Below are positions 1-64,000 of a stretch of DNA of 64,000 nucleotides, piece after piece. Below the pieces are notes generated by a model. The model did no database searches and had not been told where the DNA came from. It saw nothing but the letters and a program-made list of their open reading frames with translations. This DNA comes from Carposina sasakii (taxonomy: Eukaryota > Arthropoda > Insecta > Lepidoptera > Carposinidae), in contig CP053162.1 in the NCBI GenBank assembly GCA_014607495.2, positions 3,046,469 through 3,110,468 of the forward strand. The letters are read 5' to 3'. Every line of letters starts with the position of its first letter. Positions within the stretch are counted from its first letter, which is position 1. The position numbers were made by a program, and so were the translations under genes.

Positions 1-769
1 CTGTAGATATTGAGGTTATGGCTAATACATTAGATTTTCCATCACTTGAAGCTATCATCGTAAATTCAAATTGCAGCCGGTCCATCTTCTATTAGTTAAC
101 AAAATGTCGTTTTATAAGATATATTATTGAGGATTTTCAAAATAAACCAAATTGTTTCTCTGAAAATACAAAGTTTTATTTTATTTATTACGCCTACATA
201 TTACAACAATTATCGTTTAACCACTCTATTTACACTTTTATCTTACCTGAAAATACAAAGAAACGACATTTAAAGTTCACTAATATCGCTTCCTCAAGTA
301 TATCCTTCACTTTATCTATCTATAAGTTTTAATAATAATGAAATAACTAAGTAATCTCAACATCAATCCGCCATTGCATAAAACGTCGCTCCCTGTCAAC
401 TTCCAATGACAGCTTTACGAACGCGCGAAGCGCGGCAAAATTTGAAATGACGAAGTGTCATTTCATTACATATATATATGTATCACAATTATGTTCTTTT
501 TTGAAGTTACATTATCATACTTTTTGGATAAATCTCTTAATTATAAAACAAAAAAAAGTATGTAAACCACTTAAACAAGTAAATAACAATCAGAAAATTT
601 TTAAGAAATATTATTATCTCGTAAAGAAAACCTAGTTCAATGCAACTAGTCACTAAAATTAGATACTATTCATTGACATGACAATATTATAGTATTTAAG
701 TATATGTTTAAAAATGAACTAAATTAAATGCTTAATAATTTTGATAATGAAATTTGAATGTAGAATGAA
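1..769. other. AT-rich sequence without a recognised gene
   Basis: I see no supported gene here. The only structure is a small self-complementary patch near 420-470 (GCGCGAAGCGCG followed by AATGACGAAGTGTCATT). It may belong to the 3' flank of the transposase-like element that ends at 770, but no terminal repeat could be matched. Confidence 0.4.
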
Positions 770-2770
770 TTATTTCTCAAATATATTTAGGGGTTGGTCA
801 AAGCAATAAAAAACGCGTTTGCCTTTAGTAACTATGCGAGGATTAGGAACAATTTCTACAATATTTTCGTATGGCACGAACGAAACATCCGTCTCTACAC
901 TTTTAAACTTCTTACACGTTGAATCAACACTTCTATAAAACATTATCTTCACATCTCCTTCTTCATCTACTTCACTTCGAGCAATTCCCAGGTACATGTA
1001 TTCGTGATTTTTCTCTGAAGTAAATTTAACAGTTACATAGACACCATTGTATATTTTTGATGGATGAATATTTTCTTTCTGAATGATTTGCTGTTCTTGA
1101 CCGTTCGATGTTGAGGGTACATTTTCTATGTTGGATGCTGAGGCCAGGTTCGAAACTACGTCAGAAAGTGGAGTTTTCTTCAAGTTCGAAAGTGGCTCAT
1201 CATCACTAGAAGATGAAGAATAAACATAGTCGTAATAAGTTTTACGTGGTTTGGATATTATATCTGCAATGTTACTCAATACAACATTTTCACTCATCTT
1301 ATCGTCAAGATTTTCGTCAGCACATAAAACTGGTTGGTATTCATTTGGATTAAGACAAGCACAAAAACCTTTTTGACAAAAGCAACTCAGTAATGAAGTT
1401 TACTAGGAGAATCTGTAAATATCTGGTGTACTTGCATAGTTCCCTGTAGCGGAATAATATTTTTGGGGACCGTCTGTTGTACCTTTTCAATATCTTCGTC
1501 TTTAATAGACGAATTTTGCTTGAATCTTTCAGGGTTACAAAAAAGGTTTCTGCATCAGAAATATCCGTTCCAGTAGCAACTTTCTTATCGGCGGTACGTT
1601 TCAGGAATTCACCTACTCCATCAGCAGCTCCTTTACCATGGCCAGCTTCAAAAAAGTTCCACGTGACGCGATTGAATTGGTATTCTTCGAAGATTTTTGT
1701 ACAAATAAAGTAGAAATTAAACTTTGTCTATATTGTGTGGCAGGTCCATCAGAGAAGAAGTGAATATTTCTAACATGTGGGTAGTTAGTTTTTAATTCTT
1801 GGATAATGGGATGCATATGGGCCCATATTGATACAGAATTGTGCAAGTTGTTACCCGACACGCTACAAAATGATAGTGTGGTTGGTTTGACATCTCTTTC
1901 AGCTTTTAAATACATTACTCCTGTGTGCAAGGTTACTTGTTTACGGGATCCGCCAAAGTGGTGAGACTGAACTTCTTCGTAATTTTTGCAGCTGTAGTTC
2001 TCGCTGAAGTCGATGTGCAACACAACTTCGTCATTCTTCATTTCATCTATCGCGGCTCTGTAGTTTCTGAATTGTGCTCTCATGATATAAATATGTTTTT
2101 TTAATGTTACCATGGTTTTTTTAAAGGTTTGCATCGTTTTTTCAAGAGTTTCTTCTACCACTTCAATTTTCATTTTAGAAGCAAGAATACTTTGTGCTTG
2201 AAAAATCTGTTGTACAACTTTTTTAGCCTTCATATTTTTTATTTTATTGTAATGTTCTTTGATAGCATTAGTTAATATATTATATTTATTGCTTTTATCT
2301 TCGTTCTCCTTATTTTGTCTATTCGGCTTCTTCTTTATTCTTTGGTATCTTTTCTTATACTCGTATTTATTACATTTTTTCTTAAGTTGATCTACTTCTT
2401 CTTGCAATTTCGCGTTTGTTCTATACAAATTAGACCTATTGCGTCTTATTTGATTTCGGCCTCTGGATGCAGGGGAAATAGGAGTTCCTGAACGTGGAGT
2501 TGAAGATGGAGTTAAAACATTTTCGAGAATATGACGAGCAGCTCGTTGGCTTTCTCTACGCTTCTTATTAGCAGTTTTCCATTTGCGTTTGGCGGATCTA
2601 TGTTCCCTTTCTGTCATATCTTTGACTAACTTCTTGCTGTCATGGTACCTTTCCCGATGTTTTCTTTTAGCTTCTGCAAATTTTTCAGGGTGCAGCTTTA
2701 ATCTTTGTCGATAACGGCGTTGTTTCTCAGCTGGTGTTAACGCCATCTTGTAAGAGAAATACCTAGACAA
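770..2770 (-). pseudogene. Broken transposase-like (DDE-type) coding region, intronless
   Basis: One coding region of roughly 660 codons can be followed on the minus strand, but only by changing frame three times: near 1694-1698 (a T5 run on the plus strand), near 1505-1516, and near 1383-1396. The N-terminal part (385 residues, 2770-1613) starts with a very basic region and a coiled-coil-like K/E/Q-rich stretch. A core then shows HIDFSENYSCK (D254) and FFSDGPATQYR (D341). After the first shift the frame continues with TWNFFEAGHGKG, giving a plausible D-D-E triad. A Cys cluster (CFCQKGFCACLNPN) and a Ser/Asp-rich C-terminal domain (175 residues, 1297-770) follow. The lack of introns and the triad suggest a mobile-element transposase. 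I cannot name the superfamily. A domesticated gene is the alternative. An internal Met at 2746 is an equally good start. Confidence 0.6.
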
Positions 2771-3937
2771 AGATACACCATACCTATTAAATATTTACCT
2801 GAACTTACGCATAATAAAAATGCTAGGACATTCATAAATAAAACATTAATTCATTTGCTTCTTGTTAAGATTTTTTAGATATTAAGCTTTTATTCTAAGT
2901 GTAGTAAAAAACTGCAAAATGTTATAAGTGTTTCGTTTTATTTACAAAAAACCCTTTTAAATGACTACCGCGTTACCAAGGTAACAACTGCGTTACTATT
3001 TAGTAGTAACGCGGTGTAGTGGTAACACAGGAGTAAATTTAAGACTATTTCAATTACTGGCGAGAAACCATAACTTAATACTTTAAAATAGTATGACCTT
3101 TGGAATACGGACACATTTATAAATATCTATTTAAATGAAAACGTAAATAAATTGTAATAATCACCTTCGCCAATTGGTAACTCAGCAGACGCCGAATAAA
3201 CACACGCATGCCTGACTAGATCTGGCGGCCGACTGGTTCGGACACTGCGCACTCTCCCCGCGCATGCGCCACGTGACACTTTTGAATTACTTTATAACGA
3301 ACCGTCCAGTGTAAACCGGTTTCTACTACCTTTTTTTTAAAGCGTTATTTCCTATGGTAACGGTAGGTACTGATCATTTTGCTCGATGGAGGCGACGCGA
3401 CTTGGATATTTTTTTTTAAATTCTTGTAGTACGAAACTGGATGTGGGCATTACTGAACTATAAACTTATTATAAATGAGAGTTATATGAAGCCATTTAAT
3501 ATTATGTCTTCTTGGGAGTTTTTTTGAATAAATGATGTTGCCAATTCTGACATTATACTGGGACAGGTATAATTTATATGAAAAACGACTGAGTTACCGA
3601 AAAGTACAACGGAGTTACCTTAAATGTTACAATAATTTCTATAATTAAGTTAAAAACACAATATTTTATGGATTGTTCACTAATAATACATATGTGTACG
3701 ATAAAGAACAATAACAAATTCATACAAAATCACATAATGTGTATATTTTTGTGACGGTAATTTAAGAGATATAAAATAATAGAGATATACTGTACTTTGG
3801 TAATTATATTAAAATACTTGCTAAACGAAAATTCATATAAATCATAATAATGAAAATCATAAGCATCCCAATGTTCAAAGCTAAAGGATGACATTTAAAA
3901 ATATATACCTATATTTTGGTAATTACCAAATAATTAA
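2771..3937. other. Upstream flank of the transposase-like gene with repeated GTTACC motifs
   Basis: No gene is visible. The segment contains at least six copies, in both orientations, of a motif close to ACYGMGTTACC: 2967, 2987, 3006 (reverse), 3020 (reverse), 3588 and 3609. A GGTAAC core also occurs near 3356. Such repeats are typical of transposase-binding subterminal regions. See the findings. Confidence 0.45.
2967..3015. repeat. Inverted repeat with GTTACC palindrome
   Basis: ACCGCGTTAC at 2967-2976 is repeated as its exact reverse complement at 3006-3015. The left arm overlaps a second perfect palindrome, GTTACCAAGGTAAC, at 2972-2985. It lies about 200 bp upstream of the start of the transposase-like gene. 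Confidence 0.7.
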
Positions 3938-4835
3938 GTAATTATTTGGTAAGTAATTTTTTTTTTTTTTTACTTTATTTAACATTTTCATTAGTACATC
4001 AATACTACAATTTGCCACTCACGTAGTCCTTATTGGTCTGTCTGGAGTGGCGAGATCGTTCCGTTTACATAATACTTTTTCATTAAATGTAAGTTTTTTC
4101 TAGGCGACTGTACAAAGTCTCTAATTAGTTCGGCAGGCATTTTGTTAATTATATCCGGTAGCATATACTCCCATGTGCGTGTACCATATACATTGTTATA
4201 TTTTGGCAGGCTAAATGTTTTTGTATAGGTCAGCGTTCTCATACAAGTTGGTCTAACTTTTAATTCTAGGCAATTTAAATTAGGATATTCCTCACTTAAA
4301 ATTGCAAATTTGATTTTATTGGAGATATTCATAACGTTGCAATGGGAGAATAGTCCCTCATAATTTTCATTTTTAAATTTATCTCTATATTTTTTTTTGC
4401 GCAATAATTTTAAGTAAACTAATTTGTAGTTTTCGAATATCTTCAATATACGTTTTGTAAGTTCTACCATAGCTACTTATACCATAGCTGATGACAGAAT
4501 CAGCCAGTGCTAGGTACAACAGTCTTAGAATTTTAGGTGGTACTTTATATTTAAGTATATGAAATTGACTTATTAATGATCTTAATTTGTTACTAATATG
4601 TTGTATGTGTGCACACCAGTTGAATCTGTCATCCAAGATAAAGCCAAGGTATTTATGTGTCTTAACTAGTTCTAATGGTGAGCATTTACATGGTTTGTTG
4701 TTTAAATGTAGGCATTGGTGTTCATGGGCTATGATTCTGGGGATTGTTGCTGCTTTAATATGTGCTGAGCGTACATGCATTATTTTTGTTTTTTGTGGAT
4801 TAATAGTCAGATCAGAATTAGGTAATTATTTGGTA
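3938..4835 (-). mobile_element. 5'-truncated LINE (non-LTR retrotransposon) with 14-bp target duplication
   Basis: The perfect direct repeat GTAATTATTTGGTA at 3938-3951 and 4822-4835 brackets a minus-strand insertion. Directly inside the left repeat is a T-rich run (about 3957-3971), which is a poly(A) tail on the minus strand. The insertion encodes the end of a reverse transcriptase and the region after it: HKYLGFILDDRFNWCAHI and the thumb-like segment in the 4780-4385 frame, then a second frame (4470-4030) with CLELKVRPTC and YGTRTWEYMLPDIIN. The two frames overlap around a T9 run at 4390-4398, so a single indel separates them. The missing 5' end, the tail and the duplication are hallmarks of target-primed reverse transcription. 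The clade (jockey or CR1-like) is uncertain. Confidence 0.8.
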
Positions 4836-5557
4836 TACCTAATTAATTGAGCACATTAAAATTGATCCAACGTTGACCTCATATCCTTATATGACATTAT
4901 TCTCATTATAACCACAGTTAAGTAGAAAGAATACAAAAATAAACAGCTAGTGTAGTAATTAAGACATTCCACTTAAATAAATTACGTCCATTTACCAGAC
5001 ATAATGTTAATGTATGTGGTTATCTTTTTACTCAAACACTGGTTTATCTTAAGATACATTAGGAAAAAACAAATTAAATTAAGTATTTCATAGTAAAATT
5101 AAAAACAGAAGTTTTACTATAGGTCTAAATGTGAACCTGTATTTTATTCTTTGTGAAATATGTATTAATGATTAAATAAATTTAAAAAATTCTGTAAATT
5201 TATCATTGAATGTTTTTGTGTATATTTAATATTTTTAAGTTACGTAATAATAAATTAAATATTTCATGATGAGCAACAGATAAGAAAATTATAATCTATT
5301 ATTATAAATAAATATATATAAATAAAATTATAAATAAATATATATAAATAAAATTAAATGCTACTTCTCGATCTCGATTTGCTAATCGTAGTGGACCTAG
5401 TTCAGCGCCCTGCGGCACCTTCATTAATTTTACGATTTACCGCAGGCGGCTCGCTAACGAGCATCTATCGAACGGAACCCGGTTCAATTGAATACTTAAA
5501 CGATAGGAATTAGGAATATTTATTGAAATGGTCTTGGATATTGCTGAATATAATTTT
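4836..5557. other. AT-rich sequence with a short tandem repeat
   Basis: No gene is visible. A 26-bp unit beginning ATTATAAATAAATATATA is tandemly duplicated without mismatch at 5301-5326 and 5327-5352. Confidence 0.5.
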
Positions 5558-5790
5558 CTCTATTGAGGGATCGCCCGCCACCGGGCCCTATACCCTCCGC
5601 TGACCCTCGGATCTGCCTACTCATGATAACGAACACAAGACACTACAGTCGCAACGAGAAGCCAGATCCAAGCACCTAGCATGCAACCATAAATACATAG
5701 CTGCTAATAATAGCCCGGTGGCGGGCGATCCCTCAATAGAGATTTGAACTTCCGAATAGTGACGCCTGATACAATTCAAGAATATAATTT
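5558..5790 (+). repeat. Inverted-repeat element, copy 1 (internal part inverted)
   Basis: A perfect 29-bp inverted repeat (5558-5586 and 5713-5741, containing GGGATCGCCCGCCACCGGGC) flanks about 126 bp of unique sequence. A homologous copy lies at about 22485-22670 and a fragment at 16655-16720. Compared with copy 2, the segment between the arms here has the opposite orientation relative to the flank AGATTTGAACTTCCG. Confidence 0.75.
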
Positions 5791-7074
5791 TGTCATATTA
5801 ATATTAGCCTGGTAATTATTAGGTTGCAAAAATTGCGGTAGCTTGTATAAATTCCCCTAAGGAAGCTAAAATATGGACATTATGAACACCAATGTATTAG
5901 GTACCTAATGAAATTAATTTTCTCAAAAATAAATTAAGCAAAAATACGTGTACTGATATTTTCTGCGGAACGGTGATAAAAGAACCTCTTCCCACCGGTT
6001 ACTGAGTGATTGAGTGACTGCTGTCTATCACTACGCACAGCTGAAACTGTAACTATAATAAAATTCGACATGAAAAGTATCTTAGAGAGATGATGTTGGA
6101 GAGTGTAGGGTAGGAAAGTTTCTTGGAAAAGAAGTTTTCCAGAAATTCTCGCGGGACCAATGTTTACGCGGACAAAGTCGTGCTAGTTTTAAGAATAACT
6201 TTGATTACCTACTTTTATTGCCAAGTTTTATCTGTCTGAGAAGTTTTTTAAATTAATTGAGAAGCCAATAACGTTTTCTTTATTAGAAGCTGTAAACGTT
6301 GATGCCCTTGACTTCAACTATCGTTCGTAAAAAGGTATCAGCTGGTGGTACTATTCTTAATATTTTATCTCTTTCCCGTGACTCTATTCTGGATATACTA
6401 TATCTAAATATCATCAAAAATATCAACCATAATGGTTGTGTTCAGAAGTACTGACGTGGAAAGCTATTAGCGCATTTATAACATAGCACGAATAATGTCA
6501 TATTAATTTCATTTTACTACGGTACCCACTTAAAAAAAAAAATTAAAACCGATGAAATCGAGATTAAGATAATTTTTCTAAAAAAATCCTGAAAATTTAT
6601 TTTTAATTGCCTAAAGTTCAGATACATAATTTCATTAAAAGAGAAATCTCCAAGTTATTAAATAACTCTTAAATAGAAGCTCAGAGGCTAAAACAATTGG
6701 TTTACAAAAAACAATTTATTTTCTGAATAAGGTTTATATTCGGATTACGTACCTAAGTTCAAGTTAAGATTAGGTCTATCTAAAACTTTACCAACATTTG
6801 CGTCTCTTCAATGAAATTGAAAGGAATAGGTACTATTTCATGTGGTTTGCAAGTTATGAGATAGTGACTCTGTTAGGAAAAGCGCGCCTTTGTACATTAT
6901 TGTAAACAGTTTTTCTGTACAAAATATTTATGTACAAGGAAAAGAATATGAAAAGAACATTACAATTTTACGAAAAGTCATATAAATCTACTAATTTTGG
7001 TCAAAATCGAATTCAAGTTACCCCATTTTGCATAAGGATTACTTTAATATTTTTCCCCCTTTCTTTTCCACCAG
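5791..7074. other. Intronic or upstream sequence of Trpm without recognised exon
   Basis: I see no exon here. The Trpm exons that should precede 7075 (the N-terminal MHR1-3 region) are not recognisable anywhere to the left, so they lie outside the window. A degraded CTAG-type repeat tail (GTTTACGCGGACAAAGTCG) lies near 6160-6185. Confidence 0.5.
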
Positions 7075-7264
7075 ATAACAGTCTTCAGGATACAGGAGCG
7101 CGCAGAAGGCGGTGAGGTCCAGGAGTTGGATCAGGTGATCCTGACGGCGCTGTTCAGGGCCCAGCATCTGTCTCCCAGCGAGCAGTTATCCCTGGCCCTC
7201 ACATGGAATCGTGTGGACATCGCCAGGTCGGAGATCTTCGTGTATGGACAGGAATGGCCGCCAG
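7075..7264 (+). CDS. Trpm: Trpm exon: end of MHR region (first visible)
   Basis: The acceptor is TTCCACCAG and the donor GTTTGT. It begins [16 protein letters not shown] and ends [11 protein letters not shown] plus one base. It joins the next exon to give P-G-A-L-D-E-A, as in other TRPMs. The entry phase is assumed to be 0. Confidence 0.9.
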
Positions 7265-10200
7265 GTTTGTATAGTTTACTAGAGGACGCCCTCGACATCG
7301 TTCGTGTACACCAACATCACATGTGTTAAAAAGGGATTATTATTATATTAACTATTAAATTTCAGAGAAATCCTCTCTAATCTGATGCCTTCCTCGTACA
7401 AATACACCCTAAAAGTTGATCCATGAGACATTCAGTACAAAGTACATATAGCTATATACCTATATTTAAAAATGAATGAATGAATACATCCCACTGCTGG
7501 GCAAAATTCGGTTCAGCACCTTTATTATTTTACCAAAACAATACAAAAGCAAAAAGCTGTACAAATTATCGCATAAAATTCGTATTATATACCTAACAGC
7601 ATTTGGGTCAGCATTACTATTATTTTCGTATCATATTTACATAAAAGTTTAATGTTTAAAAAAAATTGAGACACGCAACTCTTATACGATATAATTACTA
7701 ATAAATTCTCTTACTAGTTAAACTAGTTTATATTTAATTAAGAGAATATTCTACTTGTTTATGAAACAAATAAAGTAAACGTGCCTACACAGTTCCCGGT
7801 CGCAGAATGTGCACGGTTACGGTTATATCATTTATGATACCTTTATGCATATACCGAATTCGACACCAATCTGTACATCACTTGCTCCAACCCAGCAAAC
7901 AATAAGTAACTCGTCGAAATCAGTCAGTGTTGAACAATAAAAGTAAGTTAACACAATCGTCGTAGAAATTCTTTCTTTAGAACATATATGGCAAATTTCA
8001 GCTTCATACACCTAGTAGTTGAATCAGACACCGGAAGAGTTTTTGAGTGATAAATTATGAGTATATTTTATAAGACTATCATTATAATGCATCAAAGAGT
8101 TTTTTATTTATCTATGAATGTGTGCAAAAATATATTTGATATATTGTCTTCTTAAAGAATTTTAAGAATTCGGCATTTCGCCATCTGGGATTCGCCTTGT
8201 CCCTTCGCCTGCAATATTGAAATTTTCCACAAATCAGTTTGGAATAGTGTAGTTTGAGGTATATGCGGTGTTTGTCTCCAATAAACTGAACGGTTATCGC
8301 CTGCAGCAGGTGCCTGTTTGAATAACACGTTGTATACTTAATGAATGTTTTCAAATTGATGTTCGGCACATACTGGAAACGTGCTCGGTTAGGATTAGAT
8401 TATAATACGATAAACTCATATATTTTTTTAGTTGTTTAAATATTTTTTCAAAAAAAATACAGCACCAAACACCTATAGGTACTCAGGGAAAATAAAACAC
8501 AAGGGGAAAAACAAATGTAGTTTTTTTTCTGTAAAAACCAGTTACACCGAGATCACATATAGATAGGAACCTACTCGTAGTACTGTTTATATCACATACA
8601 GATTAAGACAATAGGAAAATTGACTTCTGTTCTTGTCTATTGTTGTTTTCTGCTGTTAATTAGTACAAGTATAATAATTACTTTTAAGGACACGGAATTT
8701 TTGCATGTCAATATCAGGCAAAATAAGAGACACTAACAAGCTAACACCAACTTCACCTTATTTTATGCAAATAAAGTATTAAATAAAGCGACGGGATGAA
8801 AGGCATATTTTACGGAGAGTGTTGTGGCATGAATGTGGATGGATATAAAGAAGAAGCAGACCAATGAAGTGTATGGACTCTGTGAGAGAGGATATGCATG
8901 TACTGGGAGTGAGCGATGAGATGATGGCTAATAGGAATGAATGGAAGAATATTACGTCGACCCCAAATAAATGGGAACAGGGCAGGAAGATGATGAAAGT
9001 ATTTTGAATTTGAACTCTCGGTTAGCGTAACCAAAATGCTGGACTAGCTAATTATTTGGCCAAAATAGCAGCCAGCATTTTGGTCATGCGTAGATTCTAT
9101 TTTAGAAACAATTTTCGGAATAATAATGTTATGAGACATAGGGACAAATAAGATCATGTTCCGAAATATATTATGTTCCGGGCTAGGGATTCCTTGAGAG
9201 GAAAATTCATTAAATATCATATTAATTACAATTATTATCTAGTACCTATACATGCATATGTATCTATAAATAAATACCTTCTCCTGAATGAGTGATGAAG
9301 AACGCACAACCTAAACTGCTGATCGATCTGAAACGTGTAGGACATTTTTTTATAAGACATATCCGATAAAAAGGGTTTTTTACGGGAACAGGAAATAACG
9401 TAATTGTAAAGTTTAAACGGGTGAAGTCATCGGCGGCCGCTAGGTTTATTATAAAACTTAAGTACAAAATAGCATACCACTTAGTCTATCCCCCGGGGCA
9501 CCAAACCATTTTTATATTTGTTGGATCCATAATACAAAGTTAAAGAAGAAAACTCATCCGTTTGTTTGTTTTGTAAATAGGACTCGATCCCAGTAGAGAA
9601 ACGTGCGGAGTTTACCTGCAGGCGAGGTTGACATAGTTCCGGTTTGTCTAAATTTTGACTGTGGTATAGTGTGTAAAACAGTCAAAAAGTCAAATAAAAT
9701 TTTCATTTTTCATCATAATATAAAGTAGGTAATATAAAGTAACATGTCCTGACTGATTCCTCAATGCAGAGACAAAACTACTTAAGGCTGAAACGTGATA
9801 TTTGTATAATGGCTTCCTTTTGTGCCGTATATTTCCCGAAATTCCCATGGGCACGGGAAATAAAGGAAATTTTACGCGGACGATGTCATGCCGCTAGTCT
9901 TTCATATATGTATTGTGGCATTATAAGATTATAGAAAATGATATCTAATTTAAAATGGACGCATAGAACTATCCCAAAAAATAACTGACAGCAGTATTGC
10001 TACAATCTTTGCAGGCTTATCAATAAATTAGGTAGGTACCTACTACAAAAAGTTTCAACTAACTTCCGGCAGTCCATTTACGTCGAGTACACTAATATAG
10101 AGTTTGAAACGTCTGACAAGTTACGGCCAAGTGCAATACGTGTACACTCGTAAGACCTCGTAAATCAATAACTTTCAGGCTCCTTCTCAATATCAACTTC

Positions 10201-13200
10201 ACCTAATTATTCAAAATTTCTCACTTCCCTGTGCCCGCTGTGCTTATACAAAGGGTACAAACTTTTCTCTGTACGTACGGCAGCATAATATAAATTAATG
10301 GTCGAATTTGAGACCTTAATTATCTCTATTATCATACAATATTAAACTGAAACCTTTGGCTTGTCCTTCTGTGTAGAGTCTTTAAGTTTTCCAAACTTTA
10401 GAATAATGTTTTTTTAATTATTACTTATAATATACGTATATGTACACACAGCTGTGTTTCCGGAACAGGGTAGCCAGAACTGCAGGATCATAAAGGAGAT
10501 ATCACAGCCACGTTTTGCATATCGGGGACAGATGTAAGTGATCAGTGTCAAGTTGCTAACTTATCGCCTGAGAGAATGCTTAAGATCCTTAGTCGACTCT
10601 TACGACATGCACGAAAGGTAAATGCAGCTGATACTGCTGATACCTACATTCTTGTAAAACCCGCATCAGCACACTGAAAGATTAACAAACATAATATATT
10701 ATAAAATTATTAATAAAGAAAATGGAAAAAATTCTTCACCCGAGTGGGAATCGAACCCACGACTGCTGTAAACCGTGCCAGCCGCTATAACCACTAAGCC
10801 ACCGGGTCAATTACTCGGATGACGAATTTTACCATCTCTTTTCTAAATTACATATTGGCAACGTTATTCTTCATCCCGATAGCTATACACTAGCCAAATG
10901 TCGGCAAACAAAGCTGAATCCCTCAGCACAATGTTTAAAGATGAAGCGATCAACCATATCCTAACGGATTATATTAATGGAGAAGTGTTTTTATAAATTT
11001 ATCTTAGTCAAGATATTATATATTATAAACATAATATAAGTAGGATCAGTATGACGTGTTTTCAGCAATGTATGTATAGCCCGAAAGCCAAGTATGTACG
11101 AGTACGTACAGTCTGTGCTTTTTCACGTAAAGTTTACCTGAAAATTCGATGTAGTAGTCGACATTCTATCCGCTTATACCTTTCAATTTCATGTTTGAGT
11201 TTTGTCATTTGTTACCCACTTTGTTTCTCGGCTGACGGCATTTACATCTTTTTTCTAGAACTTTCCAACAATCCCTATTATGTTTTACCTTTATCCGTTA
11301 TTTACATATAAGTTAGGTGTAGACTTCTAGTTTATTAGTAAAGTTAGATATCTCCTAGAGATTTTCCATAGGTTCTGACAAGATTATGTTATATGGTTCT
11401 TATAATTTGGATATAACTACTTAACTTTTTTAAAGACCGGATTGTGAAGGAGAAAAGATACATACCTACATATACACTAACAGCGTTGTTCCCAAAATAG
11501 GGTAGTCAGAAATATAGGATTATGAGTCCTACTGACACGTTTATCACAGAAAAGATGAACCCATATTGGGTACAGTCCGCGAGGTGTAAGCTGAGCTTTG
11601 CATTTGTGTGAGTGTACAAGCAATTTGCAAATAAATGACAGGTCGACGCACACAAACACTATCTATGTACATTCACACAAGTGCAAAGCTCAGCTTACGC
11701 CTCGCGGACTGTACGTAGGTAATCATTATGACGTATAAAACTACTGACGTGTTATAAAACGCTTCATAAACGTTCCTTTGTAGTAGAGTGAGAGATATCT
11801 TTACACAATCCTCGTAGCAATGACCTAGATCTGCCGACGTAATTCTGCGGCACAAAGTTTTAACCCCATTGCAAAAAAAGAATGGATAATTACGTAAGTT
11901 GTGAAAGTTTAGTGGATTCAGAGCTCTCAAGCTTTTTATACTTTTGCGGTAGATATTGCTATAAAAAGTTTCTGCCAGCCACTTCATCAGTGTCTATTTT
12001 GATACGCTGTGCATTTTTCTTACGTTTTCTTAATGTTTTCCATCACGTTTCGTTTGAGACATGTTATGAATACCTATGCATACCAAGTTCCTGACCTATG
12101 CCTATAAAAAATAAAACACCGTAATGGACGTGAACGTAATGAGGGATAGCGTGAGCGAATCTCCTACCCTAGCTGCTCCCCCTTCACCTCCCCCTTCCTC
12201 CTGTAGGTACGTGTCCAATGACAAAACAGAATTTCGGGATGAAGATGCGCTCACGCCATCTTCTATCCAGGTAATTAGTAATATATTTTTTTTACTATTA
12301 TTATTAGTTGTCAGAAAATACCTCATTAGAATATTTCAGAAGTGGTAATTTCAGGGAGTGGACGATGTGAAAAGTGGTCAATCTGAGAAAGTAGTCATTG
12401 CGGGAAGTGGACGACTTGAGACTGGTCATTTTGGGATGTGGTCCTTTTGGGAAGTGGACATTATTATACAAAAAGATTATAATCCTTATTTCGCTTTTAT
12501 CGAAACCACATAAAATCCATCACGATAACTACAATCGTACTCGCAATCGGAACTACCTGCCTTTATTCCGTTTCTTTGTCGTGTCTATCTGCCACGTTTC
12601 GTCGTCACGTTTCTGTCTACGCTTAAGCTCTTTCGTCGATTTTCTTCGATTTTGATAAGACATTTGCTAAACCTAATTTTCTCTCCTAGATATTTGAGTC
12701 TATATTTCAAAGATAGGCAGTGTGTATAAAGGTTCTAAAGCGGCATCAGGTGCGGAGCGAGTAAATACATGCTCACTTTCATCGCATATTGGACTCGCTT
12801 ACTGAATAGTAATGACTCTCTATTTATATAAATATGTACGGCTGTATACAGAATGGAAGTTTATTGTGACCTGTTTTCATATTTTAAAAGTGATTTGATT
12901 TGGTATTGTTGCAGTCAAAATTGCGTTAATATGTGGTCATTTTTGGTTCACCTACTTTTTTTATAAATCTAGGCTTCCTCGATGCATAAACTTGCTGTAT
13001 GTGAATTATAATAGGTAAAATCTGCAATTTATATCATTTGCATCGAAGATATGGTTGTCTGAGCATTAGATAACTACGAGTATGTTACAGAAGTGCATAA
13101 AAAACCTTAAAATAAACTTCGTATCTACTTTTTGAAAAAAAAAAAACGTAAGTACTGCATAATTTTGTTTGAAATATTGATCCTTGACCACACGCGTCCA

Positions 13201-16200
13201 TCCTGTACATAAAGCCCCTGTCTGTACCCGTGGGGTGCTTAACCTAAGTAAACAGCGAACCTACCTATACAGAGTATTAAATTTTGTCCCCCGCACAAAA
13301 AGTATTGTATTTTCGTTGAAATAGAATACGTTAGATATCAAAGCCGCGTGGTGCCGGCAGAGTAGAGTTTGTACCACGCCTGCCTACCCTGCCTACCATG
13401 GGTATCGTACGATTAAGGGTTTCCGGGAGGGCAGCAGCGCCTCTCATGCTGACAACATAGTCCAAAAATCAGACTGCGGTCACCAACCCGCCTGCCCAGC
13501 GTGGTGACTATGGGCAAAAGCCCCCTATGGCAGTAGCCTTGTTGCGTAGTCCAGGAGTGGACTGCAATAGGCTGAAGGAAGGAATAAGATATCAAAAGGT
13601 ACCTGTGCTGATGCGGGGTTTATTAGAATACATCAGCTACATCTCCTTCCGTGCATGTCGAATGAGTCGACTAAGGAGCTCGGGCATTACCTAAGGCGAT
13701 AAACTAGCAACTTGTTACTAATTATTGACATCTATCCCCACTATGGTAACCGTCGCTGTGTGATCCTGCAGTTTGACCACCCTATTTTCGGACAACACCC
13801 GTAGTATGCATCAGAAAGCAAACCATCATTACGTCATATTTTAAGCTAGCTTAATCAGAGATTATTCTCTAGTGGATCATGGTATTAACTTAATCTAAAA
13901 GGCGACCGCTGTAAAAATGTGTAGTAGCGTATATTTTGTGTACAAAACTAACCAGTTTACCTTTCAAGGAGAGTGTAGTGTCTCTTGACATCTAACGAAG
14001 CGTTGACCTAAACACAACACCCCATCGACGGGTTGCAACGTGAGTTTACTTTGGCTACATATTGAAACACTAGCAAACGCCTGCTCTTGTGCTATACATG
14101 GTGTAATAAAAGGGGTATGTTTAAGCGAAAAGCTATGTAAATAGCCCACTAAAATGAACCTACCCACAAAATGTCAGACTTGAAATCACATGTTTATTTT
14201 ATTCCGGTAGTATGAAGAATTCCTAAACAACTCGGGAATGTTCATACAATCTAGAAAAATAATCATGTGATTTCGATCCTCAAATTTTGGAAATAGGTTC
14301 TCTATAGTGGGCTATTTATATATAGCTTTTCGCTTAACATACCCTTTCTGTTACACTCTGTATATAAACATATTATTTCGTGTTTTGTTACAGAAATTCT
14401 AATAATCGTATAGTTCATAAGATTTACTTTAATTAATTACAAGAAAATTTATTAATTTGAATATCTTTTAGGTGTATCAAACCCCCAAGCTCAGACATTA
14501 CTTCAGGCTAGATTGTATGTATCACATTTCCCGTTACCTTTCATTTAACGCTCACAAAGACCAAAAAATGCTTAAAGTTAGTAAAGATATTAATCAAAAA
14601 CCAAAAAAAAAATTGAAATTATAACATTTACTAGAAATAAGCTGAACTATGTAAATATGTACTGTGTATTAATAAAGGCACCCTTGAACGAAAGAACGAA
14701 ATATCTGACTATTTGGAAATAATGGGCCTAGTAACAAAAAAAATATACATTCACATTGCCTACTCATAACATCCTAAATATCTAATCACATAATTCCTTC
14801 TTCAGGAGCACTAGATGAGGCGATGATGCAAGCTCTAGAACACGACAGGATAGATTTCGTCAAACTGCTCCTCGAAAATGGTGTATCCATGCGAAAGTTC
14901 CTAACTATACCCCGGTTGGAAGAGCTTTACAACACTAAGAGCGGGCCCAGTAACACTTTGCGATACATCCTGCGGGACGTGCGGCCCCACCTGCCTAGGG
15001 GATACGTGTATACCCTCCACGATATTGGACTGGTTATCAACAAGCTTATGGGAGGCGCTTATAGGTGAGTGCTTAGATTTTACGATGTACTTGTTTGTAG
15101 GTGTCTAGTGTAAGCAGGTGTTAAGTTCGTAAAGTAAGGATTAAATTACTACTGTCAAACTACGCAGCATAGTATGAAATTGCGGAATATAAAATTCCGT
15201 TACAGCACCTCTTTGATCCACTATGCTTAAGCTTGATCAGGGCACATGTTAATACTTATCGAGAAAGTAAAGTAACTTTTTTATAGTTTTATAGTACACG
15301 TAGGTAAGAATAGAGATTACACCCACATAGATTGTACAAAGGAACTTTATACTACATCCCCTAAAAGATAAAATATCAAAAGACACCCTATTCCGTACAC
15401 TTTCTTTGAACATTTAACGAAGGAATTTTTCGTGAGCGAATTTTCAAGGTAAGTATGTAAAATTTCTGCTGACAACACGTCTTATCGAGAAATGTGGGAT
15501 TTCAGCTACAGACTTTTATCAATAAATCGTTTCTAGATTTTGAAGAAATGTCTGGAATTTAGATTTGAAAAAGTGGATTTGATAGGTATTATTAAATCAG
15601 TGACCTTCATTATAGGTACATTGTCTAGCTTTTACGTATAGCTTCAGATTCCGTACTGTATTTCGATTTATTATGACCTTAGATGACTATTTAAAAGTTA
15701 TTTAAAAGGTGGTGGCGGCATGGTTGCATTTATTTTACAACCTCTAAAGTTTGTTGACGGTTCAACTAAGAAGCTAAAGTCTAAGCTCCAGGAAAAATAT
15801 TGAGTTGAAGGCAGAGCAGCTATTACTTGCTGTGCTTGTAATTTATTGTTTGAGTATGAATGAGTTAGGTTATTACCACAATGGCAATAATTTTCTTTAG
15901 AACTATGGAGAAACATGTCTAAAACTTTTCCTACCTATAGTGAATTATAAAATTACACAGATGCTACTACACCCGTCGCAAGTTTCGGCCGATCTACGCG
16001 AAGGTGATGAACAAGAGTGTAAACGTGCACCGTAACAGTGCGTCGTTCACCCGCCACCAGGCCGGAGGGCTGTCGCTCATCACCGGGTTTATGCCGGTCA
16101 CCACAGAGATGGCGTTGTTTGACTACCCGTTTAATGAGCTATTGGTAAGTGATCGTCAATAGCAGCGTAAGAGGTTGGTGCAAAAAAAGCAAAAGCCTTG

Positions 16201-19200
16201 CCTTTGCGACACCGTATTTTCGTAAGGATTTGACTTGCAGCCGGGGAGGCTAGTAGAAATCTTGCTCAGGACGCCGATAATTCTAATACTAGCACTGCTG
16301 GTCATGAATATAAGTATTATGTACATATTTATAAATAAAAGATTGCTGCAGCTTTAGAGAGCGATCTGATCTAAATAATAAACTTAACAAATCCTCATTA
16401 GAATCAAACCTCTTTTGGATGGAATGACGGTGATCGCCAAGCGTGTGGCGGCCAAGTGATTAACGCTTATATTCTTATTGGTAACGAGTTGGTAACTTTC
16501 TCCTATCTCTTCATTATTTGACAATAATAATGTCCTTATTAATATAGGAGACTGACATTTCATCACAAAAAGGGGAGCTCGCACCTCCTGTGTAATATAA
16601 TTGCAATACTACGTTGCAATAGCTTGATGACCTATGGAATATTATCATTCACTATGGGTGCGCCCACCACCGAGCCCTACATCCTCCACTGACCCTTGGA
16701 TCTGATAACTCATATTATCATGAAAATACATCTCATAATAATAATGCAATTACGAAAATACTCGGTCAGTAGACGTTATCAATAATATCAAAAAATCAAA
16801 AATCGTTTATTTGCAAAACCATTCATATATCATATAATAATATCACATTCGGATTAAAATTGGAGTAGCTTTTTGTTGTTTCTGACCTATTTAATAATTT
16901 TTATTTGAAACAAACTGCTCCGCAGAATTATTTCTATTTTGAAAACAAGATGTCGCTCTGCTTTGCCTATCTCGGCGTGTCGCTTCTACTTTAAGAGCTG
17001 AAGGTTGTGTCACTGTGCATCATCACAACATTTCCTTCACCAGATGTGGGCAGTACTAACCAAGCGGCACCAAATGGCTTTACTCATGTGGACACATGGT
17101 GAAGAGGCTCTAGCCAAGTCTCTCGTAGCCTGCAAGCTATACAAGGCCATGGCTCATGAGGCAGCTGAGGATGATATGGAGACTGAGGTCTATGAGGAAC
17201 TAAGGCACTATGGCAAGGAGTTTGAGACCAAAGGTATGGTTTTTTTGATTGGTAATAAGGTTTAGGTTCTCTTTCTTTCCTATTAAAATTTTGTGAGGTA
17301 TACCCAAATACTTTCGATTCATTCTTAGCGATTGCGAATACATTATTATTAAATCATACTTAAAGTAGTAAAAAACTAAACGTGGTATGATATGGATAAG
17401 CTCACATAAAATGTTGAATATCACAATAAACCTGAGTGAACACGTACGAGTCGTAGGAGTTTTATCTCGATCATAACATTTTCAACGTTAATGCTGGAAA
17501 ATTATCCAAAATTGAGAAGCTTTAAATCGAATATCGTCTAAAATACTTTAACTTTCAGCTGGAGGTATGAAATAGTAAAGGTTTCATTAAATCTTTTCTT
17601 AAATTAGGTAGTTAAATTCCATATCAAACACATTTTAAGAACTTATTGGATTTTTTAATGCAGTGCAGGAAATATATTCTGAATGAGATAGATGCAACTA
17701 ATTATGTCATGATCGATAAATTTGATACAATTCCCACACAGCTCTGGAGCTATTAGACTACTGCTATCGCCAAGACGATGATCAGGCCCAACAGCTTCTA
17801 ACCTGTGAGCTGCAGAACTGGTCAGGTCAAACGTGCTTAAGCCTTGCGGTGGCAGCCAACCACCGCGCCCTTCTAGCCCATCCCTGCTCCCAAATAATTC
17901 TAGCCGACCTGTGGATGGGTGGACTTAGGACCAGGAAAAAACACCAATTTAAAGGTGAATATGACCTTCATGTTGTCTTTTAACTAGATCTTCTATTATT
18001 CGTCTTATTAACGCACAGACTTTTATGTGTCCCCTAGCAAACTGCTTTGTTTAATTTTTTACCCATTAAGTTTAGTTTAGTTTTGCCAGTGGACACGCTT
18101 TAGCACGAGTAGAATCAGTGTTAGAAAATAACTTTTGTAACTCATTTAATTAAATATCGTAACGGAATTACGATAGCTCGATGTCTGTGTGTCAATGAGG
18201 AGCTTTTTAAGTTTTCTTTTAGTATTTGCATGAATTTCTAGAGCGCGGAGTGTACATTTTTGTTTGGCATTTTCAAACATGGCTCTATTAGAAATGTCTC
18301 CTCTCTTATGTTCAAGCCAGTATATACCTTTAGGTTATAAAAAAAATATCTTTCTTTCTAAAAATTTGCAAATGTCTTTACTTTTAGATACACTACTTTA
18401 TTCAAAAAAACTATTTGTGTATAATCATCACAAACAAATATACTCGTAGATTTCAAACGTACACTTAGCGCCTCTTCATCTATCCTCTCGTAAACGTAGC
18501 ATCATCACGACACCTAGTCGTCGTCGATGCGTAGCATGAATCGCTTTGTAAGTGACATAGTTAGATCTCCCGCGTTTTTGCCACATGGGCTATGTCGTAA
18601 TATGTCTGAAGGTGATTCTGAGTCTGCTGTGTCCGCTCTACATTGTGCAACTGGAGTTCAAATCAAAGGAGGAACTCCAGCTGATGCCGCAGACTGAGGA
18701 AGAGCATCTCGAGAACGAAAGCATAGAGGATGACCGAAGTACTAAGGATCCAAACGACGCCGAGGTACAGTATTATTGTCTAGTTGCTTATGCTTTAAGG
18801 TTTTGGGTTCCAGCTTTGTATCTATAATATTTACAAATGTGAATACACCATGACTAACTGTGATTGTGGGTTTCGTATATACAAGCATTTTGGTTATGGG
18901 TTTATTAACTTGTATATAAATATTATAACTTAACAAGATATGAAAAAGCCTTAAGTTATGTATTTCTAGAATGCTATTCAAATAAAAGAAATTGTAAAAG
19001 CTGTTTTAAAGGGTGTAAAACTATACATATTAACAATAATGGTGACATGTCTAACCATGTAGGTGGGGCTCGTGAAAAGGCGCACGCTTTCTATCAAGAA
19101 GATAATCCCACCTGGACAGCAGAATAAGCCCCCTAAGGTAGTTTGTGGTGATACGAACACATGGTGTCCAGTAGATTGTAGGTTGTTCACTATAGATAAA

Positions 19201-22200
19201 TGTCCGGTTTTCTGCAAACCGAATATATAACGTTTTGATGTCGCAGAGACTACACTGTAAACACCTCGTATAAACCTTTAGTTTTGATTTCACCATGTAT
19301 GTATACCTTATGTACCCAACTACATAGCATAGTTGTGGTACAATTCAGAATTGTCCTGCGGCGATGTTGCAATGCACATTTTAAAATAGGCTCTGCTTAA
19401 AATTCATGTTTATACACATGCCTACTTAATGAGATCGAAATGCAATTCTCTCTGATTGCGGTCTACATAATACAATATTTGATATTTTTTTATTAAAATG
19501 CCTTTCATGTTGTTCGTTGATTTTGCAAATATTTCGAAATTGGCTGCTAACTTTTTTCTTAACTGTTATATTTTTAAATGTCATATAAAGCAAAAAGCAA
19601 ACTTTTGCCACAATTTGTTTAATGTCCTCACTGCAAATTATATCTCGTTGTAAACGCAAGACGTATACAGAAACACATAAACAGATACACAACTGCACAG
19701 TAGATAATAAAAATCGTGTTTAGTGTAAAGTAGATTTTATAATAAGTATATTGGAATCTTATTGTGATATCCAAAATGCGTCATAATATTAAATAAATTA
19801 AACTATTTATTACACCAAACCACTATACCGTAATCGGTTTTGTAACTACCTACATAAACTTTTAATGCAAGCTTGTTTCCATCGTGTGAGTGACTTCGCT
19901 ATGAAAGTGTACGCATCTTCGCAGTGAAGATCTACAATTAGCTTCCACGATGGACACAATCCTTCATACTAATCCCCCAGAAGTCCGAATAACCTTTACA
20001 TCTTTCGATCTTCGAACCATCAACAGAAACAGTTACGCAATTGTGTTCGTATTACCCCCAATGCAACCTCGAAGCAAATCTTTGACAATTTTTCGTTAAA
20101 ATAGGACTCTTCCCACATTAATGTGCCTTTGGGGCCATTGTTCGACTCTTTAGGGCTCTCGGGCCTGGCTTTATATGCCCGGCTTTTCCGTTTATGTGTC
20201 ACCTTGGATTTAGAATTCGCTGACTCAAAGCTTTTGCAGGAATTATTTTGATGGTTGGACGAACTTTGTGAAACGTTTTATATTCTATCTTCAAAGTTAA
20301 CGGTTCATTTATATTAATTAAAATTATACCCACTTAAGTAGATACTAATTTTAGCTCAAAGGTAAAATCATAAAGAAAAATTATTGGATTCTTTTAAATT
20401 CTCATCCATTATACCAACAAGATAAGCCTCTTTAGCGCTTAATGTTCACAAAAAGGTTTTTAATAAACACAAATTCAAGATGAAGCATAAACTGGTGAAA
20501 TTCTTCGATTGTTCAGTCGTACGGAATGGTATTTCAACTCTGCAGTTTTTCCTGATGCTACGCTTGTATACATGTATACCGTCTTATGTATTCCTTCTTT
20601 CGTTATCTTAATATTGAACACAGATTCTATCATATTTTCGATTGTGTGCGTGTTTTAAAATGATGTCCGCTGCTCTGTGATGTTGGCTTGCGACTATCTT
20701 ACGTTTTGGGCTGGCTATATATGCTTCTATGATAAATCTTTTTTACAATACTTATTTTATTGTCTACTAATAATTATTATGATTCCTTAAAATTATTACT
20801 AACGGTGCGTAAGTTGAGCTCCTTTAAAAAATCTTCAGAGATTTTACCATAACACTGTTGCAATGATCCAACATGGATTTTTGATATTTAACTGTTTTAT
20901 CTTTTGATTTGTTATTTAAAACTTTCCTATACCTAAAGCATATATTTATAAATTTTTTTAAGCGAATAAAATTCCTTGTAAAACTCGCAATTTGTTTAGA
21001 CAGGGAAAACATATATTGTTAGGTATATTAAAGGCTAAACCTACCAGATTTATATGCCATTGCAAATTAAAATAGGCCAGTGACAAAAGAGAGCTCAAAT
21101 TACATATCAATAACTGTAACTAACTCACAAACTATTCTAAGCAACATAAATCACTTAAATCCCGCTGTAGACCCAATCAGCTAGCAATATGTCTCTCTAC
21201 GAAGTAACTCTTCTTTGTAACATTATTTTCCGTCATCTCGTTATTCTCATGTCCCTCTTCCTCTATAACCATCAAGCAGGCGTTGATTGGCTCAGGGGAA
21301 TGCGACGACTTAACAAGGTCGATATAATTTACAGACTTATGGCACAAGTTGGTATCTTCAATAGGATGGGAGCCTATTGTCCACTACTGGACGTGGAGCT
21401 GCCTGAGTATCACGCGCCTGAAGACAAGAGGATGAGGCCTTTGAGACTGAGGAAAAAGATCTATGAATTCTTTCGGCGGCTCCATCATTACCAGAGTTTC
21501 CTTTATATTCGGTGAGTGGTAGATTAAGATATTGATTTAAAACACATTTGCTTGATTTTTTATTAAAGTAATAATATGGCGAGTTGGCTTCGGTTTAAAG
21601 TCCAGGGGCACCCCTCCACCCTAGCCGCTCACCAAATGTTGCCCCCTTTATGTACGCTCCGTAGCGTGACGGCCGCTTTCAGGGGGCCCATGAAATGAGT
21701 GGCGAGTCAAAAAACAATTATGAGACTTGGTTGTACATGGCAGGCGTCCGTTAGTCTCCTTCAATAGCCCAGTTATATTTGAGGATTGCCCATCGACCTT
21801 TCTCCATCGCCATCATCAGATCTGCACTCCAATAGTGATAAATGCACATGGCGGGGACCAACGCTGGATCTTATTGTGCGGTCGGTGATGGTATCCGCCA
21901 TGTGTATCCACACCATATTAAAGTTCTCTAAAAAGGGCCTCTACATCTTGGCCAAATCGGCCCGATGCACGCCTCATCAAATGACCGGGACTTCTGAGGT
22001 AGTCCCGAGAATTTAAACAGAGATACAATAATAATAATAAATTTTATTTGAAATCAAGTATTTACAATTCATAACCTTATCTAATATTTAACAGAAGTTG
22101 GTATTTGTAAAAGAAAAACACTTTGCCATAATACAAGGAGAGCTGAGTTTATAGCGGTCCCCACGCTAGGTCAGGCCTGTATCGTGGGGGCCAGAAAAGA

Positions 22201-25200
22201 ATTACAGTGGAGAGTTAAAATGTTAGGTGTACTCTGATTGTTAAATTAGTGGAAGACCTACCAATACCATTGCTAAAACAGTAATAAGAAGCTCAACTTA
22301 CATATCAATATGTATATTTTTAACTATTTATTTATCTATAATAATTTTACATATTCTAAGCTAATATGTAGGTATTAACATTTTTAATATTTTGATTGAG
22401 CAATACATTGGTTTTAGACGGTAATAGAACTAACATGTCTCTGATGATGCTACGAAGTCGATTAAAATTTTAATTGGTTTTCGGATTAGCAGCTATGTAT
22501 TTATGGTTGCATGCTAGGTGCTTGGATCTGGCTTCTCGTTGCGACTGTAGTGTCTTTTGTTCGTGATCATGAGTCGGCAGATCCGAGGGTCAGCGGAGGG
22601 TATAGGGCCCGATGGTGGGCGATCCCTCAATAGAGATTTGAACTTCCGAATAGTGACGCCTGATACAATTCAAAATTCAAATACATTTGAAAAGAAATAG
22701 TCGATTTAAATTACGCAAAACATTAATTTATAACGCACGCATTAAAACAATTACATTGTTTACATCGACGTAGATATTTCTAGTCTAGGGGACAATTAGT
22801 GATATAGGTACCTAGCTACTATTTATCCTATTTTGTCCTATTTCAGGCGACTATTATCAACAAGTCAGGCTTCATTTATTATTGACGATATTTCCGAGGT
22901 TATCAAATAGCGTTTCGTGTTTATTGACATGCCACTCGTTAAATATAGAAATGTATTATAATATTATCTACCTACCTGTCCATTAGGCTAGGTGATGTCG
23001 CTCTACCTATTTAAAAATTTAAAAAGGTTTATTAAGTATATTATTAAAGTCATTACCACCTATACACAATACAATTTGACTAGATGCGCAGTTGAATTGT
23101 ATCGTCTAGATGAAAAAAACTATGTTAAAGGCACCGTTTTAAATATAAAATAAAAATTATCAACAAAAATCAGACACGAATGTAGATATCAAAATAAAAC
23201 CAGAGAATAAATAATAGATAGTTGGTAAAACTAGACAGATACTTAACGCCGGGATGATCATCGCTTTCCAATTTTTGCTTGGTCATAAAGTGGTCCATGG
23301 AAGGATCTCGAGCGTTATGTCCATTACCGCCAGAGGTACTGCCCCCTAATTCTGCTAAATATTCCAACTGACGCGCAGATAAAACGGAAACGTTGTAAAA
23401 TTTGTGATAAGTCGGTGCAAAGCAAATACTCATTTTGTTTTACGCTGATTAGCAATATTTAACGCAGCAGTAATCAAAGTTAAAAAATATCTGCAGCGTG
23501 CTAAAATGTGTCTAATTACTTCATCATAGTTAGTTGTTACGCTTTTGCAACGATTCCCTTTTGACTGCCTTTCAGCTGAAAAAAATACCAGAATTTACGG
23601 CTCATAATGGATGTAATGGACGAGATTTTTCCATTAAATTTAAACAGCCGTGCCATTCTATAGTTCTACGCCATTGCTATCATGAAAGATCATGGAAAGT
23701 CATAAAATATGATTGATTATGGTGCAGTATCATGTGTTTGTTGCCGCGTGGTACCGGCAGAGTAGAGTTTGTACCATCCCATGCCTGCCCGTGGGTATCG
23801 TACAAGGAAATTAAGGGTGTCCGGGAGGTGACCTACGTCCAACAGTGGACTGCAATAGGCTGAAGAAGAAGATCATGTGTTTTTTGGCCAAAACATCACA
23901 TATAGATACCACCAACTTCCAGATTATACTAACATACAGGGTGTAGGTGACAGCCAGGTAAATACTAAAAAGCTGAACTACCTACCATTGTGTTGAGTTA
24001 TACGACAGTGTTATTACTCGCAGGAAATTTATTTTTGATTTGATTATCAGTAATCTCTGCTCTCCGCGCCAATTGTATCGGGTGATCCTGTGACTAATTA
24101 AATTGGCTTATTGGTTATTGTGTTAAATGTGTCAACATTGCTGTTTTTTTATCACTAGTATCAGTTATTTGAGCTTTTTTGAAGACAACTTTTTTTAAAT
24201 GATCTTTTGGTTAAAATTTTATTATTAAGTCATTATCTAAGGCCTAATTAAACGAACTAAACTATTTTTTCCTGAAAATATGAAAAGAAATCGGAAAATT
24301 TTGGAAATTTTCTGCGAAAACTAAGTGTTTTCCAGGTCCAGTCATAGTATCAATATTTGCCTGGCTGTCACAAACACCCTGTATACACACGGCTGTGTTC
24401 CCATAGGGGCAGTCAGCATTGCAGGATCTCAAAGGATCACGTTTTGAATACCTTGGTCAGATGTTAAAGATTATACGACAATATTTCTAAGATTATAATA
24501 TAAGGACCAAAACTTTGCTCACAATTCAACATTTTATGTCTATAGGAATGCATTGGTAATAATTAAAAACATTTTATTCCGTGATCAATGAAACCGGTAA
24601 TTAATAGTTGCAATTAAAACCTCGCCTGGGGCAACGCGTTCTATCAACCCTCAACGGTTATAATTGTCAGGGTATGGGCAACTAAAGAGAAATCTTTTTG
24701 TTATAACACTGCCAGTTATTATAAAAGAAGCCTATGGACATTCATCTGATCCATCCATCCTTCCACGAATTTCCCGCTGTACCTGAATATATTTTGTACC
24801 TATATTTTTTTTTTAAAAATTGTTAACTTATGTTGTTTGTATACCTATACAATAGAATAAGAATAATATTATGTATTCAAAGCTTCAAGATCTTTTATAA
24901 AGCAGAATTCACTCTAGCAGCCATTACCCGTAGCCCGGGGATTATTTGCACCCCCTGCCACATTATGTCCCGGGCCGCTGCCGTAGTCCGGGGTAGTATG
25001 GCGGCCGGGAACTGGGGCCTTTTTTTAGTTGCCGTCATTGGGGGGTTTTTGCCCATAGTCACCACGCTGGGTTGGTGACCGCAATGTGCTTTTCGGACTA
25101 TGTTGTCTACACGGGAGGTGCTGCCCACCTACTGGAAACCCTTAATCGCCTTGTACGATACCCACGGGCAGGCATGGGGTGGTACAAACTCTACTCTGCC

Positions 25201-28200
25201 GGCACCACGCGGCAAACTCTGCCGGCATTTATAATTATTGTGAATGGATTTGTCCCGGTTTCCTGGCGCGTTAATTGATAAATCAATACTACGTCAATGA
25301 CTTTCAACGGTATGTGCCGGTATATTAATACGTTAATATTACGCATTTATTGACCTATTTGTAGAATATGTATTTAAAACGTGCAGTGATATCATCTCCA
25401 GTGATTTCATTATTTGCTTGCCTGACCCTCTTCACATTCACAGACATGTAGTTTTATATTTTTTGTTTATTTTTAACAGTGTCTAGAACATGTAAATTGT
25501 TCTATAATTTGCCTAATTATGCTCAGTCATGACAGAGGGCGTCACCAAAGGGTGGCTTTTCATAGACATCTGACGTTAATGTCCGTGTGGCTCGTATATT
25601 TCAGGCACGCCATCCTTTGTTCTTGTTTGTTACAGTTTTAGGTTTTTTTATGTGTGTTTGAATAAACATGTTATCTATCTATACATATAATAAAAATGTA
25701 ACGGGACGCTGTCTGTACATGGAAGATATATGAGAAAAAATATTATAGGAGACCTTTATCAACGCAACAGTACCCAAAAGAATGATTTTTGGAATTGTTG
25801 TCTGTTTGTCTGTGCGTTTGTGCACGCTAATCTCAAAACGGCTGAACCGATTTCGATGCAGTTTTCAGGAATATATTGTGACAAGTCCCACTTAGCATAT
25901 AGGCTACTTTTTATCCCGGAAAGATGTTTTTATCTGGATAATTTCGACATTTTTTTTCTGTAGTCCACGCGGACGGTGTCGCGGGCGTCCACTAGTCATT
26001 AATATTAACATACAGCATAAGAGATCCCATAATCACGTTTAGCACGTTTAGCGGGACAGATGTTAAGAATTAGTGACAAGTTTATAAGTATGGTAGAATT
26101 CCCCAGTTCCTTAGTCGACTCTTACGACATGCACGGAAGGAAATGCGGCTGATGTACCTATTCTAGTGGAGTGAAGTTTTAATTAACTTGACCGTTGCCT
26201 TTCGTTAGCATTTTTCGAAGCTCCCGTCATAGAAATAAGTAAATCTTCTTTTTCTGTAGCTCAAACAATAACTAAGTACACGATTTAATTATTAATAGTT
26301 GCTTTAATAGTTCAACCGCTTTTATTACAAACAAATAATACTTAATTAAGAATCAGAAATCCTTTTTTAGTATTTATTCAGACCATGGTTTGAGGGTAGA
26401 TTGTGTGTAACATTTACCTGATGTCCACTATAATGGCTAGGGTGTGTTTTACGAAATAGTTCCTTTGAACAGTGGCGCTAGTTTATCTGTATATGACTAC
26501 ATTATCTATGTTACTGTAACAATAAATGTTAGTTCCGAAATCAGGCACGGGAGTTATTCTGTGAAACGGATACTAGTAGGGTTTGTATGCTGAAATAACA
26601 CTAATATTGTGCGTGTAGCAGACAAGGTATGCCTTTATTGCTACAGCCAGACTCTATGACCCTCTAGAGACGCGTTACAAAGGAAAACTATTCTGGTAAC
26701 TTTCTGGACTTGGATTCATAATACCTTTATGGGTTGACACTGAGTGAGGTCATGAAGATCAGCATTAGTTCCATAGGTAGGCATAGGTTATAAAAACACC
26801 AATATTCCGCGAATTTAGGGTACCTGTGCTACCCAGTTTACAATTGGATAAAAATCATGACATTTGATTTTATTTCTAAACTGGAGAGATACCAGCAAAA
26901 TCCCAAATACAATATGCTGAACTCCTTTCGATAAATGGCTTTATCGGGTATTACAATACATTTATATATTCATGTGTACCGATGTAATAAATTGCTTTCG
27001 AGCAGACGCGGAGTCTGTTCCTGAAAAACTTCGGGATAAGCCGATGGAAATCGCTAATGTATTGACTAAGACATGTTTGGTTTTCTCTTTAAATGTATTA
27101 AATATACGACAAACGAGTAAGTATTGAATTAAAGTTAGAAAAACATTATAATGCTCAAGTTAAAAATGAACATTATTATAAATATCTAGTAGGTAGAGAA
27201 CTTTACATACCTACCTAATCAGGGATTTTAGGGGGGTTAATGTGGTCAGGATAGTTTCCCTTGTTGGAATAAATGCTGTCATCTCATACATTTTTCAGTT
27301 ACCGGCAACTCGGCAAAAATACGCCGATATATGCTGGCGGAACTCGATGTTAAACTATGTTGTTTGTCTGCATTTTATTTGTTTAGTTCCTAAAAAATTG
27401 GAACAAACTGTTTTTTGATTTTCCGAGAATACACTTTTGATCCATATTTTGTGTCGAAAAACGACAAAGCTAAGCGACTAACTGCTGACGTACTCTACTG
27501 TTGTTACTTTTATGTACCTGCATAAATGTTTGTTACTATTTTACGCAAAAACTATAAACATATCTTGATTAAACTTTATAGTTATGTACTACCAACATCA
27601 GAATAACACATGGTAAGCTATACACGGTGTAAGTAAAATTAAGCGAAAAGCTATAAAAATAGTCCAGTATAATGAACGTATCCACAAAATTGAGACTCGA
27701 AATGTTTATAGAGTTCTAGAATCTGTTACACCGTATACTCTAAGCAATCAACATTACTTGGAGGTGGTTAACAAGGCCCTATATGTATTTGTTTTATTTT
27801 CAGATAGCGTACATTTTGTTCCTATTGATGTTTACGTACACAGTCTTAGTCAAGATGGACCTCACGCCATCGTTGCCGGAGATATATTCTATATGTTATA
27901 TATTAACGTTCTTGTGTGAGAAAATTAGAGAAATTATTACGTCCGAACCTGTTGCTATTAGGTATGTATCCATTTAAGTAATACATTATTAAAATACATA
28001 TAGGGGTACCTAATGTAATTCATTTCCAAATATTTTTACCTAGGTACTTTACCACGCTTCGAAAACATGAACTGTAGTTTTCATTTCTTATTTTAGAAAT
28101 AAATCCGTAATAAAAAAAAAATTTAAGACCTACGTAATCTCTTGATTCGCATTTCAATGCGACCATCCATATACTTCACTTCACATTTCGCAGAAGTAAA

Positions 28201-31200
28201 GTTTAAAATGGGAAACTCCTATCGGAATTGCGAATTTCCCAGCGCAAACAACAGCAGAAAGTTTATCGCATCTGAACATTCTGGAATATTTAATTGAAAT
28301 TAAAGAAATATTTGATATAAATCCAATGATGATTGATAAAAATTGTACTTTGAATTCAAATTTTTAACATAAGAATTCTGCTATCATCACGATCATACTG
28401 TTCATGTTTAAAAAAAAGCATTTCTCATTGAGCGTCAGCAAGCTTTGATAAACATTGTCTCAAATCATAAAATTTTTCAGACATAAGTTCAGTGTGTGGG
28501 CTTGGAATATGTGGAATACGTATGACGCTGGCTTCATAATCTTCTTCCTCGTGGGCCTGACCCTCAGGCTTAGAACCAACTCTATGGACGTTGGCCGAGT
28601 CATCTATTGTGTAGACATTATTTATTGGTACTTAAGGATACTGAATATACTGGGTGTAAACAAATATTTAGGTAAGTTTTGATTTTTATTTATACGATAG
28701 TCAATATAATTATCTATTTCACCTTAGCAAGATGAGATCTCAAGTTAATTTATGAATTTCTATTTTACGAAGTTCAGTATTTAACTTTCTTTCGGCTCTA
28801 AGCATATTCATATGAATATGGACGAAGAGTTCAGTAATACACTTCATAGAGTAAGAAACTGTACGATTAAAAGTTGGAATCAAGTAAAAAGTTTTGAGCG
28901 CCACGTTGGAAATTATTAATCCGAGAGGAATATAGATTAATGAATTTTCTGTAATTAATTAATGATTTCATGTTGTTCCATTAATCAGTATTATAACTTT
29001 TTGGAAATACTTGAAGTTCTATAAATACCAACAATACTTCACAGTTGCCGTAGAAAATTATCGAATTCTCGACTATTGTAGGTACTTTTCGTACACAATA
29101 TGCCATGAGAGATAGCAGTAAATTTCTTATCAAAATAATAATTCCACGAAACTACAATCTGAATACAATATTGTTGTCCCCAGGTCCACTAGTCACAATG
29201 ATGGGTAAGATGGTGAAGAACATGATATACTTCGTGGTGCTATTACTGGTGGTGCTCATGTCGTTCGGAGTGGCGCGACAAGCTATACTCCACCCCGACA
29301 AAGATGCTAGTTGGTATTTGATTAGAGAAGTAAGTACTTTTCACTATCTTGAATTTTGTTGAGTTTAGGGTTCCGTAGTCAAGAATCTTCTCTGAGTATA
29401 CAAATCTGTAATTTGCCATGAGAAACAAATTTGGGAAAAACAATGAGAATTGGAATTAAACGGCAAAGTTGTCACAGATTTACCAATGATAATGTACTAC
29501 GAAACCCTAGATTGCATTGGCTACATTAAAAATGATACTAATCGAAATATCTAACCAGCAATAAGTCCATTCTGTCAATACTAACACCTTCCAGGTCTTC
29601 TTCCAACCGTATTTCATGTTGTACGGAGAAGTATTTGCCGAGCAAATGGCTCCACCGTGCGGCCAACCTGGGCTGGAGGATTGCCGGGTTGGCCACTGGG
29701 TGCCTCCAGTGGTCATGAGCGTCTACCTGCTCATCGCCAACATCCTCCTAGTTAACCTTCTCATAGCCGTCTTCAATAACATCTTCATTGAAGTCAATGG
29801 GGTGTCGCACCAGGTGGACTGCCAACCTTGCAGTGTTCAATGTTGTAGTATTTGATGTTTTGATTCTCCTATGCCTGTTGCGAGGTTCTGTTGAAGTATT
29901 GAGGTGTTGTGGTTTAGGTTTCTAGCTAAGTAAGAGTAGTGGTATTTTTAGTAGATTTTATTAATGTTGCACTATCAAATAGAAATATTTATTATCGTTA
30001 TGTCATAAAAAATCATTTTGGTCAAAATAATTTTACTTTTTATAAATCATTTATTTACCATTTAGCTATATATTATTATTTTATCATATCCTTATTTTGT
30101 TATTAGTTTTACGTCACTTTTTTAATTTTTAGTTAGAGCACTTTCTATTTGGTTGTCCGTAGATATTCTTTCAACCATACTTCATGCTTTATGGCGAAGT
30201 GTTTGCGCCCGACATTGACCCCGTCTGCAGCCAGAACGTTGGTGATCAACCGTGCGTCACCGGAAGGTGGATCACTCCCGTCGTGATGACCATCTACCTC
30301 CTCGTGGCCAATATACTAATGATAAACCTCCTCATTGCCGTTTTTAATAATATCTTTAATGAAGTCAACGAAGTCTCGCATCAGGTTTTCTTTTTTGTTT
30401 TTGCCTTTTATTTTTTTTATGATCGTCTATAGCGTATGAAAATGATTTGGGATTGATGGAATGTATCGAATTGACATTACAAATACGTTATGTGTCGATT
30501 TTTTAATAACATACCCAATGGATGATCGCTGATTAATTTCAGGAAGGTTACAGAATCGTTAATTAATATTTTTAGTTCATTTTTTAGTTATTATTATGAT
30601 GTGTAATAAAATACAAATGGAGGAAAATTTATAAATGTCGTTTATTTAGATTATTTCTATACTAACGAAAATATAAAGCACCTAAACTAAAATATAAACG
30701 TCAATGATTCTGAAACAAGCCTTTATCGAGCGCTTTTGACTGTACAGCCAAGAAAGGATACTGTAACTGTATTTGTATCCAATTAACATGAAAATGTTTT
30801 AGATAAAGTAGACTAAATCCATGATTTTATTGACACTAAAAATGCGGGGAATCCCCGAAGGTGTTATTTATATGATCAGAAGCGCACGTTCTTTAACCCT
30901 TTTTATTCGCGACTTTATTTTATTTTTCGTTATGACCGTAAATGTTGCATGCTACGTACTTTATATGGTAATTTTATTTCAAATTACCAAACTATATTGT
31001 CTGTGGGAGCGGGCCCCCCTTTCTGGGATTTTAGATAGTTAGCTTGTAGATGGAGTAATCTTTATGTTCTAACTATATGTGTGTATGAAATAGTATATTT
31101 AGTAACGTAAATAAATTCGTATTAGAAACTAAGCTTAAAAAACATTATAAGTATTATATTAGCACGAGGACATACTTTCAATGTAATTAATTTAGTGATT

Positions 31201-34200
31201 TCATGACTTCAATACAAATTGATAAAATTTGAGACACAATTTTAAAAAATCGCAATTAGAGACACTTGCTTTCTAGAATCGGTTTTTCTCTTCTAACCTT
31301 ATACCAATTCTTCAGGTGTGGATGTTCCAAAGATTTACAGTGGTGATGGAATACGAACAGAAACCAGTGCTTCCGCCGCCAATAATAATATTTTGCCATA
31401 TATACCAAACGTGTAAGTGGGTGACGAGAAACGTTTCTCACCAACGTTTCCAGTATGATAATGGACTGAAGTTGTTTTTGGAAAAAGAAGATATGGAGAG
31501 GCTTTATGACTTTGAGGAGGAGTGCGTTGAAGGCTATTTTAGGGAACAAGTAAGATTTTTTTATTCTTTATTTACATGGAATATTTAGGAACATTGTGGT
31601 ACCGGCCGGGATTATAAAAGTAAATGTACCTACTAAGACGACGTTTCCTCTAAAAAGATTTCTTCTGAAAAATATTAATTCGAAGTAATGCAATAAATTG
31701 AATTTACTTTCAGGAAATAAAATTATCAAATTCTTTAGAAGAGAGAGTTAGAAATACAACAGATAGAGTAGAACATATCACAACCAAAATGGAAGATTTG
31801 AATCAGAAAGCGAATTGCCAAATACAGTCTATGCAGGTAATGTTAATATGGATTTCACCTATTTCAAAAGTATAGCCATATATGGATCAAATACGGAGAT
31901 ACGGATAAATCAAAATGTTATTTTAAAATATCTCCTTAATATTTCAGAGCGTAGAATTTAGGTTAAGAAAACTAGAAGACGTAGCAGAACAGACCATGAA
32001 TCACTTAGCGGTGATTCACCGGTTTATGGCAACCCATCCGTCGTTAGTCAACCGAGGGTCGACCGATACCTTGGGTCCACCTCCACCACCTTTCCAGGCT
32101 GGTGCAGCCAGGTTGCGAACTGCCAGTGATAGATCTGAGGTACATAATATATAATGATATCTACATTATCTTTCTACCCTAACTATTCCCCTTAATTTGA
32201 AGCCAGCCCAATACCTTTTTTCCATTCATATTTTTTTGTTATAATCTCATTCAGTGAAAATATAATTTTGCCATACTAGTACAGTATCTCAATAGTTAGA
32301 GATGTTTCATAATGGAGTATAATTTCAGGTGCTATCAGACAGTGAGACAGGTGTCGCCAGGTTCGTGGTGCGTCCTGTGCAAGAAGAGGATGAACAGATG
32401 TCTCAACACTCTGATGTAAGTATAGAACAGTTATATAACAGCTATATTTTATACCTATATTATACCTCTCTTTCATAGTAAGATTCTATGACCTCTAATC
32501 GTCTAATGTCAAGAAATGTGTAACTCTTGGAAAAATGAGGCCGACTTGGTATTTTAGCAAAACTCATGCATTCGCTTCAGAAGCATGTTTTTATGACAGT
32601 CATTTCAGTATTGTCTAGTAGAATCAGATTCAGAGCAAAAGTATTTGCAATAGGATTTCTCTGTTATTCAGACCGGAGCATCTAGTGAACTGCAATATTC
32701 ATTTGTCGGTTTATAATAGTTTTGTAATTTCGTCATAGACATGTAGCCACTAAAGAACTTCTTAGTTGTTAATCATATTATATTATTATCTATCTTCTCC
32801 ATAGCCTCCAACGCGCGTTCTCCATATACAGGTATATAAAATAAGCTTTCCCCTCACTCGCATCAACTCAGCTTTATCTCACTCAGCATAGCAATCTAGA
32901 CAGTTTGAACATTATTTCAATTTGTTTTATCCTGAAAAATATTCATTATAATTTGCGATTTATTGTCAGAGTCACAGTTTTGTTCTTTCACATGAATTAC
33001 GTTCTTTAATTTTATGCTAACCATTATTACTGTCCTTAAATTAACCGACAATGTGAGGGCACAATATCTTCCTCACTAATCGTAACATTGCCATTATACA
33101 GATGTGAAATAAACCTACGGGATTTGAAATCGTTCATCAGTAAAATATTCCTGACAGGGTGCACGGTTTTCTAGCTAGAATGTTTGTGTTGCACTATATA
33201 CATATTTTTAAAATACTTTTGCACTGTCTCTATTTGTTTTTGTTTGTATTTTGTTTATTTAGTCTCATTGTTGCTATTGTATCTGTGTGTGTGTAATCAC
33301 CAAATAAAAGCGTATTCTATTCTATTCAATATACTTTACAGCTAATTAAATTTGCTACAAGTATTATCATTGACAAATTGGTAGTATCATATAATTATGA
33401 GATTTCAGAAATCCATCGTTTGACTATGTTAGTCTAATTGTACCCAACTAAGCTTAACTTGCGCTACTCTGCAATTATAAGAAACTTAAGTATCTTATCA
33501 AAGTTTTCCCTTGAGTACTCGTATTCCCGCGAACCGCATGATTCCATTACGTAGATTTATAATTCATATACAAAGTTTTAGTATGAAAATATTGTGAGTA
33601 ACGTTTCTACTTTAAAATAGTGTTTCCTATCACGTTTTGCTATCTCTGACATTAAGTGAAAATGCAGAAGTTTCCAACTTTCTTGCGCTCTGATATTTTA
33701 CCCAGGATGAAGAATAGTAAAATAATATGTTCGTATAAATTCAAGAAAAACTATAATAATATTCTTTCCTAATAAGGTAATTGGTAGTCCCTTTCTTCTC
33801 CGAATATCGATCGTCCGAAAATCATAATCCCTAACAAGTTTGCTGTAAACATCACTTTCCATAATGTTCGCGTAAGTATACGAAATTGTATATTACCTAA
33901 TCGTCTTTAATTCTAATACTTTGGTGCCACAAAATCAGGTGCTATAATGATTAGATGTCCTAATTTTTCTTGCTATAAAGTCACATGTCCTATGTGTTAT
34001 AATGTATAACTAGTGGACGCCCGCGACTCCGTCCGCGTGGACTGCAGAAAAAACAAAATGTCGAAATTATCCGGGATAAAAACATTTTCCCGGGATTAAA
34101 AGTAGCCTATATGTTAAGTGGGACCTGTCACAATATACTCTTGAAAACTGCATCAAAATCGGTCCAGTATATGTCGTGGCGCATTCATGAAATGGTCGAT

Positions 34201-37200
34201 TATGAAATGGTCGTTTCATGCAACAAACATCATGATATGGTTTGGGCAGATCGATGATAAAAATCAATGGGCAACTAAACGCCCGATTTTCATGAAGTAA
34301 GATTATTGTATATCAAAATAGTACGTCACCGGTGTGCGCGTTTTATTTATGTGTGAAGATGGCGGATTTTTCTTTTTAGGTTATATGAGTAGGTGACTAT
34401 GCAGAAGAAGTATGGATAATATTGTATAATGTATATTAGACTTAATGGTGGTTTATAATAATATTGTTAAACAAAAACCTTAGATTACGATAGGTTAGGT
34501 TAGGTTAGACATGACAAATGACGCACGAGCCGAGCGAGCGGAGCGAGCGTTTGTAATGCGAATCATAAAGTCTTTTAAAATATTATATTGTGAAAATATC
34601 ACATAAATAATAGCAAAAAAAATAACCATCATACCTTATGGTATACTTATATATGGTGTACGGTTCTCTTACCACATTCGGATTTTATGGACATCCTGTT
34701 AATACGATTTGGCCAAACGTGGATGACAAAATCGTGAAATGTTGATTTCGATCTGGTCATTGAATTGGCCACTTCATGAAATGCGACCACTTCATGATGC
34801 TAATTTCATGAAATGATCAATTTTACAAATGGCCACGACATAAGATGTACGTTAGACCGCTGTCTACTTAAAAACAAAATTTAGGATGAATAAAAAAATA
34901 CGATTCCCACTCGGGTGAAGAATTTTTTCCATTTCTTTATTAATAATTTAAAAAAAAACAGGCACTTAAATCGACTCAGTTCACCCCGACTCCACGCAGT
35001 CTTGTCTGCCCTACCCCTAGAGTGCAATGTAAAAGCGCGTAGGCGCGGAGGGGCGAGGCGGCCCGCGAGCTAAAGAGCAGGCAAATGCAACGCTCAGGCT
35101 TTCTGGCCAGCCTCAGCCGCGGCGGTAAGCGTTACATCCATCTGCGACGATAAGCTCGTGTGGGACCGCCGGAGTCCCGCAGCGCCGGAGCCGTGACAGA
35201 AACCATGCCTGCTGCATGCTTGCTTGCATGCATGTTACATAGTTAAATAAAACAAGAAAGTTGTTATTGGAAGGTTAGGTCCGTTAGGACTTACAACTAT
35301 TATAGAAAAGCATTTTATGTCTTATGAATATTATAGATTGTGATATACATAGCAAAAAAAAAATTGTTCATATTATATTTAGTGATTTCGGTTATTGGGC
35401 AAGTGATATTATAAGACATTAAGTTAGGGCTACTTATCATTCGGACACATGATGATTATGTCACAAAATATTATGACACGTTAGATTATGGTTAAAAAAT
35501 TTATGAGACAAAATAGAGAACCAAACATTAAAAAATCCGTCTTTGCAAAATGTATAGTACATAGATTAGGTAGGAAATAGATCTCTCATAGATTAGGTAG
35601 GAAATAGATCTCTCATAGTCTGGTTATTAATAATTTCCAAGGTAAAACATACAGATGATCTGAACATTCGGAATTATTTTTTAAAAATCCGTATAAATGG
35701 GAGGAAATCTAAATCTTCATCATGATACCATTTCTGTCCATACCAAGCTGAATTTCGGCACTTTCTATTTACGTATAAGTAAAGTAAGTAAACGTAAAAG
35801 TTTCCTTTGTTTTTCTGCCGTCACGAAAAAAACTGTATCCCGGAAGCACAAAAAGTTCCTCCGTCTTCGTATCCTAATGTTCTATTAGAAAAAAATCTTG
35901 GGATAAAAATGTACTTACGAGTTAATTTAACCGGGGAAATTAATAGGTTCTGTTACTGGTATTTGTATTCTAAAACTGTAACATTGTATAAGCAGTGTCA
36001 GTTATAACAGAAAAAGTAGTAAAGTGTGCTGTTTTATGTACCAGCATATACCTACGCATTTAGTTTTTCTAGAAATTAGCCAGTCGCTGTATAAATAAAT
36101 CAATTTATTTTTTGTAAATTTTTACATGACTTCGCCATTCAAAATCAACATATACAGGGTGTAACAAAAGGGGTATAGTAATCAAAATGCTATGAAAATT
36201 GAAAATAGCCCACTACAATGAACCTATTCACTAAATTTTACACTTGTAATCAAATGTTTATTTTTCCACATAGTATGGAGAATTCCTAAACAAACCCAGA
36301 AATGTTCATACAAAAAATCTTGAAAAATTAATATTATATGATATCGAGTGCCAAATTTTGTTAATAGGTTCTCTATAATGGACTTTTTCCATAACATCTC
36401 GTTTAACATAGCCCTTTTATTACACTCTGTATGTAAATAAATCTAATCACATAGAGGTATTATTAACTAAACAAATGTTAATTAAAACATTTGTCAACAT
36501 CTACAGCTGTACTAATTAAAATATGCAGATTAGCTTTACAATAATGAAATACGAGAACATGTTCGTAATATTTACGAGTAGCAGACTTGGATTTCAAGTA
36601 AAAACATTTAATTTCCGTCCAAAAATAGATTGTACCTATATACAGTATAACATAGAAACTTTCTAAAATTTTCTTTGAAAACAAACTCGTGAGCAAAAGC
36701 CAGTAGCTGCTTCTTCATTCCACGACACGACATCAATGGACAGCATGTCGATGACGAGCCGCGTCAGCAATCATACGTTACTAATAAACCGTACAGTACA
36801 ATGTATGCAAAACGAATAACGAAAACGTACGCATGTACGTTTACAATTTAATTTCAGCTCAACGAAAATCTTTACACGCGTTCCACACTAGCTTTTCACG
36901 CACATCGAGAAGAAGGCTCTAAGGTAGGCTGCAGTTTCACTCAGCAGTAACTGCTCAAACATTATTATGACGATGATGTGAAAACACGCTTGAATCAGTT
37001 TTTAGCCCGTAGCTACCCCTTTTGTTACACCCTGTATATGAGCTCCATGACACTTCATGATCTATAGGAGGACCACCCAGCATCAGGTCCAGAGGTGTGC
37101 ATTGAGAAGGAAACGGGTCCTGACTCCGAGTCCTCATCATCAGGCAGTGCCGCAGGTCCTGATGTGACTGTCATCAGGACTCAACCCTCCATCACTCCAG

Positions 37201-40200
37201 CCAGACAGAGATCCTCAGACAGCAATAGAACTGAGCCCAGTGATGAGAAAAAAGCTCAATCGAGAGGTAGGTTCTAATTTCGAAGTGCCACCTATAGAAG
37301 CTTCTAGAAGAAGCCAGAGATTGCTACCTATGAGATTCCGCTATTTGCTTATAGTTAGTAGTTTGCTACTAGACATATTTACTTTACGTAGAAGAAAAGT
37401 ATTTTATGTAAAACTTGTTTTCCATAGTACCCTCGACCACTGATGATGCCTTTCTGCCGGAGGTGCGAGACTGCGCCGAACACCTGCGCCCGCGCACCAT
37501 TTCTGCCGGCACCAGGAAAACTGCTAACACTCGACGGTAAATGGAACCATTTCTTATTGTTACTTTATTAATAAAACCTTACAGCGCTCTTAGTAAAGAG
37601 CTGTTTTGACAATAGCTAAACGCATTTCAAACTTTACTATAGTATTTGCTTATAAGTATCTCTCGGTTTGTTTATAATAATAAGTGTGGTCGGCGATGGT
37701 ATCCGCCATGTGTATCCCACACCATATTAAAGTTCTCTAAAAAGGTCCTCTACATCTTGGCCACAGCCCGATGCACGCCTCTCAAAGGACCGGGACTCAG
37801 TAGTCCCGAGAATTTTGACAGAGATACAATAATAATAATAAAGTTCATTTATTCAGACAATTAGAATCCAAAAACATCACAAATTAAATTAAAATCAAAT
37901 AATACAATAAATAAATTATAATCATTTCGTAATTTGTGTTTAAAGCCAAGTTTTTTCTATATGTTTTATGTCCGTCCATGGATAAACTATTGGCGTCTAT
38001 TGCAATGTAAAAACAGCTCTTTGCTAATTTTATTTTGTTTTTATAAATACATGGAATTTCAAATATGTTAAAGGACGGTTTTGTAAGATTTTGAAAGATA
38101 GTATACACAATACACTATTGTCCAATACGATAAGTGAAAGAAAGGAAGAACCAAAACGAAGCATATAAGACACGTAGGTAATGAAATAAATTTCAAGAAA
38201 TATTACTAGTATGTTGTACCCCAAGCATGTTTTGTATCATTCGCAACGTGATCCTCATGTACGTCCTGAAAGCTCATTATTTATTTTTCTTTGACCATAA
38301 ATAATTGGCAATATACGTGTGTGTCGACAATGATCCTAATTAGAGTGACAGCAAGTCATTAGCAAATGAAAAGACTATCGTTTTAGTGCCTCAAACATGA
38401 TAAAGCCTTATTTCATGTTCATCATCAATTATTTCATGTTCATCATCAATTATTTTCATACGTAATTTCAAATTTGGTATCAAAAAATCTAAGAATCATC
38501 ACGATTTCTTGCATTTGGCCATAAAGATAGTAATGCCAGCAGCTGTCACTTTCATTAAGGTCCTTGTCCAAATGTTTTAATTTTGTAAAAACAAAATTGT
38601 CATCTCCACGATTGTTTTAATTTTGTTTCTGTTACTTTCTTGCATCTGTTAGGAGACGGTTGTGGAAACAGTAAGTTGAAATAGTAATGCGACTGGCTTA
38701 GCTTGTATCATAGCAGTGTACTGGGTCCATCGTTTATTACTTTCAGCCAATAACAAAGTTTTCTCGACGAAAATTTGTACACTTCGTAAGTTTACCAAAA
38801 GTAATGTAATCTGTCTGTCATGTAATGAACGATGTGCCCGAGTTGTAATGCAAGAAGTTTGTGTTATCAATATAGCTTTACCTATTAGGGTGGTATAGCA
38901 TTTACACAGATGTGTCATTGGAGAATTTATATTTTAATTTGTTGGGCAGACTGACATTCTTCTTCCTTATGCACACTTTTTAGTTTACATCATTAACGAA
39001 AAGCACACTTTACTAAAAATGAATTTCTTTTGCGTTGGACCCTTTGTAAGCACTGTTGTTATTTTCCTTGTAATTTCAATGTTTAAATCACATTAAAGTG
39101 TTTTGTATGTAAAATGATTCGTCTAACGTTCACCGTATTTATATGTAATTGCACAATAAAAAAATCTTATTTATGTATTAAATACGTACGATCATGGTAT
39201 CTTAATATCCCATGCAGTATATTTTTTAGTATATGGTCCACTCTGACTAAGGGGCGATTTTTCCAGTGGTCACATAGCCTATTAAAATGATACAATTGAT
39301 GCCGTATCTATATTGATCAAGTTTTAGAGAACAATTTTACAGCATCAACTTTATCCTTCAAATCTGATCGTTGGAAAAATCTGCCCTAAATCAAATGAAA
39401 TTGTCGTCACTATATGATATGTTACTTTTACGATTTCTGATACAATGTAACTTTCTGAAATATATAGCACATGAAACCTTCCCGTACTTCACAAACAATA
39501 GACTGTACATCTTTAAAACACTTAAAAATATATTGTAGCCAACACTGCACTTAAAAACGACTTTTTATAGCACAAACGACTAAAGACCAGCATAGCATAA
39601 GGTAACAGAGAAAAAAGAACATCGCTGAATTTTATACCGGGAAATATCGCAAACGCCTGTGTGTTGAGTTTGAAATGAAAATATAGAGAAGCATTTTTCT
39701 GTTTGCAATTTCAAAGAGCAGTAAGTAAATTATATGAAACGGCCAACAAATATTGCATCAATACTGAGGGCAGTTTTATCCAATAAGTGGACAAAGCCCG
39801 CGAACTACATAAAAAGTAGCCTATATACCTAATGTTATCGTTCAAACATGAACACAGTGCTTCCTCGGGGTCCCAAATAAACATATATGCTCAACTTCAG
39901 ATTCACATGTTTAACCGTAAAAAATAAATAATTCCCGTCTGTAATTTCGGGAAATCCGTTCTAGAGTCCCTACGCCCAATTTCAGCTTCATATGTATAGC
40001 GGTTTTCGTAAAAACTATGAATTCCCGTTTGTCCCCTTCCCGTGGGAATTAAATGTTAACATATATGGCAGCTTCGTATAGAGGTTTGTCCCCTTCCCGT
40101 GGGAATTTCGGGAACCGTTTTTAGTCCTCCCTCGCTGTCCCCAATGAACTGCCCGATTTCAGCTTCATATGTGCGCGTATATAGGGAGGCTTATAGCCTA

Positions 40201-43200
40201 TGTTCATCCACCAATAAGGATTCTAACGCGGTCCATTCATTACAACCAAACAAACAAAGTTTTCACTACATGCAGCCGCCCACGACTTCGTCCGCGTGAG
40301 GGGGCGTTGTACCCGTGCGAAGCCGGGCAGATAGACTGTAGCAAATGGGCTATCTAACACTGCAAATCAGACCAGTAGTTCCTGAGATTAGCGCGTTCAA
40401 ACGCTTTATAATATTATTATATTATATATTATTATATATAATAATTATTAATATTAGTATAGATACAAGCGTTCAAACATGAACACACAGAAATCTCGGT
40501 AATATAAGCTCTGTAAAGAACGTGTATTATGAGCATTATGTTAACAGGCGCTCGGAGGGCGGGAACGACTGTGGCATGGGAGGCCACCACTCTGCCCAGC
40601 ACTTGGCTCCCAGGAGACAGCACAGCCAGACCCACTCCGAGCCTGACAACTCTGCGGTAGACGCCGGCTCTGTCCACAACTCGGTCACTGGTAAAGAAGG
40701 TGTTCTGTCGTCCAATCTTTATTATATTGTCTGTCTAAGATTTCTTTTTCGTGATATCTAGCTGATGCATGATTTGAAAGGTATTTCGACTTATTCATAG
40801 ACTTGTGACCATCTCGCGCGAGTTGGCCCTTGTATTTACTAAGTTGCCCAAGTAGCTAATCTACTACAACACTCAATAGTAGACTACAGTGGAAAAAGTA
40901 TTCTTTGGTATCCTTTCCTGTACTTTGTGTACTTTATTGCAACCAAAACAACGAATAAACGAGGAGCTTGGTAACATTGTACAAACATTTTGATGTACGC
41001 GCTTGTACCATTGTCATCCTACTAAAATCATTTCATGACTCAACATCAACATTCTAAACTTTACGGCGAACTTCATAACCCTAATGAGGGTATAAAAGGC
41101 TGCAACTATAACTTATCAGGTCCTCAATCAGGCTGGGAGGCGACGGGCGGCGCCACTGGCATCACTTCGAGTCGCAGCAGGGTGGGAGGAGCCCCGAGGT
41201 CGCTACTGCTGGCCATGCATGAGTATACCAGCATCACCGACGAACTCGAGAACGTTTATGGGCTGTTCTCTCCTCCGCATACTCCAAGGTATGCTCAAAG
41301 TTTGATAGAGTTAAGTTAGAACGTAGGCTTCAGTAGTTTAATTATAGGTACCTAAAAGCACATCCATATTTACTAGTAAATCAGTTGAAAATAGAAAAGA
41401 CATATGGCCGCAACATAACAATCTTCCTGCCTAATCTGATGTGTAATTGCCCGCAGTTTCTTTACTTCGTAGAATTAAGGATAAGGTACAGATCTGCTCC
41501 ATCTAGGAGCACTTCTAACGTCTTCATTCACACAGGACACCAATCACGTCCCGTCTTCTGTCACCTGCTAGGGCTGCATCGCCGTCGGTTCGCAGACGAC
41601 ACGCCAGCGAGATGTCCAACCCTGAGTTTGCACTCTTCATGGAGAAAGAACATCTTAGAGGAGCTGAGGAAGACGATTATATCATAATGGAGAACTTGAT
41701 ACAGAGGCGGTAAGTGCTAATTATCGGTGGCGGGATTCGTACATTTCGGCCTGCCGCGACGAATCTTGATTGGCGTTGTGAAATCTTTGGACATCCTTGA
41801 ATCGAGTACGATACTAGTAATTTATCCTATTATCTACTACATAAATAATAATCATGTATTTTAACTTGCATAGACCTTGGCAACTATGATATCGCTCAGA
41901 GCGATAGAGATCTTAAGTTACAATATTCTCACAATTTTAGTACGATTTAAACGTTGTGATTCAAAGATGAAAGATCAAGCCAAGCACAAGTCTGCTTGTG
42001 CGCACGCCGAAATGTATTTATTTGGATGAAATAAGGTGGTGGAATAGCTTTGCTATGTTATGTTAATGTAATGACGATACATGACCATTTGTGATAAATA
42101 ACCATTATTTTTGCCATGCGTAATAGTTAGGCAGATATTGCAGACTACATCGGCATGTTAGAAAGAAATCAGACATTGTATGGACATAGTGCATCTTATT
42201 ATGTGACATTTTAATTTCCACAACAATTATGTCTACAGGATCGATCGATTCACAAAACCATGTGCTTAAAAATCTAGAAAAGCTATCAATCACTCAGTCA
42301 GATCCATCAAAAAGCACATCTGTGAAGCGTCTTGCTTGGCTTGCATATCGGAAGGAACCAACCAAGGCGTAAATCGGTCGTTACTGTAGGCTAGAAATCG
42401 AGTGTGTCCTGAGCAGATACTCGGAGGAGGAGGGGGAGGGGGATGGGGGGGTCAGTGGCATCAGCATCAGTGTGTGCGTCAACAATGAGGACCAGCCGGC
42501 GGTGCCCCCGCAGGCATCCACGCATCTTACGGTGGACCGGAGATTGCCGCATCAGAGGTAACCTCACCCTCAGTTCAATGCTTCTTTATTTTGCACTGTG
42601 GTGTTTTCATAGCATGAGATCGCTAATGTAAGTCCGTTAAATTAAAATGTTTCAAGACTTAATTTAAAATCAGTACATAGACTAAAACAAAACAAAAAAC
42701 GCACAAAACAAACGATGTTCTTCTAGAAAAATATTTAACAGTTAATCCTGGCAACTATAGGTATACTAAAATTAACGGTTGATTTTATCAATCCTATTTC
42801 TGAATTGATTCTAATGATTGTATTTCTAAACGGTATTCCTTGATGATCAGACACTCTTTGAGGAGAGCATCAGCTATCGACACACGAGACATTCCCTCCC
42901 AATACAGCCTCTTCTCGGAGAGGAAGCATGTGGGGAAGTTCTCCTACCAGTTCCGAGACAGCCCTCAGGTAAATATTGTCCTTTAAATACGAATTTATTC
43001 GATGCAAATCTCAGTGGTTATACAAATCTGTGTTCTTGTGAAAAGTGGTCTGTAAATTTTCAGAGTCCATAATATAATTGTCTATCAAAACTTTTTAAGT
43101 ACTTTTTATCCCGAACTGAAATTCACATAAGATTAGACTTCACATAAGACAGTTAGCTATGAACAAGAGTTTTAAATTGAACTTTGATGTACGGTACATA

Positions 43201-43446
43201 ATCCAATCCTTTATACCTCCAAAACTCTCCAAACTCTCTGTTCATAATAAACAGGACCTACAACTTAACTCTTATTCAGGTGATACGAACGCATCAAGCG
43301 AGCTGTCCCTCTCGCACATGGTGAGCGAGTCACTACCTCCACGGCCGTCAATAGTACTCGACTCTTCTCAGCTGCCGAGGCAGAAGTCGGCAGAACAGCC
43401 GCAGACGCAGCCGCCAGGACCTGCCAGGCCGGAGACCATGTGCTAG
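7075..43446 (+). CDS. Trpm: TRPM family cation channel, partial at the 5' end (gene span)
   Basis: Exons on the plus strand encode, in order: the end of the N-terminal MHR region ([33 protein letters not shown]); the pre-S1 linker ([10 protein letters not shown]); S1 ([16 protein letters not shown]); S2-S3 ([12 protein letters not shown]); S4 ([17 protein letters not shown]); S5 ([14 protein letters not shown]); two alternative pore-S6 exons; the TRP box ([20 protein letters not shown]); a coiled coil; and a long Ser/Pro-rich tail ending [14 protein letters not shown]. Family members are tetrameric plasma-membrane channels passing Mg2+, Zn2+ and Ca2+. No alpha-kinase domain is seen, as in the fly protein. 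Almost all exons join in phase. Two places do not (17936-17941 and 21478-21511), and the linker exons between 18764 and 21280 are incomplete. Introns reach 7.5 kb and are full of repeats. The TRPM assignment is secure. Exact exon use is inferred. Confidence 0.95.
8795..9004 (+). mobile_element. RTE-type LINE 3' fragment
   Basis: One plus-strand frame reads [19 protein letters not shown], then MANRNEWKN. This matches the C-terminal signature of RTE LINEs (a VSDEM block followed by a DRxEW block). It ends in GATGATGA. Only the last ~60 codons remain, so this is a heavily 5'-truncated copy. Confidence 0.65.
10444..10676 (+). repeat. Dispersed SINE-like repeat (GTCGACTCTTACGACATGC family)
   Basis: It runs from CAGCTGTGTTTCCGG to CCCGCATCAGCAC and contains TTAGTCGACTCTTACGACAT. 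The same unit is found in reverse at 13600-13795, 43610-43805 and 63085-63215, and as partial copies near 11470-11530, 24390-24480 and 26085-26165. I cannot name the family. Confidence 0.6.
10699..10806 (-). mobile_element. tRNA-derived SINE
   Basis: The minus strand starts with a tRNA-like head: GGTGGCTTAGTGG resembles a pol III A box and GGTTCGATTCC a B box. An AT-rich tail follows (GAAGAATTTTTTCCATTTTC). The tail and B box recur at 34901-34950. A true tRNA gene is less likely because the acceptor stem pairs imperfectly and the tail is shared between copies. Confidence 0.65.
11571..11713. repeat. Long inverted repeat (hairpin-forming)
   Basis: The arm at 11571-11616 (starting TACAGTCCGCGAGG) is complementary to 11667-11713, with about 46 paired bases and few mismatches around a loop of roughly 50 bp. 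It lies inside a Trpm intron. The likely origin is a small inverted-repeat transposon, though transcription would give a long hairpin RNA. Confidence 0.7.
12350..12480 (+). repeat. Degenerate array of GGGAAGTGGWC-like motifs
   Basis: Five or six variants of a short motif follow each other at about 20-25 bp: GGGAGTGGACGA, AAAGTGGTCAA, GGGAAGTGGACGA, GGGATGTGGTCC, GGGAAGTGGAC. Similar architectures occur in the 34.2-34.8 and 49.5-50.5 kb regions with other motifs. Confidence 0.5.
13343..13578 (+). repeat. Dispersed repeat GCCGCGTGGTACCGGC, copy 1
   Basis: It begins GCCGCGTGGTGCCGGCAGAG and ends GACTGCAATAGGCTGA. The sequence is shared with 23743-23870, 61446-61702 and, reversed, about 24940-25213. 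The CTGCAATAGGCTGATGATGA end is a common 3' terminus of lepidopteran LINE/SINE families. The source element was not identified. Confidence 0.7.
13600..13795 (-). repeat. Dispersed SINE-like repeat (GTCGACTCTTACGACATGC family), reverse copy
   Basis: This is the reverse-orientation counterpart of the repeat at 10444-10676: it starts GTGCTGATGCGGG and carries the complement of the GTCGACT/ACGACATGC block. Confidence 0.6.
14097..14360. mobile_element. TA-flanked inverted-repeat element (MITE), copy 1
   Basis: The ends CATGGTGTAATAAAAGGGGT and its near-complement (ACCCTTTCTGTTACACTCTG) are flanked by TA. The terminal repeats extend over about 50 bp, including AAGCGAAAAGCTAT and AATAGCCCAC. Related copies are at 36155-36429 and 27623-27733, with an end fragment at 37010-37034. 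TA flanks and CAGGGTGTAAC ends fit a Tc1/mariner-type origin, which is inference. Confidence 0.7.
14806..15064 (+). CDS. Trpm: Trpm exon: MHR4/pre-S1 region
   Basis: The acceptor is CCTTCTTCAG and the donor GTGAGT. It encodes [20 protein letters not shown] and [24 protein letters not shown] TRPM sequence, ending GGAY plus two bases of Arg. It enters in phase 1 and leaves in phase 2. Confidence 0.95.
15065..15960. other. Trpm intron
   Basis: AT-rich intron sequence with no recognisable gene or repeat. Confidence 0.6.
15961..16144 (+). CDS. Trpm: Trpm exon: pre-S1 region
   Basis: It begins [20 protein letters not shown] and ends [15 protein letters not shown]. It enters in phase 2 and exits in phase 0, with acceptor ATTACACAG and donor GTAAGT. 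Confidence 0.93.
16145..17043. other. Trpm intron with a repeat fragment
   Basis: A fragment of the 29-bp-arm inverted-repeat family is present at about 16655-16720 (GCCCACCACCGAGCCCTAC). Nothing else was recognised. Confidence 0.5.
17044..17233 (+). CDS. Trpm: Trpm exon: [16 protein letters not shown] segment
   Basis: It encodes the strongly conserved [20 protein letters not shown] block and continues to [12 protein letters not shown], leaving in phase 1. The acceptor is TTCACCAG and the donor GTATGG. Confidence 0.95.
17234..17741. other. Trpm intron
   Basis: No gene or repeat recognised. Confidence 0.6.
17742..17954 (+). CDS. Trpm: Trpm exon with apparent 1-nt insertion
   Basis: After joining in phase 1 it reads [20 protein letters not shown] and [11 protein letters not shown]. 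From the A6 run at 17936-17941 the frame yields KHQFK and exits in phase 1. Five A residues would yield NTNLK and exit in phase 0. Only that second reading joins the next exon (VILSLLCP). Confidence 0.9.
17955..18611. other. Trpm intron
   Basis: No gene or repeat recognised. Confidence 0.55.
18612..18764 (+). CDS. Trpm: Trpm exon: [16 protein letters not shown] segment
   Basis: This 51-codon exon (phase 0 in and out) starts [16 protein letters not shown], then [20 protein letters not shown]. The hydrophobic segment and the ELQLMPQT block are TRPM-like. The acceptor (GTCTGAAG) has a weak pyrimidine tract; the donor is GTACAG. Confidence 0.85.
19063..19137 (+). CDS. Trpm: Possible Trpm cassette exon
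   Basis: This is a 25-codon open stretch, phase 0 in and out, with acceptor CCATGTAG and donor GTAGTT. It encodes [18 protein letters not shown] and lies in the variable cytosolic linker before S1. It has a basic KRRTLS-type phosphorylation-like motif. Its length is divisible by three, so it could be skipped. Support is the reading frame and splice signals only. Confidence 0.45.
19138..21279. other. Trpm intron with unresolved linker exon
   Basis: The exon at 18612-18764 ends in phase 0, but the exon at 21280 needs a phase-1 donor, so a linker exon is missing here or a junction is misread. I could not identify it. A minus-strand open stretch at 20020-20274 is listed separately. Confidence 0.5.
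20020..20274 (-). other. Minus-strand open stretch of unknown status
   Basis: About 85 codons are open between stops, with Ser/Asn/Lys-rich and then mixed composition ([20 protein letters not shown], then [16 protein letters not shown]). The composition looks more coding-like than nearby intron frames, but neither end has a good splice site and I recognise no family. Confidence 0.25.
21280..21511 (+). CDS. Trpm: Trpm exon: pre-S1 linker, frame broken at its 3' end
   Basis: The acceptor follows a long pyrimidine tract (CTCATGTCCCTCTTCC) and the donor is GTGAGT. It reads [20 protein letters not shown] and ends [13 protein letters not shown], the conserved pre-S1 block. After EFF (to about 21478) the frame reads RRLHHYQ and leaves in phase 2, which would create a TAG at the next junction. 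The S1 exon requires phase 0, so at least one indel or a missed splice variant lies in 21478-21511. Confidence 0.8.
21575..22040 (+). mobile_element. LINE 3'-end fragment ending in (ATA)n
   Basis: The segment 21876-22040 (GGTGATGGTATCCGCCATGT, then TAGTCCCGAGAATTT and GAGATACAATAATAATAATA) recurs at 37684-37842 with about 90% similarity by eye. GC-rich sequence just upstream probably belongs to the same copy. A simple ATA tail fits a LINE 3' end. Confidence 0.55.
22485..22670 (+). repeat. Inverted-repeat family, copy 2
   Basis: It shares TATGGTTGCATGCTAGGTG, CCGAGGGTCAGCGGAGGG and GGGCGATCCCTCAATAGAGA with 5558-5790. It has only one arm, and the internal segment is in the opposite orientation to copy 1. 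Confidence 0.65.
23248..23433 (-). CDS. Possible first coding exon of a nested minus-strand gene
   Basis: An ATG opens 62 codons ([20 protein letters not shown], then [11 protein letters not shown], and [11 protein letters not shown]) ending at a GTTAAGT donor. Codon content and mixed polar/hydrophobic composition look coding-like. No partner exon on the minus strand was found and I recognise no family, so this remains a candidate. Confidence 0.3.
23743..23870 (+). repeat. Dispersed repeat GCCGCGTGGTACCGGC, copy 2 (internally deleted)
   Basis: It begins GCCGCGTGGTACCGGCAGAG and ends GTGGACTGCAATAGGCTGAA. It lacks the central part seen at 13343-13578 and 61446-61702. Confidence 0.7.
23937..24381. 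mobile_element. TA-flanked MITE with CAGGGTGT ends
   Basis: The left end CAGGGTGTAGGTGACAGCCA is matched by the complementary right end (TGGCTGTCACAAACACCCTG), both flanked by TA. The inverted repeat covers about 35 bp and the element is 445 bp with no ORF. Confidence 0.65.
24940..25213 (-). repeat. Dispersed repeat GCCGCGTGGTACCGGC, copy 3
   Basis: This is a reverse-strand copy: TACTCTGCCGGCACCACGCG at the right end and CCATAGTCACCACGCTGG internally match the other copies. Confidence 0.65.
25676..25996 (+). mobile_element. Non-autonomous Helitron-like element (Lep1-type), copy 1
   Basis: It starts TCTATACATATAATAAAAAT-like and ends CGTCCACTAG followed by T. A small stem (GGACG...CGTCC) lies just before the CTAG end, as expected of Helitrons. 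It shares its body (GCACGCTAATCTCAAAACGG, then ATATAGGCTACTTTTTATC) with 55776-55993 and, reversed, 34010-34170. The family name is from memory of lepidopteran Helitrons. Confidence 0.55.
27623..27733. mobile_element. Short TA-flanked MITE, copy 3
   Basis: The ends CACGGTGTAA and TTACACCG sit between TA dinucleotides. The interior AAGCGAAAAGCTATAAAAAT and ATAATGAACGTATCCACAAA matches the element at 14097-14360, but most of the centre is deleted. Confidence 0.6.
27804..27961 (+). CDS. Trpm: Trpm exon: S1 and S2
   Basis: It begins with S1 ([20 protein letters not shown]) and continues with S2 ([20 protein letters not shown]) to EPVAI plus two bases of Arg. Phase 0 in, phase 2 out; acceptor TTATTTTCAG, donor GTATGT. 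Confidence 0.97.
27962..28480. other. Trpm intron
   Basis: AT-rich intron, nothing recognised. Confidence 0.6.
28481..28671 (+). CDS. Trpm: Trpm exon: S3 and S4
   Basis: It encodes [20 protein letters not shown] (S2-S3), a hydrophobic S3, and S4 ([20 protein letters not shown]). Phase 2 in, phase 1 out; acceptor AATTTTTCAG, donor GTAAGT. Confidence 0.97.
28672..29183. other. Trpm intron
   Basis: No gene or repeat recognised. Confidence 0.6.
29184..29329 (+). CDS. Trpm: Trpm exon: S5
   Basis: It encodes [20 protein letters not shown], the rest of S5 ([16 protein letters not shown]) and the pre-pore segment [13 protein letters not shown]. It exits in phase 0 into either of two homologous pore exons. 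The acceptor is TTGTCCCCAG and the donor GTAAGT. Confidence 0.97.
29595..29813 (+). CDS. Trpm: Trpm alternative pore-S6 exon A
   Basis: This 73-codon exon is phase 0 at both ends, with acceptor CACCTTCCAG and donor GTGGAC. It encodes the pore helix ([14 protein letters not shown]), a filter/turret [16 protein letters not shown], and S6 ([20 protein letters not shown]) to EVNGVSHQ. It aligns end to end with exon B 349 bp downstream; they share about 65-70% of residues by eye. Both join the same S5 and TRP-box exons, so they are most simply mutually exclusive. Exon A has Q and A where exon B and most TRPMs have acidic residues in the D-I-D segment. Confidence 0.93.
30163..30384 (+). CDS. Trpm: Trpm alternative pore-S6 exon B
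   Basis: This 74-codon exon is phase 0 at both ends, with acceptor TTGTCCGTAG and donor GTTTTC. It encodes [14 protein letters not shown], a filter [17 protein letters not shown], then the second half of the pore loop ([11 protein letters not shown]) and S6 ([20 protein letters not shown]) to EVNEVSHQ. The D-I-D acidic filter residues are kept, so this is the canonical-looking version. Using both exons would duplicate S6 and is unlikely to give a working channel. Confidence 0.93.
30385..31315. other. Trpm intron after the alternative exons
   Basis: I looked for a third homologous pore exon and found none. The rest is AT-rich intron. Confidence 0.6.
31316..31549 (+). CDS. Trpm: Trpm exon: TRP box and post-S6 segment
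   Basis: It begins with the TRP-domain [20 protein letters not shown], then [15 protein letters not shown], and ends [10 protein letters not shown]. There are 78 codons, phase 0 in and out, with acceptor AATTCTTCAG and donor GTAAGA. Confidence 0.97.
31714..31836 (+). CDS. Trpm: Trpm exon: coiled-coil part 1
   Basis: There are 41 codons, phase 0. [20 protein letters not shown] and the following residues to QIQSMQ have heptad-like spacing, matching the TRPM tetramerising coiled coil. Confidence 0.95.
31948..32139 (+). CDS. Trpm: Trpm exon: coiled-coil part 2 and start of tail
   Basis: There are 64 codons, phase 0. It encodes [20 protein letters not shown], then a Pro-rich stretch (LGPPPPPFQ) and ends LRTASDRSE. 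Confidence 0.93.
32329..32415 (+). CDS. Trpm: Trpm exon: acidic tail segment
   Basis: There are 29 codons, phase 0, with acceptor AATTTCAG and donor GTAAGT. It encodes [20 protein letters not shown] and ends QMSQHSD. Confidence 0.88.
32805..32831 (+). CDS. Trpm: Possible 27-nt Trpm microexon
   Basis: A strong pyrimidine tract ending TTCTCCATAG is followed by nine codons (PPTRVLHIQ) and then CAG-GTATAT. It is phase 0 in and out, between two phase-0 exons, so inclusion or skipping keeps frame. Only splice signals support it. Confidence 0.4.
34010..34170 (-). mobile_element. Non-autonomous Helitron-like fragment, copy 2
   Basis: Starting from CTAG at 34010-34013, the reverse strand matches the 3' half of the elements at 25676 and 55776 (GTCGCGGGCGTCCACTAG). 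Confidence 0.5.
34190..34840. repeat. Element with reiterated CATGAAATGGTC-type motifs
   Basis: Variants of ATGAAATGGTC and its complement occur about a dozen times at both ends (34190-34310 and 34735-34840). The middle carries AGGTTAGGTTAGGTTAG (34492-34508, three insect telomere-like TTAGG units) and a GAGCGAGCGGAGCGAGCG patch. No ORF is present. Confidence 0.45.
34901..34950 (+). mobile_element. tRNA-derived SINE, truncated copy
   Basis: CGATTCCCACTCGGGTGAAG followed by AATTTTTTCCATTTCTTTAT is the B-box half and tail of the SINE at 10699-10806. Confidence 0.65.
35561..35614 (+). repeat. Perfect 2 x 27-bp tandem repeat
   Basis: The unit beginning ATAGATTAGGTAGGAAATAG is duplicated without mismatch. 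Confidence 0.85.
36155..36429. mobile_element. TA-flanked MITE, copy 2
   Basis: The ends CAGGGTGTAACAAAAGGGGT and GCCCTTTTATTACACTCTG are flanked by TA. The interior matches the copy at 14097-14360, including GAATTCCTAAACAA. An isolated right end (CCCCTTTTGTTACACCCTG) lies at 37016-37034. Confidence 0.7.
36858..36923 (+). CDS. Trpm: Trpm exon: short tail exon
   Basis: There are 22 codons, phase 0, with acceptor AATTTCAG and donor GTAGGC. It encodes [20 protein letters not shown] and ends SK. Confidence 0.85.
37068..37266 (+). CDS. Trpm: Trpm exon: Ser-rich tail
   Basis: It encodes [20 protein letters not shown], a serine cluster, and ends EKKAQSR, leaving in phase 1. The acceptor is TGATCTATAG and the donor GTAGGT. 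Confidence 0.88.
37428..37536 (+). CDS. Trpm: Trpm exon: tail segment
   Basis: It enters in phase 1 and exits in phase 2, encoding [20 protein letters not shown] then [15 protein letters not shown]. The acceptor is TTTTCCATAG and the donor GTAAAT. Confidence 0.88.
37537..40547. other. 3.0-kb Trpm intron
   Basis: It contains a LINE tail copy at 37684-37842, a 21-bp tandem duplication (TTTCATGTTCATCATCAATT) near 38411-38452, CTAG-type repeat debris around 39780-40340 (ACGACTTCGTCCGCGTGA) and a TA-rich run at 40400-40460. No gene was recognised. Confidence 0.5.
37684..37842 (+). mobile_element. LINE 3'-end fragment, second copy
   Basis: It matches 21876-22040, beginning GTGGTCGGCGATGGTATCC and ending GATACAATAATAATAATAAA. 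Confidence 0.6.
40548..40690 (+). CDS. Trpm: Trpm exon: tail segment
   Basis: It enters in phase 2 and exits in phase 1. It encodes [20 protein letters not shown], then [18 protein letters not shown]. The acceptor is GTTAACAG and the donor GTAAAG. Confidence 0.88.
41120..41288 (+). CDS. Trpm: Trpm exon: [14 protein letters not shown] segment
   Basis: It enters in phase 1 and exits in phase 2, encoding [20 protein letters not shown] and then [20 protein letters not shown]. The [10 protein letters not shown] block is a conserved TRPM tail motif. Confidence 0.93.
41536..41709 (+). CDS. Trpm: Trpm exon: tail segment
   Basis: It enters and exits in phase 2. It encodes [20 protein letters not shown], then [20 protein letters not shown] to MENLIQR plus two bases of Arg. 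The acceptor is TTCACACAG and the donor GTAAGT. Confidence 0.92.
42417..42557 (+). CDS. Trpm: Trpm exon: Glu/Gly-rich tail segment
   Basis: It enters and exits in phase 2. [20 protein letters not shown] is followed by a segment ending VDRRLPHQ plus two bases of Arg. Confidence 0.88.
42851..42968 (+). CDS. Trpm: Trpm exon: penultimate coding exon
   Basis: It enters in phase 2 and exits in phase 0. It encodes [20 protein letters not shown] and ends [12 protein letters not shown]. Confidence 0.9.
43255..43446 (+). CDS. Trpm: Trpm last exon, with stop
   Basis: The acceptor TAATAAACAG at 43254 keeps phase 0 from the previous exon: [20 protein letters not shown], ending [10 protein letters not shown] and TAG at 43444-43446. 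A second acceptor (CTTATTCAG) 25 bp downstream would shift frame and stop within 14 codons, so the upstream one is chosen. Confidence 0.85.
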   Translation, partial: DLQLNSYSGDTNASSELSLSHMVSESLPPRPSIVLDSSQLPRQKSAEQPQTQPPGPARPETMC

Positions 43447-43484
43447 GTGATGTATGATGTTATTTGAAATTCTGAGCTAATGCG

Positions 43485-43610
43485 AGGCTGAATTCACTGC
43501 CGGCGACTACGTATTTGCATCTTTTAGGCTTTCTAGAGCTGCCGCTGATGCTAATTTGCGTCCACGCACTAGGCATCCTTAGAAAATCTGCCGACAGCGA
43601 ATGTGTTAAC
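43485..43610 (+). repeat. Dispersed repeat shared with 63437-63550
   Basis: GACTACGTATTTGC, CTTTTAGGCTTT and TTAGAAAATCTGCCGACAGC recur in the same order at 63437-63550. This copy lies just after the Trpm stop codon. Confidence 0.65.
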
Positions 43611-43805
43611 TAATATACGTCAGCTGCATCTCCTTCAGTACATGTCGTGAAGTTATTCTAAGTTCTGTGCGGGGCTTGACTAGCATACAGCAGCTGTATC
43701 TCCTTCCGTACATGTCGTGACTAAGGCACTCAGGGGCGTTCTCTCCTGCTATGAGTATACACTTTTCACTGATCTTTTACGTCTACCCCCACTATGCCAG
43801 ATGCA
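43610..43805 (-). repeat. SINE-like repeat (ACGACATGC family), reverse copy
   Basis: It contains CAGCTGTATCTCCTTCCGTA, ACATGTCGTGAC and TCTACCCCCACTATG, and its first part is duplicated (43614-43650 and 43688-43725). Confidence 0.55.
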
Positions 43806-45500
43806 CGGATGTTACTTTTGCCAAGTTTTATTCGTATTGAGTAGAATACACACTACCATGCCCATGTTCATCAACGTTGGAAGCAAAACGTCTGATTAAT
43901 GTTTTTCAAAAGGTGTTTATTGACGCTTTTTCATATGAATAATGTTGTTAATGAATATTTATTAATAGTTAATTATTTTACATGTGTTTCATGGTAATAA
44001 TCTTTTACATTAGTGGTGATAAAACACCTTTAAAATCTGCTAACCGAGCGATTACATTAATCGAACGTTGATGAACACGAGCCAGTACTCATCTCAGCAG
44101 TTAACAAAGTAAATAGCATCTTCTCTATATACAGATGGCGTTGTCATCAGCTGATCCCAAAGAATATTCTATTGAGAAGAAATAGAAAAACATATGTTGA
44201 CTATTTGGGACTGAAACTTAAAAGTATTAATAAATTAGAAACACCAAAATAAAGCTGTTAATGTTAACGTTTAAAAATTTTGAGAAAGTTTTCCTATTTT
44301 TTTGTTAAAGGCCGTTTTGAAACCCCTTTTTGGTGTTAAACCTTTCTAAATGTAGCCCTCTGAAACGTCTATCACACCGACATTAGTCGTCTAATAATAT
44401 ATCTGACCTTTTCACATCTAGTGCAAGAAAAAGAGGCAGATATATTATCTATTATCCGACTCTTTGTATAATAAGCCTTGTAGACTGAAGTGACCACTAT
44501 TCTAAAAAAACCATATCGTCTCTATCTACCTTCAAATTATAACAATTTAGAGATTCTTACTATGTATATAAAGTTAAGTCTTACAAGTTTCCATTACATT
44601 TCCCATGTTTTTATTTCTCATAATTTATTTTCAGTTTAAACGCTTAAGAATAACGTTGGTATGCGATGCACTAATTTCGTATTGAAATACGAAACATTTA
44701 TCTCTGGCTGACGACTTTCAAATACAAAGTTAAAACAAATCGTACACTTTGCTAAATTTACGGCATTAATTAATTCTGACTGAACCATCTATTTTACTTC
44801 TTCTTTGACTTTCCGAAAATATTTAAAATTTCGCTGTACATTATGCTCGATGTTTTTAAGATTTTATCTCTGTAAATGGTCCAATTTCTTGAGTAATGCG
44901 CTTAAATTTATCGTCTAGTAGTTAATTGTTATATAACACTGATAGTTTTATTATTTTATAAATATCATGTAGCATTTATTGAACTCGAAATTAGTTTTAT
45001 ATATTAACGAAGATAACATATTTTATTAAACGTTTTATTATAAGTTGTCGGAGAAAATCTATTATATGTACCAATAATTATATGTATACATTTTGTTTAC
45101 ATACTGCGTCACAATAAAAAAAACTTGGCGATAAGTAAAATTATTTACAATATGATTTAGAATGAAATAACCGTACATTTTTGAACCTTCTGTTGACAAA
45201 TCAGCAATACCTTTTGTCAATATTGTCTGTCAATTTGTACGTAAATAAACAATCCAATTTTATGGTGATTGAAACTTTGATAGCAAAACATTCTTAACTT
45301 AATCTTACTTTATGCAGTAGTTAGGTACTTAAAATTGAAGAAATTAAATTTTATGTTTTTTTGTAAATCATAACATATTGTACATTTAAAAACTTTTCAA
45401 AGTTTTTACTGTAAAGGTTTTACTGTAAATTCTTAGAATTTTTTCATATTATACGTATTCCGTTTTCTATGCAGTTCCTCTAAACATTTAGCTTTCTATT

Positions 45501-48500
45501 CGAAGAAAAACATTATAAGTACCTACTAAACGGAAGATAAAATGCGGGATAGACAGACATACATGTCATCAACTTATGTCAAGTCAATACATTTTATCTT
45601 TCCATTCTATAACGTTTTATCGAAAAGAATAATGAAGGACAGCTAATATTTTATTATCATGTTCCTTTTCCTTTACTGTACATATAAATTAAATATTAGG
45701 GCTTGATGTTACAAGAACTAGGAGAAAGAAAATCGACAATACAATTTTAGTGCTCAGGTTGTAAATACTGTTGTCAATGTATTAAAATCTGGTTATTACT
45801 GAGGTTGACTAGTGTAAGTTAGTTCGAAGATTTTGTAAGCATAATTTTAAGATGCAGTTTGAATTGTAATCTTTATGAAGCTTTTGATGCACTGTATATT
45901 TTCTGAAAATGTTGGATTGGAATCAGTACAAAATAATATTTTAATTTTAATACTTATATTTTGCTATTCAAAATAGTTAATTTTTCATTTGGATCACTGG
46001 ATCAACGTCCACATTTTTTGCATTGTTGATAAATTCAAAATGTATTTGTGAAATATTGTTCGAAGTTTGCTCCATAGCACTTTTACGTTGTTTATACATT
46101 AAAGGGTATACCTATTTTATAGATATCCTTGGCTATTCCACTACCGTACACCTTTTTATTTCAATATTCATTCTAATTAAACTAAAATTGAAGCCTGCCA
46201 ATAAAGTGAGATTCTATTTTACAGTTTCTTATGAGTTAACATATAGTTTAATATCCATATTATTATATTATTTTATAGTATGTTTGCACCTTACCTTATA
46301 TTTACAGTACCTACTTTACAAAATAGTCCGGGTATTTTAAACAAATGAATTTAACAAAAATATAATTATTTAAATTTTTACTACACCCAGTTCATCAAGA
46401 TGTGTTTATTTTATACCAAATATTTTGCGCAGTTATTTTGTATATACTTTCATTTACACAGAGATAAATTTCATTTTTGTATATAATGTAGAAATCAATT
46501 GACGAAACATTAGTAAAGTATATAATAATTATTGTTAATAATCGTATGTATGAAGGAAAATGAAATTGCAATAAAAATTTTAGCTGAGTAGGTATATTGA
46601 CCTACCTACCTATTTACAAGAACTCTTTCTATTATCATATCATTATTATTTTTTTATTTGGATAGCAATAAAATAATTATTTTACAAATGAAATTACCTT
46701 AATACAAATATTTTATTCCAATCATAGGTACATATTGTATTATCGAAGTTTAATAATATTTTTCTTCACTTTTTAAAATGAAATCGTTACACATAAATTT
46801 ATTTTTAAGTAAAGTAGTGCAATGTTTTAGAACTTTCTTCTTATCGAGTCTTACTCTATATCATCCACTTTTCAGAGTGATAGAAATACTTCATCATCTG
46901 TGTTATGTAAACATATATGTACAATAATACAATAAATATATTTGTGATATCAATTTTATTTTATTTTTACCCGACTGCGCGACGCAAAGGAGTGGTACCT
47001 ATGTATGTGAATGTTTGTATATTCCTTTTAAGCACTATACAGGCCAAACGATTGAGCCGATTTTTATGTTTCACGCGTCAATTGATTCCTCTTAGTCCGG
47101 CCAGTCTCACTAAAGACATGACGTTAGTGAAAATCCAATATGGCGACTACTGGAAAAAAAAGTCAACAAACTATATCAAGTGGGGTATCGTTGAATAGGT
47201 GTTTAAAAATCATTTTTAGTTTTCTTTCAACATTTTTCGATTCGACTCACCGTTTAGGACCTATATCGATTTAAAGCTGCGTAATAACCATTCTCACATA
47301 TAAATTTTTAGACAGCAGCAAGACGAAAACTTCTTGCTGCCGAGCATGTTGAGCATATTTCTTGAAGCGTACCTATTAGTAGCTAGGCACTCATAACTAA
47401 AAAGTATAAAGTAAAAAACAATTTGAAAAATCCAAAAACCCGACTGCGTAAAAAAGAACCAAACTATGTACATAATAAAAAAAAACTGAAAAGAAAAAAC
47501 AAGCACTTAGATATCCGGTGGTCTAGAAACCCAGCAAATTTATTTTTATTATTATATTATTTTACTGAATTAACTTCATTGTTTAATGGATTTGATAGAG
47601 AAGATAAAAACAGATCGACATAATAATTTGTTATCTTTATATTTTACTGTATTTTGATTGCCTCCACATTACATATAGGTACCTACTATTAATAATTTTA
47701 TAAGGATTAAGCCTATTTTTCTTTAGCAAATCAATCCTAATCGTTTAAATTTTAGATTCCTAGAATCCATTCTTGATTAACCGTCCTACCCTTCTCAGAG
47801 TAAAGTTAGAGTACTTACATATGTGCACGAAAATAATACCTTAATGTGGACACTCGTTGCAAGTAGGCCGTAAGATTAACTTCTAAAAAAGGTTGTGGCT
47901 TCACAATCAACCAATTTAGCACAGTGTCCAATGCGAAGTGGCACTAAAATGAACGGGGCACACTCTCACACTTTATGCTCTCTATAAACCGGACTGCACA
48001 CTCAATTTTACGACTACCAGCCCACTGTTGGAAGCCGGAGCATTGACGATGCCTTAATTTGATTGAATAATCATTCTTTATATTGGATGGGAGTTGTGAT
48101 ATTATAAGGCACACGCTAAATCGTCAAGAAAGTATGGAGATGTTTGTACTGAGGTGAAACAAGTGGGCCCGAATCGAAGCCTTGGATAGCTTTTGACCCT
48201 ACTACGAAATTGCTTCGGATTCATTCATCTGAGTTCACAACTCATTCGGAACCATAGAGAATAATTCACATTGACTAATATTATAAGCTTTCTATTATCT
48301 AGCCTATACCTGTCAAATAGAGTTCGATCGGAACGAATGAAAAAACGGCGCGACTGATCCGATCGAAGGAAGTTCGTAGTAGGAAACACCTCGATATTCG
48401 GCCGATACTTCGTTTATCGTCACTTCAGAGTAGACCTCCAGATCAAGTGAAGTTTGTTCTTGTCAGTAAATAAATTAAGTATCCCTTTCACTTGGAACAT

Positions 48501-49480
48501 ACATTAAAACTATGTACCTATGAAATTCGCTGTGGACATCTGTAATATTTTTTACAATTCCGAAATCATAAAAACCTATTTGTGAAAACCGTAGGTAGTA
48601 TCAAGAAATATTTGTAGCCACAAATCATATTTATTGTCTCCAAGGAAATGTTCCTTTTATAGAGGTCCTAAAATAATTCTTCTTTTCAACAAAATGGACA
48701 TTTATTTTGGATAGGTTACAAATACATAGGTGCGAATCATCTAGTTACCTGTGCCTCTACCTACCGCCTGTTATTTAATTTCCAGTTACTATTTGGTTTA
48801 AAAATGTCTCTTAATTGATGGTTTAGTTAGATATGTTAAACGTATCTATAAGCGTCTTCTTCGTGATCCTGTAGCTCTCCATGTTGGAAATACAGACGTG
48901 TGTATTATGTTTAGAGATCAAGGGCTAATTTGTACTTTTTCACATGAGTCACATAACATCAACATACCTAAGTATTTTCTTCATAACCAAAATCGACGAA
49001 TGTGTATGCATTCTTCATAACATGATCAGGCTTTTCTCAGTATTTTTCCCATTAAGTCTCTGATAAGATAAAGAGGTAAGATACCTTTTCACAAAAATAT
49101 TGCGCTATAAGAAATTTATCAACTACTCTATCGTTAAAAGGTGTCAGACATACTATGTATAAGGTAGGTTATAAATAAATGGCGTTTGATCTCGTTATGT
49201 ACCTATATCTGATGAAGGTGACAGATATGTCCCCTGAGGATTTTGTGCTTTAAATACAATTATTTTACGAGGGAAACATTTTTTCGTAGATTTTTAAACA
49301 CGATTCTGCTTTTTGAATATTTAATTTAATCTATACTATATAAACTTTATTATAATATAAATTAAAATGAGGTCAAAGTTCAATCTGTACAGTCTGAATA
49401 GTAATTTAATTTTTGATATACCTAGCCCGACAAATGTTCAATATGAAAGTTCAATAAAATTTCATAAAGAATTTTTTTTC
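45501..49480. other. Intergenic sequence without recognised gene
   Basis: AT-rich. Two repeat-like starts (CCCGACTGCGCGACGCAAAGG near 46968, a related CCCGACTGCG near 47440) suggest old element copies. Open frames such as 46023-46340 are AT-rich hydrophobic translations without codon bias. Nothing else was supported. Confidence 0.45.
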
Positions 49481-50470
49481 ATTTTTTAGTATCTTTGCTG
49501 CGTCATCTTAATTACTTAAACGGGTCATTTTAAAATCGGTAGCAGAAAATATCGTCCCCAAACAAAAATAGTTTGTTCACCAATATTTCAAAATATTAAA
49601 AGCGTGTTTAAGTTAAAGTACAAATTAATTAATATATGTTCAAAAGAAAAACGGAGTTATTATTGATTTATCACTTTTTTATGGGAACTATATTTTCTGT
49701 CACCAAAATTTATATTTGTCATCAAGTTGTATCACCAAATAATTAGATCTATCGCCACGAAATATTTTCGTTCTCAGAAAAACAAATGTGTTTCCAGGTA
49801 TGAATCACCAAATTAATGTTAATATATGTGTAAAATAAAAGATGGATCACCAAAGAAATTGTAGTGCATTGATTGAATATAAACGTCGTTCTCACAATAA
49901 TAGTTTTGTTACTTAAATAATAGGTTTGTGCTCAAAATGATAGATCTGTCACCAAATACTTGCAAATTTAGCTAATTGTTTATGGTTACCTATTTGGGCG
50001 GATCCGAATCTGGCAATATAGGTTAGAAGAATGAGGCGGCGTAGACGGCCGCCGGCGATTTCTTCGGTGTTAGGTTACATGTTTAAGTCCAAGACGATTT
50101 CTAGCGATAAAAATATGATATATAAAAATGTATTCTATTCTATTTTATTCTATTTATTGGTGATCACTTTTAATTAATTTGCTTTAATACTTATTAGGAC
50201 AAACCTATTAAAATACATTCAAAAATATTAATTTGGTACTAGACCTTACCTCCAAGATTTTAGGTGATTTTTCGTGGAACTGATTTTATATTGTTTGGTG
50301 ACTAAATTTTGGTGACAAATCTATTATTTTGGGGGTAAACTCTATTATTAAGGAAACAGAAAACGACTTCAATTGGTGACAGCTTAAATCATACCCTTTT
50401 TTTATCAGTAGTAACAGAATAGTAATTCGTGGTAACAGAGGTGTTTTACATACAGGAAAATTCTGTCCCA
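49480..50470. repeat. Element with reiterated TCACCAAA motifs
   Basis: The word TCACCAAA, with variants such as GTCACCAAA and GTGACAAATC, occurs more than ten times. It is mostly in forward orientation before about 50150 and complementary (TTGGTGAC) after it, giving the whole block a weak two-fold symmetry. No ORF is present. Confidence 0.45.
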
Positions 50471-51187
50471 CATCTCAAGGCACTATGAAAAAATCACAAT
50501 ATCTTTTTATTACGATTATATTGATGTTTTGCTTCATATTTAAAATAATTAAGCGGATTTATCATTTTAAAAAAGCTTATCGCTGCCTATTTAACAAATT
50601 TATTGAATCATCTATGATTATTTAAGTTTTAGTTCCGCACTCGTTGTAATAACCGTCGCACCGCTCTGTTACCATGTAAATTAGAAGAATAATAAGAGAT
50701 GTAATGTGATATAAAAGCAACCATACTAACTCACACGCTCTATCATAAATTAAGTCGAGAGAAAGTGTGTCGTAAATTGTTTCTGTCTGCAATGGCTTCG
50801 TCTGTAACCACGAGACACATGGGCGACGTAATTTCTGTAAGTACCAGTTCACACTATGTGGATATAAGTACTAGTATTAATTGCTTAGAAATATTTTATG
50901 TAACATGATAAGTAATATTTCAGAAGAGCTGATTTTATTTTACTGTGAACTTTATATATAAGACTAATAAAATAGATAATCGTTACCGTGACAATTATAT
51001 CCCGTTCAATAGCTGTTCGTTAAAGTCCTAATCGCATTATTGAATATAATGTACCGATGACGAACGTATTTAGATGATAGATTTCGATAGTTACGACGAC
51101 GACTAACGCTAACTATCGATTCGATCAAGAAAAGCTGTTATTCTGTCTACACCCAATGGATAGTCATGGGGTACAGCTAGTATTAAA

Positions 51188-51470
51188 TAAGGGGCCGTCC
51201 ATTAATCACGTGAGGCTTGAAAAGGGGGGGAGGGGTTTGATAAAAATCACGAAATGTCACAAGGGGAGAGGGGAATGTAGTAAAATATCACGTGTTTTTA
51301 TTTTTCATTAGTATTCTAAAAAAATTAAGATTTTTTGTAGATACTAAAAATACACGTGATGTTAGGTGGGGGATGGGGGGTAGTCTTAAACCTCACCATG
51401 TATCACCAAGGGGGAGGGGGGATTAAAAAATGCTTAAAAAAAGATCACGTGATTAATGGACGGCCCCTAA
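51188..51470. mobile_element. MITE with 23-bp inverted termini and TAA duplication
   Basis: GGGGCCGTCCATTAATCACG at 51191 is the perfect complement of the right terminus (51445-51467). TAA flanks both sides (51188-51190, 51468-51470). A second, internal inverted repeat lies at about 51288-51312 and 51336-51360. A 3-bp TAA duplication suggests a PIF/Harbinger-type origin. Confidence 0.75.
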
Positions 51471-51699
51471 GCCAAATGCAACAAGTTAATCCTACTTATT
51501 TGAAAGTTTAATGTAGTTCCAAAACTTGATAAAATTCTATGTACGTTTTATATAGGACGTTTGATCTCTCGAGAGTTCCTGTTTTCGCTCGTACTTAGTT
51601 ATAATGAAAAATTCAGATAACTTCTGCTAGTTTTCCTATTGGAGTCCCTTGAGGTTTCCGGAAGCTATCGAGTGACAAACAAAGCGTAGGCGAGATATT

Positions 51700-52000
51700 A
51701 GGACGGGTTCCCACTGCGCCGGATCGGCAGATCTTCCGAGCCGGTAAAACCGCCAGAAGGGCTAGTACTTGTAGTTTGTAGTGGCTGTACAAGTTTTGTC
51801 ACTACTGAAGTGCCGGTAGACCCACCAGACCGGAGTAATGTGGACGGGTTTGTGCTCCCCTCACGTCATTCGGCTCGCATTTTCTGATAAAAGTAGACGT
51901 GTAGTATGGATCGGATACGGTGTAATATGAACACTCTGTCCGGTGTCCGGATTCCAGCAGATCTACCGGACCGGAGTAGAGGTAACCCGGCCTTACACTA
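51700..52000. repeat. CCGGT-rich repeat-like segment
   Basis: Several similar blocks (GGATCGGCAGATCTTCCG, CCACCAGACCGGAGTAATG, GCAGATCTACCGGACCGGAG) lie within 300 bp. It is probably an old element; no family was assigned. Confidence 0.35.
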
Positions 52001-52450
52001 CTCAAACATTTTATTGCGAAATAAAATGTTTGAATAGGTAGTTAATAGGTAGGTCAATGGAAGATGAATTAAATCTTTTGTATAGAGCTTAGATTAATGA
52101 TAGGTCTTCGATCATTATTCTAAGGAATAGAGTAAGTAGAAGGTTTTTATTTTTAGCACTTCGCTCCCTATTATATTGCTAACTACTAATACTCGTAGAT
52201 ATACGGTAAACATACAGTACAGACATAATATAAGCAAGAAAGGACAAAGATTATTGAAACAAAACTTCATGAAAATGTAAATACTTAGCTGAAACTCATT
52301 CAGAAGTGGATAAAGTTTGTTACTATCCGCCATAAACCCTGCTTAGTCGTTAGACACACCGGCTGCAACATGCCACATTTATTAAACTGGAAAAAACTTC
52401 TAAATTATTTCCATAACACAAATACAAAGTCAGAAAATTAAATGCTATAT

Positions 52451-52456
52451 TTTATT
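52451..52456 (-). terminator. Polyadenylation signal of the small gene
   Basis: AATAAA on the minus strand, 39 bp after the stop codon of the gene at 52495-53281. Confidence 0.5.
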
Positions 52457-52494
52457 TTGTATCAAATAGTAAAATAAGACAATTGGAATAAAAT

Positions 52495-53281
52495 TCAGAA
52501 TTTCCATCCACCGTTCCGACAACAGCTGCAACCATCGGACATCAGACTTTCCGTCGATACTGAGTACATACTTCGGCGATAGGCCATTGACTTGTTCGAC
52601 TTTTTGTTAAACACAGATCGAGCGCGGGGCATATACACTGATTTCGTCGATCTCAGATTTTTCACGGTGGCTCGTTTTGGTCGACGTACTTGCCCAACTT
52701 GCTCCCTGGTATGTTTAGTAATCGTACCTTTATTAGCCTTTTTCTGTACAGGTTTAGTTACACGTTTTTGTGGGCGCCTCATTCTTGGTCGCTTAGAAAT
52801 CTTATTCTGGGGGAGCCCAGAAGATAACACGATACCTTTCGATATGTTTTTAAGTACGTTGTACGCTCTCGTTTTGGCTTCTCTGGTAAGGAATGGGGCG
52901 TAGAATCCTTACAAATTCTTTAACTTTTCTCTTGCTGGTCAGGCCGACTTTTGAAGATTTGCTTGAGCTTGGCTTTGCGGTTGATTGCAGATTTGGTAAC
53001 GTAATTCCATCTCCGCTGCTCAGCGGTAGGGATATATCTCTGTTTTCTGATATATTTGTATTGTCTGTCACGCTTTCAGATACCTTTGCATTTTCCACTG
53101 CCGTTTCTATATCTGCAGGATTCTCCACATTATCTTCAACCTTCACTGTTGTTTCTATATTCTCAGTTGCTTCCACGACATCTTCAATCATTTGGATGGG
53201 GCTCATTATAGATCGCAGTGGTTCATCTACCGACATTTCTATGTCCCCTAACTCACAATTCTGTACCTCAACAGAATCCAT
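52495..53281 (-). pseudogene. Intronless gene of unknown function, frame broken near 52880
   Basis: The first frame (53281-52850, 143 residues) is acidic: it starts MDSVEVQNCELGDIEMSVDE, is rich in E/V/N/T, then turns basic (SSKVGLTSKRKVKEF). A second frame continues on the same strand. It can be followed from about 52890 (REAKTRAYNVLKNISKGIVL) to 52495 and is very basic (RMRRPQKRVTKPVQKKANKG), ending in a Ser/Cys-rich tail (SDGCSCCRNGGWKF). A 1-nt shift near 52880-52890 unites them into a single ~260-residue protein with an acidic N-terminus and a basic C-terminus, suggestive of a nuclear or nucleic-acid-binding protein. I recognise no family. The shift could be a real lesion or an assembly indel. 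Confidence 0.55.
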
Positions 53282-55316
53282 GATTGATTAAAATACAATT
53301 AGAAAAATATATCAAGATAGAAATTAATTTACAAAAATCTTGTAAATATTTTCAACAATTTCAAGCACCTGTTTGACATATAAATTCACAATATTTTTGT
53401 TCTTAAAAAAGGAATCCTTATAAAATTTTGTGTTTATTCTCTTTGCTGCTATATACCCATGTAGTTTTTAATCGAATTCCCCGAAAACCTTCTACAGAAT
53501 ACACTTTATCCCTTGAAATTTTTCCAAAGACATTCGCCTCCTCCAGCAAGATATCTCAGCGAAGATTTTCAGAGAGGAAAGCCCAAGAAGTGATATTGCA
53601 TAATAATGCATATAGATAATATGCGCACATTTCGACATTAGACAAGCACTGGAACTTGGTACTAATACCTTTCCATTTTTATGGACAAGCATGACTTTGG
53701 ACTTCGAGATACCTGCACCGCATATGACTCCTACAGTTTTGTGGTAAAATCTCTCCTAAAGTCATATCTTATATCTTACTCAATCAAAACAATAAGTTTG
53801 ATCTAAAATTTCTAATAATTCAAGTTAGACTTAACCACGCTATTAAACGAACGCACAATTTTTTAAACCTTCCTAGGTACGATAGTATAGTTGGTAATTA
53901 TTAATATCGTTTATGTTCTGGAACAGGACAATTGCTCATAACCGCGTAATCCTTTAAAGGACGGGAAGTCAAACTATTACAAAATACAACATTTCATTTT
54001 AAAAACATTATTTATTTGTTACAACAGTACAGATATATTTTACATGTTATTCCGTCAGGCATTCAGCTACAGGCATACAAGATACATTAGTTATTAATTC
54101 ATTAACATATACCTAAGGCAATAACTTTGTACTTTTGAATTTAGAAGTGGCACCATGTGGTTCTTTCGGCCCTTGGTGCTCTGCCTACCCCGTAAGGGAT
54201 AAATGCGTGATTATATGTATGTATGTATGTTAGGATATCTCTTTATTTAAGATAAAATCTTCAGTATAAATATTGGACTTTAAAAAAATTGACTCGTATT
54301 GCTTAGTGTGGTGAGTATTTATTAAAATTATTACTAATTACCCTAATCAAATACTTATATGTGTTGTGAAAAATTCAATATTAAGCTTTAGATAATCAGG
54401 CATAGGATTTTCTAATTGCTGACGATAGTATTTTTGATCCGCATTCAGTATTTTTAATACCTTACCTTACATTCATCTAGGAAGTAATCAGAAATAATAT
54501 TATCACTTTTAAAAATAAAATAATAATATGTATTTACTAGAAAGTGCTCTTTTGTTTAATTAAGCACCAATTCATGTAATGATTAAATTGTTTCAGCTAA
54601 TAAAATGGCAAAAAAATTAAGAAAGAAAGGCCATTTTGGACAAGTTGATCTTAACTAATTGAACTAAGCATAAATAAAGTTATTGTCTACATCCAGCTTA
54701 TTATGTAGTCTGGTAGGGAGCTCCGACACGATGTTGGAAGGTATTTTATCTGAAACAAAAGGTTTTTTGCTAACAAAAGAAATACAGGTGTTTAATCTCT
54801 TCATTTTAGCGGGTAGATAAAAATCTTTCGTCGACGCTTTACGAAGTTTTGGTCAGTCCATTGTATTCGGACTATCCTTTGTTTCGTAAAATATACAAAA
54901 AAATGTGAAGAAAAAAGGTATTATTTTTTCCGGATCCACATTGTAATAGAATTCTAGAGTACAATTTGTTTCTAATTCCCACCATGATTCAGATAACTCA
55001 ACGGTGCTCAAGAGAGTATCAGTAGTAGGTATATATACTATAATTACAAACCGAAGAGTGTAAGTAAACCTCGGCGATTTTATGCATATTATTAAAAGAC
55101 ATATAATATCTCTTTCTTCCTCCTGAAAAACTTCTTCTTTTACACTTACGAGATTTTCACCCTTAGATTATTCATCGGAGGGAATCATTATTCTAAGTTT
55201 TCACTCTAAGCCGTCCAAACAAACAATGTATGTACCTATTATTACCACACAGTTATCAAAGACTTTACTCTAAAGACAACTGGAAAACAAGACGACAATG
55301 ACCAGTAGGTACTTAC
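53282..55316. other. Intergenic region between the small gene and the thrombospondin gene
   Basis: It contains a common lepidopteran repeat end (CTCTGCCTACCCCGTAAGGG then TATGTATGTATG, 54150-54232). The last coding exon of the thrombospondin gene should lie here. A weak candidate at about 55173-55194 (minus, IPSDE then stop) does not join in phase. Confidence 0.45.
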
Positions 55317-55554
55317 CATTACATCTATACACGAGATTGGACCAAATGATCATCTCCTGAGAGAAGCAGAAGACTCCCAGTCTCCCTCCCTTCAGGGTCA
55401 TGTCATACACATTGCCGGAGTCGGCCACAAGACGGTTGCTCTCGTATATCTTCAGTCGGATGAGACCGATCTTTGGTCTATGCAGTAGACGCCAGCGGTA
55501 AGCGGTCTTCTCGCGCCAGCCAACGTTGCGCGGGTCTTTCCAGAGAAGAGTTAC
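55317..55554 (-). CDS. Tsp: Tsp exon: C-terminal domain part 3
   Basis: It encodes [40 protein letters not shown] and ends [15 protein letters not shown] plus one base, with donor GTAAGT. A short final exon must follow but was not identified with confidence. Confidence 0.95.
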
Positions 55555-58500
55555 CTTGGGAAATAATATTAGTGACGGTATATAAATATATAGATAGATA
55601 CATATAAATACATAGATAGAAACATCCATGACTCGGAAACAAACATCGATATTCATCACATCAATGTTGTGACTGACAAATGACTCGAACTCAGCACCTA
55701 TGACGCGGCGGATAGGGTACTGACCCTGTCCAACTACGCCAATCGGTTGTCAATATTAAATATATAATCTATTCATCTATATACATATAATAAAATTGTA
55801 ACGGATTGATGTTTGTGCACGCTAATCTCAGAAACAGCTGGACCTATTTCGATGCAGCTTTTAGGAATATATTGTGATAGGTCCCACTTAACATATAGGC
55901 TACTTTTTATTCCGGGAAAATGTTTTTATCCCGGATAATTTCGACATTTTTTTTCTGCAGTCCACGCGGACGGAGTCGCGGTCGTCCACTAGTACATGAA
56001 ATAAATTCAATCGTACAGGCCCGTGACCATCGCCAATTCTGTAATTGCTGTAAAAGTTACCTGATCTGGCGTAGACTCGGTGTTCCACAGTGAATTCCTC
56101 ATGATTTTCCCCGGGCCGGTTTTCGAGTTGACCAGTTTGAGTTGAATCCCCGGCTCCGCTACGGCCCTAAATGGCTCCTGCTGCCAATATGTCTGCGGAT
56201 TCTTCTTCCACATCACTACGTAGAAACGCTTGTTGTTTTGGTATCTAAAAAATATTTTTATATTAATGACAGAAGTCACCTCAAACTGAAGAAAACGGTT
56301 GATGATAGACTACGTTTATCCAGAAGATATCATAAACTCTAAGATCATATCTGATAAGGCTAATGTTACCAAAGAGACTCTACCCCATTTCTAACCTAAG
56401 GCAGATATGAAAATATGAAAAATTATACCTATATGTCTTCATAAAAATACTTCAGCCAGAACCCTTAAACTAGACTTAAATGGCCATGGACATTGGACCT
56501 GAATATGACCATGGGAATTCAATTTCATCTAAACCAACCAACTTCCCGATACCCACCCAAATATAAATCCAACGTAATCATCATCAATAGGTGTGTTAAC
56601 AAACAGGGTTCCTTCAAAGTCGACTCCTCCGAACCATTCGAAGCCAACCGCTAGACCTGGATCTGAGTTGAAGGTTTGAAGTATCTCAGCTCCTTGGTTA
56701 TCAATCTGCCAGTTCGGATCCAACTGGGTCTCACCTTCGGGGTCTAGGCGAACGGTCATGTAGTTCCTATAAGAAATATTCAAAGACCTCCTTTACCTTC
56801 AAACGGGATAGGTTTTATCATAATTTTACCAGTTACTAAGTAAATATGCCGTCGAGAAAACAGAATAGATGATTTAAGTGGTTTTGCAATAGCAGCTACT
56901 AGTATGTACATGTTGGATGATACGCGCTCTGATCTGAATTCTCATCCCGATTATAATTGTGATAGCAATCATAAGTTTTCAGGTTCGTCAGTGGAAGTTA
57001 TAGCCCCGACCGGGGGCAAACACTATTTGTTGCGGCTTCTACTAAATTTAATTATTTATTACAAATTTGCTTATAGTTTTCATCAGGCGTTAAATGTATT
57101 CTCATTATAAGATAGTTACACATTGTGTTGTTAGCCTCTTCTACCTTTGTCCGCCATTCGGACCACACGTTTGTTAACCTATATTCATTCAAAATTAAAG
57201 TCATGTTATAGACTTGTGGATTTTATTTAAATCTTAAAAATCTACCAATGTTCCTGAAGGAACACTATTTAAAAATATAAACTTTCTGATACCAATTAAT
57301 AATAGAACTGAATAATAACTAATGGTCTTTATAGTAGTATTGCGTTACCTGAAGTCAGTTCGGTAGATGTGTGAATTGTTGGGACAGTTATCGAGTTCGT
57401 TTATAACTTTGTCACCATCGAAGTCGTTATCGCAAGCGTCACCGACACCATCACCTGAAAAAAAAAGAGATATCTTTATATTTCTCTCATTTTATGGACT
57501 TGGGAGTTGTCGACAAGCTGCTATCAGGCTGACAGTTCATGATGATGATCACTATGTGATGACTCAATAAAACTTAACAAAATAGGGAAGAGACATAATG
57601 ACTTTTCGGAAGACGCATTCAACGAGTGATTATTACTATGAACTATCACAAAAGATAGCCGATAGGCCTGCTGACATGCATTTCTCTCCTTTAACCTCTG
57701 CGAAATAATCCCAATACTCACGATTAACATCAGCCTGGTCCCTATTAGCAATCAGTGGACAATTATCATCGACATCGAGAATGCCATCGCCATCGTCATC
57801 GTCATCGCACGCGTCCCCTCGGCCGTCATTGTCCACGTCCTGTTGGTCACTATTGGCCAGGTTTAGACAGTTGTCCAAACCGTCTTGAATACCATCCCTG
57901 GTAAATAAATGAAGTTACTTTAGAACAATTAATAGTCATAATGTACAAAAACTGCAGAATATGTAAAGCTTTTCATTCAGAGTCTGTTTGTTTAAAAGCT
58001 TAATTTTACTTTATTCTGTTATCGTCATACTAACAGCCAATTTTAATTACCGCTCTTGAGACTCGGTAATTAAAATTGGCTATTATAGATCCCTTTGGCC
58101 TATACGGTTGCCGTGATACAGTCATTATCAATCTCTACCAGATATGTTGAATCTTGGCATCCTTTCTTAGTGCTCCCTAACAATTCCTTTGGCAAACTAT
58201 AGGTAGATAATTGAGTTTGAGTAAATCTGAAATAAAGTAATTTTATTGATGTAAAGGTATATACAAACTGGTCTCTATCCACGTCACTATCACAGGCATC
58301 TCCAACACCATCTCGATCGGCATCCTCCTGAAGTTGGTTCCTAACCCGCGGACAGTTATCACAAGCGTCTCCTATGTAGTCCTCGTCTATGTCTGATTGG
58401 TCCGGGTTGTATACGCGGGGACAGTTGTCTGATTCGTTAGGAATTTCTGGAGAAAGAGAGGTATTTCGATTTAGGTATGTTAGTTTACTATGGTTTTTTT

Positions 58501-61500
58501 TCCAAGGACAAAAGATCCATGCTGTTTCTCGAAATTTTCTAGGAGATTTTTTTCAAAACACTCTAAAAGGAAAAAACAATTAAGCTCTATTTTTTTGTAA
58601 AATTAAGTAGTCGAGTTCCTTTCCCGATTAGATTATTCACCTTACACATTTGCATCAAATATAGTATTCAAAATACGTTTTTAGATTTGGCATCACATAG
58701 TAATGGGTCCCAAAGTGCAACCCTGAGGCACGTCCCCTAACAGAACCTTGAAAATACATAAACAAAATCACTAATACTCACTGTCATTATCCATATCAGG
58801 GTCACAGATATCTCCAAGTCCGTCCTGGTCAGCATCCTCCTGTCCAGGGTTGTATCTTCTGGGACAGTTATCGCAGGCATCCCCTATCTTATCCACCCCA
58901 TCCTCATCTCTGTTCGATTGGTCAGGGTTGGCAGTCAGGGGACAGTTATCCTAAAAGTTGGTTATTCGTGTCTAATCACAAATTTTGAGAATTACGATAA
59001 TATTATTATATCAAAATCAAATTTCCACAACAGATTTTTAAATTTTAAAGTAACAAGTTACTGAAATTTTAAAGTTACTATACACTGTTCTTATGTATTC
59101 TTTCTTATATTAAAAAATATTTTCTTCCAATGGTTAGATAGGTCTATTTTAAAGATAAAGTTGATGCTGTCTCTATCTTGATCAAATCTTAGACAAGAGC
59201 AAATTCATCAGTTAGAACTTTTAGCCTATTGATAAATCTTAAAAGCTGATGATGTCTCCATGTGGAGCACGCTTTAGGGAAATTCAGCCTGCAGGCTATC
59301 TGACCATTGGGTAAAACGGCCCCTTAGCGTAATTAGCGGTATACTTTTTCGGATATGCTATTCTATTCTATAGGTATACTTACCGGATTATTAGGGATAC
59401 CATCGCCATCCGCATCCGGGTCACATTTGTCCCCGAGCCCGTCCCCGTCCACATCCTCCTGCCCCGAGTTGGACACGTCCGGACAGTTGTCCCTCGCGCA
59501 CGCGCGCTGCTCACACGCGAGCTGCGAGTCCGGGTATCCGTCCAGGTCGGAGTCCGGCCCGCATACCGTGCCGTTACCCGCCCAGCCGGTCTGGTCATAG
59601 TTGTTGATATGAATACCCTTTTGCAGCACATTAACCTAGTCCCACACTAAGGTCGATCCTGACTGTGGGCCCACCGATTGCATGTCACTAGAGAGCTATA
59701 GTCTGGTGGACATAGTCAGCGCCGGCCCGAAGTAAATTTTAGAATGGAGCGAGATCCAATAATGGTGCCTCTCCTGTTTGCTCCTAATAATATATACCTA
59801 TATCTTTACCATTTAGGTGCCCTCTAGGATTTGGCGCCTGGAGCGACTGCTCCGTTTGCCGTACGGGCGGGCCGGCCCTGGACATAGTTATTAATATGAA
59901 CAAGCCTTATTAGTCTAATGATAGTACATTAACACCCTTTTACAACACATTAACAACTCACACTTAGATGAGTACGTTCTACCAGTCATGACCTACGCAG
60001 CCGAGACGCGGAACCTGACGGTCGGGGTCCATCAAACACATAGCTAATACATGTCAGTATTAGAGAGCTATGGAAAGAACTCGGGATCTCGCTGATGGAC
60101 TTAAACAAGATTATCCGGCAGACGACAAAGCTACGTCCTCCTGTCCCGAGTTACTCCTTCACACTTCACAATAATATAGCTTATATATCAGAATAAGACA
60201 GACTTCAATTCAATATTCTTGGAAAATATATTTATCTCGGATAATTTCAACGTTTTGTTTTTCCTGCACTAGTATTTGTATAAATGTATGTATATATTTA
60301 TCTACAACTCACCGCACAAACACACTGCTGTCCGTACCCACACACAGCATTATACCGTCGACACTCGAGCGGGTCACACGTCCTCAACGCCTCGTATTCT
60401 GAGTAGCACGGCTGAGTGGAGTTCACGTAAAAGTTACCCCCGCACGGTACGCAGCTGTATGAACCCTGGGCAATAAGTGATGAATATTATGCTATGCTAA
60501 AAGGGTAGTAGGGTCTTTGGTGACCCTGCAATTCTGATTCCCCCATTTGGAAACTAATATACAGGATGCTTTTTTGTGGCCACCTTTAACGAAGGGTACG
60601 TATTCTATACATGAAATAAAGTAAGTTTATGCCAAAAAAAATACTGGGAAATTTTTTTTTTATTTTTTTTTTTTATTTAAATTCCTTGATCGTGCGAAAT
60701 TTATAGTGTCTAGTGTTTATGTTAGTTTTTTTATAGACAGATATTAATTATTTTTCGTGAAAAAATCCTGCTACGCGCGTCTATGTGCATTTATGCAGAA
60801 AAACGCAGTCTATTTACTCAACTTTGGACCCTAATATTTTGGAAACCAGACACTTCCCAGGTATGCTTCCATGGAGAAAAATGATCGTGATGATGAGGAG
60901 ATTCCGTAGTTTTCGGGAACGTTGACGACCAAAAATCACCCTGTATATGTATGTACGAATAATTGTATAAACTCCATCCTATACAGAGTGTTTGAATTTA
61001 TCCCGGAAGACGCAAAATATAGGTACCTAAATATAATATATGATTCTGTACCAACAGATGTATCAAAAGACGACATAAGCCCCATACCCCAGAACTTGGT
61101 GTAGAACAAAATTAAGGGAATTTTTTATATAGGTACCCTACGAATATAACTTACATGTGTAATAACACAGTCTGCTTCTTGCGCATTGTGCTAAAATTAT
61201 CACGGATAATCTGGCATTACATAAATATAACGATATAACCTACGTTTGATGGACATTGGTTGGTAAAAAGCTGTAACAGTGCGCCTTTCAAGCGGATTCG
61301 AGGCGCACCTGACTAATCTCCGTAGAGTTTGGCCGCCTTGACCGAAATACGGTCTTAGACATTTTATTATAAGTAGTAATAGTTTTTTATTCGTTTATTC
61401 TAGATTTATCTTGAATTTTTTAATTACTGTATTAGGATAACTCGTGCCGCGTGGTACCGGCAGAGTAGAATTCGTACCACCCCATGTCTACCCGTGGGTA

Positions 61501-63907
61501 TCGTACAAGGCGATTAAGGGTTTCCGTGAGGTGGGCACCAGCACCTCCCGTGTTGACAACATAGTCCAAAATACAAACTGCGATCACCAACCCGCCTGCC
61601 CAGCGTGGTGACTATGGGCAAATACCCCCATAGCAGTCTTGTGGCGTGTCCTGGGGGAGGCCTACGTCCAGCAGTGAACTGCAATAGGCTGATGATGATG
61701 ATTAGGATAACTCACAGGAGTATTAACGCAGAGCCTGCTTCGTGCGCACTGAGCCAAGCCTTCCGCACATTCATCTATATCGGTACAGTATTCCTTCCTC
61801 CTCTCATTGCCGGCACCACTCCATCCTGAACTACCGGTGTAACTGAAAAAGAAGTTTCAATAAAAGTAACGCAAATGTTTTCAAACATTTAACTAAAACA
61901 AGTTTATGGTCGATTCTGACCGTCACTCTTCAACATAAACCTAATCTTAGTCATGTCTATCTCTCTCCGTTCTTAACATAAATGGCTGAGATAGAAAGGG
62001 AGAGGTAAGACTAATTTACGTTTAGGTTTAAGTATGACGGTCAGAATAGACCATACTGAGGTTTCTAGAAGTGACAACTTTATTTTTAAGATTAACAACA
62101 CAAGTAAGTTTACTATATTCTGTTTCTTTCAGTGCACATGATTCTATTAATTGTGTTTCAAGTTGTGTTTTGTATTTGCTGGAAGAAAACTCTTGAAGAG
62201 ATAAGCTCGCATTTGTACATTCCCTGTGTAACTATGTAAAGTCACTATATAGTCCAATTTTTGTGTGTACAATAAATAATACAAGGTTCATACAATCTTA
62301 AAAAATAAACATGTGATTTCTATTCTTTTTATAGATATGTTTTCATATTTTCATGATATTTCCCCTAATATACCTATCGTGTATAGGTATATTATAGCTA
62401 GTTATAATTATATATACTTATAATAACAAGAGTAGACCTACCCTTCCGGACAAGCTCCACAAATGAATCCACCTTCCTTATTGCGACACGACACCAGGTC
62501 ATCGCAGGGCCGGATCAGATCACACTCGTCCATATCCTGACAGGCGACTCCTACAAATTACCACAATACTTAGACAATGCTATATAGTACGTTGTCTTAA
62601 TATTTCCACCAATAGCGGTTAAACTTCATCGTGTGATTTATCTGGACGTGGGTCGTCCTTAGCGCAAAAATACACTTCGGGTTGTGGGCCTTGGGGCAAC
62701 CCCCGTGCCCGGGCATAATTCTCGGCGGGCAATAACTTTTATGGCCCTTAAAGGGGGCCACATGGGTCAGAGAGCCTGACCCATTTGAGAAGCACAAGAT
62801 TCAGCTGGCCGGGGGGACGCGGGCCGGACTAGTCGACGCCTGGTATTACCAGGGTGCGTCCGGCCACTTAAGCTGCCTCTGCCGTCGGCCAGTACACGAA
62901 AGAAGAGGATGGATAGAAGAAAAATAAGATGGAAGCCCTCTTCCCCTACAAGGAAGGTAGTAAAACAAGGTAAGTAAATAATAATCTCAGATTTAACGAA
63001 CGCGCATACCTAAATGACGGTATAAAGTTTTGGAATAAATTGGAAACGTTTCGATGACGAGTCGCTATCGATTCGATTAGAATATAGTTATCAGCTATGT
63101 CTCCTTCCGTGCATGTCGACTAAGGATAATAAACTTGTCACTGATCATTTACATCTATCCCGTGATAGTGGGCTCCCCTTTATGATCCTACAATAATGGT
63201 TTCCCCAATTTCGGGAACGATTCATTTCACCATGATCATCTTTAGGGTGCATATTCGCGGTTGATCATTGGACACTAAACAGTCGCCTATCTCAAAACTT
63301 TGAAAACCAGGATTTGAGGAAGAAATACCAGGACATTTCGATTAAAAGACAGGACTATACATGTGCGAGCCCAGTGACAGTACGATTGGAGGAAGTTAGT
63401 GGCGTGCGAATTTCAAAACATAGGTCTTTAACACATTCCACGCCGGTGACTACGTATTTGCTTCTTTTAGGCTTTTTAGATGTGCCGTTGACGCTTATTT
63501 GCCCGATGTTTTGACCCTTAGAAAATCTGCCGACAGCGAATGTGTCATGACTTTAAAATTCAGGGCGATGCTTAAAAATTATCCGGAACAGCCCAGGACA
63601 CCCAAAAAAACAGGACATGTCCTGGGAAAACAGAACGGTTGGCAACCCTAGCCTATGGTCACCCAGGTGATCAAAGTGGAATAGATCCGAGTGTGTGTAT
63701 AAGTATATGTCACGTATGTAGAAAAGCAATAATACTAAGTAACACTTGAAATCTCAACAGACTCAAAACAAAAGATTTTTTCCTTACCATTCCACTCGTA
63801 TCCCCTGGGGCACCCTTCACAGTCGTAGTACGGGTTGGATCCTTTAGGTATACACCTGCGTTCGCCGCATGGTCTACGGGAATCGCATACGTGCTGGCAT
63901 TGCTCCT
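55317..63907 (-). CDS. Tsp: Thrombospondin/COMP-like secreted glycoprotein, partial (gene span)
   Basis: Twelve minus-strand exons join in phase. In order they give EGF-like and Ca-binding EGF domains ([29 protein letters not shown]), the junction [12 protein letters not shown] that opens the type 3 repeats, a run of Asp-rich DNCP repeats, and the lectin-like C-terminal domain ([47 protein letters not shown]). No properdin-type (TSP1) repeats are seen, so this is a group B, pentamer-type thrombospondin like Drosophila Tsp and vertebrate COMP. Such proteins act in the extracellular matrix, bind Ca2+ along the wire and bind integrins at muscle-tendon junctions. The signal peptide, N-terminal domain and coiled coil lie beyond the right edge. 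The final few codons are not resolved. The symbol is by homology. Confidence 0.93.
55555..56060. other. Tsp intron containing a Helitron-like element
   Basis: Most of this intron is the CTAG-type element at 55776-55993. The rest holds TA-rich sequence. Confidence 0.6.
55776..55993 (+). mobile_element. Non-autonomous Helitron-like element, copy 3
   Basis: It starts TCTATATACATATAATAAAA and ends GTCGTCCACTAG before T. The body matches 25676-25996. Confidence 0.55.
56061..56244 (-). CDS. Tsp: Tsp exon: C-terminal domain part 2
   Basis: It encodes [20 protein letters not shown] and ends [12 protein letters not shown] in phase 0. Acceptor TTTTTTAG, donor GTAACT. Confidence 0.95.
56557..56766 (-). 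CDS. Tsp: Tsp exon: C-terminal domain part 1
   Basis: It enters and leaves in phase 2, encoding [40 protein letters not shown] and DDDYVGFIF plus two bases. The donor GTGGGT is chosen because it joins as FGYQNNKRF. Confidence 0.94.
56767..57348. other. Tsp intron
   Basis: No gene or repeat recognised. Confidence 0.55.
57349..57454 (-). CDS. Tsp: Tsp exon: last type 3 repeat
   Basis: It enters in phase 1 and leaves in phase 2, encoding [20 protein letters not shown], then [14 protein letters not shown] and two bases of Arg. This is the TDFR boundary with the C-terminal domain. Confidence 0.94.
57722..57897 (-). CDS. Tsp: Tsp exon: type 3 repeats with RGD
   Basis: It enters in phase 2 and leaves in phase 1. 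It encodes [38 protein letters not shown] and [15 protein letters not shown]. An RGD tripeptide is coded at 57813-57821. Confidence 0.94.
57898..58268. other. Tsp intron with a perfect inverted repeat
   Basis: AGCCAATTTTAATTACC (58035-58051) and its exact complement (58065-58081) flank a 13-bp loop. Confidence 0.7.
58269..58446 (-). CDS. Tsp: Tsp exon: type 3 repeats
   Basis: It enters in phase 1 and leaves in phase 2, encoding [40 protein letters not shown] and CDSDVDRD. The donor is GTTTGT. Confidence 0.93.
58782..58950 (-). CDS. Tsp: Tsp exon: type 3 repeats
   Basis: It enters in phase 0 and leaves in phase 1, encoding [20 protein letters not shown], then [20 protein letters not shown] and CDPDMDND. 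Confidence 0.94.
58951..59383. other. Tsp intron
   Basis: Nothing recognised. Confidence 0.55.
59384..59635 (-). CDS. Tsp: Tsp exon: end of EGF region, first type 3 repeat
   Basis: There are 84 codons, phase 0 both ends. It encodes [56 protein letters not shown] and [25 protein letters not shown] marks entry into the calcium-binding wire. Confidence 0.95.
59636..60312. other. Tsp intron, probably element-derived
   Basis: GC-rich blocks such as GGGCGGGCCGGCCCTGG and AGTACGTTCTACCAGTCATG suggest old repeats. No gene was supported. Confidence 0.4.
60313..60465 (-). CDS. Tsp: Tsp exon: EGF-like, Cys-rich
   Basis: There are 51 codons, phase 0 both ends: [20 protein letters not shown] and ending [10 protein letters not shown]. 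Confidence 0.92.
60562..60943. mobile_element. TA-flanked MITE with CAGGRTG ends
   Basis: The left end CAGGATGCTTTTTTGTGGCC and the right end GACGACCAAAAATCACCCTG are imperfect complements, flanked by TA. The interior has long T runs and no ORF. Confidence 0.5.
61446..61702 (+). repeat. Dispersed repeat GCCGCGTGGTACCGGC, copy 4 (full)
   Basis: It begins GCCGCGTGGTACCGGCAGAG and ends ACTGCAATAGGCTGATGATG, including CCAGCGTGGTGACTATGGGC. It is the longest copy and lies in a Tsp intron. Confidence 0.7.
61716..61842 (-). CDS. Tsp: Tsp exon: start of Ca-binding EGF domain
   Basis: It encodes [20 protein letters not shown], then DIDECAEG to LCVNTP, leaving in phase 0. It joins the next exon as VNTPGSYSC, the standard EGF-CA arrangement. 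Confidence 0.93.
61905..62055. repeat. Palindromic MITE-like repeat
   Basis: TATGGTCGATTCTGACCGTC at 61905 is the near-complement of the right end (GACGGTCAGAATAGACCATA, 62036-62055). Arms of about 35-40 bp enclose about 75 bp. Confidence 0.65.
62442..62550 (-). CDS. Tsp: Tsp exon: EGF-like domain
   Basis: It enters in phase 1 and leaves in phase 2, encoding [20 protein letters not shown] and ending FICGACPE plus two bases (Gly). The D-M-D-E-C start is a Ca-binding EGF signature. Confidence 0.92.
62600..62985. repeat. GC-rich element fragment
   Basis: A GC-rich island (GCCCGGGCATAATTCTCGGC, AGCTGGCCGGGGGGACGCGG) interrupts an AT-rich Tsp intron and ends in GGTAGTAAAACAAGG. It is probably a LINE 3' region; no coding signature was found. 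Confidence 0.35.
63085..63215 (-). repeat. SINE-like repeat (ACGACATGC family), reverse copy
   Basis: CAGCTATGTCTCCTTCCGTG, GCATGTCGACTAAGG and ATTTACATCTATCCC match the family at 10444-10676 and 13600-13795. Confidence 0.55.
63437..63550 (+). repeat. Dispersed repeat shared with 43485-43610
   Basis: GACTACGTATTTGC, CTTTTAGGCTTTTTAGA and TTAGAAAATCTGCCGACAGC repeat the order seen after the Trpm stop codon. Confidence 0.6.
63788..63907 (-). CDS. Tsp: Tsp exon: EGF-like domain (first visible)
   Basis: It encodes [20 protein letters not shown] and ends CPRGYEWN plus one base (Gly). Acceptor TGTTTTAG, donor GTAAGG. Confidence 0.9.
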
Positions 63908-64000
63908 CTAAAACATTAATTAATGTTATTATTATGCGTTCTTATCGCTTTTCTACGTTGGTGGTCATAAAGCCCCGAAACGCCAACTTATGATTCTCGT

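Follow-up and report, generated by a model that had tools for sequence, protein, structure and literature searches.

The Trpm gene of the lepidopteran Carposina sasakii contains two adjacent homologous exons, A and B, each of which encodes the channel segment from the pore helix through S6. The best explanation of the pair is an old tandem duplication with one exon used in each functional mRNA, giving two TRPM pores from one gene, of which that containing A would be altered in its ion handling. We consider this reading likely. The pore-to-S6 exon of lepidopteran Trpm would have been duplicated in tandem long ago, and the single gene would yield TRPM channels with two different pores, perhaps including mixed tetramers. 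Exon B would retain the usual insect outer pore with its acidic IDP motif, the outer pore of A would be derived, and the choice between them would tune ion handling by tissue or stage. We infer strict exclusivity of the two exons, regulation of the choice between them and the direction in which conductance changes.

The pore exons of Trpm

The stretch of DNA analysed (64 kb, termed the window) contains Trpm on the + strand, extending from ~7.1 kb to ~43.4 kb, its exons having been identified by visual inspection and reading frame. Among the matches listed, its best protein matches are lepidopteran. For Pfam analysis the pieces from S2 to the coiled coil were joined, carrying either A or B. The Ion transport domain PF00520 scored 48.6 bits with A and 52.3 bits with B, and the TRPM tetramerisation domain PF16519 scored 29.3 bits, all above the Pfam cut-offs. 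Searched against solved structures, the joined S5, A and TRP-box translations matched TRPM3 chains at ~1e-68 and TRPM7 at ~1e-53. Judged by its domains and by structure alignment, the predicted protein is a TRPM channel.

Starting at the 5′ side, the channel domain comprises the coding part of the S1 exon (27804–27962), the S2–S4 exon (28481–28671) and the S5 exon (29184–29329, with the donor GAA/GTAAGT), all on the + strand. The same strand continues with exon A (29595–29813; 219 nt, 73 codons), the A–B intron (29814–30162; 349 nt), exon B (30163–30384; 222 nt, 74 codons) and the TRP-box exon (31316–31549; VWMFQRF...). Exon A is preceded by ...CCTTCCAG and its 3′ end reads CACCAG/GTGGAC; exon B is preceded by ...GTCCGTAG and ends with CATCAG/GTTTTC. 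Both have AG/GT flanks, an open frame of phase 0-0 and no internal stops, and the three introns around them are GT–AG. A perfect TACTAAC branch-like motif is located at 29579–29585, its branch A lying just 10 nt upstream of the AG of exon A, which is unusually near.

The two adjacent phase-0 exons of 73 and 74 codons that the original prediction described are thus present at exactly the expected coordinates. It had also assigned both to the same segment, and this is borne out by alignment with the TRPM3 structure, in which the segment forms the pore helix, filter, outer loop and S6, up to SHQ before the TRP helix, and by the similarity of the two proteins (50 of 74 residues identical, 68%; BLASTP 1e-35). 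Using tblastn against the 64 kb window, the pore exon protein gave exactly two matches, and the proteins of the S1, S2–S4, S5 and TRP-box exons one each. The S5 and TRP-box exons are therefore single as claimed, with boundaries agreeing at 29329 and 31316, and there is no third copy of the pore within the window. With exon A as a DNA query, the only match in the whole genome (399 Mb, 31 contigs) was exon A itself.

Synonymous sites have reached saturation between A and B (pS = 0.82, dS not computable), and nonsynonymous divergence is low (dN = 0.25, pN = 0.21). The duplication is therefore an old one, across which the encoded protein has been maintained. Both the duplication and the protein constraint are well beyond chance.

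One exon of the gene is irregular. The exon encoding the linker and the start of S1 (21280–21511) is broken in frame in the assembly. Compared with lepidopteran homologs in a frameshift-tolerant alignment it has four frame shifts and several codon-sized insertions, with a middle section identical at 26 of 26 residues; two control exons aligned in the same way had no frame shifts. This is either a local assembly error or local decay. Downstream of Trpm, on the minus strand at ~57600–61900, there are ORFs with many DxDxDG-type repeats; from this motif we take them to be a thrombospondin/COMP-type gene.

Conservation and outer pore of exon A

Three protein searches returned the best 120 of 2414, 120 of 1993 and 120 of 2029 matches, and the pore motif was scored in the 207 distinct proteins that these contain. 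The original prediction had proposed a search for the duplicate exon in other insects, and among these listed proteins exon A is found in at least 16 other lepidopteran species. B alone is displayed for a further 25 lepidopteran species. This is weak evidence that A is lacking there, and the same caution applies outside Lepidoptera: with database clustering at 90% identity, a level that A and B isoforms exceed between them, A can be hidden in a cluster represented by B.

Twelve species having both exons (that of the window and 11 others) were compared. Over the 66 species pairs available for each exon, identity averages 96.8% among A copies and 87.9% among B copies, and the mean identity between A and B within a species is 69.3%. 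In a tree of 61 hand-chosen rows, lepidopteran A forms one clade (support 98/97) and lepidopteran B another (100/96). The stem of A is long (0.85) compared with that of B (0.24). The long stem and the high identity of A fit a burst of change after the duplication, followed by strict conservation. By the 12-species comparison, in which it is more conserved than B, exon A is no decaying copy. This bears on the suggestion that one of the copies is a relic, or is unexpressed, in Carposina sasakii. The broken 21280–21511 exon in the same assembly lends that idea some colour, but with both exons open and flanked by AG/GT, and with A the better conserved, we find it barely credible.

The differences between the two pores were located by counting positions from the first residue of the pore exon. 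YGEV and both loop cysteines are present in A and B alike. Positions 16–20 of B are PDIDP, resembling the common insect outer-pore motif DxIDP or xDIDP. In A these are EQMAP, followed by VPP, and EQMAP is present in all 27 lepidopteran copies among the matches listed. There are 15 columns in which A and B have no residue in common over the 12 species, including 16–18, 31, 32, 34, 36, 37, 42, 47, 53, 65 and 69, and the changes are densest in the outer pore adjoining the filter. Position 17 is variable among insects.

Position 19 is aligned with the aspartate of QIDPPC in TRPM3. It is Asp in 182 of the 201 non-A copies in the listed proteins (the remainder being Ala in nine, Tyr in five, Asn in three and Glu in two), and Asp is missing from all 27 A copies. 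B itself is PDIAP in Nymphalis io and three Vanessa species, with Ala at position 19 (nine copies of one sequence: P0004–P0006, P0009, P0011, P0012 and P0037–P0039). Because of these B exons, the loss of the Asp is not sufficient to define A, and because of that of Nymphalis position 19 falls outside the 15 columns.

From the spacing and the letters of TRPM7, positions 12, 17 and 19 probably correspond to TRPM7 residues 1047, 1052 and 1054. In the accessible parts of two TRPM7 papers, E1047 and E1052 of the mouse channel, or E1052 and D1054 of the human channel, are assigned to the binding of Mg and Ca, and both proton conductance and activation by acid are lost in the D1054A mutant (PMC10576435, PMC4197629). 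Since A lacks an Asp at the position of D1054, altered divalent or proton behaviour would be expected. We infer a change in the A pore, either of divalent permeability, probably a reduction, or of proton regulation.

Exclusive use of the exons could instead alter gating, the response to drugs or ligands, folding or trafficking, and leave ion selectivity as it is. A and B do differ consistently beyond the filter region, at positions 42, 47, 53, 65 and 69, which lie in S6 or past its end, and B of Nymphalis and Vanessa is also without the outer-pore Asp. In TRPM3 the responses to steroid, heat and drugs also differ among pore-loop variants, as far as the accessible part of that study describes (PMC7959729). 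We nevertheless think this explanation unlikely, given that the changes between A and B are concentrated in the outer pore beside the filter.

Inclusion of one exon or both

The original prediction was that each mRNA contains one of the two exons. A and B have the character of adjacent homologous exons by which mutually exclusive pairs are recognised, with lengths of 219 and 222 nt, phase 0-0 and 68% identity. The four possible joins (A, B, A+B and both skipped) all keep the frame without stops.

Annotated proteins of relatives bear on the question in both directions. Among the 207 listed proteins, A occurs alone in seven (from seven species) and in tandem with B in 20; a single non-A motif is present in 179, and one spider protein has two non-A motifs. 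The psyllid Diaphorina is scored as a one-motif protein, its second copy lacking the motif used. The Manduca proteins P0026 (841 residues) and P0053 (842) differ solely in the A/B segment; the Papilio xuthus isoforms X3 and X4 differ in that segment and have one other differing site. These pairs suggest mutually exclusive splicing, matching its expectation. The A and B proteins of Chrysodeixis differ in the A/B segment and also elsewhere.

The prediction of one exon per mRNA is supported by the annotated A and B isoform pairs, and the 20 of the 27 listed A-bearing proteins that contain both exons weigh against it. The latter come from 10 species, and include X1–X6 of Nymphalis io. Choristoneura P0001 and P0021 differ solely in whether B is included, and Danaus chrysippus P0002 and P0034 in whether A is included and in an insert of six residues. 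Taken at face value, the tandem models would argue against exclusivity, and for a TRPM normally carrying two pore–S6 units in series, with A joined to B in frame. They may represent real mRNA. They may equally be artefacts of prediction, because A+B keeps the frame and a predictor would be expected to write such models without RNA support. Isoforms with A only and with B only are annotated, the Manduca pair differing nowhere else, and from the topology of TRPM channels a second re-entrant pore and S6 following the first S6 would displace the TRP helix to the opposite face of the membrane. Normal inclusion of both exons thus seems to us very unlikely, and A and B are probably mutually exclusive.

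Several possible causes of exclusion were considered. Frame loss upon double inclusion is ruled out, as A+B is in frame without a stop, and a very short intron is unlikely at 349 nt. The A–B intron folds no better than its shuffled sequences (z = +1.49; 94 of 100 shuffles fold at least equally well), and strong intron structure is rejected as the cause by this test. Donor strength was calculated as U1 pairing energy for ten donors of Trpm. Neither the donor of A nor that of B fits GTRAGT, but a signal based upon weakness of both was dropped, as their values (−7.6 for A and −5.6 for B) are within the range of the gene (−4.5 to −11.7).

A candidate RNA pairing, offered as a lead only, has its 5′ arm within the A–B intron (29971–29985, + strand) and its 3′ arm in the pyrimidine tract of the B acceptor (30142–30156, + strand). 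The arms are complementary at 13 of 15 positions, which is reached by two of 300 shuffles in a test made after the pairing had been seen. Such a pairing could mask the acceptor of B, and so favour A. A protein factor acting at the splice sites is an equally possible alternative.

Origin and relation to known systems

Two pore copies are also present in predicted proteins of the psyllid Diaphorina citri (P0049 and P0070). Copy 2 is canonical and copy 1 lacks the Asp, with Tyr at that site; Cacopsylla P0121 displays a pore like copy 1 alone. Psyllid copy 1 resembles lepidopteran A in missing the same Asp, and VPP and NILLVNLL are common to both. It differs in having a longer loop and Tyr rather than Ala, and the psyllid pair comes from predicted proteins. 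Single displayed pores with Tyr at position 19 are found in the fungus gnat Pseudolycoriella (P0123) and the phylloxeran Daktulosphaira (P0135), and these could conceal a second pore exon. Spider P0085 was not counted among the duplicated cases, since an identical stretch of S5 is part of its repeat, which suggests an error of the model or of the assembly.

Removal of four long rows (spider, a wasp, mealybug and thrips) left a tree of 57 rows with 74 usable columns. There lepidopteran A groups with psyllid copy 1, weakly supported at 84/13, and with the fungus gnat added at 60/83; the joined long branches are flagged. Topology tests rejected none of the three groupings tried: a clade of lepidopteran A and B (p-AU = 0.41), psyllid copies 1 and 2 together (0.42), and A, B and caddisfly (0.30). 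On this tree lepidopteran A and psyllid copy 1 may have a common origin or may have converged. We put forward as a tentative possibility, rather less probable than not, that insects, at least Lepidoptera and psyllids, acquired a further type of TRPM pore through duplication of the pore–S6 exon, exon choice replacing the divalent and monovalent specialisation of multiple genes in vertebrates. The extra copy would have lost the outer-pore Asp each time, to Ala in Lepidoptera and to Tyr in psyllids, whether by convergence or as the relic of one ancient duplication. The Tyr pores of the fungus gnat and phylloxeran hint at more duplicated cases.

Alternative splicing within the pore is known in the same channel subfamily, in the alpha1 and alpha2 forms of mammalian TRPM3, and the original prediction drew this comparison. 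It holds for the outcome, as pore-loop splicing changes divalent permeability, which is strongly reduced in alpha1, and fails for the route, which in the accessible part of the study is a 12-residue loop insertion with no duplicated exons (PMC7959729). In Trpm a whole pore–S6 exon would be swapped, and the insect pair is characterised here by its sequence.

Exon 8 of the insect nAChR alpha6 gene covers the pore region. Exons 3 and 8 of that gene, which are mutually exclusive, resemble A and B in being tandem duplicated within an insect ion channel and kept across orders, with one exon the most conserved, according to the part of the source available (PMC1919356). The nAChR is a pentameric ligand-gated channel, unlike TRPM, and its splicing is proven by cDNA where ours is predicted from genomic and protein sequence. 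One exclusive exon pair of CACNA1C covers an S6 segment. CACNA1C, also a cation channel, carries homologous exons that are spliced in a mutually exclusive way, as described in the accessible text of PMC5740500. It differs in being a vertebrate voltage-gated calcium channel, with the exons in one of four repeats.

Searches of the PMC literature gave no description of an insect TRPM with duplicated pore exons. In the accessible part of a TRP paper, only alternative, mutually exclusive first exons are described for Pieris rapae TRPM. The available text on Drosophila trpm gives 29 common and six alternative exons, and a requirement for TRPM in Mg control (PMC2865541). An insect TRP survey records one TRPM gene in each of six insects, and has nothing on TRPM splicing in the part available (PMC2753570). 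The A and B isoforms are already present in the public annotation of relatives. Tandem duplicated, exclusive pore exons are a known kind, and the lepidopteran Trpm case appears to be undescribed within the PMC literature.

The swap of one exon could give a single gene channels that handle ions differently. A and B differ at or beside the sites of divalent and proton action in TRPM7, and the pair may provide a natural test of how the outer pore of TRPM channels selects ions. A second pore of this kind, which among the Lepidoptera compared is more conserved than the canonical one, would imply that studies of lepidopteran TRPM have so far covered just part of the channel.
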